64,000 bases of DNA from Flavobacterium psychrophilum. GTDB lineage: Bacteria; Bacteroidota; Bacteroidia; Flavobacteriales; Flavobacteriaceae. This document shows positions 1 to 64,000 of this stretch, piece by piece. The stretch is from contig CAMCVA010000002.1 of assembly GCA_945879625.1 (NCBI GenBank), positions 62,001 to 126,000 on the forward strand, given 5' to 3'. Positions within the stretch are counted from its first letter, which is position 1. Every line of letters begins with the position of its first letter. A program made the translations under genes and the position numbers. The notes beneath the pieces are model-generated. The model worked only from the letters and a program-made list of their open reading frames with translations, searched no databases and was not told the origin of the DNA.

Positions 1-2685
1 CAATACCCCGAAGTGTTTGGCCAAGTTTCTGGTCCGTTGCTCAGCAAAAGTTTTCAAACGATAAGCTATACGGGGCCAATTGCCATTGCCGATCGTTCGG
101 CTTTGCCCAATAAATTAGCAAATATTTCCACCACCTATAACGCCGATCCCTCCTATTATATGCCGACCAACCCGATTTACAAAGGAACTGTGGTGCGTGC
201 CAAAGTAATTAAACCAGGCGCTTTAGACAGCCAAACCATTACCCGTTCCTATTTTATAAGTCCTTCGGGTGTCAATCGTTTTTCGTTGCCGGTGGTTTCG
301 ATTAGCATAGACGAAAATAAATTTTTTGACTACAATAATGGGGTTTATGTAGCTGGCGCCGATTTTGAGACCTGGCGTAATGCTAATCCAGCCGACAATG
401 CAGATTGGGAAACAAATAACGGAAACTTCTATAGAACCGGAATTGCCAACGAAAAAGTGGGGAATATATCTTATCTCGTAAACGGAACTGAAGTACTCAA
501 CCAAGATGCCGGTTTCCGAATTCACGGGGGTATTTCTCGTAGGTACCAACTTAAATCGCTCAATGTCTATGCCTGTTCAGAATACGGCGAAAATAGTTTT
601 GACTACCCATTATTTAACGAATTAAACGTTGACGAATTTTCGAGCTTTGTGTTGCGTAATTCGGGAGGCGATTTTCAAAACACGATGTTTAGAGACGCCT
701 TAAACCAAGCCATCTTGAAATCCTTCCGACCCGAAAAAGAAGCCTATCAGCCCACTGTTTCGTTTTTGAATGGAGAATTCTGGGGAATTTTAAACCTAAG
801 AGATCGCTACAGTTCTGACTACTTTAAACGCACCTACAATGCCGATGCGGTGGATTATTTAGAAAATGAGGGTGTCGTGCAAGAGGGTGATAATGTAAAA
901 TATACCGAACTAATGAATTATTTGAATGCAAATTCATTGGTTACAACTGCAAATTATGACTACATCAAAACCCAGGTAGATACAGAAAACTTTGCCGATT
1001 ACTACATCGGGAACATCTTTATGCTCAACGAAGACTGGTTGAACAACAACGTCAATTTTTGGCGAAACAAAATACCCGTAAACAATCTGGGCGCCGCAAA
1101 TGGTTTAGATGGTAGATGGCGTTGGGCTTTTCACGACATGGACAATACCATGGGGTATGTTTTTGGTGAAATTGATGCCAATAATTTAGCCATCGCAAAT
1201 ACATATGAAACAGCTCCATACAACAGAGAATGGTCTACTCGACTTTTTCGAAAAATACTAGAAAACACAGAGTTCAAAACCTACTTCATCAACCGTTTTG
1301 CCGATGCCTTGAACACCACTTTCTTGCCTACCAGAACCGTTGGAATCATGCAAAATATGAAGGCGGTAATTTTTCCTACTATCCCCGAACACATTGCCCG
1401 CTGGAAATCACCAGCGGTAATTGGTGACTACAACTGGTACATCGGATACCAAACTGGCTTCTTTAATCAAAGGCCTGCGTTTCAACGCGATCACATCCGT
1501 TCGGTGTTTAATATCTCAGCAAATATCAACACAACACTTGACGTGTCGAGTTCCGATCATGGATACATCAAAATGAACACCATTGACATCAAAGAAGGAA
1601 CTGACGGAATTACCTCCTACCCGTATCCTTGGACAGGAATTTATTTTTCAGAAATTCCAGTAAAACTGAAAGCCATTGCCTACCCCGGATATGTATTTAG
1701 TCACTGGACTGGGGCGTCATCGAGCACCAATCCTGAAATCACCATAAACTCGGCCAGTAGTTTTTCGGTAACCGCTGTGTATATGCCTGAAGCAGCTCCG
1801 TCAAGCCAACCAATTTATGCGTGGTTTATGAATTCGGCTATTGCCAATAATGAGCCCTTAACAACCTTAACCTCAACTTATAAAACTGGAGCAACTGACG
1901 GTGTATTAACCTATCAGTCTTGCTTGAGTGGATATCCATTTACAGCTGCATCTCCCAGTTGGAGAAAAGCGTCTATGGAGCGAAGAAACAGCCCAACAGA
2001 AATCAATTACTACCCAGAAGTAAACGATAATTTACCTTTTACTACCAGCGACATGAAAGGATTGCAAATTAGAGAACCATTACAGAGTGGAACTGCCGTG
2101 AACACCATGGTATACGCTTTCTCTACTTCCGGCTACAAAGACATTCAATTTACGTTTGCGGCCATCAACGAACTTACAAGTGCTACTGGTATTTTAGTTG
2201 ATTACTCCACTACTGCTAGTACACCTTCATGGCAAACGGCTGGATTGGCCTCTTCAACACTAGGACTAACCAATGGATACCAATCATTCTTGGTTGATTT
2301 TACAAACATTCCATCGGCCAATAACAATCCCGATTTTAAAGTGCGTATCCGTTTTTCTGGAAACAACATGCAGGTAGATGCTGGAAATCGTGTGACGTTT
2401 AACAACATTACGGTAAATGGTACCTTATTGCCTTTGGCGGTTGCAGACAACAACTACACCAAGTTTTCAGTGTTTCCTAATCCTGTAAACAACGAATTAT
2501 ATATCAATGGGGCTTCTCCTGCTGAGTTAGTGCGTTACCACATCTATGCCGTTGATGGAAAATTAATGCAAAAAGGCGAGGTAAACAACGGAGAAATTTT
2601 CTGTGATCAATTGGCAAAAGGCTTGTATTTCCTTGAATTGGAATCCAACGGAAAAACCGAAACCAAGAAAATTATCAAAAACTAA
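1..2685 (+). CDS. CotH-family secreted protein with type IX sorting domain (5' end missing)
   Basis: The reading frame is open from the first base, so the true N-terminus lies outside the window; a GTG at base 13 is only an internal codon. The first ~80 residues resemble a chitobiase/FN3-associated domain (YTGPIAIA...). A CotH-like module follows, with the kinase-fold motif HDMDNTMG near residue 378. Near residue 560 there is a short GYxFxxWxG module as in InlB-type repeats. The last ~70 residues begin FSVFPNPVNNE and end in KKIIKN, a typical type A C-terminal sorting signal for the type IX secretion system. CotH proteins of spores are atypical kinases; in Bacteroidota these large secreted versions have no settled substrate. 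The protein is probably exported to the cell surface or medium. Confidence 0.85.
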   Translation, partial: QYPEVFGQVSGPLLSKSFQTISYTGPIAIADRSALPNKLANISTTYNADPSYYMPTNPIYKGTVVRAKVIKPGALDSQTITRSYFISPSGVNRFSLPVVSISIDENKFFDYNNGVYVAGADFETWRNANPADNADWETNNGNFYRTGIANEKVGNISYLVNGTEVLNQDAGFRIHGGISRRYQLKSLNVYACSEYGENSFDYPLFNELNVDEFSSFVLRNSGGDFQNTMFRDALNQAILKSFRPEKEAYQPTVSFLNGEFWGILNLRDRYSSDYFKRTYNADAVDYLENEGVVQEGDNVKYTELMNYLNANSLVTTANYDYIKTQVDTENFADYYIGNIFMLNEDWLNNNVNFWRNKIPVNNLGAANGLDGRWRWAFHDMDNTMGYVFGEIDANNLAIANTYETAPYNREWSTRLFRKILENTEFKTYFINRFADALNTTFLPTRTVGIMQNMKAVIFPTIPEHIARWKSPAVIGDYNWYIGYQTGFFNQRPAFQRDHIRSVFNISANINTTLDVSSSDHGYIKMNTIDIKEGTDGITSYPYPWTGIYFSEIPVKLKAIAYPGYVFSHWTGASSSTNPEITINSASSFSVTAVYMPEAAPSSQPIYAWFMNSAIANNEPLTTLTSTYKTGATDGVLTYQSCLSGYPFTAASPSWRKASMERRNSPTEINYYPEVNDNLPFTTSDMKGLQIREPLQSGTAVNTMVYAFSTSGYKDIQFTFAAINELTSATGILVDYSTTASTPSWQTAGLASSTLGLTNGYQSFLVDFTNIPSANNNPDFKVRIRFSGNNMQVDAGNRVTFNNITVNGTLLPLAVADNNYTKFSVFPNPVNNELYINGASPAELVRYHIYAVDGKLMQKGEVNNGEIFCDQLAKGLYFLELESNGKTETKKIIKN

Positions 2686-2710
2686 TGCGTATTCATTATA
2701 CAAAACAAAG

Positions 2711-2735
2711 AAGAGGCCTAGCGCCTCTTTTTTTT
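2711..2735 (+). terminator. Rho-independent terminator after the CotH gene
   Basis: A 7-bp GC-rich stem (AAGAGGC / GCCTCTT) with a 5-nt loop is followed by eight T. It lies just beyond the CotH stop codon and just before the end of the convergent rfbD. Confidence 0.85.
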
Positions 2736-2739
2736 GGAA

Positions 2740-3594
2740 TTAATCCAGTGTTTGTAGGGCATCTTGCCAACTAGCAATCTCTAAACCAAAAGCTTGTTTT
2801 ATTTTTGATTTATCAAGCACGCTATAAGCCGGGCGTTTGGCTGGTGTAGGAAAACTACTGGTGGGTATAGGAAGCACAGGTGTGCTAATGTGGTGATTGA
2901 TTAAAATTTGCTGCGCAAAACCACACCAACTGCAGCTGCCTTCGTTGGAGTAATGGTAAATTCCGTAGGAAGCCTGTGTAAAATTTTGAGCCGTTTGTTG
3001 GCAAATACCAACTAGAGTTTTTGCCAAATCTGTTGCGAGCGTGGGGCTCCCCAGTTGATCATCCACCACTGTTAGTTGATCTCGTTCACTGCCCAACCGA
3101 AGCATGGTTTTCATAAAATTAGCACCAAACTGAGAATACACCCAAGCGGTGCGGACAATGTAAAAGCGCGTTAAGATTTCCTGTACGGCTTGTTCGCCAG
3201 CCAATTTACTAGCGCCATACACGCCGGTTGGGTGGGGTAAATCGGTTTCGGTATAGGGCGTTTTTTTGGAGCCGTCAAACACAAAATCGGTCGAAACGTG
3301 CAGCAATACCGTTTGGTATTTCAAGCAAACCTCAGCCAAATTTCGAACGCCCTCTGCGTTTATCGCGTAGGCTTTATCAGATTCAGATTCGGCTTTGTCT
3401 ACCGCGGTGTAGGCGGCAGCGTTAATACAAAAAGTGGGTTTATATTTTTTGAAAGCTTCGTGGAGGCTTGTTTTATTTGTAAGATCAGCTTCTTGCGAAC
3501 CGCAAAACTGAAACTGAATTGCTGGATACTGTGGTGCAATACTTTGCAGGGCTTGGCCCAATTGACCATGTGCGCCAGTGACTAAAACTACCAT
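2740..3594 (-). CDS. rfbD: dTDP-4-dehydrorhamnose reductase
   Basis: RmlD/RfbD reduces dTDP-4-keto-L-rhamnose to dTDP-L-rhamnose with NAD(P)H, the last step of dTDP-rhamnose synthesis in the cytoplasm. The 284-residue protein opens with the Rossmann motif VTGAHGQLGQAL and carries the SDR catalytic YGASK motif. I chose the ATG at 3594 rather than an upstream one: it begins directly with the beta-strand MVVLVTG, overlaps the rfbC stop by 7 bp as expected for coupled genes, and gives the usual family length. It is the last gene of a minus-strand run rfbA-rfbC-rfbD. rfbB (the 4,6-dehydratase) is not in the window. Confidence 0.93.
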   Translation of the reverse strand: MVVLVTGAHGQLGQALQSIAPQYPAIQFQFCGSQEADLTNKTSLHEAFKKYKPTFCINAAAYTAVDKAESESDKAYAINAEGVRNLAEVCLKYQTVLLHVSTDFVFDGSKKTPYTETDLPHPTGVYGASKLAGEQAVQEILTRFYIVRTAWVYSQFGANFMKTMLRLGSERDQLTVVDDQLGSPTLATDLAKTLVGICQQTAQNFTQASYGIYHYSNEGSCSWCGFAQQILINHHISTPVLPIPTSSFPTPAKRPAYSVLDKSKIKQAFGLEIASWQDALQTLD

Positions 3595-4139
3595 ACCGGT
3601 CGGGCGTGTGCCAATAGCGGTTGCACGAGGTCTTTTTCTGAAATACATAGCGATTCGAAGTCAAGTTGCCAATCGATGCCCAAAGCCGGATCGTTGTAGG
3701 CGATTCCCCCTTCGGAAGCTTTATTGTAAAAATTGTCGCATTTGTAGAAAAAAGTAGCGGTTTCGCTCAAGACCAAAAAGCCGTGGGCAAACCCTCTGGG
3801 GACAAAAAATTGTCGCTGGTTCTCGGCCGACAATTCGGTAGAAAAATGTTGTCCATATGTAGGTGAATCGGGACGAATATCAACCGCCACATCGAGTACA
3901 GAACCAGACAAAACTCGGACCAACTTGGCCTGGGTGTGTTCGCCTGTTTGGTAATGCAGGCCTCTTAACACCCCTTTGGATGAAAAAGATTGGTTGTCTT
4001 GCACAAAATGGACAGTTTGCCCGGTGCCTTTTTGGAATGTTTGTTCGTTAAAACTCTCCATAAAATAGCCTCTTTCATCGAGAATAACGTTGGGTTCAAG
4101 AATATAACAACCGGCTAAAGGGGTGGCGATAAAATTCAT
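3588..4139 (-). CDS. rfbC: dTDP-4-dehydrorhamnose 3,5-epimerase
   Basis: RmlC/RfbC epimerises C3 and C5 of dTDP-4-keto-6-deoxyglucose in dTDP-L-rhamnose synthesis. At 183 residues it is normal for the family. The cupin-type signature RGLHYQ near residue 60 holds the conserved catalytic His, and the later stretch FVPRGFAHGFLVLSE is also characteristic. It starts 3 bp after the rfbA stop codon and overlaps rfbD by 7 bp, so the three genes are surely co-transcribed and translationally coupled. Confidence 0.95.
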   Translation of the reverse strand: MNFIATPLAGCYILEPNVILDERGYFMESFNEQTFQKGTGQTVHFVQDNQSFSSKGVLRGLHYQTGEHTQAKLVRVLSGSVLDVAVDIRPDSPTYGQHFSTELSAENQRQFFVPRGFAHGFLVLSETATFFYKCDNFYNKASEGGIAYNDPALGIDWQLDFESLCISEKDLVQPLLAHARPVW

Positions 4140-4142
4140 GGT

Positions 4143-5000
4143 TTACAAAATGCTGAGTAAGTGGGTTCCATATCCGCTTTTTAATAAAGGTTGCGCAAGT
4201 GCACGCAATTGGTCGGCGTTGATGAAGCCCATTTTGAACGCAGCTTCTTCAATCGAACCTATTTTGAGTCCTTGGCGCTCTTCTATTACCTGCACAAATT
4301 GAGAGGCTTGCATCAATGAATTGAACGTTCCGGTATCGAGCCAGGCGGTTCCGCGATCGAGAATGCTCACTTTGAGTTTGCCGCGTTTCAGGTATTCTTT
4401 ATTGATGTCGGTGATTTCTAATTCGCCACGGTGACTAGGCTGAATATTGGCAGCGATCTCTACCACTTCGTTATCGTAAAAATAAATGCCCGGAACAGCA
4501 TAATTTGATTTTGGGTTGGCTGGTTTTTCTTCGATAGAAAGCGCATTGCCCGCCTGATCAAAATCAACTACACCATAACGCTCAGGGTCTTGCACGTGGT
4601 AGGCATAAATAATTCCGCCATCAGGATTGTTATTGGCCAACAATAAATCAGATAGTCCCGTGCCATAAAAAATATTATCGCCCAAAACCAAAGCTACTTT
4701 GTCATTTCCAATAAATTCTTTTCCGATAATAAAAGCCTCTGCTAAACCATTGGGGTGTTCTTGCACGGCGTATTCAAATCGGCAGCCCAAACGAGATCCA
4801 TCGCCCAATAATTGACGAAAAAGCGGCAAATCGTGTGGTGTAGAAATAATTAAAATTTCCCGAATTCCCGACCACAACAAGGTCGACAAGGGATAATAAA
4901 TCATGGGTTTGTCGTAAATGGGCATCAATTGCTTACTCACGGCCAAGGTTAGCGGATGCAAACGGGTTCCTGATCCGCCGGCTAAAATAATTCCTTTCAT
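4143..5000 (-). CDS. rfbA: Glucose-1-phosphate thymidylyltransferase
   Basis: RmlA/RfbA joins dTTP and glucose-1-phosphate to make dTDP-glucose, the entry step to dTDP-rhamnose. The N-terminal nucleotide-binding motif [11 protein letters not shown] and the conserved [14 protein letters not shown] segment are present, as is the LGDNIFYG metal/sugar-binding region near residue 107. The length of 285 residues is typical. It sits 6 bp downstream of a Wzz-like membrane protein gene, which links it to surface polysaccharide (O-antigen or capsule) assembly. Confidence 0.96.
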
Positions 5001-5006
5001 GGGGTG

Positions 5007-5984
5007 TTAGATGTTTTGATTTTTAAGGGACTCTTTTTGGTAAAAACGAATGAACTTTTTGATGAAAATAAACAGGGCAATAAACAATAAGGGCAAAATA
5101 AATTTCAAAGCGCTGTTTAATTTACCCGAAGCTTCTGTATTTAGAGTAACATGGTTGTCTTTTATTATTTTGTCAATTGAAATTTTCTCGATGCGCAAAT
5201 TACCTTGTTCTTTTACCAAATCATCTTTTGTCTTAATCACATCATTGAGTTGTGTTTTTTCTGTAAAAAACACCGTTTTTTCACCCGAAGCGCTAGGTGT
5301 GCCCGCAGCTAATCCGTTTAGATAGCCATCGATTTGTGCAATCAACACCTCGTTGGCTTTCATTTTAATTTGCTGGTTTTGAATGTATCCTTTTTGGATT
5401 TGTTTATAAAACGTACTTTTGTTTAAATGCGCCAAAATTGGTGCTATCAGCTGGCTTTGATTGGTTTTGTGCGTAGTACTCAGGTGAATTAAATGATAGG
5501 TGTAATTTTTACTTGTGGGTGTATCTTCAATTATTTTTTTAATATCCGAATCATCCGCCATCAATTTTAATAACTCAAAGTTTTGTTCGTTTCTGTTTAT
5601 AAACCTGTAGACGTCTATTACTGGTTTTACTTCAATTTTAAAGATGTCTTTCGGGTTTGAAATGCCAATTGATTTTAAATAAACCGTGTCTTGCTCCTTG
5701 ATTTTGGCATTGATTTCATCCACCTTGGCATACAAATAATCAGTACTACCAAAATTGGGCTCAACCAAAATATAGTGATCGTAACTGGTTTTTACCGATT
5801 CGATCAATACGCCTACAGCAAAGCCGCCAATCAGCAAAAAAGAGATGATCCATTTGTGCAACACAAAAAAGCGAATGGTTTTAAAGACACCGCTGCTGAT
5901 GCGTTGAAATAAATTAGAAATCCCAGAAGTTAACATACCTAAGTTTATTTCTTCCTCGTCTTGAAAGGTGGGTTTTGTACTCAT
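5007..5984 (-). CDS. Wzz-like inner membrane protein, possible polysaccharide chain-length regulator
   Basis: The 325-residue protein has a cytoplasmic N-terminus, a membrane segment near residues 44-62, a long periplasmic part with helical, coiled-coil-prone stretches (about 180-270), and a second membrane segment near 287-305 before a basic tail (KKFIRFYQKES). This two-membrane-span layout is that of Wzz/polysaccharide co-polymerases. I see no clear Pro/Gly-rich second span as in classical Wzz, so the assignment rests on topology and on its place directly upstream of rfbA. Its start lies 12 bp after the end of the upstream gene. Confidence 0.6.
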   Translation of the reverse strand: MSTKPTFQDEEEINLGMLTSGISNLFQRISSGVFKTIRFFVLHKWIISFLLIGGFAVGVLIESVKTSYDHYILVEPNFGSTDYLYAKVDEINAKIKEQDTVYLKSIGISNPKDIFKIEVKPVIDVYRFINRNEQNFELLKLMADDSDIKKIIEDTPTSKNYTYHLIHLSTTHKTNQSQLIAPILAHLNKSTFYKQIQKGYIQNQQIKMKANEVLIAQIDGYLNGLAAGTPSASGEKTVFFTEKTQLNDVIKTKDDLVKEQGNLRIEKISIDKIIKDNHVTLNTEASGKLNSALKFILPLLFIALFIFIKKFIRFYQKESLKNQNI

Positions 5985-5996
5985 AATAAATGGTGG

Positions 5997-7685
5997 TTAT
6001 ACAGTGAATAGTTGTTCTAATATTTTTATAGTGATTAAATACGTGGGTTTCACGCCGGTAGTGCCTAGTCCGCCCGAAGCCAAAGTACTTCCGGTTTCTA
6101 ATGGATTATCCGAAGCATAATAGGCGTAACGAACCTGTACATCGGCGCTAATACTTTTTCTAATTTTTGAAGCCGATTGAATCGCTTTTTGGTAATAAGC
6201 CCCTTCCATTTCAAGCCCAATTACACCCCAGGTAGAATCCAAGAAAAACTTGAGTAGATCTTTGTTTTGCAAAGAGGTTCCCAACACCGTAACCATTGGG
6301 CCGGCAAAAACGGGAATGCCTGAATGGGCAAAGTGAGCAGGAGTCAGTTTGTTATCAAACGGGTAATTGTCGCCGGTCCCTTCGTTAATATGGGCGGTGG
6401 GAATCATAATATCTCCCTTTTCGCCGGTTAAAATACCCGCTTTCCCCATAATTGAAACCGATTTTACATTCAAAAAAACGGAGTTGGATTTCGTAAATTT
6501 AAAAGGTTTCAATAATTCGTCAATGGTTTCGTAGGCTTGTTCGCCAAAGGCATAGTCCATGACAATCAATACAGGATTTGTGTCCTCTAATTGGGTAGCC
6601 GGAAAAGCGGTTTCTGCCCAATTTATTCTGGCGGTGTCAAAAATTTGTACATCAATATTAGTCCCTGAATGGTCTGGAATGCTGATCATCCCGTGAGCCA
6701 ATGCATAGGTCTCAACTGTTTGGCGCAAGGACGAAGCTTCGGGTTTGCTTAGCTCTTCAAAAACTGCATATTCGGGTTGTCCGTTAAATTCTTCCTGCAA
6801 GACCGCGGGAGCAAATATGGCATTCATCACGCTGTGCATGTTGGCGCTAATAATGTGAATGGGGCGTTCTAGTAATTCGTGTTGTTGCAAAACCTCTTTG
6901 ATGGTATTGGCCCATATTTCGCCATGAATATGGTGGCCGAGTCGTTCCCTTAAAATAGGACTAAACGTAATGGTGCGTTTATTATTGTCTACCGTTTCTT
7001 CTATGGCTAGTTTGCCCAACCAATAAATTATATGTAAAAAACGATCTGGTTTTTCGGGGGTGCCAAACGCATCATAGATGGCAATAATTTCGGCGAAGCT
7101 TCGTCCTAAAATACTAGCCACCTGCGAAACCGCTACTTCTTTATCTACTAAACTCAATTTTTTGGGCTGCAGCACCGCTTGTTCTAGTTTGAACCAATCG
7201 CGTGTAAATTCGCCGCTTTCGTCCAATAAAACCCGGTCTTTTATTTTATGTGATTCGATAAAAATAAAAGTCAAATGCGTGAGAATATCGTAGATATCTG
7301 ATCGGCCACGGGTAATTTCTACATTCATTTGTTCTTCGTCGATGCGGTAACAATTGCGGCGGCGTTTGGGCGGAATAATGGCCTTAAAATGCGAATGCAC
7401 ATAGCCTTCGTCTGAGGTTAAGTTGATGTACCGGCATTCTTCAATCCCGATAGGCAAGCGCTCAATGACATACAAAAGTCCGTTGAGTTCTACTTTTTCT
7501 TCGGCTATCGAACCATAAATTTCAGGTCGCAACAACAACAAGGCTTCGCGTAACGTTTCGCCCGAAACACCCATAGGTTTGTAGTACCCCCTGTTAAACA
7601 AATGACGCATCGTAATGTATAATTTCTCCACAGCACTCGAAGATTCTTGTGCGCGAGATCGTACGATGTTTTTTAGTTCTTTCAT
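5997..7685 (-). CDS. Conserved Bacteroidota protein of unknown function (I recall the family as DUF6909)
   Basis: This 562-residue soluble protein has no signal peptide. The first ~270 residues match nothing I recognise, apart from a basic stretch PPKRRRNCYR near residue 105. The C-terminal ~280 residues look like a nucleoside-phosphorylase-like fold: a segment GIPVFAGPMVTVLGTS is followed by VIGLEMEGAYYQKAI, which resembles the MExE/A base- and ribose-binding motif of purine nucleoside phosphorylases and MTA/AMP nucleosidases. This is a resemblance seen by eye, not a proven homology. It lies between a GH3-like gene and the Wzz-like gene on the same strand. Confidence 0.6.
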   Translation of the reverse strand: MKELKNIVRSRAQESSSAVEKLYITMRHLFNRGYYKPMGVSGETLREALLLLRPEIYGSIAEEKVELNGLLYVIERLPIGIEECRYINLTSDEGYVHSHFKAIIPPKRRRNCYRIDEEQMNVEITRGRSDIYDILTHLTFIFIESHKIKDRVLLDESGEFTRDWFKLEQAVLQPKKLSLVDKEVAVSQVASILGRSFAEIIAIYDAFGTPEKPDRFLHIIYWLGKLAIEETVDNNKRTITFSPILRERLGHHIHGEIWANTIKEVLQQHELLERPIHIISANMHSVMNAIFAPAVLQEEFNGQPEYAVFEELSKPEASSLRQTVETYALAHGMISIPDHSGTNIDVQIFDTARINWAETAFPATQLEDTNPVLIVMDYAFGEQAYETIDELLKPFKFTKSNSVFLNVKSVSIMGKAGILTGEKGDIMIPTAHINEGTGDNYPFDNKLTPAHFAHSGIPVFAGPMVTVLGTSLQNKDLLKFFLDSTWGVIGLEMEGAYYQKAIQSASKIRKSISADVQVRYAYYASDNPLETGSTLASGGLGTTGVKPTYLITIKILEQLFTV

Positions 7686-7719
7686 TGGTTTGATTTGCTT
7701 GATTGCAAATGTACGATTT

Positions 7720-9207
7720 TTAGCGTATACGAAGTTTGTCAGCTATGGATCGGTCGTTGCTTAGGCGCGGAATTTTGTTTTGTCCTCCCAGTTTGCCAAT
7801 TGATTTCATGTAGTCCTGAAAACCATGTGAAACCACCGGTGTAATTACCAAGGAGCGCAAAACGTTACCCATAATCAAATCGTCGTAATAGCTGTTTTGC
7901 TTGCGCAATTCGGATTCGATGGCTTGGGCAAATGTGTCTATATTTTGGGGCGCTTGCTCAAACTCAATAAACCATTCGTGATAGGGCAAACCGGCGGTAG
8001 GATTTATTTGAGGCGCCACTGTAAATTCATTCACTAGAACTGTTGATCCTTGAAGCGCAACCGACAAAGCTTGCTCTACTTCTTTGCCAATCACGTGTTC
8101 GCCAAAGGCTGAAATAAAATGTTTAATTCGTCCGCTCACCACAATTTTATACGGTTTTAAGCAGGTAAATTGTACCGTATCACCAATGTTATAGGCCCAT
8201 AAACCAGCGTTGGTCGAAATAATCAACACATAATTGACGCCTAGTTCTACCTGGCCAATCGTGAATCGACGTGGATTGGGCGAATAAAATTCATCGGCAG
8301 GAATAAACTCATAAAAAATACCGGACTTCAGCAATAATAATAAGCCGGAATCGCCTTGTTTATCTTGGTAGGCAAAAAATCCTTCTGAGGCGGGAAACAA
8401 TTCGATGGCATCCACTTTTCGGCCCAGTAGGTTTTCAAATTTAGCCCGATAGGGCTCAAAATTTACGCCGCCATAAATAAACAAGTTGAAGTTTTTAAAC
8501 CACTCGCCCACCGGTTTGCCGGTTTTTCGTTGCAGTTTCTCAAAATACATTTGCACCCAAGAAGGAATACCCGAGATTACCGTCATGTTTTGGTGAACCG
8601 TTTCTTGAACAATGGCGTCTACTTTGGTTTCCCAGTCGTCGATGCAGTTGGTTTCCCAAGAAGGTAATCTGTTTTTTTGCAAGTACTTGGGCACAAAATG
8701 CGCCACAATTCCCGAGAGACGGCCCAATTGAATCCCGTTTATTTGTTCTAAAACAGGACTTCCTTGTAGGAAAATCATTTTTCCGTCTACAAAATTGGCG
8801 TTACCGGTTTGGTGTATATAGCTCAAAATAGCGTTTCGAGCCGCTTCAATGTGATGTGGCATCGATTCTTTGGTGAGCGGAATGTATTTGGCGCCCGAAG
8901 TAGTTCCCGAAGTTTTGGCAAAATACAGCGGTTTTCCCGGCCACAAAACATCAGATTCTCCAGCTACCGCAAGATCGACATACGATTTTAACGCTTCGTA
9001 ATCACGCACAGGAACCTGTTTGATAAAATCGTGGTGGGTTTTAATGGCTGAAAAGGCATGGTCTTTTCCAAATTGTGTGTGTTGGGCTGCGGCAAGTAAC
9101 TCGAAGAAAACCTGCTGTTGGGACTCAATCGGTCGATTGATCCAGCGCTGATTTTTGTAGTGAATGAGTTGGGCAAATAGACGAGCCGCAATTGTTTTGA
9201 TTGTCAT
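7720..9207 (-). CDS. GH3-family acyl-adenylate-forming protein
   Basis: GH3 proteins (named after plant auxin-responsive enzymes) activate carboxylic acids as acyl-adenylates and usually conjugate them to amino acids; the bacterial members have unknown substrates. The 495-residue protein has the ATP-binding motif KTSGTTSGAKYIPLT near residue 100, a second conserved block LFPASEGFFAYQ near 270, and GRIKHFISAFGEHVIGKEVEQAL in the C-terminal lobe, all family hallmarks. It starts 3 bp after the stop of the small SdpI-like gene and is followed by a 34-bp gap to the next minus-strand gene. Confidence 0.88.
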   Translation of the reverse strand: MTIKTIAARLFAQLIHYKNQRWINRPIESQQQVFFELLAAAQHTQFGKDHAFSAIKTHHDFIKQVPVRDYEALKSYVDLAVAGESDVLWPGKPLYFAKTSGTTSGAKYIPLTKESMPHHIEAARNAILSYIHQTGNANFVDGKMIFLQGSPVLEQINGIQLGRLSGIVAHFVPKYLQKNRLPSWETNCIDDWETKVDAIVQETVHQNMTVISGIPSWVQMYFEKLQRKTGKPVGEWFKNFNLFIYGGVNFEPYRAKFENLLGRKVDAIELFPASEGFFAYQDKQGDSGLLLLLKSGIFYEFIPADEFYSPNPRRFTIGQVELGVNYVLIISTNAGLWAYNIGDTVQFTCLKPYKIVVSGRIKHFISAFGEHVIGKEVEQALSVALQGSTVLVNEFTVAPQINPTAGLPYHEWFIEFEQAPQNIDTFAQAIESELRKQNSYYDDLIMGNVLRSLVITPVVSHGFQDYMKSIGKLGGQNKIPRLSNDRSIADKLRIR

Positions 9208-9210
9208 GGT

Positions 9211-9576
9211 TTACTCGTTTGGAAATTGCTTTTTAATTGCCTTTTCCGTAGACCAAATTAGATAGACACAACTCAAAATTATCAGGGTAGTTCCTGCAAC
9301 TACAGTGGTTTTTTGCAGCATTGGAATTATTAGGTTTATAAACGACGAACCCAATAAAAAAAGTCCAATTTGAACCATTTTTACAGCCGAAAAACGCTGG
9401 GAAAAATCCCATGCTTCTTGACTTTTTGTGGAGCCCGATGTGCGATAGCCGTAAAAATAATTGATTTTTTTGGGTGGAAAAATATAGACCACAGCGGCTG
9501 TGATGATAAAAATAAAGCCCACCAAAAAGGTTTGTGGATTGATGCTATTAGCGAGTTGATTGAGTTGTTCTTCCAT
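9211..9576 (-). CDS. SdpI-family small membrane protein
   Basis: The 121-residue protein has three hydrophobic segments (about 19-34, 68-86 and 92-108) and the family-typical short block NYFYGYRTSGSTKSQEAWDF after the first span (compare the NxxYGYRT...W pattern of SdpI). In Bacillus SdpI is an immunity protein and signal sink for the SdpC toxin; no toxin gene is visible here, so the role is unknown. It is packed between the M23-like gene (2-bp gap) and the GH3-like gene (3-bp gap). Confidence 0.75.
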   Translation of the reverse strand: MEEQLNQLANSINPQTFLVGFIFIITAAVVYIFPPKKINYFYGYRTSGSTKSQEAWDFSQRFSAVKMVQIGLFLLGSSFINLIIPMLQKTTVVAGTTLIILSCVYLIWSTEKAIKKQFPNE

Positions 9577-9578
9577 AA

Positions 9579-10448
9579 TTAATTAAAAGCCATGTATTGG
9601 GTTGGGTTAACGGGCTGTCCGTCTTTCCAGAGTTCAAAATGCAATTGGCTGCTGGTTGATTCGCGTCCTGCTGCTCCCGCCAAGGCAATAACTTCGCCGG
9701 TTTTTACTACATCGCCTTGTTCTTTGGTTTGGGAAGCGGCATTTTTATACACCGAAATAAAGCCGTTGGTGTGGCGCACCACGATTACAAAGGCATTGGT
9801 GGGTGTCCAATCGGAGAAAATTACAGTTCCATCGGCGATGGATTTAATAGGAGTGTTTTTGGCCACCACCACATCTAGATATAAATGCTTGTTTTTTACG
9901 CTGTATTTTTGGATGATTGTTCCGTTTACGGGCGCAAACAAGACCACATTTACTTTGGCTTGGGCTTTTTCTAACAGGTTGTACTTGTCTTCTTTGTCGG
10001 CCAATTCGCGAATTTTCACTTCTTCGGGCGAAGCTTCTAGCGGAACCGCTTCTTTCTCTACCGATTTGGTCGCCATAATCGAGTCTTTGCTGAGTTTGGC
10101 GTAGTCGAGATTTCCAGTTAGAATTTGTTTGATTGATGCAATATAGGTTTCGTTTTTTTGTAAGGCCACGCTCAAAGAATCAGATTTTAAAGCCAATTGG
10201 GTGGCGTCTTTCTTGAGTTTGGTTGAGGCATAGCCCGGAATAAATTCGCGCAGCGGAGTAAAAGCAATGAGAAAAGTAGTGCAGGTTACAATCAAAATAG
10301 CAGCCGAACTAGCTACCACAAAAACATTCATCAGGGTGAGTCGCAAAGAAAAAAGCTCGGCAAAAGTGTCTTCGTTTACAATCACTAAACGATTTTTGGC
10401 AAACAGTTTTTCCTTGAGTAGTTGACGTTTTAATCGGTTATAAGCCAT
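9579..10448 (-). CDS. Membrane-anchored M23/LytM-domain protein, probably catalytically inactive
   Basis: The 289-residue protein has a basic cytoplasmic N-terminus, one membrane span near residues 41-63, a helical linker, and a C-terminal LytM/M23 domain (about 165-289). The metal-binding HxxxD (HLYLD, near 188) and the last-motif His (LHFEL, near 268) are kept. Two residues needed for hydrolysis in LytM-type enzymes look replaced: the His of the YxH motif is Asn (VYKNAA), and the first His of HxH is Gln (SQLHFE). That suggests a non-enzymatic regulator, like EnvC or NlpD, rather than an active endopeptidase. It heads the minus-strand run that continues into the SdpI-like and GH3-like genes. 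Confidence 0.8.
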   Translation of the reverse strand: MAYNRLKRQLLKEKLFAKNRLVIVNEDTFAELFSLRLTLMNVFVVASSAAILIVTCTTFLIAFTPLREFIPGYASTKLKKDATQLALKSDSLSVALQKNETYIASIKQILTGNLDYAKLSKDSIMATKSVEKEAVPLEASPEEVKIRELADKEDKYNLLEKAQAKVNVVLFAPVNGTIIQKYSVKNKHLYLDVVVAKNTPIKSIADGTVIFSDWTPTNAFVIVVRHTNGFISVYKNAASQTKEQGDVVKTGEVIALAGAAGRESTSSQLHFELWKDGQPVNPTQYMAFN

Positions 10449-10495
10449 TTTGTAGGATTGTGTTACAAATGTATAAATTTATAGTTCTTTTAGGC

Positions 10496-10523
10496 TTGTT
10501 CGATTGTTTTGTTCTTATATTTG
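10496..10523 (+). promoter_or_regulatory. Predicted flavobacterial promoter of tatA
   Basis: A -33 TTG (10496-10498) is separated by 17 bp from TATATTTG (10516-10523), matching the known Flavobacterium consensus TTG-N17-23-TAnnTTTG. The ATG of tatA follows 24 bp downstream. Confidence 0.65.
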
Positions 10524-10547
10524 CTTGCTAATTAAAATTAACGCACT

Positions 10548-10748
10548 ATGACAACACTAGCTATATTTTTGGGCGAAGTAGGCCCTATGCAAATCATTCT
10601 AATATTAGCTGTGATTTTGCTTATGTTCGGCGGAAAGAAAATTCCAGAATTAATGAAAGGATTAGGCAGCGGAATCAAAGAATTTAAAAATGCCGCTAAA
10701 GACGATCAACCGGCCGCGCCTAAAAAAGACGAAGAAACAAAAGTATAA
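10548..10748 (+). CDS. tatA: Twin-arginine translocase subunit TatA/TatE
   Basis: TatA forms the pore element of the Tat system, which moves folded proteins across the cytoplasmic membrane. The 66-residue protein has a short periplasmic start, one membrane helix (about 14-28), the hinge FGGKKIPEL, an amphipathic helix ([13 protein letters not shown]) and a charged Lys/Asp/Glu tail, exactly the TatA plan. It is a single plus-strand gene with its own promoter and terminator, divergent from the M23-like gene. tatC is not in the window. Confidence 0.93.
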
Positions 10749-10767
10749 TTTTTATTTTTTTTTATTT

Positions 10768-10812
10768 CACCTCAAATCTCTAGACATTCTAAAGATTTGG
10801 GGTGTTTTTTTT
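10768..10812 (+). terminator. Rho-independent terminator of tatA
   Basis: A long stem of about 12 bp (CACCTCAAATCT pairing with AGATTTGGGGTG, with one G-T pair) is followed by a run of eight or more T. Confidence 0.88.
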
Positions 10813-10973
10813 ATACAATCATCGTCAACTGAATGGGTTGGAGCGCCTGTTCTAGGTTGCCGGTTTGGTCTTTACGATAGGGCGCAATAAACAGAATCGT
10901 GCAATCGTCTTGCAATAAAGAAAGTGTGTTTTAAATGGATTGCGGTCATGTAAATAAATGCCGGTGAAGGAAA
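10813..10973 (-). pseudogene. Possible frameshifted gene remnant downstream of rpiB
   Basis: No intact gene is present, but on the minus strand two overlapping frames read like protein. One gives FTGIYLHDRNPFKT just after the rpiB stop; the other continues as LSLLQDDCTILFIAPYRKDQ and runs to a TAA near 10811. A single frame change near 10920 would join them. I cannot name the family. It may be the decayed C-terminal end of a gene, or chance coding-like sequence. Confidence 0.3.
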
Positions 10974-11405
10974 TTATGTACACGAAATTTTATCTACGCG
11001 CTGGGCGTGTCGGCCGCCTTCAAATGGGGTTTGTAAAAACGTATCAACCATTTCTATTACCTGAGGAATAGCGGTAAATCGAGCGGGAATACTCAGTACA
11101 TTTGCGTCGTTGTGTGTGCGGGCTAAAAAAGCAATTTCTTTGGTCCAACACAAGGCCGCACGAATGGCTTGGTGCTTGTTGGCTGTCATGGCAATTCCGT
11201 TACCCGATCCACAAATAACGATACCAAAATCGGCAATTTTATTGGCTACATCTTGGGCAACCAAATGACCAAAATCGGGATAATCTACACTGTCAATACT
11301 ATCGGTTCCGTGGTTGATGATTTCGTGACCCAGTTTTTCTAAATGAGCCACAATGGCTTGTTTGTAGGCAGGTCCGGCGTGGTCGTTTCCAATAGCGATT
11401 TTCAT
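10974..11405 (-). CDS. rpiB: Ribose 5-phosphate isomerase B
   Basis: RpiB interconverts ribose 5-phosphate and ribulose 5-phosphate in the pentose phosphate pathway. The 143-residue protein starts MKIAIGNDHAG, carries the active-site Cys in VICGSGNGIAMTANK (near residue 65), and has the conserved RTHNDANVLSIPAR stretch. The length is normal. It is transcribed away from the large AT-rich gap that separates it from rnr. Confidence 0.95.
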   Translation of the reverse strand: MKIAIGNDHAGPAYKQAIVAHLEKLGHEIINHGTDSIDSVDYPDFGHLVAQDVANKIADFGIVICGSGNGIAMTANKHQAIRAALCWTKEIAFLARTHNDANVLSIPARFTAIPQVIEMVDTFLQTPFEGGRHAQRVDKISCT

Positions 11406-12166
11406 GCTGTCGTGTTTTTGAGTACTGTAATTGGTTTGTTGATATTATTTTTAACTAACTGATTTATAGGGGTGGTATTATAAACACCTTTTGTTTATAA
11501 CTAAATATAGAAAAACAGAACTTTTTCTTGTTTGTGTTTCAAAAATGCGTAATCCAAAATCGAAACCTAAAAAACAACAAAAGTTTGTAGAATTTATTAT
11601 TTAGTTATACCTAAAAAACAGCTATTTATAAACACAAATTGAGCTGTCAACTTATTTACAAAACTACTTTATTTTTACTTATGAACAGTTGTTTATAGGG
11701 TATAAAAAAAGCTATATTATCTAGTCTTTATTAAGTTGTTATACTGTTGATAACCTTTTATTAACTTCTAGTAACGTAAAATACAAGTAAAGTAAAGTAA
11801 ATTTATCAGCCTTATGAACACGCTATAATAACCACCATAGATTAAATTTAATAATCCTTTTATTTTTATTGTCTTTACTAGTTGTTGAAAACTATCCTGA
11901 AATTTAAAAATTAAATTTTATCGAAATTATCCAAATCTGTGTTGCTAATCTTTATAGAAGTAAATAGTTTGTTTGAACACAGATTAAAGAAATAAAAATA
12001 GATTTTTAAATTTGTAGAATTAATAAAATTTGTGTTGCTAATCTTCGCTTAATAAAACTCTAATCTAATTCTATAAATGAAAAGTTATTTTTATACTAAT
12101 TCTCCTCAATAAGGTAGCTTACTACTAGCTTTATTTGTAATTTTCAAACCTGATTGAAAAGACCTC
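11406..12166. other. Gene-free AT-rich region; candidate chromosomal replication origin
   Basis: About 760 bp hold no plausible gene and are roughly 80% A+T by eye. The nonamer TTATNAACA occurs six times between 11478 and 11820: plus strand at 11478, 11626, 11679, 11812; minus strand at 11492 and 11745; there is also a one-mismatch copy, CTATAAACA, on the minus strand at 11690. A related TTATTTACA sits at 11652. Two pairs face each other as inverted repeats (11478/11492 with a 5-bp spacer, 11679/11690 with a 2-bp spacer). The motif differs from the classical DnaA box TTATNCACA at one position. Flanking genes point outward (rpiB left, rnr right). oriC is an inference; operators for a regulator of rnr or rpiB are an alternative. 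Confidence 0.55.
11934..11985. repeat. Inverted repeat upstream of rnr
   Basis: AATCTGTGTT (11934-11943) is exactly complementary to AACACAGATT (11976-11985), separated by 32 bp. The left arm overlaps a 15-bp direct repeat, TGTGTTGCTAATCTT, present at 11938-11952 and again at 12031-12045. No T-run follows, so it does not look like a terminator. Confidence 0.6.
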
Positions 12167-14347
12167 ATGAAAAAGAAACTCCATAAAGTAGGAAAGAAAC
12201 CAAACTCATTTTCTGAAAAAATTCTAAAAATACTTTCTCAAAACGCGAATAAATCGTTTAACTACAAACAGATTACAGCTGTTTTAGAAGTTACAGATAC
12301 CAAAAGTAGAAACGAAATTATTCTCGATTTAAAAGTACTCGCAGCTCAAAAAGTGATTATCGAATCTGAACCTGGGAAGTATTTAGTAAAAGCAGTTAGT
12401 CAAGATTACTACGAAGGTACTATTGACATGACTACCCGAAAAACAGCCTATTTTATTAGTCCTGATTTTGAAGACGACGTATTTATTCCGACACCAAATT
12501 TAAATCACGCGCTAGATAAAGACAAAGTAAAAGTCTATGTATACAACCGCCGAAGAGGAAAAAAACCAGAAGGCGAAGTAATTGAAGTAATTGAACGTGC
12601 CAAATCAGAATTTGTGGGTGTAATTGATATCCAGAAAAACTTTGCTTTTGTGAGCACCGCTAATGCTAAAATGTATACCGATATTTTTATTCCATTGGCT
12701 AAAATTGGCGAAGCCGAACAAGGCGATGTGGTGGTGGTAAAAATTGAAGATTGGCCAAAAAAAGCAGATAGTCCGTTTGGTTCAGTTATTCAAGTTTTAG
12801 GAAAACCTGGCGAACACAATACGGAGATTCATGCTATTTTAGCTGAATATGGTTTGCCGTATGATTTTCCTCCAGAGGTTGAAGCCTATGCCGAACAATT
12901 GGACACATCTATCCAGGAAAGCGAAATAAAAAATCGCCGTGACATGCGCAAGGTGCTCACGTATACCATTGATCCCAAAGATGCTAAAGATTTTGACGAT
13001 GCTTTATCGTTTCAAGTCTTAGAAAACGGAAATTATGAGATTGGAATTCACATTGCCGATGTGTCGTATTACCTAGAAGAAGGTACGGCGCTAGATGAAG
13101 AAGCCTATAATAGAGCCACTTCTGTCTATTTAGTAGATCGTGTAGTTCCGATGTTGCCTGAGGTTTTATCTAATTTTGCTTGTTCGCTGCGTCCGCACGA
13201 AGAAAAATATACCTTTTCGGCTATTTTTGAGATAAATACAAAAGCCGAAGTGGTAAACCAATGGTTTGGTCGCACCGTAATTTATTCCGATCAACGTTTT
13301 GCTTATGAAGAAGCGCAGCACATTATTGAAACCAAATCGAATATCATTCCAACTGAAATTTCAATCACCGGAAATACGTATACCGTTTCTGACGAGCTGG
13401 TTTACGCCACTATTATTTTAGATGAATTAGCTAAAATTTTGCGCAAAAAACGCATGCAAAATGGGGCCATATCCTTTGATAAAGTAGAAGTAAAATTCAA
13501 TCTCGACGCCGAAGGAGAACCAGAAGGCGTGTATTTTAAAATTGCCAAAGACGCCAATCACCTCATTGAAGAATTCATGTTGTTGGCCAACAGAAAAGTA
13601 GCTGAATTTATTGGTAAACAAAAGAAAACTTTTGTGTATCGAATACACGACGAACCAAATGAAGACAAACTAATCAACTTGCAAACGGTGGTCGCTAAGT
13701 TTGGCTATCGCCTTAATTTTCAATCCAAGGATTCTATTTCAAAATCCTTAAATAATTTACTCAACGATGTGGTGGGTAAAAAAGAGCAAAATATGGTCGA
13801 TACGTTAGCGATTCGCACCATGAGTAAGGCCAAGTATACGACTGACAATATTGGTCATTATGGCTTGGCTTTTGATTATTACACACACTTTACTTCGCCC
13901 ATTCGCCGGTATCCCGATGTGATGGTGCACCGTTTGTTGCAATTTTATTTAGATGGAGGAAAATCGGCCGGGATTGAGATTTATGAAGAAAAATGTGCGC
14001 ACTCGTCCAATCGAGAAAGTTTGGCCACCAATGCCGAGCGCGACAGCATCAAATACATGCAAGTGAAATACATGCAAAACCACAAAGACGAAGAGTTTTT
14101 GGGAGTAATTTCTGGGGTAACCGAGTGGGGAATTTATGTAGAAATTAGTTCCAATAAATGCGAAGGGATGTGCCGCATCAGAGAAATTAAAGATGATTAT
14201 TATACTTTTGATGAAAAGCAATATGCGTTGGTAGGTGAAATTTCGAAAGCCCTTTTGCAACTCGGCGACGAGGTATATGTAAAAGTGAAAACCGCCGATT
14301 TAGTGAAGAAACAATTGGATTTTCATTTTATTAGACGAAAAGAATAA
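12167..14347 (+). CDS. rnr: Ribonuclease R
   Basis: RNase R is a processive 3'-to-5' exoribonuclease that degrades structured RNA. The 726-residue protein has an N-terminal winged-helix region (about 10-75), cold-shock domains (about 80-230), the RNB catalytic domain with the Asp cluster IDPKDAKDFDDALSF (near 270), and a C-terminal S1 domain (about 640-720, GVISGVTEWGIYVEI). The block FTSPIRRYPDVMVHR is the usual RNB signature. It is the first plus-strand gene right of the candidate origin and is probably co-transcribed with the two genes behind it (gaps of 30 and 2 bp). Confidence 0.96.
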   Translation: MKKKLHKVGKKPNSFSEKILKILSQNANKSFNYKQITAVLEVTDTKSRNEIILDLKVLAAQKVIIESEPGKYLVKAVSQDYYEGTIDMTTRKTAYFISPDFEDDVFIPTPNLNHALDKDKVKVYVYNRRRGKKPEGEVIEVIERAKSEFVGVIDIQKNFAFVSTANAKMYTDIFIPLAKIGEAEQGDVVVVKIEDWPKKADSPFGSVIQVLGKPGEHNTEIHAILAEYGLPYDFPPEVEAYAEQLDTSIQESEIKNRRDMRKVLTYTIDPKDAKDFDDALSFQVLENGNYEIGIHIADVSYYLEEGTALDEEAYNRATSVYLVDRVVPMLPEVLSNFACSLRPHEEKYTFSAIFEINTKAEVVNQWFGRTVIYSDQRFAYEEAQHIIETKSNIIPTEISITGNTYTVSDELVYATIILDELAKILRKKRMQNGAISFDKVEVKFNLDAEGEPEGVYFKIAKDANHLIEEFMLLANRKVAEFIGKQKKTFVYRIHDEPNEDKLINLQTVVAKFGYRLNFQSKDSISKSLNNLLNDVVGKKEQNMVDTLAIRTMSKAKYTTDNIGHYGLAFDYYTHFTSPIRRYPDVMVHRLLQFYLDGGKSAGIEIYEEKCAHSSNRESLATNAERDSIKYMQVKYMQNHKDEEFLGVISGVTEWGIYVEISSNKCEGMCRIREIKDDYYTFDEKQYALVGEISKALLQLGDEVYVKVKTADLVKKQLDFHFIRRKE

Positions 14348-14377
14348 CAAACTAAAATTTAATACAACTAGCTTATT

Positions 14378-15049
14378 ATGAAAAAACTAACTCTTATTTT
14401 ACTTGTATTAGTAAGCACATTTGGTCGTGCACAAGTAACCAGAAACGTAGGTGATTTTACAAATATTAGCATATTTGATAAGATAAAAGTAGTACTGATT
14501 TCTGCTGATGAAAATAAAGTAGAATTAGATGGGGTAAATGCAGCAGAAGTGGAAGTGATTAATAAAAATGGCACGGTAAAATTAAGAATGCCGTTGGCTA
14601 AGTTTTTATCTGGCGAACGCGTTGAGGCTAAAATATATTACACCGAATTAAACAGCATTTTAGCTGCAGAAGGATCAAAAATTACTGCTGAAACAATTAT
14701 AAAATCGGATGCTTTATTGATAGAAACCAAAGAAGGTGCTCTAGTCAATTTAAATATAGAAACAGAGAACCTTAAACTTAAAGCCTACACGGGCTCCGAA
14801 ATAAAACTAGAGGGAACCGCTCATTATTTGGATGCCTTAGTACATACAGGCGCTGATTTGAAAGCAAAAGAGTTATCTGCAAGACACGCCTTGGTCAATG
14901 TAAATACTGGTGGAATTGCATCGGTAACGGCTACGGAATATTTGAGTGTAAAAGTAGTGGCGGGCGGATCTGTTTTTGTGTATGGCAACCCGGAAAAATT
15001 AGAACAATCAGTAACTGCTGGCGGAACAATTATAATTAACAAAGACTAA
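14378..15049 (+). CDS. Secreted head-GIN domain protein (DUF2807)
   Basis: The 223-residue protein has a signal peptide (MKKLTLILLVLVSTFGRAQ) and then the repetitive beta-strand pattern of the DUF2807/head-GIN family: short alternating hydrophobic strands with Gly/Asn turns, as in LKLKAYTGSEIKLEGTA. Such proteins form right-handed beta-helices in the periplasm or outer membrane of Bacteroidota; their function is unknown. It lies between rnr and the LysE-type gene, apparently in one transcript. Confidence 0.85.
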   Translation: MKKLTLILLVLVSTFGRAQVTRNVGDFTNISIFDKIKVVLISADENKVELDGVNAAEVEVINKNGTVKLRMPLAKFLSGERVEAKIYYTELNSILAAEGSKITAETIIKSDALLIETKEGALVNLNIETENLKLKAYTGSEIKLEGTAHYLDALVHTGADLKAKELSARHALVNVNTGGIASVTATEYLSVKVVAGGSVFVYGNPEKLEQSVTAGGTIIINKD

Positions 15050-15051
15050 GT

Positions 15052-15729
15052 ATGTTGCAAGACTTTTTGTCCGGAATTCCCTTGGGGATTTTTTTAAGTT
15101 TCATGGTGGGACCGGTTTTTTTTGTCTTGCTTGAAACTTCGGCTGTAAAAGGTTTTCGTGCTGCTTTTGTGTTTGATTTAGGGGTGGTTACGGCTGATTT
15201 AGTTTTTATCACGATTGCTTATTTTAGTAGTTATCGACTCATTCAAAGCATTAAAAATGATCCGGCTATTTATCTTTTTGGGGGAATATTAATGCTCACT
15301 TATGGCGTTATTTCTTTTTTAAAAACCAATAAAGCCAAAAAAGAACTCATTGAAAATGACGACGACGAAGAATTGGTAAAAAACAATTACCTAGGGATGT
15401 ATATCAAAGGTTTTTTATTAAATTTTATCAACGTAGGAGTTTTGCTTTTTTGGTTTCTAATCCTAATCACGGTAGGCCCTAAATTACAATTAGAAACCCC
15501 AAGAATGATGGTGTTTTTTGGTTCGGTTATTGGTACGTATCTGGTATTTGATTCAGGTAAAATTATTTTAGCTAAACAACTCAAAAACAAAATGACGCCG
15601 GTCAATATTTTAAAAATTAAAAAAGGAATCAGTATTTTGATTATTGTTTTTGGCCTAATATTAATGCTTCAAGGTTGGTTTCCTACCGAGAATAAACTAA
15701 CCAAGAAAGTATTAGAAAAAATAGACTAA
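15052..15729 (+). CDS. LysE-family amino acid exporter
   Basis: The 225-residue protein has six likely membrane helices and the family start GIPLGIFLSFMVGPVFFVLL, with the conserved small/polar G-P motif in the first helix. LysE/RhtB proteins export amino acids or related solutes; the substrate cannot be told from the sequence. A hydrophilic, acidic loop (ENDDDEELV, near residue 102) separates the two halves. It begins 2 bp after the head-GIN gene and is followed by a terminator. Confidence 0.88.
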   Translation: MLQDFLSGIPLGIFLSFMVGPVFFVLLETSAVKGFRAAFVFDLGVVTADLVFITIAYFSSYRLIQSIKNDPAIYLFGGILMLTYGVISFLKTNKAKKELIENDDDEELVKNNYLGMYIKGFLLNFINVGVLLFWFLILITVGPKLQLETPRMMVFFGSVIGTYLVFDSGKIILAKQLKNKMTPVNILKIKKGISILIIVFGLILMLQGWFPTENKLTKKVLEKID

Positions 15730-15750
15730 TAGTTGTTCATTAGATCACAT

Positions 15751-15785
15751 AAAAAAACCTTCAACATACATTGAAGGTTTTTTTT
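15751..15785 (+). terminator. Rho-independent terminator after the LysE-type gene
   Basis: The stem AAACCTTCAA / TTGAAGGTTT with a 6-nt loop is flanked by A and T runs on both sides, so it may also terminate minus-strand transcription from tRNA-Cys. Confidence 0.85.
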
Positions 15786-15787
15786 GG

Positions 15788-15858
15788 AGGCATCGTCCGG
15801 ATTCGAACCGGAGTAGGAGCTTTTGCAGAGCCCAGCCTAGCCACTCGGCCACGACGCC
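15788..15858 (-). tRNA. tRNA-Cys (anticodon GCA)
   Basis: Read on the minus strand, the 71-nt sequence folds as a cloverleaf. The acceptor is GGCGTCG paired with CGATGCC, the anticodon arm has the loop CTGCAAA with anticodon GCA, and the T-arm is CCGGTTCGAATCCGG. The discriminator base is T, as expected for tRNA-Cys. The next three bases read CCA, which may be encoded or chance because an A-run follows. Confidence 0.95.
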
Positions 15859-15916
15859 TTATAATTGGATGGCAAACTTAGGAAAAAAATCAATAATTCC
15901 TAACAATCCCAACACA

Positions 15917-16276
15917 TTAATTTCGGTATTCCTCCATTTCGATGGTGACCATTTCTACATCACCATCAATTGGCGGGTTGATTTTGGACACCCGAATCAA
16001 AATACGCGCTACCGCAGGTGATTCTCCAAAAACGCGCACGATAATTCGGTGAGCCACGTGTTCTAATAATTTGGAACGTATTGCCATTTCGTCGGTTACC
16101 ACACGATTTAAAAACACATAATCAACAGTATCGGTTAGGTCGTCGGTGAGTGCAGATTGTCGCAAATCGGTTTTAACTTCTAGATCTACCCGATAGTCCG
16201 CACCGATAGCGGCTTCTTCAGCCAAACAGCCGTGATACGAATAGGTGCGAATGTTGGTCAGTTTTATGATTCCCAT
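15917..16276 (-). CDS. folB: Dihydroneopterin aldolase
   Basis: FolB cleaves 7,8-dihydroneopterin to 6-hydroxymethyl-dihydropterin and glycolaldehyde in folate synthesis. The 119-residue protein matches the family: the start MGIIKLTNIRTYSYHGCLAEE with the conserved YGxxG/H-type turn, DYVFLNRVV, and LLEHVAHRI. I prefer the ATG at 16276 over one 30 bp upstream because it begins directly at the conserved first strand. The divergent glnS starts 72 bp away. Confidence 0.9.
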   Translation of the reverse strand: MGIIKLTNIRTYSYHGCLAEEAAIGADYRVDLEVKTDLRQSALTDDLTDTVDYVFLNRVVTDEMAIRSKLLEHVAHRIIVRVFGESPAVARILIRVSKINPPIDGDVEMVTIEMEEYRN

Positions 16277-16348
16277 GGTTTGATCAAATTGGATTAGGTA
16301 AGCCAACTCTCGGCTATTTTTTTACCTTTGCTAAAATTAATCAAAAGT

Positions 16349-18448
16349 ATGTCAACCGAAGAAAAATCGCTCAACTTTATTGAGCAAATTATCGAAGAAG
16401 ATCTTAAAAACGGTTTGTCGTCAGCAAAGCTCCGTTTCCGATTTCCGCCTGAGCCCAACGGCTATTTACACATTGGCCACGCCAGTTCGATAGGATTAAA
16501 TTTTGGCCTTGGCCTTGATTATAATGCCCCGGTTAATTTGCGATTTGACGACACCAATCCAGCCAAAGAAGAACAAGAGTATGTAGATGCCATCAAACGA
16601 GATGTGTTGTGGTTAGGTTACCAATGGGCCGAAGAGCGTTACGCCTCTGATTATTTTCAACAATTATATGATTGGGCGGTTTCGTTTATCAAAAACGGAA
16701 AGGCCTATATAGATAGCCAAACGTCAGAAGAAATGGCGATTCAAAAAGGAACACCTTCTACACCCGGTGTTGATAGCCCCTATAGAAACCGTTCGGTAGA
16801 AGAAAATTTAGATTTATTTACCCGAATGAAAAACGGGGAATTTCCCGAAGGATCCCACATTTTGCGCGCCAAAATCGATATGAAATCGACCAATATGTTG
16901 ATGCGCGATCCCATTATTTACCGCATCCTACACAAACACCACCACCGCACTGGAGATACGTGGTGCATTTACCCGATGTACGATTGGGCACACGGCGAAA
17001 GCGATTATTTAGAACAAATATCCCACTCGTTTTGTACCCTCGAATTTTTACCGCACCGCGAATTGTATGATTGGTTTTTAGACCAAATTTATGATTCATC
17101 CAAAGTGCGTCCCAAACAACGCGAATTTGCCCGAAGAAATTTGAGTCATACTGTGGTGAGTAAACGCAAACTGTTGCAGTTGGTAAAGGAAAATCACGTA
17201 CACGGTTGGGACGATCCCAGAATGTCAACCATTTCAGGTTTGCGTCGAAGAGGATATACGCCTGCATCTTTGCGAAATTTCACTAAAACCATTGGAATCG
17301 CAAAGCGTGATAATTTGATTGATGTTTCGGTGTTGGAGTTTTGCATCCGCGAAGATTTAAATAAAATTGCTCCTCGCGTGATGGCGGTTTTGGATCCCGT
17401 AAAATTGATCATCATCAATTATCCGGACGATCAAGTGGTTTGGTTGGATGCCGAAAATAACCCAGAAGACGAGGTTGCCGGATTTAGAAAAATTCCATTT
17501 TCAAAAGAAATATACATTGAACGCGAAGACTTTTTAGAAGAAGCGCCTGCTAAATTTTTTAGGTTGAGTATCGGAAAAGAAGTGCGACTCAAAAACGCCT
17601 ACATCATCAAAGGCGAAAGCGTGGTGAAAGACGCTCAAGGCCAAATCACCGAAATTCACGCCACCTATGATCCAGAAAGTTTGAGTGGAAGTGGCACCGA
17701 AGCCAGTCAACGCAAGGTGTCAGGAACTTTACATTGGGTTTCAGTAGTCCAAGCTATTCCGGCCGAAGTGCGTTTGTACGATCGCTTGTTTGTAGACGAA
17801 GCTCCCGATTCGCACAAAGAGAAAGATTTCTTGGAATTTGTGAACCCCAATTCGTTGCAAACCGTGATCGGTTTTGTGGAACCGAGTTTGCAAGATGCGG
17901 CGGTAGAAGATAAATTTCAGTTTCAACGGTTGGGTTATTTTACGTTAGACAAAGACAGTACGGCATCGCAATTGGTTTTCAATAAAACGGTTGGGCTCAA
18001 AGATGCTTGGGAAGAAAAAGGCAGGAAAGAAGAAAACGCCGTTACCAATTCCTTGAAAGAATTGAATAAGTACTTTAAAGCAGCATCCGAAGCCGAACGC
18101 GATGAGATTAGTGCGCAATTGGCGACAAATTTGCAAGCCATTAGCAACTTTAGTTTGTTGCAAAACACCATCAAAAAGAATCTCAATAACACCAAAGCTT
18201 CGTTGTTGTTGGTCAATTTAATTCTTAGACACTCTACCGTAGTTCGTTTTACAGATTTAGAGCAAGAATCCATTCAAAAATTGGTGAGCTTGTCGTTTGC
18301 TAGCGAATCGGCCTATGTGCGTCTAGCGGCGTTACACAACCTAAACAATCACGTGAATTTGTGGGCAGGATTTTTACCACAAATACAAGCGCTACGCAGC
18401 AATGAGAAAGACTTGGCGGTGCAACAATTTATTGATTCTATTTGTTAA
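16349..18448 (+). CDS. glnS: Glutamine--tRNA ligase with C-terminal extension
   Basis: GlnRS charges tRNA-Gln directly with glutamine. The class I HIGH signature appears as PPEPNGYLHIGHASS near residue 35 and the KMSKS-type loop as VVSKRKL near 270. The catalytic core and beta-barrel anticodon domains span about 1-545. About 150 further, mostly helical residues follow, with HEAT-like text (SESAYVRLAALHNL). Canonical GlnRS is near 555 residues; this one is 699. GlnRS/YqeY fusions are known in Bacteroidota, but I cannot confirm a YqeY match by eye. The start MSTEEKS at 16349 is chosen because the longer alternative begins inside the predicted promoter element TACCTTTG (16323-16330). Confidence 0.95.
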   Translation: MSTEEKSLNFIEQIIEEDLKNGLSSAKLRFRFPPEPNGYLHIGHASSIGLNFGLGLDYNAPVNLRFDDTNPAKEEQEYVDAIKRDVLWLGYQWAEERYASDYFQQLYDWAVSFIKNGKAYIDSQTSEEMAIQKGTPSTPGVDSPYRNRSVEENLDLFTRMKNGEFPEGSHILRAKIDMKSTNMLMRDPIIYRILHKHHHRTGDTWCIYPMYDWAHGESDYLEQISHSFCTLEFLPHRELYDWFLDQIYDSSKVRPKQREFARRNLSHTVVSKRKLLQLVKENHVHGWDDPRMSTISGLRRRGYTPASLRNFTKTIGIAKRDNLIDVSVLEFCIREDLNKIAPRVMAVLDPVKLIIINYPDDQVVWLDAENNPEDEVAGFRKIPFSKEIYIEREDFLEEAPAKFFRLSIGKEVRLKNAYIIKGESVVKDAQGQITEIHATYDPESLSGSGTEASQRKVSGTLHWVSVVQAIPAEVRLYDRLFVDEAPDSHKEKDFLEFVNPNSLQTVIGFVEPSLQDAAVEDKFQFQRLGYFTLDKDSTASQLVFNKTVGLKDAWEEKGRKEENAVTNSLKELNKYFKAASEAERDEISAQLATNLQAISNFSLLQNTIKKNLNNTKASLLLVNLILRHSTVVRFTDLEQESIQKLVSLSFASESAYVRLAALHNLNNHVNLWAGFLPQIQALRSNEKDLAVQQFIDSIC

Positions 18449-18449
18449 T

Positions 18450-19112
18450 ATGAAAAATTTAGTAGCCACATGTTTGGTATTGGTTGGAATAGGTTTTACC
18501 GGTAATGCCCAATACGGATATCGCGACGGAAATAGAATTGGCCTCAGTGCCGGAATTACCCAATTGGGTTTAACCACCTCTAATTTTACTACCAAACCAA
18601 GTTCAGGTTGGATGGGAGGATTATCGGTGCGGGGCAATTACTACAATAATTTTAGTATGATTTTTGGGATGCAATTCACCGAAAGTCATTTCACGATCGC
18701 CAGTAAAACTCCCGCCCTTCAAAACAAGGAAACACCTTTCAAAGTTATGGGTGCCCAAATTCGGTTGTTGCTGAGTTATAATTTAGTAAAAGACCACGTG
18801 TCACTTGATTTTGGTCCTGTACTGCAAGTGAGTGACAAACTAAAGATAAAAGCCACCGACGAAAACAACAGCCTTACCGGAACACCCTTGGTCGCAAAAG
18901 ATATTTTGGATGTAACCAAAGTGAATGGAAACTTGTATCTAGGTATTTCAGCCGGAAATAAACGGGTGCGGGCAGTCGCTTTTTACCAATATGGCGTGAA
19001 TAATTTTTTGAATCACCTGAATCAAAACGAGGTGTTGGTGGCTAAAAATTTAGGCAAAAAATTTGACGGCCATTTGGGTTTGCTTAGCGCCCAATTACTG
19101 GTGAATTTATAA
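18450..19112 (+). CDS. Outer membrane beta-barrel protein (porin/PorT-like), unknown function
   Basis: The 220-residue protein starts one base after the glnS stop with a signal peptide (MKNLVATCLVLVGIGFTGNAQ). The rest is alternating amphipathic strands (GLSAGITQLGLTTS, GGLSVRGNYYNNFSMIFGMQF) with the layout of small outer membrane barrels of Bacteroidota. I chose the ATG at 18450 because the longer frame would overlap glnS and hide the signal peptide. Its end overlaps that of convergent gltX by 6 bp. No specific role can be assigned. Confidence 0.75.
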   Translation: MKNLVATCLVLVGIGFTGNAQYGYRDGNRIGLSAGITQLGLTTSNFTTKPSSGWMGGLSVRGNYYNNFSMIFGMQFTESHFTIASKTPALQNKETPFKVMGAQIRLLLSYNLVKDHVSLDFGPVLQVSDKLKIKATDENNSLTGTPLVAKDILDVTKVNGNLYLGISAGNKRVRAVAFYQYGVNNFLNHLNQNEVLVAKNLGKKFDGHLGLLSAQLLVNL

Positions 19113-20612
19113 AGTTTGAATCGCTTTTTGCAGGCGGGCAATGGTTTCTTCTTTACCAATCAATTCGGCAATATCAAACAAATGCGGTCCTTTTAAGGCG
19201 CCCACCAAACTCAATCGGAAGGGTTGCATAATTTTTCCCATGCCAATTTCTTGTGCGGTCATCCATTCTTTTACAGTATTTTCTATTGAAAGCGAAGTAA
19301 AATCAGTGATGCCATTTAAAACACCAATGAGTTGCTCGAGCAAAATAGGCGTGTCTTCTTTCCAGTTTTTGGCCGCTTTTTCGTCATAGGCTGTTGGCGC
19401 CTCAAAAAAGTAATCGCATAAATTCCAGAATTCGGAAACAAAATTGGCCCGTTCTTTAATTAAGCCCACAATTTTCTCTACTTTTTCTATTGAACATACA
19501 ATGCCTTTTTTTTGCAATTCTTTAGAAAAGCTTTCGGCCAATATACGGTTGTCTTGCTGTTGCAAATACTGGTGGTTGAACCACTTATTTTTTTCGGGAT
19601 CAAATTTGGCGCCCGCTTTGTGAATGCGATTCAAATCAAACGCAGTAACCAATTCGTCCAAACTAAATAGTTCTTTTTCGGTGCCGTCATTCCAGCCCAA
19701 TAAGGCCAAGAAGTTAACTACCGCTTCTGGGAAATAGCCTTGTTCGCGATAACCCGAGGATACACCTTCTGCTGTTTCCCATTCTAACGGAAACACCGGA
19801 AAGCCCAGTTTGTCGCCATCGCGTTTGGATAATTTACCGTTTCCGATTGGTTTTAACAAGAGTGGTAAATGCGCAAATTGGGGCGCTTCCCAGCCAAATG
19901 CGCGGTACAACAACACGTGTAAAGGCATAGAAGGCAACCATTCTTCCCCTCGAATTACATGCGAAGTTTCCATGAGGTGATCGTCGACAATATTAGCCAA
20001 ATGATAGGTGGGCATGCCGTCGCTTTTAAACAACACCTTGTCGTCCAATACGTTGGTGTCAAAGGAAATGTCTCCCCGGATGATATCTTTTAAAGCCAGT
20101 GTTTCATTTATAGGGGTTTTAAATCGCACTACATAAGCTTCCCCAGCTCTAAGTCTTTGGGCTGTTTCTTCGGGACTAATCACCAAGGAATTATCCAATT
20201 TTTCGCGGTTGTGCCAATTGTAAATAAAGGTTTCGCCCAGCGCTTCTTGTTCTTTTCTCAAGTTGTCCAATACTTCATTGCTGTCAAAAGCATAATACGC
20301 ATCACCCGAAGCGATGAGTTGTTGGGCATATTCGCCATACATTGCCTTTCGTTCGCTTTGGCGATACGGACCAAATTTTTCGTTTTTACCCACTGTTTCG
20401 GATGGAGAAATACCCAACCATTCTAGCGCTTCAAAAATATACTCTTCGGCACCGGGCACATAGCGGTTTTGATCGGTATCTTCGATGCGCAAAAAAAATA
20501 CACCACCGTGTTTTTTGGCAAACAAATAATTAAACAAGGCGGTACGCACACCACCTATGTGAAGCGGACCGGTAGGACTGGGTGCAAATCGCACGCGAAC
20601 AGGTTTGGACAT
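19107..20612 (-). CDS. gltX: Glutamate--tRNA ligase
   Basis: GluRS charges tRNA-Glu. The 501-residue protein has the class I HIGH region APSPTGPLHIGGVRTALFNYL (HIGG variant normal for GltX) at residues 8-30, and the KMSKS-type motif KLSKRDGDK near 260. Both are intact and the length is normal. It stands alone on the minus strand between plus-strand genes. Having both gltX and glnS nearby fits a genome that makes Gln-tRNA directly. Confidence 0.96.
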   Translation of the reverse strand: MSKPVRVRFAPSPTGPLHIGGVRTALFNYLFAKKHGGVFFLRIEDTDQNRYVPGAEEYIFEALEWLGISPSETVGKNEKFGPYRQSERKAMYGEYAQQLIASGDAYYAFDSNEVLDNLRKEQEALGETFIYNWHNREKLDNSLVISPEETAQRLRAGEAYVVRFKTPINETLALKDIIRGDISFDTNVLDDKVLFKSDGMPTYHLANIVDDHLMETSHVIRGEEWLPSMPLHVLLYRAFGWEAPQFAHLPLLLKPIGNGKLSKRDGDKLGFPVFPLEWETAEGVSSGYREQGYFPEAVVNFLALLGWNDGTEKELFSLDELVTAFDLNRIHKAGAKFDPEKNKWFNHQYLQQQDNRILAESFSKELQKKGIVCSIEKVEKIVGLIKERANFVSEFWNLCDYFFEAPTAYDEKAAKNWKEDTPILLEQLIGVLNGITDFTSLSIENTVKEWMTAQEIGMGKIMQPFRLSLVGALKGPHLFDIAELIGKEETIARLQKAIQTL

Positions 20613-20759
20613 GAATGTAAAATTTGCCTCAAAGATACAGTTTCGATTCAGTAAACGAAAGCGATCGCCTGATTCGTTTTGAGCCTTTTAGCCCTAAAAA
20701 ATCCCGCTGGCTACAATCAGATAAAATCGTACTTTTAGCGGTCATAAAACACAGCACAT

Positions 20760-23700
20760 TTGAATTCATCACAACTCATTTTCCAAAAACTAGAAGCTTT
20801 TACTAGAAAGTACTACCGCAACGAATTGCTTCGTGGCGCATTGCTTTTTGTGGGAATTGGTTTGTTGTATTTTATAGCTACCGTGAGTTTGGAGTACTTT
20901 TTATGGCTCAAAGTACAAGGCCGCACCCTCTTGTTTTGGGTGTTTGTTTTGGTAGAACTAGTTTTGTTTATCCGGTTTATTTTGCTGCCGGTTTTTAAAT
21001 TAATCAAACTCCAAAAAGGAATCAATTATACTCAAGCGTCTTTACTTATTGGCAAACACTTTCCGGAGATTGACGACAAATTACTCAACTTTTTACAACT
21101 CCTCGAAAGCAACCAATCATCAGCATCAACCGAATTGTTGTTGGCTTCGATCGATCAAAAAGCACAACGGCTACAACCCATTCCTTTTTCAAATGCCATC
21201 CGGTTTTCATCCAATAAAAAATATTTGCCGCTAGCGCTAATTCCGCTTTTGTTTTGCTTGTATTTTTATGCGTCAGGGCAAACTAATATCTTGGCTGAAG
21301 GCTTGCATCGCGTGGTCAATTACCGCGAACAATTTATTCCGCCAGCCCCTTTTCGATTTGAGGTCTTGAACGCCCAATTGCAAACCGAACAGCACCAAGA
21401 CTTTACCCTTCGCGTGCGCACCGTGGGCAAGGTAGTTCCAGCTAACGCCGTGGTGTTTATTGGAAACGAAAACTATTATATGGAGCAAGAAGCGCCGGGA
21501 GTTTTTCGCTACACCTTTACCCAACCCGACCAAACTATTTCGTTTCATGTAGAGGCCAATGCGATTGATTCGCCTGAATTAGAACTCGAAGTTGTAGAAG
21601 TTCCAGCCATAACTAATCTTGCCATGCAGCTGCAGTACCCGGCCTATCTGGGAAAAAAAGCCGAGCAGGTACAAGGCACCGGCAATGGCATTTATCCCGA
21701 AGGAACCAAAATTACCTGGCTCATTCAAACCCAAGCTACAGCTTGGATAGATTGGAAAAGTGGTACGCAATCTGCTCGATTCACCGCCCAGGACACCCGC
21801 TTTTCGTTTTCTAAAACCCTCAATGAGCAATTGCAGTACAGCATCAGCACCTCCAATACCAAAATAAAACACTATGAAACAGTGCAGTACCAATTGGGGG
21901 TAATCGTGGATCAGTTTCCTAGTATTTCGGTGTCGGCTGCCCCCGACAGCATTAAAACAACTATACCCTATGTAATCGGGCAAGTAGGTGATGACTACGG
22001 CTTAACTAAATTGCAGTTGGTCTATTACCCCAAAGACAGTGCTCAACTGGCTAAATCAGTACAATTGCCGGTACAAAAAAATACGATTGATCGTTTTGTC
22101 TATGCTTTTCCTGGAAGCTTATCGCTGGAAGAAGGCAAAAGCTACGACTACTACTTTGAGGTGTTTGACAACGATGCGCCTCACGGTTTTAAAAGCAGTA
22201 AATCCAGTGTTTTTAGTTCTCGACTCAGCACCCAAGCCGAACGGGAGAATCAATTGTTACAACAACAAAACAGCGCGATCAGCAGTTTAGAAAAGTCTTT
22301 AAAAAACCAGGACAAGCAATTGGATGCGATTGATAAAATTCAAAAAGCAGGCAAAGAAAAAGACAAGTTGGAGTTTAAAGATCAACAAAAAGTAAATGAT
22401 TTTATACAGCGTCAAAAAAAGCAAGACGAAGTGATGAAGGCGTTTGCCGAGAAAATGAAGGAAAACCTGGATAAGTTTAAGAGCAATGAAAAAGATCCGT
22501 TTAAAGAAGAGCTAGAAAAACGCTTAGAAAAAGCACAAAAGGATTTGGAGAAAAACCAAAAGTTATTGGACGAATTAAAGGCTTTAAACGAAAAAATCAA
22601 AAATGAGGAATTGCTGGAAAAACTAGATCAGTTTAAACAAAAAAGCAAAAACCAAACCAAGAATTTGGAGCAATTGGTGGAGCTGACCAAAAAATACTAC
22701 GTAGAGAAAAAGGCCGAGCAATTGCTGGAACAATTGGAGAAATTGGCCGAGAAACAAGAGCAATTAGCTGAGCAAGACAAAGCTAATTCGGCTGAAAAAC
22801 AAGAGCAGCTTCAAAAAGAATTTGACAAATTTCAAGAAGAATTAAAAGAACTGCAAAAAGAAAACAACGAATTAAAAGCGCCCTTAGACTTGCCAAAAGA
22901 CGAAGAAAAAGAGAAAAGCATTGAGGAAGACATGCAAAAAGCTGCCACTGAGTTGCAAAAAAAGCAGCAAAGCAAAGCTAAACCGAGTCAGAAAAGCGCC
23001 GCTAAAAAAATGAAAGAAATGGCACAGAAAATGGGCCAAAGCATGGAAGGTGGCGAAAAAGAACAACTAGAAGAAGACGTGAAAATGTTGCGCCAAGTGT
23101 TGGATAACTTGCTGGCTTTTTCTTTTTCGGAAGAAAATCTAATTCTTCAATTCAAAGGGCTTCAGCGAGGCGCGCCTTCGTTTACCAAGCAACTCAAGAC
23201 CCAACAAGATTTGAAATTGCAGTTTAAACATGTGGATGATAGTTTATTTGCTTTGTCGCTGCGCAATCCTAAAATTGCCGAAAACATCACACAAGAAATT
23301 GGAAATGTGCATTATAATCTTGACAAAGCATTGGCCAATTTGGTCGAAGCGCAAATAGCTAAAGGCGTTTCTCACCAACAATATACGATTGCCGCCGCCA
23401 ACAAACTCGCCGATTTTTTGAGCGAAACCTTAAATTCGATGCAAATGTCTTTGTCGGGTATGGGACAAGGAAAGCCAAAACCGGGTAAGGGTCAGGGACA
23501 AGGTATGCAATTGCCAGACATCATTAAAAAACAAGATGGTTTGGGCGACAAAATGAAGGGCGGAATGAAAAAAGGTCAAAAACCAGGCGAAAGTCAAAGT
23601 CCAGGTCAGGGACAAAAACCAGGCCAAGGAAAGGAAGGCAAATCGGGCAAAGAAGGCGGTTCGGGCTCAGGCCCTGGTTCATCAGGCGAAAACGGACAAG

Positions 23701-24119
23701 ACGGCGAGGGAGACGCGCGTGCCATAATGGAAATATTTAAAGAGCAACAGCAACTGCGTGAAGCCTTGCAACAAGAGTTGGCCAAGAAAGGAATGGGCGG
23801 TGCTGGTCAAAGTGCCTTAGACCAGATGAAACAATTGGAGCGGCAGTTAATCAACAAAGGATTTAGTAATGAGTTGCTACAAAAAGCAATGAATTTAAAA
23901 TATGAACTCTTAAAGTTGGACAAAGCACTGCAACTTCAAGGCGAAGAACAAAAACGACAAGCCGAAACCAATAAATCTAATTTTTCAAATACCGCAGCGC
24001 CATTGCCAGCAGCCTTGCAACAATATATTCAAAGCGTCGAGATTTTAAACCGACAAAGCTTACCTTTGCGCCCAAATTTCACTCAAAAAGTGCAAGCTTA
24101 TTTCCAAACCCATGATTAG
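20760..24119 (+). CDS. DUF4175 family large membrane/coiled-coil protein
   Basis: The 1119-residue protein has two membrane spans near residues 25-45 and 58-80, a third near 152-170, then an Ig-like periplasmic part (about 190-480). A very long charged Lys/Glu/Gln coiled coil follows (about 480-760), then a Gly/Gln/Lys-rich low-complexity stretch (about 895-985) and a helical tail. This matches DUF4175 proteins of Bacteroidota, whose function is unknown. The start is a TTG; no ATG lies close to the conserved N-terminus. Its end overlaps ybeY by 8 bp. Confidence 0.88.
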   Translation: MNSSQLIFQKLEAFTRKYYRNELLRGALLFVGIGLLYFIATVSLEYFLWLKVQGRTLLFWVFVLVELVLFIRFILLPVFKLIKLQKGINYTQASLLIGKHFPEIDDKLLNFLQLLESNQSSASTELLLASIDQKAQRLQPIPFSNAIRFSSNKKYLPLALIPLLFCLYFYASGQTNILAEGLHRVVNYREQFIPPAPFRFEVLNAQLQTEQHQDFTLRVRTVGKVVPANAVVFIGNENYYMEQEAPGVFRYTFTQPDQTISFHVEANAIDSPELELEVVEVPAITNLAMQLQYPAYLGKKAEQVQGTGNGIYPEGTKITWLIQTQATAWIDWKSGTQSARFTAQDTRFSFSKTLNEQLQYSISTSNTKIKHYETVQYQLGVIVDQFPSISVSAAPDSIKTTIPYVIGQVGDDYGLTKLQLVYYPKDSAQLAKSVQLPVQKNTIDRFVYAFPGSLSLEEGKSYDYYFEVFDNDAPHGFKSSKSSVFSSRLSTQAERENQLLQQQNSAISSLEKSLKNQDKQLDAIDKIQKAGKEKDKLEFKDQQKVNDFIQRQKKQDEVMKAFAEKMKENLDKFKSNEKDPFKEELEKRLEKAQKDLEKNQKLLDELKALNEKIKNEELLEKLDQFKQKSKNQTKNLEQLVELTKKYYVEKKAEQLLEQLEKLAEKQEQLAEQDKANSAEKQEQLQKEFDKFQEELKELQKENNELKAPLDLPKDEEKEKSIEEDMQKAATELQKKQQSKAKPSQKSAAKKMKEMAQKMGQSMEGGEKEQLEEDVKMLRQVLDNLLAFSFSEENLILQFKGLQRGAPSFTKQLKTQQDLKLQFKHVDDSLFALSLRNPKIAENITQEIGNVHYNLDKALANLVEAQIAKGVSHQQYTIAAANKLADFLSETLNSMQMSLSGMGQGKPKPGKGQGQGMQLPDIIKKQDGLGDKMKGGMKKGQKPGESQSPGQGQKPGQGKEGKSGKEGGSGSGPGSSGENGQDGEGDARAIMEIFKEQQQLREALQQELAKKGMGGAGQSALDQMKQLERQLINKGFSNELLQKAMNLKYELLKLDKALQLQGEEQKRQAETNKSNFSNTAAPLPAALQQYIQSVEILNRQSLPLRPNFTQKVQAYFQTHD

Positions 24120-24531
24120 TTTTAATTACGAAACCGAGTTTGAATTGACCAATGAATCTGCTGTAGAAAGTTGGATTGGTCGGGTAATTGCTTCCGAACA
24201 AAAATCAGAAGGCGAACTCTCGTATATTTTTTGCGACGACGCCTATTTGTTGGAATTGAATCAACAGTATCTTCAACACGACACCTTAACAGATATAATT
24301 AGTTTTGATTATTCACTAGGCAACGAACTCAGTGGAGATATTTTTATATCGGTAGAACGGGTGCGTGAAAACGCCGAAGATTACAATCAATCATTTGAAA
24401 ATGAATTACTTAGAGTAATTATACATGGTGTTTTGCATTATTGTGGTTACAAAGACAAAACAGAAACCGACGAACAACTGATGCGTCAAAAAGAAAACGA
24501 AAAAATTGCAATGTTTCACGTGGAACAATAA
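24112..24531 (+). CDS. ybeY: rRNA maturation endoribonuclease YbeY
   Basis: YbeY is a small metal-dependent RNase needed for 16S rRNA 3'-end processing and ribosome quality control. The 139-residue protein has the strand DIISFDYS and the metal site HGVLHYCGYKD (near residue 103). The first two His of the HxxxH...H triad are present; the third is Asp here, which I believe is common in Bacteroidota. Its last codons (MFHVEQ) are formed by a parS-like site. It lies in the conserved order DUF4175-ybeY-mnmG. Confidence 0.93.
   Translation: MISFNYETEFELTNESAVESWIGRVIASEQKSEGELSYIFCDDAYLLELNQQYLQHDTLTDIISFDYSLGNELSGDIFISVERVRENAEDYNQSFENELLRVIIHGVLHYCGYKDKTETDEQLMRQKENEKIAMFHVEQ
24512..24527 (+). 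promoter_or_regulatory. parS-like ParB-binding site 1
   Basis: TGTTTCACGTGGAACA is, on the other strand, TGTTCCACGTGAAACA, identical to a well-known Bacillus subtilis parS sequence. It overlaps the last codons of ybeY. ParB (Spo0J) proteins bind such sites near the chromosome origin to organise segregation. A second copy lies 1.9 kb downstream. Confidence 0.85.
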
Positions 24532-24545
24532 GAAAATAGAGATCT

Positions 24546-26417
24546 ATGTTCAAAGAAGTTTATGATGTTATCGTAGTTGGAGCTGGTCATGCAGGTTGCG
24601 AAGCGGCTGCGGCTGCCGCCAACATGGGATGCTCCACGCTTTTGGTGACGATGAATTTACAAAATATAGCGCAAATGTCCTGTAATCCTGCGATGGGCGG
24701 GATAGCCAAAGGGCAAATCGTACGTGAAATTGACGCGATGGGCGGTTATTCAGGAATCGTTTCTGACAAAACAGCCATACAATTCAAAATGCTCAACAAA
24801 TCAAAAGGCCCTGCGATGTGGTCGCCACGTGTGCAGAGTGACCGCATGCGATTTGCTGAAGAATGGCGATGGATGCTGGAACAGACACCTAATTTGGATT
24901 TCTACCAAGAAATGGCCAACGGCTTGCTCATAGAAAATGGAGTTGTAACCGGTATTTCCACAGTCTTGGGTGTACAAATTAAATCAAAAACGGTGGTGCT
25001 CACCAACGGCACATTTTTGAACGGCTTGATTCATATTGGGGAAAAACAGTTTGGCGGCGGTAGAGCAGGAGAAAGCGCTTCGTTTGGTATTACCGAAGAT
25101 TTGCTTAAAGCAGGTTTTACGGCAGGTAGAATGAAGACAGGAACACCTCCGCGTGTTGATGGTCGTTCGCTAGATTATTCCAAAATGAACGAAGAAAAAG
25201 GGGATGAGGTTCCTGCAAAATTTTCGTATTCGCCCATTACAAAACCGCTGACCATCCAAAAATCTTGTCACATGACGTATACTTCGTTGGAGGTGCATGA
25301 TATTTTGCGTGAAGGATTTGATCGTTCACCGATGTTTAATGGACGGATTAAAAGTTTGGGGCCACGGTATTGTCCCTCTATTGAAGACAAAATAAATCGT
25401 TTTACTGACAAAGAGCGTCACCAATTATTTGTAGAACCTGAGGGCTGGAACACCGTTGAAGTATATGTAAATGGATTTTCTACTTCTTTGCCCGAAGACG
25501 TTCAGTTTAAAGCGTTGCGTTCGGTGGCGGGCTTTGAAAAAGTAAAATTCTTTAGACCGGGTTATGCCATTGAATATGATTATTTTCCACCAACCCAATT
25601 AAAACACTCCTTAGAAACCAAATTGATCAGCGGCTTGTTTTTTGCCGGACAAATAAATGGCACAACGGGTTACGAAGAAGCTGCTTCGCAAGGCTTGATG
25701 GCTGGAATAAACGCAGCCCTTCGCGTGCAAGAAAAAGAACCCCTTATCCTAAAAAGAGACGAGGCCTATATTGGGGTTTTGATCGATGATTTAATTACAA
25801 AAGGTACCGAAGAACCGTATCGCATGTTCACTTCGCGAGCCGAATACCGCACTTTGTTGCGTCAAGACAATGCTGATTTTCGCCTCACGCCCAAATCACA
25901 TGCGCTTGGATTAGCTTCTGAAGATCGTTTGCGTCGCATGGAATACAAGTTGAATGAATCTGAAAAAATGGTAGCTTTTTACAAAGAGACCAGCATAACT
26001 GCAGCCGAAGCCAATGTGCTTTTGGCCAAAAAAGATTCGGCTTTAGTGTCGCAATCAGACAAAATGTTTAAGCTTTTTTCTAGACCGCAAATTGATTTGC
26101 AGGATATGCTCAGTTTAGAGAAAGTAAATGAATATGCAACCGTAAACCAGCTGGACGAAGAGGTGCTGGAGCAAGCCGAAATTCAAGTAAAGTATTCGGG
26201 TTATATAGAAAAAGAGCGAAACAACGCCAACAAACTTACCCGTTTGGAAGACGTGAAAATCCCTGAGTTTTTTGATTACTCTAAAATCAAATCGATGTCA
26301 ATCGAGGCGCGTCAAAAATTAACTCAGATACGACCAGTTACTATTTCGCAAGCCTCCCGTATTAGCGGGGTTTCGCCAAGCGATATCTCGGTGTTGTTAA
26401 TCTACATGGGACGATAA
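24546..26417 (+). CDS. mnmG: tRNA uridine-5-carboxymethylaminomethyl modification enzyme MnmG (GidA)
   Basis: MnmG, with MnmE, adds the cmnm5 group to the wobble uridine of several tRNAs using FAD and methylenetetrahydrofolate. The 623-residue protein has the FAD-binding GAGHAGCEAAAAAANMG at residues 12-28, the block MSCNPAMGGIAKGQIVREID, and the conserved C-terminal helical domain ending GVSPSDISVLLIYMGR. All are intact. It lies 14 bp after ybeY and is flanked by two parS-like sites. mnmG is a classic origin-linked gene in many bacteria. Confidence 0.97.
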   Translation: MFKEVYDVIVVGAGHAGCEAAAAAANMGCSTLLVTMNLQNIAQMSCNPAMGGIAKGQIVREIDAMGGYSGIVSDKTAIQFKMLNKSKGPAMWSPRVQSDRMRFAEEWRWMLEQTPNLDFYQEMANGLLIENGVVTGISTVLGVQIKSKTVVLTNGTFLNGLIHIGEKQFGGGRAGESASFGITEDLLKAGFTAGRMKTGTPPRVDGRSLDYSKMNEEKGDEVPAKFSYSPITKPLTIQKSCHMTYTSLEVHDILREGFDRSPMFNGRIKSLGPRYCPSIEDKINRFTDKERHQLFVEPEGWNTVEVYVNGFSTSLPEDVQFKALRSVAGFEKVKFFRPGYAIEYDYFPPTQLKHSLETKLISGLFFAGQINGTTGYEEAASQGLMAGINAALRVQEKEPLILKRDEAYIGVLIDDLITKGTEEPYRMFTSRAEYRTLLRQDNADFRLTPKSHALGLASEDRLRRMEYKLNESEKMVAFYKETSITAAEANVLLAKKDSALVSQSDKMFKLFSRPQIDLQDMLSLEKVNEYATVNQLDEEVLEQAEIQVKYSGYIEKERNNANKLTRLEDVKIPEFFDYSKIKSMSIEARQKLTQIRPVTISQASRISGVSPSDISVLLIYMGR

Positions 26418-26932
26418 TGTTTCACGTGGAACGAAATAAGAAAAGGCTTATAAACACCGCCTTTGCATTGATTTTATGGGCGTGTAGTATGGCTTGTTCG
26501 GGTTCACGAAACACTGTGCAAATTCAAGATTATCTTTTGGTAGGAAACGGAATAGAGTTGCAAAGCCATGTTCCCTTAACCGCTTTTGTGTTTGAGAATA
26601 ATCAAAAAAATCCGCCGATAGAAAAGTTCTTATCCCTAAAATTTAAGCTGTCCAATTATTTTGACAAGCAGTTTTGGGTAACCCTAAACAATGCAAAATT
26701 TAAACTCGTGGTCTATGATGCGGCTGAGTTTGAAAAATTCATCGGAAGCGGAAATTATGCGCAAATTAATCAAGAGCCCGAAAACGCAAAGTATGGAAAT
26801 CAACCTAAATTTATTGCTTTTTCTATGGTGTCATCCACCAACGAAGACTGCCTTTCTGATCAGTCCCTGTATCAGCATCTTGCCCTTACGTATTTAAAAA
26901 ACCTAAAAGACGACTATTGCAATCAACAATGA
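26417..26932 (+). CDS. Predicted lipoprotein of unknown function
   Basis: The ATG shares its A with the mnmG TAA stop (TAATG). The first residues MFHVERNKKR are encoded by the parS-like site and form a basic n-region. A hydrophobic stretch then leads to two possible lipobox Cys (LILWAC and SMAC near residues 23 and 27), so the 171-residue product is probably a lipoprotein. The remainder has no motif I recognise. It overlaps the next gene by 4 bp (ATGA), so the three genes mnmG, this one and the methyltransferase are likely co-transcribed. Confidence 0.7.
   Translation: MFHVERNKKRLINTAFALILWACSMACSGSRNTVQIQDYLLVGNGIELQSHVPLTAFVFENNQKNPPIEKFLSLKFKLSNYFDKQFWVTLNNAKFKLVVYDAAEFEKFIGSGNYAQINQEPENAKYGNQPKFIAFSMVSSTNEDCLSDQSLYQHLALTYLKNLKDDYCNQQ
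26418..26433 (+). promoter_or_regulatory. parS-like ParB-binding site 2
   Basis: TGTTTCACGTGGAACG matches site 1 at 15 of 16 positions. It overlaps the first codons of the following lipoprotein gene and begins one base after the mnmG stop codon. Confidence 0.78.
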
Positions 26933-27780
26933 ATACAACTCCAAAAACTCTATTCTTAGATCAAGTAGAAGATCACACGGTGAGTCACCAAAAATTTGAC
27001 TTGCATTACGACGCGCGTCTAGATTTGTTGCTTACGCATCCGCAGCCGGCATTGGATGAACTTGGCGCTTACTACGAAAGCGAAGACTATATTTCTCACA
27101 CCGACGCCAAACGCAGCTTGTTTGAGAAAGCCTATCATTGGGTAAAAAAACGAGCACTCAATCAAAAAATACAACTACTCGAAAAACAGCAACCCAACAA
27201 AGGAACCCTGCTAGACATGGGATGTGGAACCGGTGATTTTTTGCAAGTAGCCCATCAAGCAGGTTGGCAGGTGCAGGGAATAGAACCCAATAAAAAGGCC
27301 CGGCAGATTGCTGCATCAAAAGGAGTGACGTTTCTTACAGGAACTCCAGAAGCAAAAGACCAGCAGTTTGACGCCATCACGCTTTGGCACGTATTGGAGC
27401 ATTTGCCCAACTTGGAAGCTCAAATAAAAGAACTGCAACGCTTGCTAAAACCCAGCGGAACCTTGGTTATAGCGGTACCAAATTATAAATCATTTGATGC
27501 GGGCTATTACAAACAATTTTGGGCAGCCTATGATGTGCCCCGACATTTGTGGCATTTTTCTAAAACCAGTATACAGCGATTGGTTGAACATGTGGGCATG
27601 GAAGTTGTTTCTGTTCGTCCGATGAAATTTGATTCGTTTTATGTGTCGCTGTTGTCTGAAAAATATAAAACCGGAAAAATGAATTACCCCAAAGCCTTTT
27701 GGGTAGGATTGTACTCAAACTGGAAAGGAAGTCAAACAAAGGAGTATTCGTCGCATATTTACGTGATAAAAAACAGCTAA
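26929..27780 (+). CDS. Class I SAM-dependent methyltransferase
   Basis: The 283-residue protein has the SAM-binding motif I LLDMGCGTGDFLQVA near residue 92, the acidic ribose contact in QGIEPNK, and the post-motif ITLWHVLEHLPNLE, all typical of class I enzymes of the UbiE/COQ5-like (Methyltransf_23) type. An N-terminal ~70-residue part (LLTHPQPALDELGAYYESEDY) is shared by a Bacteroidota subgroup. The substrate is unknown. The ATG at 26929 overlaps the previous stop by 4 bp and is preferred over an upstream TTG. Confidence 0.88.
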   Translation: MNTTPKTLFLDQVEDHTVSHQKFDLHYDARLDLLLTHPQPALDELGAYYESEDYISHTDAKRSLFEKAYHWVKKRALNQKIQLLEKQQPNKGTLLDMGCGTGDFLQVAHQAGWQVQGIEPNKKARQIAASKGVTFLTGTPEAKDQQFDAITLWHVLEHLPNLEAQIKELQRLLKPSGTLVIAVPNYKSFDAGYYKQFWAAYDVPRHLWHFSKTSIQRLVEHVGMEVVSVRPMKFDSFYVSLLSEKYKTGKMNYPKAFWVGLYSNWKGSQTKEYSSHIYVIKNS

Positions 27781-28030
27781 AAACGAATCTCGTCGCTTCT
27801 AATTTAACTTTTTGCGTCTAAATATAAATCACCACACCAAAACCCTAAAACCCGCTTAAATCGTCTTATTTAAAGCTGAATTTAATAGATAAAAACAATC
27901 TTATTGAAATCAAGATCAGAAAATCTTATAGTTTGTTTTTAATTCGAGTAAAAAAAAACAAGCACAAACAAAAGTAAAATAGTTACTTTTGAAATCAATC
28001 CTATTTTTAAATTTCAAAGCAACCAGAAGA
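27781..28030 (+). promoter_or_regulatory. Intergenic region with probable promoter of the OmpH-like gene
   Basis: This 250-bp AT-rich gap has no gene. TACTTTTG at 27984-27991 fits the flavobacterial -7 consensus TAnnTTTG and lies 39 bp before the ATG of the OmpH-like gene, but no well-spaced TTG is visible upstream. Nothing else stands out. Confidence 0.4.
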
Positions 28031-28603
28031 ATGAAAAAATCCCTTATTGTTTCCGCCTTGGCTTTTGCTGTTTTTTCTTGTAATCAAACAACAGCCACCA
28101 AAGAAGTAAAAACAGCTTATGTGGACACGTCCAAATTATTAAAAGAATACAGCGAAGCCAAAGACATTGAAGCCAAATACAAAGCCAAATCAGAAGAAAT
28201 GGGTCGCGAGCTGGAAGCTGAAGTAAACCAGTTTAAATCGGAAGCAGCTAGTTTTCAAAAAAATGCACAAGCCAACGGACAAGTTTGGGCCCAACAAAAA
28301 GGCGCTGAATTGCAAAAAAGAGAACAACAGTTAAGTTATGCGCAGCAAGCCATTTTAGAACAACTACAGCAAGAAAGCGGCACAGAGATGGATTCTTTAG
28401 TGAGTAACGTAAAGAAATTCATCAAAGACTACGGAAAAGAAAAAGGCTACGATTACATCTACGGAACAGGAGAAGCCGTTTCTATATTATATGCCCAAGA
28501 CAAATATGACATTACCAATGAAATTGTGAAGTCATTAAACGACAAATACAAAAGCGAAGCCAAGCCTGAAAACAAAAAAACGGCAGCTCCCGCAAAGAAA
28601 TAG
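28031..28603 (+). CDS. OmpH/Skp-family periplasmic chaperone-like lipoprotein
   Basis: Skp/OmpH proteins hold unfolded outer membrane proteins in the periplasm. The 190-residue product has a lipoprotein signal (MKKSLIVSALAFAVFSC, Cys at 17), then TAYVDTSKLLKEYSEAKD, the typical OmpH first strand and helix. A long Gln/Glu/Lys coiled coil (about 45-125) forms the tentacles, and the tail is Lys/Ala/Pro rich. Unlike E. coli Skp it is probably lipid-anchored. The start at 28031 is chosen for the clear signal peptide; a longer frame from 27989 begins inside the predicted promoter. Confidence 0.85.
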   Translation: MKKSLIVSALAFAVFSCNQTTATKEVKTAYVDTSKLLKEYSEAKDIEAKYKAKSEEMGRELEAEVNQFKSEAASFQKNAQANGQVWAQQKGAELQKREQQLSYAQQAILEQLQQESGTEMDSLVSNVKKFIKDYGKEKGYDYIYGTGEAVSILYAQDKYDITNEIVKSLNDKYKSEAKPENKKTAAPAKK

Positions 28604-28624
28604 TCAACAACTATAAAATAAATG

Positions 28625-28656
28625 CCTTCTACAGTATATTTGTGGAAGGTTTTTTT
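28625..28656 (+). terminator. Rho-independent terminator of the OmpH-like gene
   Basis: The 8-bp stem CCTTCTAC / GTGGAAGG (one G-T pair) with a 9-nt loop is followed by seven T. Confidence 0.85.
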
Positions 28657-28691
28657 ATACAAGCTCATTTATACCAACTAATATATACGCC

Positions 28692-30971
28692 ATGGAAACC
28701 AATTCAACAGAAGCCAATTATGCCCTGCAATTCATTAACCAAACCCAGCGTTCGGTCTTTCTTACCGGAAAAGCAGGCACCGGAAAAACCACCTTATTAC
28801 ACCAAATTCGCAGCACGACTCACAAAAACACCGTAGTGGTTGCACCCACCGGAATTGCCGCCCTAAATGCCCAAGGAGTAACCATTCATTCTTTGTTTCA
28901 ACTCCCTTTTCACGCCTTTATTCCCGATCAGCAGGCGCCCGAATTTAGTGACGAATTTCGATTCGAAACCAAATCTACCTTGGGTAGAATGGTGAAAATG
29001 AGTGGCCAGAAAAAAGCACTTTTGCGCAACATGGAGCTCTTGGTAATTGACGAAGTGAGCATGCTCCGCGCTGATTTATTGGACGCCATTGATTTCACAC
29101 TGCAATCTATTCGCAAAAACAAAACTGCTTTTGGCGGTGTGCAGGTTTTATTTATTGGCGATTTATTACAACTCCCCCCTGTAATTAATGACCGCGAATG
29201 GCAGTATTTAAAAAAATATTACCCCGGAAAATTCTTTTTTCATGCCCAGGTGATCCAAAAAAACCCACCGATTTATATTGAATTAACCAAAATTTACCGC
29301 CAACAAGACGCCGATTTTATCTCAATTCTCAACAACCTTCGAAACAACAAAATAGCCGAATCAGACCTAAAAAAATTAAATCAATATGTTGATCCTCAGT
29401 TTACTACATACAACAAACCGGGTTATATATTGCTCACCACACACAACCACAAAGCCGATCAAATTAACGCCGAGGCCTTGGCCAATTTAGCAGGCAAATC
29501 CTTTGCCTATGAGCCCGAAATTACAGGTGATTTCCCAGATAAACTAGCGCCAATAGAAGCTCAGTTGCACTTGAAAGTAGGTGCCCAAATTATGTTTATT
29601 AAAAACGACAGCGGCCACGACAAACAATTTTACAACGGAAAAATGGGGCAAATACAATCGCTTACTCCTCAAGAGATTTGTGTGTTTTTTCCGGATGAAA
29701 ACAAGTCCTTGGTTATTGAAAAATACGAATGGCTAAACCTGCGTTACACCCTAGATCCACTCACCAAAGAAGTAAAAGAAACCGTGATAGGCACCTTTGT
29801 GCAGTACCCCATAAAGTTGGCTTGGGCAATCACCATTCATAAAAGTCAAGGGCTCACCTTTGATAAAGCCGCGATTGATGTGTCGCAAGTATTTATGCCT
29901 GGTCAAGCCTATGTAGCCTTGTCGCGTTTGCGCGCTTTGGACGGTTTGGTTTTGTTGGCACCACTGCAAATGAACGGCATCGTAAACGACCATGACGTGA
30001 TGGAGTATGCCAACCACAAAGCCAATGAAGAGCAGTTGGCACAAAACCTAGCAAACGAAACAGTTCGCTATGTGCAGGATTATTTAAAATCGTGTTTCAC
30101 TTGGTATGATTTAGTAAATGTCTGGCAGCAATTTGTACAAGAAAAAATCCAAGAAAAATCAAAAAAGAAATCGGCACACAATTGGGCTAAAATTCAACAA
30201 GATAAGTTATTGGCCACGGTAGAACCAGCTAGAAAATTTGCCCTTCAATTGGATAGTTTGTTTGCGCAAACCACGCTAGACTGGCCGTTGATAGCGACAC
30301 GTGTGGAGGCTGCATACGGCTATTTTTTCCCCGTATTAGACGAAGGGGTTACTGTGCTGATAGACGAATTACTAGCGGTACAACAACGCAAAAAAAGCAA
30401 AGCGGTATTTGAGGAATTGCAAGCCATCGAAGAACTACACACTAGTGCGGTATTGCAGCTGTACAAATCTAAATTGCTCATTTCGGCGGTAGTGCAGGGC
30501 AAAAAATTAGACAAACAAACCTTGCAATCGCCTTTTTTTGCCGAATACAAACGCCAAAAAGTAGCCAATCGCATACAAGAAGCGAAAGACAATCCTACAA
30601 AATTACTGGAAGAACAACCCTCGAAAACCCGCTATACTTCAAGCAAGATAGAGAAAGTAAAAACCCAAAAAAAATCGACGATTCAAGAAACCTACGCGCT
30701 TTGGGAGCAAAATTGTTCGGTAAAGGAAATTGCAGAAATTCGCAAATTATCTGAGCAAACTATTCACGGACATTTTGCTAAACTCATTGAAAATCAGATG
30801 ATTTCTATAGAATCGGTGTTGCCAATCGATCGAATTCAACAATTAGCCAAAGCTTTTGAAAACCATACTGCAGTTTCGCTTCAGCCAATCAGAGAAAAGT
30901 ATGGAGACGCGTTTGGTTGGGACGAACTGAAGTGGTATAAAGCGAGTTTAGCATCCCAAAACAACAGCTAA
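28692..30971 (+). CDS. Pif1-like superfamily 1 DNA helicase with C-terminal helix-turn-helix region
   Basis: The 759-residue protein carries all main helicase motifs: Walker A TGKAGTGKTT (near residue 25), VVAPTGIAALNAQG, Walker B VIDEVSM (near 118), FIGDLLQLPPV, and the late motifs TIHKSQGLTFDKA and YVALSRLRALDG (near 380-415). Beyond about residue 460 there is a Lys-rich helical extension, and near 670-700 a helix-turn-helix-like stretch (CSVKEIAEIRKLSEQTIHGHFAKL). Pif1 helicases unwind 5'-to-3' and act in genome maintenance. Bacteroidota versions with this C-terminal part are common. It meets convergent holB with a 1-bp gap. Confidence 0.9.
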   Translation: METNSTEANYALQFINQTQRSVFLTGKAGTGKTTLLHQIRSTTHKNTVVVAPTGIAALNAQGVTIHSLFQLPFHAFIPDQQAPEFSDEFRFETKSTLGRMVKMSGQKKALLRNMELLVIDEVSMLRADLLDAIDFTLQSIRKNKTAFGGVQVLFIGDLLQLPPVINDREWQYLKKYYPGKFFFHAQVIQKNPPIYIELTKIYRQQDADFISILNNLRNNKIAESDLKKLNQYVDPQFTTYNKPGYILLTTHNHKADQINAEALANLAGKSFAYEPEITGDFPDKLAPIEAQLHLKVGAQIMFIKNDSGHDKQFYNGKMGQIQSLTPQEICVFFPDENKSLVIEKYEWLNLRYTLDPLTKEVKETVIGTFVQYPIKLAWAITIHKSQGLTFDKAAIDVSQVFMPGQAYVALSRLRALDGLVLLAPLQMNGIVNDHDVMEYANHKANEEQLAQNLANETVRYVQDYLKSCFTWYDLVNVWQQFVQEKIQEKSKKKSAHNWAKIQQDKLLATVEPARKFALQLDSLFAQTTLDWPLIATRVEAAYGYFFPVLDEGVTVLIDELLAVQQRKKSKAVFEELQAIEELHTSAVLQLYKSKLLISAVVQGKKLDKQTLQSPFFAEYKRQKVANRIQEAKDNPTKLLEEQPSKTRYTSSKIEKVKTQKKSTIQETYALWEQNCSVKEIAEIRKLSEQTIHGHFAKLIENQMISIESVLPIDRIQQLAKAFENHTAVSLQPIREKYGDAFGWDELKWYKASLASQNNS

Positions 30972-30972
30972 A

Positions 30973-32124
30973 TTAGGCTTTGCTGTGAATTAATCGGGTG
31001 AGTTTTATCGATAAATCAGTTAAGATTAATTTGGCATTTCCGTTGCGTTCAATGTGGTAAGATGCTTCAGATAGCGCAGTAAAAATGGCCTCAATGTTGC
31101 TGTGATTCACAAAAGGCGCAAAATTTTCTAACTTAAAATTTTCAATTTTTGGCTCCACATACACCAACGAAGTGGTTTGGTAATTGAGCAACAGGGCTTG
31201 TCGAAACAGTTCGATGCAATAATTCAAATATTTTTTTTGGGCTTCACGTCCTAAGCCCGCAATTTGTTCGCTCCAACTCAGTAAATCTTGTATCGCAGCG
31301 GCATTCCCTTTGGCTCGAAAGGCGGCGCGCACCCAATCGACAAACCATTTTTCGAACAAATCTTCTTCGTTATTTTCTTGCAACAATTTCAAGGCTTTGT
31401 TGTAATCGCCTTGGGCTTGATGTGCTAGTTTTTTGGCCGATCGCGGTTCTATATTTTCACGGGAAACCAAGGCGTCTTCTATAATTTTTTCGGGCAATGC
31501 GTTAAAATTTAACACCTGGCAACGCGAACGAATGGTCTGGATAATGGCCTCTTCGTTGTCAGAAATCAAGATAAATAGGGTTTTATCGGACGGCTCTTCT
31601 AGTAATTTAAGCAATTTGTTTGAGGCCTCAATATTCATTTTATCGGCCATCCAAATGATCGTGATTTTGTACCCACCCTCATAGGCTTTTAGGGATAACG
31701 ATTTTACAATTTCTTGCGCATCGGTAACCCGAATCTCCCCTTGTTTGTTTTGAACACCCAGCACTTGATACCAGTCAAACAAACTGCCGTAGGGATTTTG
31801 ATTTACAAATTGCCGCCATTCAGCACTAAAATCGCTGCTTTTGGGCTTTGATTTTACTTCTTCGGTGGTAACTGTGGGAAAAATAAAATGTAAATCGGGG
31901 TGTGAAATGGTTTCAAATTTCAAGTTACAAGCGGCATTGCCTGTATTGTTTTCGCTTCCTTGGTTTTGGCATAAAATATATTGCGCATAGGCAATGGCTA
32001 ACGCCAAGGCGCCACAACCTTCGGGCGCCACAAACAGCTGCGCATGGGGAATTCGTCCCGCGTCAGCAGTTTTAGTCAAATGACTAATGAGGTGGTCGTG
32101 TCCTAATAGGGATGAAAAAAGCAT
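30973..32124 (-). CDS. holB: DNA polymerase III delta-prime subunit
   Basis: Delta-prime is the stator of the sliding-clamp loader. The 383-residue protein starts with the clamp-loader pattern LLGHDHLISHL and HAQLFVAPEGCGALALA, where the P-loop lacks the Lys/Thr of an active ATPase, normal for delta-prime. The conserved NKLLKLLEEPSDKTLFILIS and IRSRCQVLNF (SRC motif) are present near residues 155-190. It is transcribed opposite to the helicase and divergently from pgk. Confidence 0.92.
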   Translation of the reverse strand: MLFSSLLGHDHLISHLTKTADAGRIPHAQLFVAPEGCGALALAIAYAQYILCQNQGSENNTGNAACNLKFETISHPDLHFIFPTVTTEEVKSKPKSSDFSAEWRQFVNQNPYGSLFDWYQVLGVQNKQGEIRVTDAQEIVKSLSLKAYEGGYKITIIWMADKMNIEASNKLLKLLEEPSDKTLFILISDNEEAIIQTIRSRCQVLNFNALPEKIIEDALVSRENIEPRSAKKLAHQAQGDYNKALKLLQENNEEDLFEKWFVDWVRAAFRAKGNAAAIQDLLSWSEQIAGLGREAQKKYLNYCIELFRQALLLNYQTTSLVYVEPKIENFKLENFAPFVNHSNIEAIFTALSEASYHIERNGNAKLILTDLSIKLTRLIHSKA

Positions 32125-32255
32125 GGCGCAAATATAATTGAATCTTGCTTGTCAAAAAGCCGGTTTGTTAAGAAATCGGTCGCCTTTACAGCGGTTCAAA
32201 TGCAAAAAAATTAATATAGTATATTTGCGCCATCAAAAACACAAAAATTCCTCAC

Positions 32256-33443
32256 ATGAAAACCATCCAAGACTTTAATTTTAGCAACAAAAAAGCCATT
32301 ATTCGCGTAGATTTTAATGTGCCTTTGGACGAAAATTTTGCTGTTACCGATGCCACCCGTATTGAAGCAGCCAAACCGACAATTGACAAAATTTTGCAAG
32401 ACGGCGGAAGTGTAATTTTGATGTCTCATTTGGGAAGACCAAAAGGGGTTGAGGCCAAGTATTCGTTGCAACATATTGTAGCTACAACCGCCGCTGTATT
32501 AGGAGTGCCCGTTAAATTTATTGCCAATTGCATCGGTGCCGAAGCCGAGCAAGCTGCTGCTAGTTTGCAAACCGGAGAGGTTTTATTAGTAGAAAATTTA
32601 CGTTTTCACGCCGAGGAAGAAGCAGGCGATGTAGCTTTTGCAAAAGCCTTGTCTCATTTGGGGGATATTTATGTAAATGATGCGTTTGGAACCGCACACC
32701 GCGCACATGCTTCGACCACAATTATTGCGCAATTTTTCCCAGAACATAAATGCTTTGGGGCTTTGTTGGCGAAAGAAATGAACAGTTTAAACCGCGTTTT
32801 GAATGCGGCTGTAAAACCAGTGACTGCTGTTTTGGGCGGATCAAAAGTTTCTTCAAAAATTACGGTTATAGAAAACATTCTCGATAAGGTTGACCACATG
32901 ATTATTGGTGGCGGAATGACATTTACCTTCATTAAAGCCTTGGGCGGAACCGTAGGTAATTCCATTTGCGAAGATGACAAAATGGAGTTGGCTTTGGATA
33001 TTTTGCGCTGGGCCAAAGAAAAAAACGTACAAATTCACCTTCCGGTTGATGTGGTGGCAGCCAACGCCTTTGCCAACGATGCTCAAACCCAAGTGGTTGA
33101 TGTGATGCATATTCCTGCCGGCTGGCAAGGATTGGACGCAGGACCTCAATCATTGGCCAATTTCAAAGAAGTGATTTTAGCATCCAAAACCATTTTATGG
33201 AATGGACCGTTGGGTGTTTTTGAGATGGAATCTTTTGCCAATGGCACTATCGAATTAGGAAATTACATTGCAGAGGCAACCGCCAATGGTGCTTTTTCAC
33301 TAGTAGGCGGCGGCGATTCGGTATCGGCGGTAAAACAATTTGGATTGGAATCCAAAATGAGCTACGTATCAACCGGAGGGGGCGCGATGTTAGAAATGTT
33401 AGAAGGCAGAATATTGCCAGGAGTCGCCGCCATTTTGGACTAA
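32256..33443 (+). CDS. pgk: Phosphoglycerate kinase
   Basis: Pgk makes ATP from 1,3-bisphosphoglycerate in glycolysis. The 395-residue protein has the signature [12 protein letters not shown] near residue 18, the substrate Arg/His region [10 protein letters not shown], the hinge [14 protein letters not shown], and the nucleotide-binding GGGDSVSAV and [13 protein letters not shown] near the end. The length is normal. A TATATTTG -7 element at 32220-32227 precedes the start by about 29 bp. Confidence 0.97.
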
Positions 33444-33465
33444 TTGCTGCGGTTTTAACAATAAA

Positions 33466-33499
33466 TTGCCAAAAAAGTTGTTTTTAGGTAGTAAGTTTG
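33466..33499 (+). promoter_or_regulatory. Predicted promoter of the LysM lytic transglycosylase gene
   Basis: TTG at 33466-33468 and TAAGTTTG at 33492-33499 are spaced by 23 bp, within the flavobacterial consensus. It overlaps a possible upstream TTG start, arguing that translation begins later. Confidence 0.5.
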
Positions 33500-33526
33500 C
33501 TCATCTTTATCTTTTATTTTAACGAA

Positions 33527-35818
33527 TTGTCAGTAAAAACCCCCTATATAAAAGTTGCTTTCTATGCTTTACTTCTGTTAAGCGTTTCGGCTAATGCATG
33601 GGCTCAACCCGCTACGGTTTTACCAAAAGAAAGCAAAACGGCCTACCTGGATTCGATCAAAAAAACATTTGTAAACGATAACATGGCCGCCTGTGTAGAC
33701 AGTTTGTGGCTCAAAGAACTCACGAGTTTAGACTTGTATAACGACCTAAAAACCGACATCAAGACCATCAACCTAGACCAACAAGTGGAGTACGAGCTCC
33801 CCACCGACTTGCTAAAAACAAGACTCAAGGAAATGGATTCGAAGTCGCCTTTTAATATCGAATACAATCCGGGATTAGAAAACCTGATCAAGTCGTTTTT
33901 GAAAAACAGAAAAAAAGGATTTGAGCGCCTAATGGCTTTGTCTGAGTATTATTTTCCCATGTTTGAAGAAGCTTTAGCCAAACAAAATGTCCCCCTCGAA
34001 ATCAAATACCTGGCCGTAGTCGAATCAGCCTTGAATCCCAAAGCGGTTTCCCGTGTGGGCGCAACAGGTTTGTGGCAATTTATGTATCAAACCGGCAAAC
34101 AATACAATCTTCACATCGATTCGTATGTAGACGAACGCAGCGATCCATTAAAAGCCAGTGAAGCCGCTGCCCAATACATGACCAATATGTACCGCATTTT
34201 TGGCGATTGGGATTTGGTGTTGGCTTCTTATAATTCAGGCCCAGGCAATGTAGCCAAAGCCATTCGCCGATCGGGAGGGCAACAAACCTTTTGGACGATC
34301 CGCAAATTTTTACCCAAAGAAACCCAAGGCTATGTGCCTGCTTTTTTGGCCACGATGTACATCTACGAATACCACAAACAACACGGCATTCGTCCCGACA
34401 GAGCTCTGGTGAAACACTTTGCTACCGATACGGTAATGATCAAAAAACAGCTATCGTTCAAGCAAATAGCTGATTTACTCGATGTGCCGGTATCCCAATT
34501 AAAGTTGTTGAATCCGCAATTTAAATTGGACGAAATTCCCGCCTATTTTGACAACCTGCATTATTTGCGTTTGCCCGCGGACAAAGTGGGCTTGTTCACC
34601 TCAAACGAAGACAAAATTTATGCCTACGTTCAACATGAGTTGGATCAAAAATCACGCTTATTTTCGAGACTCGAACAAGCTATTGCCAATAAAGATTCCT
34701 TGGCCTTGGGCGTTGATTTTGCAACCAAAACCAAGTACTACAAAGTGAAGCGTGGCGACAACTTGAGTGAAATTGCCGACCAATACCAAGTCACGGTGGC
34801 CGACATTAAACGCTGGAACCACTTGCGCAGCAATAAGGCTCCCTTGGGAAAACGATTAAAAATCATGACCCAAGAGCGCGTGGCCTTTAAATCGCCAACT
34901 ATTTCCAAGAAAAGCACGGACAGTTTATCGGTAAAATCGGCGACAAACCTAAAGGAACCAAACCAAACGGTTGTAGCTGCTGCTCCCGAGTACAAAGAAG
35001 AAAAAGTGGTGAGCCGCAAAGAGGTAACCAAAATACACAAGGTGAAAAGCGGGGATAATTTGGGGGCAATTGCAGCCAAATATGACGTGAATGTGTCGGA
35101 TTTAAAAAAGTGGAACCGCCTAAAAAACAACAACATTGGCGTTGGTGATGCAATCAAAATTACCAAAATAGAACAAGTGGTAACGGTTGTTCGCAAACCA
35201 ATTAAATCAAATCAAGCAGTTGTTGTGGTTGATAAATCGAAACCCAGTAAAACAGAAACTGCCCCAACAGCACTTGCGTTTTATGTAGTGCAAGCAGGAG
35301 ACAACCTTACCGCAATTGCCAAAAAACATAATATCAGTGTAGACGATTTGAAAAAATGGAACAACATTACCGATGATGCAATTCAGCTGGACGCCAAATT
35401 AAAAATAGCCGAAAGCGAATTTAACGGGGAGTCCACCCCACAACCAGAGGTTAAAACTCCGGTTCCCACCCCGACTTATGTTGTGGCAAAGGGAGACAAC
35501 TTGGCGGTGATTGCCCAAAAATTTAACGTAAGCGTTGCCGATTTAAAACAATGGAACAACCTAAAAGACACTACAATACATTTGGGTGAGGAATTGGTAG
35601 TCGCAAACAATTTAGCAAATGCAACTGCTATTGCCGAAGCCGCTCCAGCCAAAGAAAAACGCCTTAAAAAAGAAACCTTGTACTATGTGCGCAAGGGCGA
35701 TTCTTTGTTTAGCATAGCCAAAAAACACCCGGGCGTTTCCATTTCAGACATAAAAAAATGGAACGGCATTGACGGATCCGAATTAAAGCCAGGAATGAAA
35801 TTAAAAATTAGCGGGTAA
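33527..35818 (+). CDS. MltD-like lytic transglycosylase with five LysM domains
   Basis: The enzyme cleaves the glycan strands of peptidoglycan. With a TTG start at 33527 the 763-residue protein opens with a signal peptide ([19 protein letters not shown]). The SLT catalytic domain spans about 150-290; the likely catalytic Glu lies in [13 protein letters not shown] near residue 165, followed by GATGLWQFM. Five LysM peptidoglycan-binding modules begin near residues 403, 502, 584, 650 and 717, each with a GDN/GDS core and a DLKKWN-type end. An in-frame TTG 30 bp upstream is less likely because it lies in the promoter element. Confidence 0.9.
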
Positions 35819-35844
35819 ATTAGTGGCGTAAGGCGCATCAACTC

Positions 35845-36840
35845 ATGAGAAAATTAGCGGTTTTTATAGCACTATTTTGGGTTGTAACTTCGGCCTGTAA
35901 ACGCCAAGACGCCGCCGACTCTGCTATTACTTCTGGAAAAATCAACACGATTTCAGTAATTATTGACGACCAACTCTGGAATGGCCAAGTGGGCGACAGC
36001 ATCCGAAACACCTTTGCCGCTCCGGTTTTGGGACTGCCTCAAGAAGAACCATTGTTTGACATCAACCAATTTCCAGTAAAATTATTGGAAGGATTTGTAA
36101 CCACTACCCGCAACATCTTGGTGGTAAAAAAAGCCAAAACCACTTCCTACGAGTTGGTCGAAAATGAATACGCCACTCCGCAGAACGTATTTCATATTTC
36201 GGGCAAAACAGCCTATTCTATTCTGGAAGTCATTCGGCAAAATGCGCCGGATATCATCCAAAAAATGCAACAAACCGAAATTGTCGAAAACCAACGGATA
36301 ATGGATACTTCGCGCATTTCGACGCGCGCGCTCAAGAAAAAATTTGGAGTCGACATTCATTTGCCCACGGGCTTCACCTTGGCCATGAAAAGCAAGAAGT
36401 TTTTGTGGTACAAAAAAGAAATTACCAGCGGCAACTCGAGCTTGTTGGTTTACCAAGTACCGTTTCATCGGGTAAAAACTACCAACCTCATTAAAAGCAT
36501 TACCAAAATTCGGGACTCTATTGGTCGTTTGTTTATACACGGCTCCTACCCCAACACCCAAATGATCACCCAACGATCGTATACGCCCTATTTATTTAAG
36601 ACCAAAATTAGCCACAAAGAAACCTTTGTTACGAAAGGAAATTGGGAACTCAAAAACGACCACATGACCGGGCCGTTCATCAATTACTGCATTGTCGATT
36701 ATCCGCGCAACCGCATGCTAATACTTGAGGGATTTTGTTATGCGCCGTCTACACCCAAACGCGACCTGATGTTTGAGTTGGAGTCGATCATTAAATCAGT
36801 TGAGTTTTTGAAAAAACCAAAATTAAAACACGCCAAATGA
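35845..36840 (+). CDS. DUF4837 family lipoprotein
   Basis: The 331-residue protein has a lipoprotein signal (FWVVTSAC, Cys near residue 18) followed by the typical DUF4837 text: ISVIIDDQLWNGQVGDSIR, and later LPTGFTLAMKSKKFLWYKKE. The family is restricted to Bacteroidota and its function is unknown. It overlaps the next gene by 4 bp (ATGA) and is 26 bp downstream of the lytic transglycosylase gene, so the three probably form one transcript. Confidence 0.85.
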   Translation: MRKLAVFIALFWVVTSACKRQDAADSAITSGKINTISVIIDDQLWNGQVGDSIRNTFAAPVLGLPQEEPLFDINQFPVKLLEGFVTTTRNILVVKKAKTTSYELVENEYATPQNVFHISGKTAYSILEVIRQNAPDIIQKMQQTEIVENQRIMDTSRISTRALKKKFGVDIHLPTGFTLAMKSKKFLWYKKEITSGNSSLLVYQVPFHRVKTTNLIKSITKIRDSIGRLFIHGSYPNTQMITQRSYTPYLFKTKISHKETFVTKGNWELKNDHMTGPFINYCIVDYPRNRMLILEGFCYAPSTPKRDLMFELESIIKSVEFLKKPKLKHAK

Positions 36841-37283
36841 TACTATGGAAAATAAAGCGATTTGAAGCGCTTTCTCTACAAGAACTATATTCTACCCTAC
36901 AATTGCGAAGCGAAGTCTTTGTGGTGGAGCAAAACTGTGTTTACCAAGACATTGATAACAAAGACCAGAAAGCCACTCACCTTTTGGGGTTTTTAGACCA
37001 GACCTTAGTAGCCTATGCCCGGTTGTTTCAGGCTGGCGATTATTTTGAGCAAGCGTCTATTGGCCGAGTTGTGGTTTCGCCTGCACACCGAAGCAAATCG
37101 TTTGGGCACGAATTAATGCGGGCAGCAATTAGTGAAGTAGAACAACATTTTCAGACCGACGAAATTACGATATCGGCACAGTTGTATCTGAAGGCGTTTT
37201 ATGAATCACACGGGTTTGTAGTGGTTGGAGAAACCTACCTGGAAGACGACATTCCGCATATAAAAATGCAGCGAATCGGTTAA
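36837..37283 (+). CDS. ElaA-like GNAT acetyltransferase
   Basis: The 148-residue protein matches ElaA, a GNAT-fold N-acetyltransferase of unknown substrate. Family features are the start LQLRSEVFVVEQNCVYQDIDN, the acetyl-CoA binding region GRVVVSPAHRSKSFGHELM (near residue 77), and the ending SHGFVVVGETYLEDDIPHI. Its end overlaps the convergent OmpA-like gene by 4 bp. Confidence 0.9.
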   Translation: MILWKIKRFEALSLQELYSTLQLRSEVFVVEQNCVYQDIDNKDQKATHLLGFLDQTLVAYARLFQAGDYFEQASIGRVVVSPAHRSKSFGHELMRAAISEVEQHFQTDEITISAQLYLKAFYESHGFVVVGETYLEDDIPHIKMQRIG

Positions 37284-38095
37284 ATTTTACTGATCACCAA
37301 TTCTACTCGGCGGTCGTATTCGGCACCTTTTTTGAGCGGAACCGTATTGCCATACCCCTTAAAGGTCATGCGGGTTTTTGGAATTTTTTTGAACACTAAA
37401 TATTTGTAAACGGCTTCGGCTCTATTGGTCGAGAGGTTTCGTTTTCTAGTAAACCGATCAATGGCTTCTTTTTGGAAGGTGGGTGTGCAACACACGTGTC
37501 CTTGAATTTCAAATTGTAAATTTTTGTAGCGCAGCAACACTTTAGAAATTTTGTCCAATTCAGTTTTTGCTGCCAGAGTGAGCACGCTGCTTCCGGTTTC
37601 AAACAATAAATTTTCCAAGTAAATGTGATCGCCTATCACGTGTTTTTTTTGAATTGAGGTATAAAAACCGGGCAAGACAATTTTAGGCAGTGGTTTCAAG
37701 TTGAGTACAACGTCAACGCGTCTGTTTTTGGATCGTTTTTCGGGTAAATTTTCGAGCACATCGTCTTCAATCAAAATGCGTCCTTTTCCCTCAATGGTTA
37801 CAATAATTTTATTGGTAATTCCATTTGCCAACAGAGTTTCTTGAATGGCATTGGCCCGGCTGGTTGACAATTTAAAATTGTATTCTTCTTTGCCTAAATC
37901 GTCGGTATAGCCATAAATCTGAATCGATTCGATGCGAGTAGAATCGTTGTTTTTGATAAAATCTACAACTTCCTTGCTTTGTAATTCGTCGATTTGAAAT
38001 TTGTTGGTGTCAAAATAAACCGATTGCACGATTTCTTCCTGTGCCAAACAGTTGCCAAACGCGAAGCTGAAAAATAATAATAATAGTGCTTTCAT
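37280..38095 (-). CDS. Secreted protein with two OmpA-like domains
   Basis: The 271-residue protein has a signal peptide (MKALLLLFFSFAFGNCLAQ) and two consecutive OmpA/MotB-like modules. The first is about 25-130 (SVYFDTNKFQI ... RSKNRRVDVVL), the second about 155-271 (LLFETGSSVL ... GAEYDRRVELVI). The NRRVxxx and DRRVEL endings are the usual peptidoglycan-binding signature. No beta-barrel is present, so it is probably periplasmic. Its start overlaps the ctp stop by 1 bp, indicating co-transcription. Confidence 0.85.
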   Translation of the reverse strand: MKALLLLFFSFAFGNCLAQEEIVQSVYFDTNKFQIDELQSKEVVDFIKNNDSTRIESIQIYGYTDDLGKEEYNFKLSTSRANAIQETLLANGITNKIIVTIEGKGRILIEDDVLENLPEKRSKNRRVDVVLNLKPLPKIVLPGFYTSIQKKHVIGDHIYLENLLFETGSSVLTLAAKTELDKISKVLLRYKNLQFEIQGHVCCTPTFQKEAIDRFTRKRNLSTNRAEAVYKYLVFKKIPKTRMTFKGYGNTVPLKKGAEYDRRVELVISKI

Positions 38096-39744
38096 TAGGG
38101 TTGTAAAAGTTTAGAATAGGCAGCTTGATCTTGTAAAATTGCCGCCGATTTTTTGATCTCGGTATTGTTTTTCAAGTAATACTGATAAAGGCCTTCTTTG
38201 TATTGGTAGCGCTTGATGATTTCGTCCAACAGAAGATTCTTTAACTCTTTTTGGTTGGCATTCAATTGATTTTCTTCGCTTTTTTGAAGCGCCACTGCCA
38301 GTTGTTGGTATTCGGTAGCGATGGCACCTTCTAGCTTTTCTTTTTTGGCTGTTGCCAATAAATCTCGCAATGCTTGTTCGGTTTCGGTTTCAAATTGAAA
38401 CCTTGTTCGTTTTAAAAACGCTTTAAATTGGGCAAAATCAGCGTCGCTAATCACTGGTATTTGGGTGCCCAATGCCGGATTTTTGTAGTAGTATTCGGTG
38501 ACGAAATTAAATATACCGTCATTTTTTTGAAGGGCATCCGCGATGGGACTCGTCTTGGTTTCTTCCAATACCACATCGGGCAATATACCACCGCCATCAT
38601 AGACAGTACGGCCATTTTTGGTTTTAAATTGGTTGTAGTTTTCGGCTGCGGTGCGCGTGGCTTTTCCGTCTTTGTCCTTGTGCGAATAATCCAAGGCCTG
38701 AATACAGCGACCAGAAGGCGTGTAATAGCGCGAAATGGTAATTTTTATTTGGGTGCCGTAGGTTAAATCTATGGGGCGTTGCACCAATCCTTTTCCGTAA
38801 CTTCTGCTTCCCACCACCACGGCTCGGTCTAAATCTTGCAAGGCACCCGAAACAATTTCTGAGGCCGAAGCACTTTTTCCATCCACAATCACCACCAAAG
38901 GAATGGTTGCATCTATCGGATCGCGCGTGGTTTTGTAGATGTTGTTGTGTTTTTCAATGCGCGATTTGGTGGTCACAATAATTTCGTCTTTTGGGACAAA
39001 CAGGTTGCAAATAGAAACCGCCTCATTGAGTAAGCCTCCCGGATTGCCCCGCAGGTCTAGCACCAAGCGTTCGATTCCTTCTTTTTTGAGTTGCTCTAGC
39101 GCTTCTTTGGTTTCGTAAGACGCTTTTTTATTAAACTGCGTGAGGGCAATGTATCCGGTTTTGTCGTCAATTTTTCCAAAGAACGGAACTGCCTTAATCT
39201 CTACTTCGTCTAGTACCAGTATCGCTGAAAGTGTCTTTCCTTGTCGAATATATTTCAAGACAATTTTGGTGTTTTTGGCGCCTTTAAACAATTGGGAAAT
39301 GTCTTCATTAAAATCGCTCAGCACCACATCGCCAATTTGAATAATCTCGTCGCCTGCCTTTAATCCAGCTTTGTCGGCTGGGAAATTTTTGTAGGGTTCT
39401 TTGACAATTAATTTGCCTTCTTTTCGGGTAATTAAGGCCCCTATTCCGGTATATTCTCCGGTGTTGTTGATTTTGAATTTTACGACATCTTGCTCGGTAA
39501 AATAGTTGGTATACGGATCCAAGGAAGCCAACATGCTTTTGATCGCTTTGTCCATCAATTCTCCCGGATTGGTTTCGTCCACGTAGTTGGAATTAACCGC
39601 CTTGAACAAGTTGGTAAAAATCTCAATTTGCTTGGCAACCTCAAAAAAATCTTCCCGAAAACTTACCCCAACAAATAGAAATCCGCTGGCGACTAGCGCG
39701 AGAAAGTGTCTTTTATGCAGTCGGTTAAGTATGAGTTTCAGCAT
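38095..39744 (-). CDS. C-terminal processing peptidase (S41 family, Ctp/Tsp type)
   Basis: The 549-residue periplasmic serine protease has an N-terminal membrane/signal segment (FLALVASGFLFVGVSF), a PDZ domain (about 95-165, with YTGIGALI and DKAGLKAGDEII), and the S41 catalytic core. The nucleophile Ser is in SASASEIVSGAL near residue 291 and the Lys of the dyad in SRSYGKGLVQ near 316. Such proteases trim or degrade envelope proteins. It is followed by the OmpA-like gene and preceded by rnpA. Confidence 0.93.
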   Translation of the reverse strand: MLKLILNRLHKRHFLALVASGFLFVGVSFREDFFEVAKQIEIFTNLFKAVNSNYVDETNPGELMDKAIKSMLASLDPYTNYFTEQDVVKFKINNTGEYTGIGALITRKEGKLIVKEPYKNFPADKAGLKAGDEIIQIGDVVLSDFNEDISQLFKGAKNTKIVLKYIRQGKTLSAILVLDEVEIKAVPFFGKIDDKTGYIALTQFNKKASYETKEALEQLKKEGIERLVLDLRGNPGGLLNEAVSICNLFVPKDEIIVTTKSRIEKHNNIYKTTRDPIDATIPLVVIVDGKSASASEIVSGALQDLDRAVVVGSRSYGKGLVQRPIDLTYGTQIKITISRYYTPSGRCIQALDYSHKDKDGKATRTAAENYNQFKTKNGRTVYDGGGILPDVVLEETKTSPIADALQKNDGIFNFVTEYYYKNPALGTQIPVISDADFAQFKAFLKRTRFQFETETEQALRDLLATAKKEKLEGAIATEYQQLAVALQKSEENQLNANQKELKNLLLDEIIKRYQYKEGLYQYYLKNNTEIKKSAAILQDQAAYSKLLQP

Positions 39745-39774
39745 CGGTGTTTTTGTTTGGGCGAAAATACAAAT

Positions 39775-40161
39775 TTATTGCGGGTTATCGTTTTTGGCTT
39801 GTTCTACAAATTTTTGAAACAGTAGTTTCGTTTTTTCCTCAATTTCGGCATAAGGCAATCGGTCGCTGGTTTGGTAAAAAAACATAAACGCATACCGTTG
39901 ATCTCCCGCTGGCCACAAAAGTTCTTTGTTTAGGCGGTAGGTCTCGCGCAACACCCGTTTAAAATAATTGCGATCGACTGCTTTTTTAAAGTACTTTTTC
40001 GAAACCGAAACCCCTAATTTAATTGCTTCCTGGTCAGGCAATTCAACAGGCACATACACCAAACGCAAGGGGTATTTGCTCACCGATTTCCCTTCCGTAA
40101 ACAGCAGGTCTATCGTGTTTTTGCTTTTCAGCCGTTCCGATTTGGGGTAAGTGAAATTCAA
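39775..40161 (-). CDS. rnpA: Ribonuclease P protein component
   Basis: RnpA is the protein cofactor of RNase P, which matures tRNA 5' ends. The 128-residue product begins NFTYPKSERLKSKNTIDLLF, and has GVSVSKKYFKKAVDRNYFKRVLRE, the RNR-type RNA-binding signature, near residue 62. I chose a TTG at 40161 (just beyond the stop of the upstream peptidase gene) because it begins right at the conserved N-terminus and avoids a 53-bp overlap required by the ATG at 40218. rpmH and dnaA, the usual neighbours in many bacteria, are absent. Confidence 0.9.
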   Translation of the reverse strand: MNFTYPKSERLKSKNTIDLLFTEGKSVSKYPLRLVYVPVELPDQEAIKLGVSVSKKYFKKAVDRNYFKRVLRETYRLNKELLWPAGDQRYAFMFFYQTSDRLPYAEIEEKTKLLFQKFVEQAKNDNPQ

Positions 40162-40165
40162 ACTA

Positions 40166-42052
40166 TTATTTTTTGGTGACGGGTTCTTGCGGGTAGCTGT
40201 TGTTTTCTGGATGCACATCGGCCAGGAATCCAGCAGGATCCAATTGCACTTTTACAACCGATTTTCCGGCGGGAATTTCAAACGAATAGGTGGGATATGC
40301 CCAGGCCCAATCGGGCAAAGTGGTTCTTTTTTGGGTTAAATCGGGGTTTGGTTTTTCAAAGTGCATCATGCGCAACGGAATGTAAAAATTTTCTTGGGAC
40401 CCATCGTCATAAAACACAGTCAAATCAATGGGCATAGGCATTCGCCCAATTCGTTCCAAGGTTACTTTGGTGTTTTGCTCCCCGGCGGTAACTTCTTTTA
40501 TGCCGTAGTCAATCGTGTTGGTGGTTTGGGTCCAATCGGTGAGGTACCAATCCAAATGTGCCCCACTTACGCGCTCGGCTGTGCGTTTAATGTCGTTGGG
40601 TGTGGGGTGCTTAAATTTGAATTCGGCATAAAATCGCTTTATGGTTTTGCGGAGATTTTCTTGGCCGATGAGGTAGCCCAATTGCGCCAAAAACACTTCT
40701 CCTTTGCTGTAGGAACTGATGCTGTAAATCTTGTTCAAATCATAGCGATCCCCATGCGTAGACAAGGGCTGGTCTTTGCCCGAATTGGCCAAATAATAGT
40801 AGCCATCATAGGCGCCTTGGTGTGGATTAGTCAGTTTTTTCTCGGCCAACTCATTCATACCCAAGTCTTCCAAATAGGAGGCAAATCCTTCGTCCATCCA
40901 GGGGTGTTTGGATTCGTTGCTGGCCAAAATGTGCTGAAACCAAGAATGGGCCATTTCGTGCGCAATCACGCCGACTAATCCGTCGTAAGTGCCTTCGCCC
41001 AAAATGAGCGTACACATAGCATATTCCATTCCGCCATCGCCGCCTTGAATAACCGAAAACTGTTCGTACGGATAGTCGCCTATCGTTTGGTTGTAAAACT
41101 CCATCAGCCATTGGGTAACCGGCTGCGCTTTCTTCCAATTGTCGCTAATTTTCGGATTGTTTTTGTACAGAAAATGCAAGGTGGCTCCACCGGGAACTTG
41201 TAGTTTGTCGTGCACATAATTTTTATCGGCGGCCCAAGTAAAATCATGGACATTTGGCGCCATGAAATGCCAAGTGAGTGTTTTGATTTTTTTAGAATGC
41301 TTAATAACTTTACCGGCATCTTGGTAGCCGTGTCCAATTTCATTTTTGTTTTGCAAATAGCCGCTACCGCCCAACACATAGTCTTTGTCAATGGTAATTT
41401 TCACGTCAAAATCACCCCAAACACCGTGAAATTCTCGGGCGATGTAGGGATCGGCATGCCAACCTTCAAAATCAAATTCAGCCAATTTGGGGTACCATTG
41501 GGCCATCGAAAATGCTACGCCTTCTTTGTTGTTTCGGCCCGAACGACGGATTTGAACAGGCACTTGTCCATCAAAGCTGAGGCTCAATTCGGTAGAATGG
41601 TTGGGTAAAATAGGCTGCGCCAAGACAACTTCTAAAACCGTTCCCTTTTCCTTGCTTTGAACGGCAAGTCCGTCTTGTTGTACGTTACTAATTTTTAAAA
41701 ATCCAATCTCATTGGGCTGTAAATTTTTAATGCGGCTCTCTTTGATCTCTTTTTCGCCAATTTTTACTTTGCGTACCATGCGTCCGTCTGGATCGGCAAT
41801 CGACTGAATGCGCGCGTCCATTTCGCTACCAGGTTGAAACGCATTGGGATACAAATGATAATATACTTTTCTAAGGGTATCGGGCGAATTATTGGTATAA
41901 GTGAGTTTTTGAGTACCTCGGTATTGGTAATTGGGCGCATCAACCACTACGTCCATTTTGTAGGCTACTTTTTGTTGCCAATAGCCAGCCGATTGGGCCC
42001 ATCCACCAAAAGATGCACAACCAAAACCAACAAGAATCAAGAATTTTTTCAT
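40166..42052 (-). CDS. M1 family zinc aminopeptidase
   Basis: The 628-residue protein has a signal peptide (FLILVGFGCASFGGWAQ) and the gluzincin motif HEMAHSWFQH near residue 364, with the downstream zinc-binding Glu in WMDEGFASYLEDL. The exopeptidase-type motif is GGMEYAM. M1 enzymes remove N-terminal residues from peptides; the signal peptide implies a periplasmic or surface role. It follows the S8 peptidase gene after a terminator and precedes rnpA by 4 bp. Confidence 0.93.
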   Translation of the reverse strand: MKKFLILVGFGCASFGGWAQSAGYWQQKVAYKMDVVVDAPNYQYRGTQKLTYTNNSPDTLRKVYYHLYPNAFQPGSEMDARIQSIADPDGRMVRKVKIGEKEIKESRIKNLQPNEIGFLKISNVQQDGLAVQSKEKGTVLEVVLAQPILPNHSTELSLSFDGQVPVQIRRSGRNNKEGVAFSMAQWYPKLAEFDFEGWHADPYIAREFHGVWGDFDVKITIDKDYVLGGSGYLQNKNEIGHGYQDAGKVIKHSKKIKTLTWHFMAPNVHDFTWAADKNYVHDKLQVPGGATLHFLYKNNPKISDNWKKAQPVTQWLMEFYNQTIGDYPYEQFSVIQGGDGGMEYAMCTLILGEGTYDGLVGVIAHEMAHSWFQHILASNESKHPWMDEGFASYLEDLGMNELAEKKLTNPHQGAYDGYYYLANSGKDQPLSTHGDRYDLNKIYSISSYSKGEVFLAQLGYLIGQENLRKTIKRFYAEFKFKHPTPNDIKRTAERVSGAHLDWYLTDWTQTTNTIDYGIKEVTAGEQNTKVTLERIGRMPMPIDLTVFYDDGSQENFYIPLRMMHFEKPNPDLTQKRTTLPDWAWAYPTYSFEIPAGKSVVKVQLDPAGFLADVHPENNSYPQEPVTKK

Positions 42053-42063
42053 GGAATTAAATT

Positions 42064-42100
42064 AAAAAAGCTTGCCAAAAATAGGGTTTTTAGCAAGCTT
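42064..42100 (-). terminator. Rho-independent terminator of the S8 peptidase gene
   Basis: On the minus strand AAGCTTGC pairs with GCAAGCTT, extended inward by TAAAAA/TTTTTG-type pairing, and is followed by a T-run. It sits between the S8 stop and the M1 start, separating the two units. Confidence 0.85.
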
Positions 42101-42121
42101 ATGAAACGAATTCGTTAGCGA

Positions 42122-43744
42122 TTAGCCTTTTGTTTTTTTTGCGCCCTTTTTGGCTGACATCTTTTCTGCCAATTTAAACGCGCTGAACGCATTCACGATT
42201 TTGCCCGATTTAGACAAACTGTCAAAGGGGCGTTTGTCGTCGGGATTTCCTCCCACTATTACATTTTCAGGAATAGAGGTGCCCGAATTCATGAGTATGT
42301 TTTTTACTTCTTTGGCGCTCAAGTTTGGGAAATACGAACGAATCATTGCGGCTACACCGGCCACATTGGGCGCGGCCATCGAGGTGCCCTGCTCGTATTT
42401 GTACTCGTTGTTGGGCGTGGTTGCATAGATTTGAATACCTGGCGAATACACATCTACATTCAACTTGCCGTAGTTGGAGAAATCAGCAATCACTTTTTCG
42501 CCATACTCGTAATTCAAGGCGCCTACTGTAATTACATTACCGGCAAATTCAATTTTTTTGTCGTCCGAATCATTTGGAAAATTAGGTTCTACGTCAATGT
42601 CTTTGGCGTCATTCCCTGCTGCATGCACAAACAATACGTCTTTGCTTTCGGCATATTTGATGGCGTCATACACCCATTGTTTGTGTGGCGAATAGTTTTT
42701 TCCAAAACTGCCGTTGATTACTTTGGCACCATTGTCCACCGCATAGCGAATTCCTAGCGCAATGTCTTTGTCGTATTCGTCGCCGTTGGGTACACAGCGC
42801 ACGGCCATAATTTCAACATTGTTTGCGATTCCGTCTCCGCCCAAATTATTGTTGCGGGTTTGGGCAATAATTCCGGCCACGTGCGTGCCGTGCAAGGCTT
42901 CTTTTTTGTCGGGACCGTACACAACGTTATTGCCGTATTTGCGGTCTTTAATATCTTCTGGGTTGTCGCCCACTACTTTTCGTCCGTCAAAATCTTTGTT
43001 GAGGTTGTAGTTGAGCATGTCATAAACTTGGTCTTTGTAGCCTTTTAACTCGTCCATAAAATTTGGACCGGCTTGCGCAATCACTCGCATCATGATTTGT
43101 TTGCAGCGATTGACCCCGCTGTCAGTTGTTTGAATTCCCTCTAGATCTTCAAGAGTATAACTGTCTTTTTTTAGGTATTCAGTAAGTGTTTTATTGGCAT
43201 TAAACAAGAAATCAACCTGTTGTTTGCCTTGGTTGTTTTCGGCCAATAGTTTTTCGTATTCTTCTTTGGCGGCTTTGTATTCGGCTGATCCGTCGTCGGC
43301 TTTTTTCAAGATGCGGGTCATTTCGAGGTTTTCTTTGCCGGCATCGCCCAAGAAATTCCACCCGTGAATGTCATCCACATAACCGTTTTTGTCGTCGTCT
43401 ATGCCATTTCCTGCAATTTCTTTTTTGTTGGTCCAGACTACCGATTTCAAGTCCTCGTGATCAATATCTACACCGGAATCGACGACACCGACAATGACTT
43501 TTTGGCCCTTTTTGCCTTTTAGGAGTTCGGCATATACACGATCTACACTCATACCGGGAATACTGTCTTTCCCCAAATCCAGGTGACTCCAACGCTTCAG
43601 TTGGTAATCGGTGAGGGCGCTTTTTTTGGCAACAAAAGCAGTCGCGTTGTCGGTTTTTTTTTCAGGTGTCTGTGGCGATTGTGCAGTTGCCGTAAGCGCA
43701 AAAAACAAGGCAATCACAAAACCAAAAGAGAGCATTTTTTTCAT
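42122..43744 (-). CDS. Subtilisin-like S8 serine protease
   Basis: The 540-residue protein has a signal peptide (FGFVIALFFALTATAQ) and the complete triad: Asp in VVDSGVDIDHEDL (near residue 88), His in HGTHVAGII (near 286) and Ser in GTSMAAPNVAGVAAM (near 455). A ~130-residue insertion rich in charged residues lies between the Asp and His blocks. No C-terminal type IX sorting domain is visible; the tail is basic (KKGAKKTKG), so it is probably periplasmic or released by another route. Confidence 0.94.
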   Translation of the reverse strand: MKKMLSFGFVIALFFALTATAQSPQTPEKKTDNATAFVAKKSALTDYQLKRWSHLDLGKDSIPGMSVDRVYAELLKGKKGQKVIVGVVDSGVDIDHEDLKSVVWTNKKEIAGNGIDDDKNGYVDDIHGWNFLGDAGKENLEMTRILKKADDGSAEYKAAKEEYEKLLAENNQGKQQVDFLFNANKTLTEYLKKDSYTLEDLEGIQTTDSGVNRCKQIMMRVIAQAGPNFMDELKGYKDQVYDMLNYNLNKDFDGRKVVGDNPEDIKDRKYGNNVVYGPDKKEALHGTHVAGIIAQTRNNNLGGDGIANNVEIMAVRCVPNGDEYDKDIALGIRYAVDNGAKVINGSFGKNYSPHKQWVYDAIKYAESKDVLFVHAAGNDAKDIDVEPNFPNDSDDKKIEFAGNVITVGALNYEYGEKVIADFSNYGKLNVDVYSPGIQIYATTPNNEYKYEQGTSMAAPNVAGVAAMIRSYFPNLSAKEVKNILMNSGTSIPENVIVGGNPDDKRPFDSLSKSGKIVNAFSAFKLAEKMSAKKGAKKTKG

Positions 43745-43807
43745 AGTATTTTTTTATTTGGTCCTCAAAAATAGGAGACTGGGTTGAGGTTTAGAGTTGT
43801 CTTAACG

Positions 43808-44668
43808 TTATTTTAGCAGCTCATCACAAGAAAATACTTCATGTAAACGCACGCCTTTCTCGGTTTGTTGCACCGTAATGATTTCGTTGTGGGCGTCGTG
43901 CTCTAAAAATAAATAGTAGTTTTTCTCGGCCGCTTGCTGCAAAAAATATTCTTTTTCGGGCAGCGTAAGCAAGGGTCGTGTGTCATAGCCCATTACATAC
44001 GGCAGCGGAATATGTCCGGCAGTTGGAAGCAAATCGGCCATGAAACAAATGGTTTTGTCTTGGTATTGAATTTGGGGAATCATCATTTTTTCGGTGTGGC
44101 CGTCCACAAAATAAACGCCAAATCCCAACTCGCATTTTTCAGTAAAATTTCCGGTTGGTGATGCAATAAATTTCAATTGTCCGCTTTCTTGCATGGGCAA
44201 AATATTTTCACTCAAAAACGAAGCTTTTTCCCGCGGATTGGGTTGTGTGGCCCATTCCCAGTGGTGAGCATTGCTCCAGTAGTGTGCATTTTTAAAGGCC
44301 ATTTCAAAACCGTTATGGTCTTTGTTCCATTGCACGCTACCACCGCAGTGATCAAAATGCAAATGCGTTTGAAACACATCAGTAATGTCGTCGGGATGAA
44401 ACCCGTTTTTGGCCAATGATTTTTTGATGCTGTGATCGCCCCAAAGTGAATAATACCCATAGAACTTATCGGATTGCTTGTGGCCCATGCCGGTGTCGAT
44501 CAGGATGAGTTTGTTTCCGTCTTCGATCAGCAAACAACGCGCGGCCATATCAATGAGGTTGTTGGCATCGGCTGGATTGGTTTTGTTCCAAATGGTTTTG
44601 GGCACCACGCCAAACATGGCGCCGCCGTCGAGTTTGAAATTTCCGCTTTCAATAGCATATAAATTCAT
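43808..44668 (-). CDS. Metallo-beta-lactamase-fold hydrolase
   Basis: The 286-residue protein holds the zinc-binding signature THLHFDHCGG near residue 108, the preceding ILIDTGMG strand, and a later Asp/His set (DGHTEKMM and LEHDAHNE) as in quorum-quenching/AHL-lactonase-like and related MBL enzymes. The substrate cannot be told. The ATG at 44668 (MNLYAIESG) is chosen over one two codons upstream. No signal peptide. It is divergent from the SUF locus. Confidence 0.88.
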   Translation of the reverse strand: MNLYAIESGNFKLDGGAMFGVVPKTIWNKTNPADANNLIDMAARCLLIEDGNKLILIDTGMGHKQSDKFYGYYSLWGDHSIKKSLAKNGFHPDDITDVFQTHLHFDHCGGSVQWNKDHNGFEMAFKNAHYWSNAHHWEWATQPNPREKASFLSENILPMQESGQLKFIASPTGNFTEKCELGFGVYFVDGHTEKMMIPQIQYQDKTICFMADLLPTAGHIPLPYVMGYDTRPLLTLPEKEYFLQQAAEKNYYLFLEHDAHNEIITVQQTEKGVRLHEVFSCDELLK

Positions 44669-44795
44669 AGCCAAATTTTAAATGTGCGTGAAAATACTAA
44701 AATTAGGAATTGAGGGCCATAAAAACGGACCTTTTTTTAACAAATTGTAAGACATAAAATTGTTTGGATTCTTCCCAAATCAGTAGATTTTAATC

Positions 44796-44803
44796 TATAT
44801 TTG
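44796..44803 (+). promoter_or_regulatory. Predicted -7 promoter element of the SUF locus
   Basis: TATATTTG fits the flavobacterial -7 consensus and lies 30 bp before the sufA-like start. A well-spaced TTG is not evident. Confidence 0.45.
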
Positions 44804-44833
44804 CACCTTATTTAGACAAAATTAAAATAAGCT

Positions 44834-45163
44834 ATGATTAAAGTTTCGGATACCGCCAGTAAAAAAATCATTGACATGATGAGTGACGACGGCTTTGACG
44901 CGGCTCACGATTATGTGCGGGTTGGTGTAAAAAGCGGCGGATGCTCAGGTTTGTCTTATGAACTGAAATTTGACAAAGAATTGGGCGAAAACGACAAGGT
45001 TTTTGAAGATAATCACGTAAAAATAGCTGTTGAAAAAAAATCTTTCTTGTATTTAGCAGGAACCGTTTTAGAATTTTCGGGCGGCTTGAACGGAAAAGGA
45101 TTTGTGTTTAACAATCCCAATGCGAATCGCACGTGTGGGTGTGGGGAGTCATTTTCACTATAG
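44834..45163 (+). CDS. sufA: A-type iron-sulfur carrier (HesB/IscA/SufA family)
   Basis: A-type carriers take Fe-S clusters from the scaffold and hand them to target proteins. The 109-residue product has the three invariant cysteines: one in KSGGCSGLSYEL (near residue 38) and two in NRTCGCGESF at the end. It is the first gene of the SUF locus, in front of the first inserted four-helix-bundle gene. IscA/ErpA would look alike; the suf context decides the name. Confidence 0.88.
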   Translation: MIKVSDTASKKIIDMMSDDGFDAAHDYVRVGVKSGGCSGLSYELKFDKELGENDKVFEDNHVKIAVEKKSFLYLAGTVLEFSGGLNGKGFVFNNPNANRTCGCGESFSL

Positions 45164-45200
45164 ATTTAAAGATTGAAAAATTTAAGGATTGAAAGACTGA
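45164..45200 (+). repeat. Left flanking repeat of four-helix-bundle gene 1
   Basis: It contains TTTAAAGATTGAA and AAGGATTGAAAGACTGA. The same GATTGAA-type units appear in reverse orientation behind the gene, so the gene is bracketed by an imperfect inverted repeat. It starts right after the sufA stop codon. Confidence 0.7.
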
Positions 45201-45206
45201 ACCAGT

Positions 45207-45575
45207 ATGACTGAATCATTTGAGGAATTTGATGTTCACAAAAAAGCAGTTTTACTCACCAAACAAGTTTTTCAATTAGTAAATAAACCCTCATTTGAAA
45301 AGGAATATGGTTTTAAAGATCAAATAAAAAGAGCGGTAATTTCAATTTCAAACAACATCGCTGAAGGTTCAGAATACAATAATAATAAACAGTTTGTCCG
45401 ATATTTAAAAATTGCAAAAGGAAGCTGTGCCGAAGTAAGAAATATGCTGATATTAGCAAAAGAATTACAATTTTGCACGGAAAATGAAACGAAAAAAAGT
45501 CTACAATTGTCCATTGAGATTTTTCAAAACATTTCCAATTTTATCAAGTATTTAGATTCAAAAACAGAAAAATGA
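45207..45575 (+). CDS. Four-helix-bundle protein (S23 / Avd-like family)
   Basis: The 122-residue protein is all-helical and matches the family first seen in 23S rRNA intervening sequences: FDVHKKAVLLTKQVFQL, then FKDQIKRAVISISNNIAEGSE, and FVRYLKIAKGSCAEVRNML. Family members form pentameric helical barrels; the Bordetella retroelement accessory protein Avd is related. The cellular role of stand-alone copies is unknown. It sits between sufA and sufB, where it has no evident link to Fe-S assembly, and is bordered by inverted repeats, which suggests insertion. Confidence 0.88.
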   Translation: MTESFEEFDVHKKAVLLTKQVFQLVNKPSFEKEYGFKDQIKRAVISISNNIAEGSEYNNNKQFVRYLKIAKGSCAEVRNMLILAKELQFCTENETKKSLQLSIEIFQNISNFIKYLDSKTEK

Positions 45576-45596
45576 TTGATTTTATAGTATTGCAGA

Positions 45597-45630
45597 ATTT
45601 TTTAATCCTTCAATCCTTCAATCTTTAAAT
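45597..45630 (+). repeat. Right flanking repeat of four-helix-bundle gene 1
   Basis: It contains tandem AATCCTTC units followed by AATCTTTAAAT, the reverse complement of the GATTGAA units left of the gene. It ends 7 bp before the sufB start codon. Confidence 0.7.
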
Positions 45631-45637
45631 TAATAAA

Positions 45638-47086
45638 ATGACAAAATACACCGAAGAAGACTTAAAAGTTGAACTCGAAACCAAAGAATACGAATACGGT
45701 TTTTACACGAACTTAGATTCTGAAACCTTCCCCATAGGATTGAATGAGGACATAGTTCGGGCCATTTCGGCTAAAAAAGAAGAGCCGCAGTGGATGACCG
45801 ATTGGCGGATTGAAGCGTTTCGCGCTTGGCAAGAAATGACCGAGCCAAACTGGGCCAATGTGCATTACCAAAAACCAGATTTTCAGGCTATTTCATATTA
45901 TTCGGCACCCAAAAAAGCCGATCCCAACAAAACATTAGACGATGTAGATCCCGAGTTATTGGCCATGTATGCCAAGCTAGGAATTTCTGTTGATGAGCAA
46001 AAAAAGCTAAACAATGTGGCTATGGATATTGTGGTCGATTCGGTATCGGTAGCCACGACGTTCAAGAAAACCTTGGCCGAAAAAGGTATCATTTTCATGA
46101 GTATTTCAGAAGCGATTCGCGAATATCCCGACTTGGTTCAAAAACATTTAGGCACCATTGTGCCCCAAAAAGACAATTTTTATGCGGCCTTAAACTCGGC
46201 TGTATTTTCGGATGGCAGTTTTTGTTACATCCCCAAAGGCGTAAAATGCCCCATGGAATTATCCACCTATTTTCGTATCAATCAGGCGGGAACCGGCCAA
46301 TTTGAGCGCACGCTCTTAATTGCCGACGAAGGAAGTTACGTGAGCTACCTAGAAGGCTGTACCGCTCCGAGTCGGGACGAAAACCAGTTGCACGCGGCAG
46401 TAGTTGAATTAATTGCTTTAGACGGTGCCGAAATCAAGTATTCCACCGTTCAAAATTGGTATCCAGGAAACGCCGAAGGCAAAGGCGGGGTGTATAATTT
46501 TGTAACCAAACGCGGCCTTTGCGAGAAAAACGCCAAAATTTCGTGGACGCAAGTCGAGACCGGATCAGCGGTGACCTGGAAATACCCTTCGGTGGTCTTG
46601 AAAGGCGACAATTCTATCGGCGAATTTTATTCGATAGCCGTAACCAACAATTACCAACAAGCCGATACCGGAACCAAGATGATTCACTTGGGCAAAAACA
46701 CTAAATCCACCATTATTTCCAAAGGAATTTCGGCCGGAAAATCCCAAAATAGTTACCGCGGTTTGGTGCAAATTGGCGCCCGTGCCGAGAATGCCCGTAA
46801 TTTTTCCCAATGCGATTCGTTGCTCATGGGGAATGCTTGCGGCGCCCATACCTTTCCGTATATCGAAAGCAAAAATGCATCGGCCAAAATTGAACACGAA
46901 GCCACCACGAGTAAAATTGGCGAAGACCAAGTTTTTTATTGCAACCAACGCGGCATCCCAACCGAGAAAGCCATTGCCTTAATCGTAAACGGATTTAGCA
47001 AAGAAGTACTCAATAAATTACCTATGGAATTTGCCGTTGAAGCCCAGAAGTTGCTGGAGATTTCGTTGGAAGGTTCAGTGGGGTAA
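45638..47086 (+). CDS. sufB: Fe-S cluster assembly scaffold SufB
   Basis: SufB, with SufC and SufD, forms the SUF scaffold on which Fe-S clusters are built. The 482-residue protein shows the family order: [18 protein letters not shown] near the start, [23 protein letters not shown] near residue 240 and the conserved C-terminal [24 protein letters not shown]. The length is normal. It is separated from sufC by 185 bp carrying an inverted-repeat structure. Confidence 0.97.
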
Positions 47087-47124
47087 AATTTTGTTTGCTT
47101 TACCTCTTTGGCTAGCGCCACGAG

Positions 47125-47258
47125 TCAAGTTTCAAGTTTCAGGTTTCAAGTTTCAAGCGAGTGGTTGGACAGAAATTTGCAAACAATTAAAAAATAGTAA
47201 TAAGTAAATACAAACAACAGGGTAAATGGTTCATAACCTGAAACGTTAAACCTGAAAC
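47125..47258 (+). repeat. Gene-less inverted-repeat structure between sufB and sufC
   Basis: The left arm (47125-47157) is a run of the 7-bp unit TCARGTT (TCAAGTT, TCAAGTT, TCAGGTT, TCAAGTT). The right arm (47235-47258) is the reverse complement type AACCTGA, broken by CGTTA. About 77 bp without a gene lie between. The same heptamers border the second four-helix-bundle gene. Just left of it, GGCTAGCGCCACGAGTCA resembles the GGCTGTCGCCTCGAGTCA in the 52-bp tandem repeat after sufC. Confidence 0.75.
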
Positions 47259-47271
47259 AAAAAATTCAACA

Positions 47272-48021
47272 ATGCTGAGCATCAAAAACCTCCACGCGTC
47301 TATTGAAGACAAAGAAATACTAAAAGGCATCAACCTAGAGATTAAAGCCGGAGAAGTTCACGCCATTATGGGGCCCAATGGCGCTGGAAAAAGCACCTTG
47401 TCTTCCATTATTGCAGGCAATCAGAATTATACTGTATCCGAGGGAGAAATTTTCCTAGAAGGCCAAGAAATCTCCGAACTGGCTCCCGAAGAACGCGCCC
47501 ACAAAGGGGTGTTTTTGTCGTTTCAGTATCCGGTAGAAATTCCAGGTGTTTCTGTGACCAATTTTATAAAAACCGCCATAAACGAAAAGCGCAAAGCCAA
47601 CAAACAAACCGAAATGCCGGCCAACGAAATGCTCAAGCTGATTCGTGAAAAATCAGAATTGCTCGAGATGGACCGCAAGTTTTTATCGCGATCGTTGAAC
47701 CAAGGTTTCTCGGGCGGCGAAAAGAAACGAAATGAAATCTTTCAAATGGCCATGTTGGAACCCAAAATTTCCATCTTGGACGAAACCGATTCGGGCTTAG
47801 ACATTGACGCCTTGCGCATTGTGGCCAATGGCGTAAACAAATTAAAAAACGAACACAACGCGGTTCTCGTAATCACGCACTACCAACGTTTATTGGAATA
47901 CATCATCCCCGATTTTGTGCACGTATTAATGGACGGAAAAATCGTAAAATCGGGCGATGCTTCCTTGGCGTTGGAGCTGGAGGAGAGAGGGTATGATTGG
48001 ATAAAGAATGAAATGGGGTAA
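47272..48021 (+). CDS. sufC: Fe-S cluster assembly ATPase SufC
   Basis: SufC is the ABC-type ATPase of the SufBCD scaffold. The 249-residue protein has Walker A GPNGAGKSTLSS (near residue 34), the Sufc-type signature FSGGEKKRNEIFQM (near 145), and Walker B ISILDETDSGLDIDAL. No membrane partner is present, as expected. It lies between the gene-less repeat structure and the 52-bp tandem repeat. Confidence 0.97.
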   Translation: MLSIKNLHASIEDKEILKGINLEIKAGEVHAIMGPNGAGKSTLSSIIAGNQNYTVSEGEIFLEGQEISELAPEERAHKGVFLSFQYPVEIPGVSVTNFIKTAINEKRKANKQTEMPANEMLKLIREKSELLEMDRKFLSRSLNQGFSGGEKKRNEIFQMAMLEPKISILDETDSGLDIDALRIVANGVNKLKNEHNAVLVITHYQRLLEYIIPDFVHVLMDGKIVKSGDASLALELEERGYDWIKNEMG

Positions 48022-48026
48022 TCGTT

Positions 48027-48182
48027 TCAGGTTTATTCCGCTATGCTCCATCTGTCGGCTGTCGCCTCGAGTCAGGTTTCAGGTTTATTCCGCTATGCTC
48101 CATCTGTCGGCTGTCGCCTCGAGTCAGGTTTCAGGTTTATTCCGCTATGCTCCATCTGTCGGCTGTCGCCTCGAGTCAGGTT
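48027..48182 (+). repeat. Three exact tandem copies of a 52-bp unit
   Basis: Copies begin at 48027, 48079 and 48131 and look identical. Each holds TTCCGCTATGCTCCATC, GGCTGTCGCCTCGAG and ends in TCAGGTT. It is GC-richer than its surroundings. The third copy runs directly into the TCAGGTT heptamers that border the second four-helix-bundle gene. Confidence 0.93.
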
Positions 48183-48201
48183 TCAGGTTTCAGGTTTCAA
48201 G
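48176..48201 (+). repeat. Left heptamer repeat of four-helix-bundle gene 2
   Basis: Three TCAGGTT units plus TCAAG. They are mirrored by AACYTGA units behind the gene, forming an inverted repeat about 430 bp apart. Confidence 0.8.
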
Positions 48202-48241
48202 AAAAGAATAAAGATACAATCCAATATTAAATTTATACGCC

Positions 48242-48630
48242 ATGGCAACAATTAAATCCTTCGAAGATCTCGAAATATGGAAAGAAGCGAGACAATTAGC
48301 AAAAGAAATTTATGTCATTTCAAATGAAACGGCATTAAAGACAGATTTTAGATTTAAAGAACAAATAAAAGCTGCATCAGGTTCTGTGATGGACAACATT
48401 GCTGAAGGATTTGAGCGAGATGGAACTATTGAATTTCGACAATTTTTATCCATTGGAAAGGGTCGGCAGGCGAAACAAGATCGCAGATTTACCGGCTTTT
48501 TGATTACGAATACATTAGCGAAGAACGATTTATAGAGTTAAAAAATATATGTGAAACGTTGAGTGGGAAGATTAAAAACTTCATCACCTATTTAAATAAA
48601 AAGGATTTTAAAGGAAACAAGTTTCAATAA
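48242..48630 (+). pseudogene. Frameshifted four-helix-bundle (S23/Avd-like) gene
   Basis: The first frame gives MATIKSFEDLEIWKEARQLA, then FKEQIKAASGSVMDNIAEGFER and [10 protein letters not shown], a clear family match, but runs out of frame near 48460-48465 and stops at 48535 after 97 residues. Restoring one base in the G-run gives [19 protein letters not shown] and [12 protein letters not shown], ending at a TAA at 48628-48630. The full-length product would be about 129 residues, as for intact members. One base is lost in the GGAAAGGG run, either a real mutation or a sequencing error. It lies inside the suf operon between sufC and sufD. Confidence 0.85.
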
Positions 48631-48659
48631 CCTGAAACTTGAAACTTGAAACCTGAAAC
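48629..48659 (+). repeat. Right heptamer repeat of four-helix-bundle gene 2
   Basis: Units AACCTGA, AACTTGA, AACTTGA, AACCTGA are followed by AAC, the exact reverse type of the left arm. The gene's stop codon lies at its edge and the sufD ATG follows 8 bp later. Confidence 0.82.
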
Positions 48660-48666
48660 TAATTCC

Positions 48667-49983
48667 ATGGATTTAAAAGAAAAACTAATCTCCTCCTTCC
48701 TGGCTTTTGAAGCCCAAGTCGATGTAAACGCGAGTGTGCATGATAGCCGCTTGGAGGCCATGAAATGCTTTGAAACCAAAGGATTTCCCACCAAAAAAGA
48801 GGAGGCCTGGAAGTATACTTCCCTGAATTCGGTGTTGAAAAATGATTTTTCGGTATTTCCCAAACACGAGAATACCATCGAATTTTCGGACGTAAAAAAG
48901 TACTTTTTGCACGAGATAGACACCTACAAAGTGGTCTTTATTGACGGCGTATTCAGTTCGTTTTTATCGGCCACAACCCACGACGGGCTAGATGTGTGTC
49001 TGATGTCATCAGCGCTAGCAAAGCCCAAGTACAAGATGGTTATTGATGCCTATTACCATCAAATTGCCAACAAAGAAGAATCGCTTACGGCCCTAAATAC
49101 AGCATTTGCCACCGAAGGCGCTTTTATTCATGTGCCCAAAAGCAAGGTAGTCGATAAGCCCATCGAAATCATGTATTTCACCACGGGTATCGAATCGGCT
49201 TTGCTGGTGCAACCGCGCAATTTGATTGTAGTGGGCGAAAACTCACACGTGCAAATTATTGAGCGCCACCAGTGCCTACAAGGTAATCCGGCACTTACCA
49301 ATTCGGTAACCGAAGTGTTTGCCCAAAAACGTGCCATTGTGGACTATTACAAAATTCAAAATGATGTGTTGACGGCCAATCTGATTGACAACACCTACAT
49401 TTCTCAAAAACAAGAAAGCCATGTTTCCCTACATACGTTTTCGTTTGGCGGAAACCTCACGCGCAACAATTTGAATTTTTATCATTTTGGCGAACGCATC
49501 GATTCTACCTTAAAGGGCATTACCATTATTGGCGACAAACAACACGTGGATCATTTTACTTTGGTGAATCATGCCTCGCCCAATTGTGAAAGCCACCAAA
49601 ACTACAAAACCATCATAGCCGACAGCGCGACAGGCGTGTTTAACGGCAAGATTTACGTTGAAAAAGAAGCCCAAAAAACCGATGCCTTTCAGCAAAATAA
49701 CAACATCTTAATTGGCGATAAAGCTACAATAAACGCCAAGCCGCAATTGGAAATTTTTGCCGACGATGTGAAGTGTTCGCACGGTTGTACCATTGGCCAA
49801 CTTGACGAAACCGCTTTGTTTTACATGCAGCAACGCGGAATTCCCAAAAAAGAAGCCAAGGCCTTGCTCATGTATGCCTTTTCCAACGACGTGATTGAGA
49901 GCATTAAAATTCCCGAATTGAAACAACGCATCACCAACATTATCGCCACCAAATTGGGCGTGAGTTTGGGGTTTGATTTGTAG
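48667..49983 (+). CDS. sufD: Fe-S cluster assembly protein SufD
   Basis: SufD is the SufB paralogue in the SufBCD scaffold. The 438-residue protein has the N-terminal FPTKKEEAWKYTSL, the beta-helix core (HTFSFGGNLTRNNLNFYHFGERIDS...), and the C-terminal DDVKCSHGCTIGQLDETALFYMQQRGIPKKEAKALL, all typical. I chose the ATG at 48667 because the longer frame from a TTG at 48646 would translate the repeat units. It ends the first half of the SUF locus; the next gene is antisense. Confidence 0.95.
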   Translation: MDLKEKLISSFLAFEAQVDVNASVHDSRLEAMKCFETKGFPTKKEEAWKYTSLNSVLKNDFSVFPKHENTIEFSDVKKYFLHEIDTYKVVFIDGVFSSFLSATTHDGLDVCLMSSALAKPKYKMVIDAYYHQIANKEESLTALNTAFATEGAFIHVPKSKVVDKPIEIMYFTTGIESALLVQPRNLIVVGENSHVQIIERHQCLQGNPALTNSVTEVFAQKRAIVDYYKIQNDVLTANLIDNTYISQKQESHVSLHTFSFGGNLTRNNLNFYHFGERIDSTLKGITIIGDKQHVDHFTLVNHASPNCESHQNYKTIIADSATGVFNGKIYVEKEAQKTDAFQQNNNILIGDKATINAKPQLEIFADDVKCSHGCTIGQLDETALFYMQQRGIPKKEAKALLMYAFSNDVIESIKIPELKQRITNIIATKLGVSLGFDL

Positions 49984-50036
49984 GGAGGAAAGGGGTTAGG
50001 GTTTAGCGCGGTTAGGGTTTAGGGTTAAAACCAGTA

Positions 50037-51380
50037 TTACTGTATACTTCTCACAATCCCACTCAACAACCCATTAAAGTCAAACACGTCGTCTTCGCGC
50101 AGGCCTAGACGTACTACCACTAGATCTTGGCTCGGAAATATGGCCACCATTTGCCCTTGAAATCCGCTACAGTAGTACATGTTTTTGGGTGCATCGGGGA
50201 ATTTTCTTCCGGCATTCAGCCAAAAGTGCGCGCCATAATTGTCTTGAGAAGTGGCGGTTGGCGCAGACACATAATCTGCCCAGTTGGGATCAAAGAGTTG
50301 TTCTCCATTCCAGTTTCCGCGGTGCAAATACAAAAGCCCCAGTTTGGCCCAATCTCTTGTGGTGGCCCAGCCATAGGATGATCCCACATAATTGCCCGCC
50401 ATATCGGTTTCAACCAGCATCGATTCCATGCCAATTTTATCAATCAAACTGCTGTACCAAAAATCCAAATAGTCTTGGTGGGATTTAAATTGATTGCGTA
50501 AAATCAAGGACAACAAATTAGTCGTCCCCGACGAATAATTCCAGTGCGTGTTGGGCGCAAATGCCGCTTGTTTTTCGAGTTGCACCCGGCCCATATTTGA
50601 GGATTGAAATAGCATTTGGGTGGCGTCACAAATTTTATCGTATTGCTCTTCCCAAGCCAAACCCGAATTCATGTGCAGCAAGTCGTTGAGCGTAATTTTG
50701 GCACGTTGGTCGTTTTTCCATTCGGGAATAGAAACCGGCACGTTGAGGTTAATTTTTCCTTGTTTTTGCAGAATTCCAAAGTAGGTGGCCGTAAGACTTT
50801 TGGTCATGGACCAGCCCAATAGTTTACTGTTTTTGGAGAAGCCCGGGCCATACTGTTCGGCAATGATGTGGTCTTTGTAAATCACCAAAACGGCGCGACT
50901 GCGTTTGTCTATTTTGGCACCTACATCAAAGGCATTGGCTACCGTTTTTTGCAATAAAGGATAATTTATGCTGGCGAAAACACTGTCTTTGGCTTCGCTA
51001 GTTCCGAATGGATAAGGCAGCTTGCAGGTGTTTGGCGTTCTTTTGGGTACCAGATAGGGTTTTTGAACATCAAATGAATCATCAATTAGGGTTGCACCCA
51101 ATCCGTTGCGGTAAATGGCTTTGCGCGTTTTGAGTCCAAACACCGAGGACGAGGCAAAACTTCCTGTATCGTCAATTTGATTGGTGGCCAATTCGATCAA
51201 CGGAATGTCGTTGTCGCCTTGTTCGATCCTTGCTTGCGAACGCCCATCTATAAAGTGTGCCGAGGCCATGCTTTTGGCTGAAAATCCCGAGATTAAGTCG
51301 AGTTTAGGGTAATTGGTAAAACCCAAATAAAGTACAGTAGCTAGTGCAATAAGCCCTAAAATTTTGAAGCTTTTTTTCAT
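50037..51380 (-). CDS. Serine hydrolase of the beta-lactamase / penicillin-binding (class C) family
   Basis: The 447-residue protein has an N-terminal membrane or signal segment (FKILGLIALATVLYLGF), the nucleophile motif SMTK in LGWSMTKSLTA (near residue 190), and a second motif YSS in HWNYSSGTTN (near 290), as in class C beta-lactamases, esterases and DD-peptidases. The precise substrate is unknown. The ATG at 51380 is chosen for the clear signal segment; an earlier start would add 38 charged residues. It lies antisense between sufD and sufS, dividing the SUF locus. Confidence 0.85.
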   Translation of the reverse strand: MKKSFKILGLIALATVLYLGFTNYPKLDLISGFSAKSMASAHFIDGRSQARIEQGDNDIPLIELATNQIDDTGSFASSSVFGLKTRKAIYRNGLGATLIDDSFDVQKPYLVPKRTPNTCKLPYPFGTSEAKDSVFASINYPLLQKTVANAFDVGAKIDKRSRAVLVIYKDHIIAEQYGPGFSKNSKLLGWSMTKSLTATYFGILQKQGKINLNVPVSIPEWKNDQRAKITLNDLLHMNSGLAWEEQYDKICDATQMLFQSSNMGRVQLEKQAAFAPNTHWNYSSGTTNLLSLILRNQFKSHQDYLDFWYSSLIDKIGMESMLVETDMAGNYVGSSYGWATTRDWAKLGLLYLHRGNWNGEQLFDPNWADYVSAPTATSQDNYGAHFWLNAGRKFPDAPKNMYYCSGFQGQMVAIFPSQDLVVVRLGLREDDVFDFNGLLSGIVRSIQ

Positions 51381-51504
51381 GTCAAAAAATTTGATGCAAG
51401 GTACTTTTTTTGGAAAGATTTCAAACTGCTTTTTATAGCGGGAATTAATTCGTGCTCCACGTAAATATTCGTGCAATTGCCGTTTTTTAGACACGCTATT
51501 TTAT

Positions 51505-51512
51505 TACTTTTG
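51505..51512 (+). promoter_or_regulatory. Predicted -7 promoter element of sufS
   Basis: TACTTTTG fits the flavobacterial consensus and lies 24 bp before the sufS ATG; a TTG occurs 25 bp upstream, slightly wider than usual spacing. A separate promoter is expected since the antisense hydrolase gene interrupts the operon. Confidence 0.45.
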
Positions 51513-51536
51513 TGGGTAGAATTTTTTTAAGTAACT

Positions 51537-52751
51537 ATGTTAGACATCACTAAGGTTCGTGCCGATTTTCCCATCTTACAGCAAGAAATTAATGGATTTC
51601 CGTTGATCTACTTTGACAATGGCGCCACTTCGCAAAAACCGCAAGTGGTGATTGACGCCATTAGCGAATATTACCAAGAAACCAACGCCAACATTCACCG
51701 CGGGGTGCACAGCCTAAGCCAACGCGCTACGGATGCCTATGAAGCGGCTCGCGAAATCATGAGGAAGCACCTTAATGCAGCCTATACCCACGAAGTGTTG
51801 TTTACTGCCGGAGCCACACACGGCATCAATTTGGTTGCCAACGGATTTGCTTCTTTTTTACACGCGGGCGATGAGGTGCTCATCTCAGCCATGGAGCACC
51901 ACAGCAATATTGTGCCTTGGCAACTTTTGTGTGAGAAAACTAGCGCTACGTTGCGCGTGATCCCCATGAACGACAACGGCGAATTGATTCAAGAAGCCTA
52001 TCTAAAATTATTGAATAGCAATACCAAACTAGTTGCAGTTACCCATATTTCAAACGCCTTAGGCACCATCAATCCCATTCAGGAAATGATCGCCCAAGCG
52101 CACCAAGTTGGGGCGGCCTTTTTGGTAGACGGCGCCCAAGCGGTTCCGCATTTGCAACCCGATCTGCAAGCCTTGGACTGCGATTTTTATGCTTTTTCTG
52201 GACACAAAATATGCGGCCCTACCGGCACTGGAATTTTGTACGGAAAGGAAGATTGGCTCAACAAACTCCCGCCCTACCAAGGCGGAGGTGAGATGATCAA
52301 AACAGTTACTTTCGAAAAAACCACCTATGCCGATTTGCCCCATAAATTTGAAGCCGGAACGCCGCACATTGCTGGCGGAATTGCGTTGGGTGTGGCAGTT
52401 CAATACATGCAAAAAATTGGTTTTAAGGACATCGCTGCGCACGAAAAAAAATTACTCGATTACGCCACCGCCCAATTGCTGGAGATAGAAGGCCTAAAAA
52501 TTTATGGCACTGCTGCCCACAAAACCTCGGTTATTTCGTTTAATGTGGGCGACATTCATCCGTATGACTTGGGCACCATTATTGACAAAAAAGGAATCGC
52601 CGTCCGCACCGGACACCATTGTACCCAACCCATTATGGATTTTTTTGGCATACCGGGCACCATTCGGGCTTCGTTTGCGTTTTACAATACCACCGCCGAA
52701 ATTGATTTTTTTGTTTCGGCACTAAAAAAAGCAGTAACGATGCTGCGCTAA
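51537..52751 (+). CDS. sufS: SUF-type cysteine desulfurase
   Basis: SufS takes sulfur from cysteine with PLP and passes it to SufE. The 404-residue protein has the PLP Lys in FSGHKICGPTGTGILYG (near residue 226), the family block YFDNGATSQKP at the start and the active-site Cys in RTGHHCTQPIMDFF (near 362). This is class II (SufS-type) by its length and motif order. It begins the second half of the SUF locus. Confidence 0.96.
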   Translation: MLDITKVRADFPILQQEINGFPLIYFDNGATSQKPQVVIDAISEYYQETNANIHRGVHSLSQRATDAYEAAREIMRKHLNAAYTHEVLFTAGATHGINLVANGFASFLHAGDEVLISAMEHHSNIVPWQLLCEKTSATLRVIPMNDNGELIQEAYLKLLNSNTKLVAVTHISNALGTINPIQEMIAQAHQVGAAFLVDGAQAVPHLQPDLQALDCDFYAFSGHKICGPTGTGILYGKEDWLNKLPPYQGGGEMIKTVTFEKTTYADLPHKFEAGTPHIAGGIALGVAVQYMQKIGFKDIAAHEKKLLDYATAQLLEIEGLKIYGTAAHKTSVISFNVGDIHPYDLGTIIDKKGIAVRTGHHCTQPIMDFFGIPGTIRASFAFYNTTAEIDFFVSALKKAVTMLR

Positions 52752-52769
52752 TCTATAAACCAAGACCAG

Positions 52770-53204
52770 ATGAAATTGATCAGTTGTTTTCTCCTCTCTC
52801 TTTTTTTAAGCAAAGGCTGCGTAAACCAGTCTAAGCAAGATTTTTCTAAATCTACCCTAACCTATACGGCCGAAACCCGCGGGTTTTATATGCAAATTAC
52901 CATTGAAGACAAGGAGTTGCGTATCACTAAAAATAGAGAAACCCGTTTGCCATCGGTGCAGATTACCTTGTCAAAAGAGCAGAAAAAAAAAGTGCTTAGT
53001 TACCTTAAAGCCATCGATGTGCCAAATTTGTCTCAACTCAAAGCGCCTACCGAAAAACGATTTTATGACGGCGCGGCCATTGGCAATTTGAGCGTTTCGC
53101 ACAACGGAGAAACCTATGAAACTGCAGGATTTGACCACGGCAATCCGCCAGTTGAAATAGAACAATTGGTCACGTTGATGAATGCCTTTGACAAACCCGA
53201 ATAA
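52770..53204 (+). CDS. Small predicted lipoprotein of unknown function
   Basis: The 144-residue protein has a short signal with a lipobox-like Cys (LFLSKGC near residue 17). The rest is beta-rich with no motif I recognise. It lies 18 bp after sufS and 5 bp before sufE, so it is co-transcribed with them, but there is no evidence for a role in Fe-S assembly. Confidence 0.65.
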   Translation: MKLISCFLLSLFLSKGCVNQSKQDFSKSTLTYTAETRGFYMQITIEDKELRITKNRETRLPSVQITLSKEQKKKVLSYLKAIDVPNLSQLKAPTEKRFYDGAAIGNLSVSHNGETYETAGFDHGNPPVEIEQLVTLMNAFDKPE

Positions 53205-53209
53205 ATACA

Positions 53210-53632
53210 ATGACAATTTCAGAAATTCAAGCCGAAATCATTGACGACTTTTCCTTGTTTGACGACTGGGATGAGCGGTTTCAGTACCTGATTGATTTAG
53301 GAAAAACCCTGCCACTCATTGATGCGCAATTCAAGTTGCCTGAGAACACCATTAAAGGCTGTCAATCAAATGTGTGGTTGCATGCCGAAAACGAGCAGGG
53401 AAAATTGGTCTTCACCGCCGACAGCGACGCGATTATTACCAAAGGAATTGTGGCCTTGTTGCTGCGCACCTTTTCCAATCAGACGCCGCAAGACATCTTG
53501 AACGCCTCGACCGATTATATAGACAGCATCGGACTCAAAGCCCAGCTTTCGCCTACTCGAGCGAATGGGTTGGTTTCGATGATCAAACAAATTAAATTAT
53601 ATGCTTTGGCTTATCAAGCAAAAAACAATTAA
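53210..53632 (+). CDS. sufE: Sulfur acceptor SufE
   Basis: SufE accepts persulfide sulfur from SufS and passes it to SufB. The 140-residue protein has the conserved DDWDERFQYLIDLGK start and the active-site Cys in NTIKGCQSNVWL (near residue 51). The length is typical. It sits between the small lipoprotein gene and sufT. Confidence 0.95.
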   Translation: MTISEIQAEIIDDFSLFDDWDERFQYLIDLGKTLPLIDAQFKLPENTIKGCQSNVWLHAENEQGKLVFTADSDAIITKGIVALLLRTFSNQTPQDILNASTDYIDSIGLKAQLSPTRANGLVSMIKQIKLYALAYQAKNN

Positions 53633-53638
53633 CCAATT

Positions 53639-53962
53639 ATGGAACACGAAATTGATACGACCCAATTGGGGGAAGACATTGTAAAAAAACTCAAAACCAT
53701 TTATGATCCCGAAATTCCGGTAGACATCTATGAACTGGGACTCATCTACGACGTGATGGTCAATGAAGATTATGAAGTAAAAATCCTGATGACGTTAACT
53801 TCACCCAACTGCCCGGTGGCCGAGAGTTTGCCGCGCGAAGTGGAAGACAAAGTTCGGGCAATTGACAACGTGAAAAGCGCTGAAGTCGAAATTACATTTG
53901 ATCCACCTTGGAGCAAAGATTTGATGAGCGAAGAAGCCAAGTTAGAATTAGGAATGCTGTAA
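53639..53962 (+). CDS. sufT: SUF-system assembly protein SufT (MIP18/DUF59 family)
   Basis: The 107-residue protein is of the MIP18/DUF59 family: KTIYDPEIPVDIYELGLIYDV, and the Cys-containing MTLTSPNCPVAESLP (near residue 50), ending in VEITFDPPWSKDLMSEEAKLELGM. In SUF operons this protein (SufT) helps cluster maturation or delivery. It follows sufE by 6 bp. Confidence 0.92.
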   Translation: MEHEIDTTQLGEDIVKKLKTIYDPEIPVDIYELGLIYDVMVNEDYEVKILMTLTSPNCPVAESLPREVEDKVRAIDNVKSAEVEITFDPPWSKDLMSEEAKLELGML

Positions 53963-53977
53963 TGCATCAGATATTTT

Positions 53978-54481
53978 ATGGACGAAATTCAAAATAGAGT
54001 AGCCAGTTCGGCCTTGATGGTGTTTGATCTAGAGGATTACTATCCCGAAGGCATCAAAACCCAAGTTGATCTTTCGGTTTGGCTAATTGAGGGGTTTTTA
54101 CTCAAAGAAAAAGAGTTTCGACAGGCCTTGGCTGGGCACGATTGGAGCCAATACCAAAATCAGTATGTGGCCATCCATTGCAGCACTGACGCCGTTTTGC
54201 CGGCTTGGGCCGAACAATTGGTTGCCGTTCAGCTGTTGCCGCATGCCAAAAAAGTGGTGCTGGGTTCAGCACATAAAATAGATGAAATTTTATATCCAGA
54301 AATTTTGGCGGCTGTTGATTATTCTCCTTTTGAAGGAAAACCAGTTATTTTGAAGGGTTGTTCTAAAAAACCTGTTCCTCCAAGCGCCTATATACAAGCG
54401 CTTCAATATCTACAACCACTTGCCAAAACCATCATGTATGGCGAAGCCTGTTCGGCTGTGCCTTTGTACAAGAAAAAATAG
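53978..54481 (+). CDS. DUF2480 family protein
   Basis: The 167-residue protein belongs to a Bacteroidota family of unknown function usually found next to suf genes: IQNRVASSALMVFDLEDYYPEG, and KPVILKGCSKKPVPPSAY near residue 128. It is cytoplasmic and has two conserved-looking Cys (in KGCSKK and GEACSAV). Fe-S association is inferred only from context. It ends exactly next to the convergent hflX stop (no gap). Confidence 0.85.
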   Translation: MDEIQNRVASSALMVFDLEDYYPEGIKTQVDLSVWLIEGFLLKEKEFRQALAGHDWSQYQNQYVAIHCSTDAVLPAWAEQLVAVQLLPHAKKVVLGSAHKIDEILYPEILAAVDYSPFEGKPVILKGCSKKPVPPSAYIQALQYLQPLAKTIMYGEACSAVPLYKKK

Positions 54482-55708
54482 TTAGGCTTCTTTTTCGACG
54501 GCGTCGTTGTAGTCGGGGTACAAAAATTTGTTGTACGGAAAACGCGTAATGTGTATGCTGCGCACAGCTTCGTACACACATTCTCGAAATTCCTCAAAAT
54601 TCTCTTTTTGCGTGGCCGAGATAAACAAGGCGTTTTTCTCGCCCACATCGTGCATCCAGGTGCGTTTCCACTCTTCTAAGGTATAGTGTTTGCGGGTGCG
54701 CTCGGTAATTAAATCATCTTCATCAATCGTGAGGTGGCTGTAGGCGTCAATTTTATTAAACACCATGATAATGGGTTTGTCGTTGCTCTTAATGTCCATC
54801 AAAATTTGATTGACCGAGGCTATATGATCTTCAAAATCGGGATGGGAAATATCAACCACATGCAAGAGCAAATCGGCTTCGCGCACTTCGTCGAGCGTAC
54901 TTTTGAACGATTCAACCAATTGGGTTGGGAGTTTGCGAATAAATCCTACGGTATCCGAAAGCAAGAAGGGCAAATTTCGAATCACCACTTTGCGCACAGT
55001 CGTGTCTAGGGTGGCAAACAATTTGTTTTCTACAAACACTTCGCTTTTACTAATCACATTCATCAAGGTAGATTTGCCTACATTGGTATAACCCACCAAG
55101 GCCACGCGCACCATGGCACCGCGATTGCTGCGCTGCACCGACATTTGCTTGTCGATGATTTTTATTTTGTCTTTAAGCAACGCAATTCGGTCGCGCACAA
55201 TTCGGCGGTCGGTTTCAATTTCTGTTTCTCCTGGACCACGCATTCCAATTCCCCCTTTTTGACGTTCTAGGTGGGTCCACATTCCGGAAAGTCGAGGAAG
55301 CAAATATTGGCATTGCGCCAGCTCAACTTGTGTTCGGGCATAGGAAGTTTCGGCGCGTTGGGCAAAAATATCCAAAATTAGGTTGGTGCGGTCGAGCACT
55401 TTGCAATCTAAAATGCGGGTAATATTTTTTTGTTGAGAAGGGGTCAATTCGTCGTCAAAAATCACCGTAGAAATTTGGTATTCTTTTACGTAATGATGTA
55501 TTTCTTCTATTTTTCCGGTGCCCAAAAAAGTCTTTGGGTTTGGACGTTCCATTTTTTGAAAAAACCGCTTCATGACTGAGCCGCCCGCTGTAAAAGTGAG
55601 AAATTCGAGCTCGTCTAGGTATTCTAGCAATTTGTCTTCGGGTTGATTTTGGGTAATAATTCCAACCAAAATGGTTTTTTCAAAACTGATTTTTTCTTGT
55701 TCTAACAT
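54482..55708 (-). CDS. hflX: GTPase HflX
   Basis: HflX binds ribosomes and splits or rescues stalled ones under stress. The 408-residue protein has the HflX N-terminal domain (SQQKNITRILDCKVLDRTNLILDIFAQRA), the Gly-rich linker GGIGMRGPGETEIETDRR, and the GTPase core: P-loop GYTNVGKSTLMN (near residue 206), DTVGFIRKLP (G3), and NKID (G4, near 320). It is convergent with the SUF locus and divergent from the adhesin gene. Confidence 0.95.
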   Translation of the reverse strand: MLEQEKISFEKTILVGIITQNQPEDKLLEYLDELEFLTFTAGGSVMKRFFQKMERPNPKTFLGTGKIEEIHHYVKEYQISTVIFDDELTPSQQKNITRILDCKVLDRTNLILDIFAQRAETSYARTQVELAQCQYLLPRLSGMWTHLERQKGGIGMRGPGETEIETDRRIVRDRIALLKDKIKIIDKQMSVQRSNRGAMVRVALVGYTNVGKSTLMNVISKSEVFVENKLFATLDTTVRKVVIRNLPFLLSDTVGFIRKLPTQLVESFKSTLDEVREADLLLHVVDISHPDFEDHIASVNQILMDIKSNDKPIIMVFNKIDAYSHLTIDEDDLITERTRKHYTLEEWKRTWMHDVGEKNALFISATQKENFEEFRECVYEAVRSIHITRFPYNKFLYPDYNDAVEKEA

Positions 55709-55899
55709 GGGCTAAATTGAAAAGCAAAACTAGCTATAAATTGTTAGATAAATCAGCAAAAAAAGATGTAGTTCGTCGAGCTTAATTGCGACGAAATCGT
55801 TAAAAAGTAAAATTTAGATATACATTTCATAAATTTTGTTAAATTTGGAACTCTAAAAATAATTCTAGAACTATATTAAACCAACTAAATTTTCATTTT
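55709..55899 (+). promoter_or_regulatory. Intergenic region with probable promoter of the adhesin operon
   Basis: This 191-bp gap separates divergent hflX and the adhesin gene. TAAATTTG at 55840-55847 fits the -7 consensus, 52 bp before the ATG; no well-spaced TTG is evident. Confidence 0.4.
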
Positions 55900-58800
55900 A
55901 TGAAAAAAATTATTTTAATCGTTTTGCTTTCATTAGTATCATTTGCTGGGTATTCTCAGTTGCCTGCACTTGAAGATTTTGAAGGCGCGACTTTCCCACC
56001 AACAGGCTGGTTAGTTAAAGATAATTTAACGAATGCCGCACCCAATTGGGACGTCAATCCAAATGCATTATATGCAGCAAACAGCGGAACTCGTTGTGCG
56101 TTTATACAAAGAATATCAAACGCCACTTCTCCTGGAGTAGGAGTATTGGCAGAAGAATGGTTAATTACGCCTCAGCAAACCGTTGCTGCGAATAGCCAAT
56201 TGCGCTTCTTTACGCGTCAAACGATTTCTGGCGATACAGGAACGAAATACAGAGTGATGGTTTCGAGCGCTGCAGACCCGAATGATTTGACTGCTTATAC
56301 TCAAATTATTGAATACACAGAAACCAGTTTAAGCACCTTGACTGTTGATCAATTGGATTACGAAGAAAAAGTAATCAACTTGGCGGTAACAGGAGCTAGA
56401 TATTTTGCTTTTGTGAAAGTATTTACACAACCGGTGGCGGGACAATTTGGAGATCGTTGGTTGGTTGATGATGTGAAATTAGTTATTAGATGTACCGACC
56501 CTTCAGTATTAGGGGTAAACAGCATCAGTGCAACGGGCGCAACATTAACTTGGACAAATACTGCAACAACTCAATTTGAAATTGAATATGGCGTATCTGG
56601 ATTCGTTCCCGGAACAGGAACTCCAATAGCTCCATTTACCAGCACGACTACTCCTAGAAGTTATGTAATTCCTGCTGGAACATTAACTGCTTCTACCGAT
56701 TACCAATTTTATGTGCGTGCAATTTGTCCGGCCTCTACCTCTGAATGGATCGGGCCGTTCTTATTTCCTACTACCCCATTGGGGTCTACTTGTGCTGCGC
56801 CAATTCCTGTAACAGCATTGCCGTACTCAACCACGAGTAACACCTCAATATACGGCAACAACATTAACCCCGCTTCGCCAGGAAATACCGGTTGCGGAAC
56901 TACTGGTGCTTTTATGGCAAGCAATGATGTAGTGTATACCTATACACCAACAGCTACGGGATTAATTAGTATTTCGATGAATCCACTTGGCGCAACCAAT
57001 ACGGGGGTTTTTGTGTATAGCAGTTGTGCAAACATTGGAGTATCTTGTATTGGAGGCGTGGCTAATGCAACCTCAAATGTGAGAGACATACCCGCTTTAA
57101 ACGTAACAATAAACCAACCTATATTTATTGTATTGTCCTCTACTGCTGCAACAGCTAGCTTTGGGTATAATTTAATTATTCAACAAGTAAACTGTGTGGC
57201 TCCTATCAATTTATCTGCAGGAGCATTCAGCACATCAAGCGGAACATTATCTTGGACCAACGGAACTTTTGGCACTTCTACTTCTTGGGAAGTAGCGGTA
57301 CAACCTGCAGGCTCAGCAATTCCGGCCGGGGCAGGGACACAAACCAATACCAACATCAACTTCCCAGTTACCGGCTTATCTGCAGCTACACCTTATCAAT
57401 ATTGGGTGCGTGCCGATTGTGGAAACGGAACGTTTAGCGCCTGGTCAGGCCCATTCTTGTTTAACACCACAATTTGTGATGTAGCAGGATGTAACTATAC
57501 TTTTATAATGACGGATACGTTTGGCGATGGCTGGAACGGCGGTACCATGCAAGTTCGTCAAAACGGAATTGTGGTAGGAACTCTAGGCACACAAATAGTA
57601 GGCGCCGGACCAAACAACGTAAATATTCCTATGTGTAATGGTATTCCGTTTGATTTATTTTGGAATACAGGCGGAACTTTCCCAACAGAGTTAGCCGTTA
57701 CCATTCAAAATAGTTTTGGTCAAACCTTATACACTTACGCGGGCGGAAATGCAGCGGCAGTTGGCACAACTTTATATACAGGGACAGTTGACTGTCTTAA
57801 CCCATTGTGTTTGGCGCCAACTACATTTAACGTGCCCAATGCACAAATTACAACCAATGGCGCGCGTATTACTTGGACCAATCCAGGAGTACCCACAACG
57901 GGTATGGGTATTTATGTAGTCTTGGCAGGCTCACCTCCTCCAATAGCAGGAACACCTCCTACCTATACGACTACTGCTCCGCCAAACAATTACACCATCA
58001 CGACTGGTTTATTGGCAGACACAACCTATGATGTATATATTCAAACAATCTGTTCGGTAAATTCACCGAGTGTTTGGGTAACTACTCCGGTTACTTTTAC
58101 CACTTTGCCAACTTGTCCTAGACCTACGGCTTTGGCAACGGCAAATATTACAACCACTTCTGTTCGAGTAAGCTGGACCAATCCAACCGGAACAGCTTGG
58201 CAAGTATTAGCTTTACCAGCTGGATCGCCTGCGCCAAATGCAGGCTCAACAGGATGGGTAGCCGCAACAGGCAGCCCTTTTGACGTAACTGGCTTAACAC
58301 CCGATACGGCCTATGACTTTTATGTGCGATCTGATTGTGGCGCTGTAAATGGAATTAGTAATTGGTCTTTACCTACTACCGCAACAACATTACCTACTTG
58401 TCCAAAACCAACTGCTTTGACAATTGGAACAATTACCGATAATTCTGCTGTTGCAGGATGGACAAACCCAACAGGAACTACATGGCAAGTTTTAGTATTG
58501 CCTGCAGGATCTGCTGCTCCAACTGCTGCTTCAACGGGTTGGGTTGTAGCCAACACTAATACTGGATTTGCCTTAACCGGTTTATCGGCAGCAACATGTT
58601 ACGATTACTACGTGCGTACCGATTGTGGTGCTGTAAACGGGTTGAGTACATGGTCAGGACCTAGAAATTTCTGTACGACTATTTGTAATCCTGCTAATCA
58701 ATGTCTATATACCTTTACCATGACGGACTCATTTGGTGACGGTTGGAATGGCGCTACGATGCAAGTGCGTCAAAACGGCATTCTTGTCGCTACCATTGGA

Positions 58801-61800
58801 GGAACTTTTATAGCAGGTGCTGGACCAGTAGTGGTTAACGTTCCTTTATGTAGTGGAGTACCATTTGACTTAAACTGGAACGCCGGCGGAACTTTCCCTG
58901 GAGAGGTTCGTGTATCGATAACTAATATTTTTGCTCAAGTATTGTATAACATGAATGTGGCAAGCGCCGGCTTAGTGGGTACCGTAGTGTACTCCGATTC
59001 AAGAGCTGATTGTTTGTTCCCTAAATGTTTACCACCATCCAATTTATCAGCAGTACCAAGTATATTTAATGCTGCTTTAGATTGGACACAAGCTACTAAC
59101 AATACTGCATGGTCTGTATATGTGGTGCCAACAGGAGGCGCAGCGCCTACTATTGGAAGCACGCCTACCTACCCTAATGTTGGCGCACATCCTTTTACTA
59201 CACCAAATACTTTAACAGCAAACACCACCTATGACTATTATGTAAGATCATTGTGTGGAACTGGAACACCTGGGGATTGGGTTGGACCATTCACTTTTAC
59301 TACTTTACCAACTTGTCCTCAACCTACGAATTTACATTATGTAGCAACAAATTTCCAGGCTGCTGATTTAGCTTGGAACGAAATAGGTCCAGCAACCAGT
59401 TGGAACATTATGGTCCAAACTTCTGGTGGACCTGCGCCTGGACCTACATCAGGTTGTGTGGTTACAACACTACCTACCGATGCGACTCCTTATAATACCT
59501 TAGCGTGTTTTGGCGCTTTAACTCCTGGCTTCTATGAATTCTATGTGCGTGCAAATTGTACAGGTACAGATTTAAGTACGTGGTCAGGGCCAATTAATTT
59601 TTACATCTCTGCACCATTGCCTGCTTGTGCTGACGTTGAAATTGATGTAGTGACTACTTCTCCGGGTCAAATTGATTTTTGTCCAGGGGATTACTGTATT
59701 GATTTATCGGCTACCTACACCGATTCTAAAGACACCACTGATTACTCAATATTAGGAATTCCATTTGCTCCACCTTTCCCGTTTACAGGAGGAACACAAT
59801 TAAATATTGCAACTGACGATATTTGGGGACCTGCATTTACGCTGCCTTTTGATTTTTGTTTCTATGGCGTAAACTACCCAACAATTCAAGTAGGATCAAA
59901 TGGAGTGTTGACCTTTACACCGCAAACGGCTCCAGGAAACTGTCCTTGGGCATTTACTGCTCAAATACCAGCAACCAATTTCCCGGTACGAAACGCAATT
60001 TATGGCGTCTATCAGGATATAAACCCATCTGTTTCAACCGCACCAATTGTGCATACAATCAACTACCAAGTATTAGGAACGGCTCCATGTAGAAGTTTCG
60101 TGGTAAATTATGACAACATTGCTCAGTTTAGCTGTAATCTTTCTGTTGGTTTACAAACCAGTCAAATTGTATTGTATGAAACTTCAAATATTATAGAAGT
60201 ATATGTTCAAGACCGTACAGCTTGTACCACATGGAATAGCGGTAGCGGACTAATTGGTCTTCAAAATAATTCAGGAACAATCGCGCACGTTCCGCCAGGT
60301 AGAAATACAGGCCCATGGAATACACAAAATGAAGCCTGGCGTTTTACGCCAGACGGAAACTCAACAGTACAATTCTCTTGGTTAAGAGATGGTGTTGTTG
60401 TGAGCAACAGTCCAACTGTAAATGTGTGCTTCAACCAAGACACCAACATGACAGCCCAAGCAGTATACACAGGTTGTGGAGGTACAGTGACTACAAAAAC
60501 AGAGAGTATTTTATTAAACATCACGAACGTTATTGTTCAACCTATTGCGCCAGTATTTTCTTGTACATCATACGCTTTGCCAGCATTAACAGTAGGAAAC
60601 TACTATTCATTGCCAGGCGGACCTGCTGGTGGTGGCTTTCAGATTCCTGTTGGAACTCAAATTTCAGCTACACAAACTATTTATGTGTATGCACAATCAG
60701 GAACTACCACAATTTGCTCTGATGAGGAAAGTTTTGTAGTGACAATTGACAACCAAATAGTTCCAACATTTGCCACAATACCAACACTATGTTTCAATTC
60801 TTCCGCTCCAGCTTTAAACACAACTTCTTCAAACGGACTGAGCGGAACTTGGTCGCCAACGTCAATTGACACTTCAATTATTGGCCCAACAAATTACACC
60901 TTTACCCCAGACGGTACATTGCCTTGCGCAATTCCAACAACAATTGTGGTAACTATTTCAAATCCTATCTTACCTAATTTTGCACCAATCCCATCCATTT
61001 GTGCTGGAACAACCGTTCCGAGTTTAGGCACTATAGCACCAAACGGAATAACTGGTTTATGGTCGCCAACTACTATTGATAACGCTAACTCTGGATCGTA
61101 TGTATTTACTCCAGACGCGGGTCAATGTGCTACCACACAAACCTTGTCGGTAACTATTACAGCGCCAAATATCAACCCAGCATTTGCTGCTATTCCAGAT
61201 GTATGTTCAGGTACTGTAGCGCCAACTTTGGCTACTACATCTCCAATAGGAATTACGGGTTCATGGTTACCAGCAACAATTGATAATGCAAACACTGGAT
61301 CGTATGTATTTACACCAAATGCTGGACAATGTGCTACCACACAAACCTTGTCGGTAACTATTACAGCGCCAAATATCAACCCAGCATTCGCTGCTATTCC
61401 AGATGTATGTTCAGGAACTGTAGCGCCAAGTTTGGCTACTACATCTCCAATAGGAATTACGGGTTCATGGTTACCAGCAACAATTGACAATGCAAACACT
61501 GGATCGTATGTCTTTACACCAGACGCGGGGCAATGTGCTACCACACAAACGTTAAATGTAAATGTGACAGCCCCAAGTATTAATCCTTCGTTTGTGGCTA
61601 TTCCAGATGTATGTTCTGGTACTGTAGCACCAATTTTGGCTACTACCTCACCAACAGGTATTACAGGTTCTTGGTCACCAACTACTATTGATAACACAGC
61701 TTCTGGCACGTATGAATTTACACCAAACGCTGGACAATGCGCTACCCCACAAACACTTGGGGTATTGATTACACCTATAACACAACCTAATTTTGCTGAT

Positions 61801-62676
61801 ATTGCAGCTTTCTGTTCAGGAGCTACTGCACCATCCTTGGCATTAATTTCTCCAAATGGAGTTACGGGAATATGGTCGCCGGCAATAATTAGTAATACAA
61901 CTTCTGGAGACTATACATTTACCCCTTCAGGAGCCCAATGTGCGTCAACCAAATTGTTATCTGTTACTGTAACGCCAAATACAACGCCAGACTTTGCCGA
62001 TGTAGCACCAATTTGTTCTGGAGCATCAGCCCCAACACTTGCTGGGACATCTCCAAATGGAGTAAATGGAACCTGGTTGCCAGCTATAATCAGCAATACG
62101 GCTGATGGAAGCTATGAGTTTACACCAAGTGCAGGACAGTGTGCTGTTCCACAAACACTAGCCGTAACAGTTACGCCACCAATTAATTTATTGATCGATG
62201 GCGGATGCGACAACGGAATATATGTGCTTACTGTTTCCTCTGATTCACCAAACTTTGACGAAACAACAGCTACCTTTCAGTGGCTTGATAGTTCAAATGC
62301 TGTCGTTGGAACTTCTGCTTCAGTTGTGTTGACATCAACCGGAACTTATACATGTAACGTAACCAATTTGGGCTGCTTGTCTTCTACTTCAACAGGAGAT
62401 ATAACCAGCATTACGTGTACCATTCAAAAAGGGATCTCGCCAAGAGGAACTGGAATTGGAGACGGGAAGAATGACTACTTGAAATTGGCGTGTAAAAAAT
62501 TAGAAATCTTCAACCGATACGGAATGGTTGTCTATTCTAAAAACAACTACAGCAACAATTGGTTTGGTCAATCGGATAGCGGTAGTGAATTACCAGACGG
62601 AACTTATTTCTACGTAGTAGAGCAAGACAACGCACCTGCGCAAACCGGATGGATTTACATCAACAGAGAGCAATAA
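55900..62676 (+). CDS. Giant secreted adhesin-like repeat protein with type B type IX sorting domain
   Basis: The 2258-residue protein starts with a signal peptide (IILIVLLSLVSFAGYSQ), then a cleaved-adhesin-type domain (about 22-195). Fibronectin type III-like modules alternate with two copies of a FGDGWNG-containing domain (near 535-640 and 940-1045). Seven Ig-like repeats of about 68 residues (about 1617-2093) follow, each with PxFAxIPxxCSG, GxWxPxxIxN and FTPxAGQCA. The last ~80 residues (KGISPRGTGIGDG ... LEIFNRYGMVVY ... PDGTYFYVV) are a gliding-motility-associated (CHU_C) type B sorting domain. It is probably a type IX-exported surface adhesin of the SprB class; the ligand is unknown. 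It is followed by a PorP/SprF-like gene, the usual partner of type B cargo. Confidence 0.92.
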   Translation: MKKIILIVLLSLVSFAGYSQLPALEDFEGATFPPTGWLVKDNLTNAAPNWDVNPNALYAANSGTRCAFIQRISNATSPGVGVLAEEWLITPQQTVAANSQLRFFTRQTISGDTGTKYRVMVSSAADPNDLTAYTQIIEYTETSLSTLTVDQLDYEEKVINLAVTGARYFAFVKVFTQPVAGQFGDRWLVDDVKLVIRCTDPSVLGVNSISATGATLTWTNTATTQFEIEYGVSGFVPGTGTPIAPFTSTTTPRSYVIPAGTLTASTDYQFYVRAICPASTSEWIGPFLFPTTPLGSTCAAPIPVTALPYSTTSNTSIYGNNINPASPGNTGCGTTGAFMASNDVVYTYTPTATGLISISMNPLGATNTGVFVYSSCANIGVSCIGGVANATSNVRDIPALNVTINQPIFIVLSSTAATASFGYNLIIQQVNCVAPINLSAGAFSTSSGTLSWTNGTFGTSTSWEVAVQPAGSAIPAGAGTQTNTNINFPVTGLSAATPYQYWVRADCGNGTFSAWSGPFLFNTTICDVAGCNYTFIMTDTFGDGWNGGTMQVRQNGIVVGTLGTQIVGAGPNNVNIPMCNGIPFDLFWNTGGTFPTELAVTIQNSFGQTLYTYAGGNAAAVGTTLYTGTVDCLNPLCLAPTTFNVPNAQITTNGARITWTNPGVPTTGMGIYVVLAGSPPPIAGTPPTYTTTAPPNNYTITTGLLADTTYDVYIQTICSVNSPSVWVTTPVTFTTLPTCPRPTALATANITTTSVRVSWTNPTGTAWQVLALPAGSPAPNAGSTGWVAATGSPFDVTGLTPDTAYDFYVRSDCGAVNGISNWSLPTTATTLPTCPKPTALTIGTITDNSAVAGWTNPTGTTWQVLVLPAGSAAPTAASTGWVVANTNTGFALTGLSAATCYDYYVRTDCGAVNGLSTWSGPRNFCTTICNPANQCLYTFTMTDSFGDGWNGATMQVRQNGILVATIGGTFIAGAGPVVVNVPLCSGVPFDLNWNAGGTFPGEVRVSITNIFAQVLYNMNVASAGLVGTVVYSDSRADCLFPKCLPPSNLSAVPSIFNAALDWTQATNNTAWSVYVVPTGGAAPTIGSTPTYPNVGAHPFTTPNTLTANTTYDYYVRSLCGTGTPGDWVGPFTFTTLPTCPQPTNLHYVATNFQAADLAWNEIGPATSWNIMVQTSGGPAPGPTSGCVVTTLPTDATPYNTLACFGALTPGFYEFYVRANCTGTDLSTWSGPINFYISAPLPACADVEIDVVTTSPGQIDFCPGDYCIDLSATYTDSKDTTDYSILGIPFAPPFPFTGGTQLNIATDDIWGPAFTLPFDFCFYGVNYPTIQVGSNGVLTFTPQTAPGNCPWAFTAQIPATNFPVRNAIYGVYQDINPSVSTAPIVHTINYQVLGTAPCRSFVVNYDNIAQFSCNLSVGLQTSQIVLYETSNIIEVYVQDRTACTTWNSGSGLIGLQNNSGTIAHVPPGRNTGPWNTQNEAWRFTPDGNSTVQFSWLRDGVVVSNSPTVNVCFNQDTNMTAQAVYTGCGGTVTTKTESILLNITNVIVQPIAPVFSCTSYALPALTVGNYYSLPGGPAGGGFQIPVGTQISATQTIYVYAQSGTTTICSDEESFVVTIDNQIVPTFATIPTLCFNSSAPALNTTSSNGLSGTWSPTSIDTSIIGPTNYTFTPDGTLPCAIPTTIVVTISNPILPNFAPIPSICAGTTVPSLGTIAPNGITGLWSPTTIDNANSGSYVFTPDAGQCATTQTLSVTITAPNINPAFAAIPDVCSGTVAPTLATTSPIGITGSWLPATIDNANTGSYVFTPNAGQCATTQTLSVTITAPNINPAFAAIPDVCSGTVAPSLATTSPIGITGSWLPATIDNANTGSYVFTPDAGQCATTQTLNVNVTAPSINPSFVAIPDVCSGTVAPILATTSPTGITGSWSPTTIDNTASGTYEFTPNAGQCATPQTLGVLITPITQPNFADIAAFCSGATAPSLALISPNGVTGIWSPAIISNTTSGDYTFTPSGAQCASTKLLSVTVTPNTTPDFADVAPICSGASAPTLAGTSPNGVNGTWLPAIISNTADGSYEFTPSAGQCAVPQTLAVTVTPPINLLIDGGCDNGIYVLTVSSDSPNFDETTATFQWLDSSNAVVGTSASVVLTSTGTYTCNVTNLGCLSSTSTGDITSITCTIQKGISPRGTGIGDGKNDYLKLACKKLEIFNRYGMVVYSKNNYSNNWFGQSDSGSELPDGTYFYVVEQDNAPAQTGWIYINREQ
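60754..62178 (+). repeat. Seven tandem Ig-like repeat units inside the adhesin gene
   Basis: Units are about 204 bp (68 codons). The third and fourth units, starting near 61162 and 61366, are almost identical at DNA level, with only scattered base changes; neighbours are more diverged. This points to recent duplication or gene conversion within the array. Confidence 0.88.
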
Positions 62677-62702
62677 TTTATAACAAACTATAAATACACA
62701 AA

Positions 62703-63617
62703 ATGAAGAAAATACATTTCGCGGCATTATTGATGTTCTTATCATTCTTGGAGACATCCGCACAGCAAGACCCAAATTATACACAATACATGTATAATAT
62801 GAGTGCCATAAATCCTGCCTACGCAGGTTCAAAGGAAAACATGACGGGCGGTTTGTTATACCGTAAACAATGGGTAGGATTAGACGGAGCTCCCTCTACA
62901 GGAACCTTTTTCTTGAACACCCCTGTGGGTAAAAACGTAGGCGTTGGTTTGTCATTGGTTTCTGATAAAATTGGACCAGTAGAGGAAAACAACATCTCGG
63001 GGGATTTCTCCTACACCTTGAATTTGGGCGGTGAGCGACGTTTGGCCTTAGGTTTAAAAGCCGGACTTGCCCTACACAAAGCTGATTTTAGCTTGGTAAT
63101 TCCAACCTTACCAGACCCCAACGACGAAGCTTGGTTGGCTAATCCTTCTACAAAATTTAATGTAGGAACCGGTTTGTTTTATTATACCAACAAATACTAT
63201 GTTGCGTTTTCGCTTCCAAGCATGTTAAAAACAACCTATTTGGATTATAACGGAACGAAATACGGAAGTGAAATTTCACACTATTTCTTAACAGGAGGGT
63301 ATGTTTTTGACATTAATCCAACATTAAAATTCAAACCATTCACCATGATTAAGACGGCTGCAGGCGCACCTACCTCATTTGATTTGTCCACCAATTTCTT
63401 ATTCAACGACAAATTTGAAGCTGGAGCTACCTACCGATTCCAAGACAGTTTTGGGTTTATGGTAAACTATTTGATTACACCAAACTTGCGATTGGGTTAT
63501 GCCTACGACCATGTGGTGTCAGACTTGAAAGTGGTAACACCTTCCTCTCATGAGTTCATCATGTTGTTTGATTTGAACTTCCCGAAAAAAGTTTCTCAAT
63601 CACCAAGGTATTTCTAA
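62703..63617 (+). CDS. PorP/SprF-family type IX secretion membrane protein
   Basis: PorP/SprF proteins are outer membrane beta-barrels that help secrete or attach type B cargo such as SprB. The 304-residue protein has a signal peptide (AALLMFLSFLETSAQQ) and the hallmark start DPNYTQYMYNMSAINPAYAGS, followed by barrel strands (GVGLSLVSDKIGP, LGLKAGLAL) and ending FIMLFDLNF. It starts 26 bp after the adhesin gene and probably serves that protein specifically. Confidence 0.94.
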   Translation: MKKIHFAALLMFLSFLETSAQQDPNYTQYMYNMSAINPAYAGSKENMTGGLLYRKQWVGLDGAPSTGTFFLNTPVGKNVGVGLSLVSDKIGPVEENNISGDFSYTLNLGGERRLALGLKAGLALHKADFSLVIPTLPDPNDEAWLANPSTKFNVGTGLFYYTNKYYVAFSLPSMLKTTYLDYNGTKYGSEISHYFLTGGYVFDINPTLKFKPFTMIKTAAGAPTSFDLSTNFLFNDKFEAGATYRFQDSFGFMVNYLITPNLRLGYAYDHVVSDLKVVTPSSHEFIMLFDLNFPKKVSQSPRYF

Positions 63618-63635
63618 CATAAATCGAACGTAAAA

Positions 63636-64000
63636 ATGAAAAATTTATATATAGCATTAAGTTTTGTGATTGTGAGCGGAAGTGTTTCGGCACAAAGTAC
63701 ACTCACGCAAAAAGCAGACAAATTGTACAACCGTTACGAGTATGTAGCTGCTGCCGATGAATACCTGAAATTGGTTGAAAAAGGAAAAGGAGATGGATAC
63801 ATTTATAATCAGTTGGCTGATTTGTATTACAATATGTTTAATACAGCAGAAGCGGCCAAATGGTATGAAAAAGCGGTGGAGACCAACCAAGATCCGGAAA
63901 TGTATTACCGGTACGCTCAAATGTTGAAAGCGAATGGCAAATATGCCGAGTCTAACGTGCAAATGCAAAAATTTGCCAGTTTGGTTCCTGCTGATACCCG
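63636..64000 (+). CDS. TPR-containing protein, probably of the OmpA/PD40 type (3' end missing)
   Basis: Only the first 121 codons are in the window. They give a signal peptide (MKNLYIALSFVIVSGSVSAQ) and then tetratricopeptide-like helices: KADKLYNRYEYVAAADEYLKLVE, IYNQLADLYYNMFNTAEAAKWYEKA, and MYYRYAQMLKANGKYAES. In Bacteroidota, this position after a PorP/SprF gene is typically filled by a long TPR-PD40-OmpA protein that anchors type IX cargo complexes to peptidoglycan. The later domains lie beyond the window and are inferred only from context. Confidence 0.8.
   Translation, partial: MKNLYIALSFVIVSGSVSAQSTLTQKADKLYNRYEYVAAADEYLKLVEKGKGDGYIYNQLADLYYNMFNTAEAAKWYEKAVETNQDPEMYYRYAQMLKANGKYAESNVQMQKFASLVPADT

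Follow-up and report, generated by a model that had tools for sequence, protein, structure and literature searches.

The 64-kb stretch of DNA analysed here (the window) carries two copies of a near-perfect palindrome, one at each end of mnmG (gidA), which raises the question of what these sites are and why they stand at this gene. On the evidence set out below, both are very probably chromosomal parS sites, predicted to form a centromere of two sites close to the replication origin, and they most likely help to separate copied chromosomes. The initial annotation had already read them as ParB-binding sites, an interpretation that is well supported by the comparative data. Beyond it, we observed that the sites keep an almost constant address, beside mnmG, throughout the phylum and that parB, as well as dnaA in this clade, lies remote from it.

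Table 1. Features of the window considered in this study.
Feature	Position	Strand	Remarks
parS-like site 1, TGTTTCACGTGGAACA	24512..24527	+	exact; YbeY end, read as MFHVEQ
parS-like site 2, TGTTTCACGTGGAACG	26418..26433	+	one mismatch; start of next ORF, read as MFHVER
mnmG (gidA), between both sites	24546..26417	+	PF01134, E 7e-159
ybeY, endoribonuclease; site 1 forms its last codons	24112..24531	+	PF02130
171-aa ORF, lipoprotein-like by eye; start codon overlaps site 2	26417..26932	+	ORF list, Pfam
Methyltransferase, Methyltransf_23	26917..27780	+	Pfam
Candidate oriC: AT-rich gap of 761 bp that separates the divergent rpiB and rnr	11406..12166		4 of the window's 7 TTATMAACA

The first site lies within the last ybeY codons, and mnmG begins 18 bp past its end; the second starts one base past the mnmG open reading frame and takes in part of the following ORF's start codon. 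Each has the DNA sequence ATG TTT CAC GTG GAA C.., which the gene that it touches reads in frame as MFHVE. Site 1 is the exact consensus on the reverse strand and site 2 departs from it at the last base only; a 16-mer identical to site 2 stands directly 3′ of mnmG in another genome (G080:C1:2568650). Two places in the window match TGTTYCACGTGRAACA at up to one mismatch, whereas 200 windows simulated with a first-order Markov model averaged 0.005 sites and none contained two or more. The pair that the initial annotation had reported at both mnmG ends is thus present, and this consensus match, together with its rarity in simulated windows, supports the assignment to parS. The reverse complement of site 1, earlier equated with a Bacillus subtilis parS, fits the B. 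subtilis consensus TGTTNCACGTGAAACA as quoted in the available text of PMC4409726. With up to three mismatches on both strands, the window shows five matches; shuffled sequences averaged 0.79, and five was reached in 2 out of 100, so that chance may account for the count at this looser threshold. The only further position recovered there, 55223, lacks CACGTG. Judged by sequence, both sites are ordinary parS.

We then compared the 80 best mnmG loci from a species-level genome collection, mostly from Flavobacteriaceae. The 14-base core GTTYCACGTGRAAC, allowing one mismatch, was present at both ends of mnmG in 74 of these loci, upstream only in four, downstream only in one and at neither end in one; the exact core stands at both ends in 67. 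The form of the site depends on the genus, with TGTTCCACGTGGAACA in many marine genera, TGTTTCACGTGAAACA in Chryseobacterium, and mixed forms together with local arrays in some Flavobacterium. At 31 of the 80 loci, as counted in a single reading frame, the upstream site closes an upstream open frame of at least 100 codons as [ML]FHV[EK]. Whole-genome scans for the 16-mer at up to one mismatch gave matches in 24/24 relatives, at 73 places, 70 of which lie within about 10 kb of mnmG by a hand count of site positions against mnmG positions (exceptions: G002:C53, G016:C2:330069 and G018:2059915); a reversed-pattern control, run for these scans and for those of the phylum genomes below, returned 0 or 1 match per genome and strand.

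Several minor features were seen in the same set. In Flavobacterium sp. MC2016-06 (G002:C6:7251-7617), four copies of TGTTCCATGTGGAACA, which has one core change, form a parS-like array that adjoins the parS cluster at 116–118 bp spacing. A recurrent third near-parS site, TCTTCCACGTGAAACA, lies about 4.5–5.6 kb 3′ of mnmG at five loci (L016, L018, L019, L023 and L028). Records labelled Chitinophaga pinensis (L001) and Limnohabitans (L011) carry site-bracketed mnmG genes 87% and 80% identical to that of the window, and are probably mislabelled records or mixed bins.

A draw across the phylum comprised 148 genomes, with mnmG found in 147; G139 has no mnmG match and stands outside the 147. The exact TGTTYCACGTGRAACA is present in 108 of the 148. 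A core site at mnmG with at most one mismatch was detected in 139/147 genomes, counting overlaps with the first or last mnmG codons and excluding the row of the window itself. Under strict limits (core within 600 bp of an mnmG end) the figure is 137/147, made up of 58 genomes with sites at both ends, 40 downstream only and 39 upstream only, leaving 10 with none; beyond the mnmG flanks there were 23 core matches in 830 kb. For a near-complete set of 26 genomes, in which the mnmG contig is approximately the whole genome, 58 of 63 16-mer sites (up to one mismatch) lie within 15 kb of mnmG. The remaining five all carry a single mismatch, and every exact copy falls within the 15 kb. Copies are thus restricted rather than scattered in relatives, the outcome that the initial annotation had named as support, and their concentration at mnmG, in near relatives and across the phylum, further supports the parS assignment.

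The link between parS and mnmG can nonetheless break, because eight of the 147 genomes have no core site at the gene, namely G160, G114 and a group of six (G087, G060, G132, G057, G154 and G037). G160 carries 16-mers 0.6 and 1.8 kb upstream of mnmG, and whole-genome scans of G114 and G139 gave no 16-mer at up to one mismatch. At the same threshold, the only two 16-mers of G026 lie far from mnmG and none was found in G155; both genomes have looser core matches at mnmG.

ParB (PF02195) was found in 24/24 near relatives and in 148/148 phylum genomes, a check on the earlier reading that was run in relatives and came out in its favour, lending additional support to the parS assignment. Alternatively, the palindromes could only resemble parS and serve as operators at which an unrelated regulator controls mnmG and the genes around it. 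They do stand at gene ends by one gene phylum-wide, with mnmG as the constant neighbour, and several genomes hold good copies solely there. We consider this explanation very unlikely, however, given that the sequence is the parS consensus itself, that ParB is universal in the phylum set and that this class of 16-mer has no other concentration in the scanned genomes. Furthermore, many genomes that keep rsmG have their sites 3′ of mnmG or within rsmG, which would be odd for an mnmG operator, and the group of six above have their best 16-mers on another contig.

If the two sites are parS, their action would be expected to follow the known ParABS mechanism. In a Flavobacterium relative, ParB carries N-terminal, HTH and C-terminal domains and contains GERR and ENIQR; among the ParB/Spo0J/Noc crystal structures that it matches are 7bnk, 1vz0, 6t1f and 7nfu. 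On this basis, ParB is expected to load onto both sites as a CTP-dependent clamp, a step that draws on knowledge of the protein family. ParB dimers would bind each parS, close as a CTP-bound clamp and slide onto the adjoining DNA, here mnmG and its flanks; the ParB–DNA complex would then follow ParA, moving newly copied origins apart.

In most studied systems, parB lies near its sites. The location of parA and parB, which the initial annotation had left to be found, was established in relatives: parB adjoins parA in the one Flavobacterium relative examined, and among the matches listed it is on the mnmG contig in 24 of the 26 near-complete genomes (G075 and G129 left out). In 24/24 of these measurable genomes, parB lies between 0.30 Mb (G026) and 2.24 Mb (G056) from mnmG by the shorter way round; this and the distances of sites, rnr and dnaA to mnmG were worked out by hand. 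Such remoteness, along with degenerate copies in some species (Tenacibaculum, Polaribacter), would fit sites that are relics, former parS now unused since parB moved far off, which appears extremely improbable to us. ParB acts in trans, so that distance alone is no sign of decay. Moreover, the core is kept at up to one mismatch at mnmG in nearly all of the phylum set, some Flavobacterium have amplified it into local arrays, and the scanned genomes hold no better sites elsewhere, with exceptions such as G026.

ParB loads Smc in other bacteria. Smc was not recognised in 22 of the 24 near relatives (TIGR02168, 18 candidates per genome scored), and therefore ParB loading of Smc looks unlikely in the window's clade. 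For the phylum set, with four candidates per genome scored, TIGR02168 gave no match in 20/148 genomes, which comprise 19 members of the window's clade and G095; with so few candidates scored, a missing match does not prove that Smc is absent. A connection between mnmG bracketing and loss of Smc was not supported, as other lineages with sites at both ends have Smc.

The position of the origin was assessed using third-codon-position skew, split by gene strand, which changes sign within about 300 kb or less of mnmG in seven sampled genomes. The change falls between the mnmG stretch and the next 20 kb in G018 (Polaribacter sp. BM10). Relative to mnmG, it lies between −50 and +30 kb in G118, where the signal is weak; between −50 and +100 kb in G080, where the middle sample is one-sided; at +30 to +100 kb in G157; at +100 to +280 kb in G053 and G075; and between −120 and +100 kb in G147, which has two unusable samples and a weak signal. 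Single samples break the trend in G118 (−600 kb), G157 (+280 kb), G075 (−300 kb) and G018 (488 kb). From these sign changes, mnmG therefore appears origin-proximal in the sampled relatives, not always exactly at the skew switch, consistent with the assignment of the sites to parS.

The origin is often placed at dnaA. This would probably be wrong in the window's clade, growth-rate estimates included, because dnaA lies 0.75–1.70 Mb from mnmG in 7/7 near-complete genomes of that clade (G018, G052, G080, G118, G126, G141 and G157), and skew puts the origin near mnmG in G018, G080, G118 and G157 despite the remote dnaA. Elsewhere in the near-complete set, dnaA is within about 10 kb of mnmG in G075, G086, G098 and G129, and at intermediate or large distance in the other fifteen.

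The initial annotation had also held that two independent signals place the window near the origin. The skew near mnmG in relatives supports this placement, but the signals within the window itself are weaker than claimed: third-position skew there tracks gene strand and shows no switch within 64 kb, and the canonical nonamer TTATCCACA does not cluster in the suggested origin gap (at up to one mismatch, 12 copies in the window against 17.9 expected, two of them in the gap). The distance from the sites to this gap is 12–15 kb, as claimed. The motif TTATMAACA (Table 1) was picked after inspecting the gap, so its enrichment there is a lead only. Polaribacter sp. BM10 has a gap near rnr that contains five of the nine TTATMAACA copies in its 20-kb stretch; other 20-kb stretches of that genome hold 0–6 copies, and the 144-aa ORF beside this gap is probably rpiB. 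Among the 24 relatives, rnr is on the mnmG contig, 3–32 kb off, in 21 and on a different contig in three. We regard the rpiB–rnr gap as a fair but unproven oriC candidate.

Set beside ParABS of the B. subtilis type, the system described here has the same consensus, with a canonical ParB and probably origin-proximal sites in relatives; it differs in that two sites at the mnmG ends are nearly the sole copies in scanned relatives, and in that parB, in all 24 near-complete genomes measured, lies 0.30–2.24 Mb away rather than by the origin. Many bacteria keep their par genes beside the origin, according to the available text of PMC4409726. In Thermus thermophilus HB27, described in the same text, the single parSc site is located within gidB, and its binding by ParB was demonstrated by gel shift and competition. 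This sole, ParB-bound parS supports our assignment and shares the gidA–gidB neighbourhood with the sites of the window, whereas in Thermus parAB directly adjoins and dnaA is close, unlike the window, where mnmG has neither rsmG nor parAB alongside (PMC4409726, available text).

Another comparison is offered by Hi-C data on Bacteroides caecimuris and Muribaculum intestinale, which belong to the same phylum as the window and whose parS, with the same consensus at two mismatches, were placed at the origin (PMC10197239, available text). The placement of the B. caecimuris parS cluster at the origin is a further argument for the parS assignment, and the same account states that dnaA does not always mark the origin. 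In its available text, mnmG or a constant gene address is unmentioned, and the two species are described as having no known condensin, whereas 128 of the 148 phylum genomes analysed here match Smc (TIGR02168).

The literature searched contained no account of parS beside mnmG, nor of ParABS in a Flavobacterium, and none of the near-constant gene address, the remote parB or a site read into different proteins by lineage, although the arrangement may be tabulated in the Livny 2007 parS survey. As far as the literature searched shows, chromosome segregation in this phylum is little studied, and mnmG could serve throughout it as an easy marker of the centromere and, approximately, of the origin. 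More generally, parS would be a landmark tied to a gene, with the genes acting on it in trans able to relocate freely.

Why the sites have stayed at mnmG is a separate question, which we approached through gene order. In a 148-row tree of mnmG proteins (FastTree only, long branches flagged), presence of parS at mnmG changed 5 times, compared with at least 49 changes of the upstream neighbour family (19 without singletons) and at least 30 of the downstream one (7 without singletons); the families are single-linkage clusters of ORFs of at least 100 aa, in which singletons inflate the change counts. On the upstream side, the median gap is 15.5 bp between site and mnmG and 20.5 bp between site and outer neighbour; on the downstream side, the corresponding values are 9 and 6 bp. 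Where sites bracket mnmG, the inner pair is separated by a median of 1906 bp, which matches the length of the gene. It is likely that parS is kept at mnmG by plain inheritance and that the link itself is functionless, an account that concerns the arrangement only and is compatible with the parS assignment. The tight spacing between site and mnmG leaves little room for breaks, and parS within Thermus gidB (PMC4409726, available text) points to an old shared neighbourhood. The outer gaps are about equally short, yet the neighbours turned over far more often than parS, an argument against plain inheritance that is suggestive only, because separating a site from mnmG may impair expression of the gene in ordinary ways. 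A functional link, in which clamps from both ends would cover mnmG, its dosage or transcription would be coupled to centromere state and selection would keep the parS–mnmG–parS block, seems to us unlikely; if it were true, tRNA wobble modification, through mnmG, would be tied to centromere state.

The genes following mnmG bear on the history of the arrangement. In 55/147 genomes the gene after mnmG belongs to the RsmG cluster, and all six members tested were RsmG/GidB (PF02527). In these genomes the sites are often coding at the rsmG start, as MFHVKH, VFHVKH or MFHVEH, and in a Gracilimonas-like clade the site is read as VSRET near codon 52 of rsmG; lineages of the cluster with upstream sites only have rsmG without such a coding site. 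With or without rsmG, the downstream site often lies 1–14 bp past the mnmG stop. The window does not have the gidA-gidB-parA-parB origin-cluster layout, with rsmG and parAB after mnmG and dnaA close: there, mnmG is followed by the 171-aa ORF, for which a Pfam search gave no match, and then by the methyltransferase, whose family, Methyltransf_23, is also the downstream-neighbour family at 21/147 phylum mnmG loci (Pfam, one representative tested).

Since sites are often written into rsmG where rsmG still follows mnmG, the comparison suggests that the bracket in the window is a remnant of a gidA-gidB(rsmG)-parA-parB origin cluster, and we infer that parS in the gidA–gidB region is old. From such a cluster, parAB would have left, followed or preceded by rsmG in many lineages and by dnaA in the window's clade, with the sites staying at the mnmG ends; judged from position alone, the downstream site may descend from one at the rsmG start codon. 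At two loci (L190 and L201), the site falls within the final codons of mnmG, where it is read as VSRET or VPRET.
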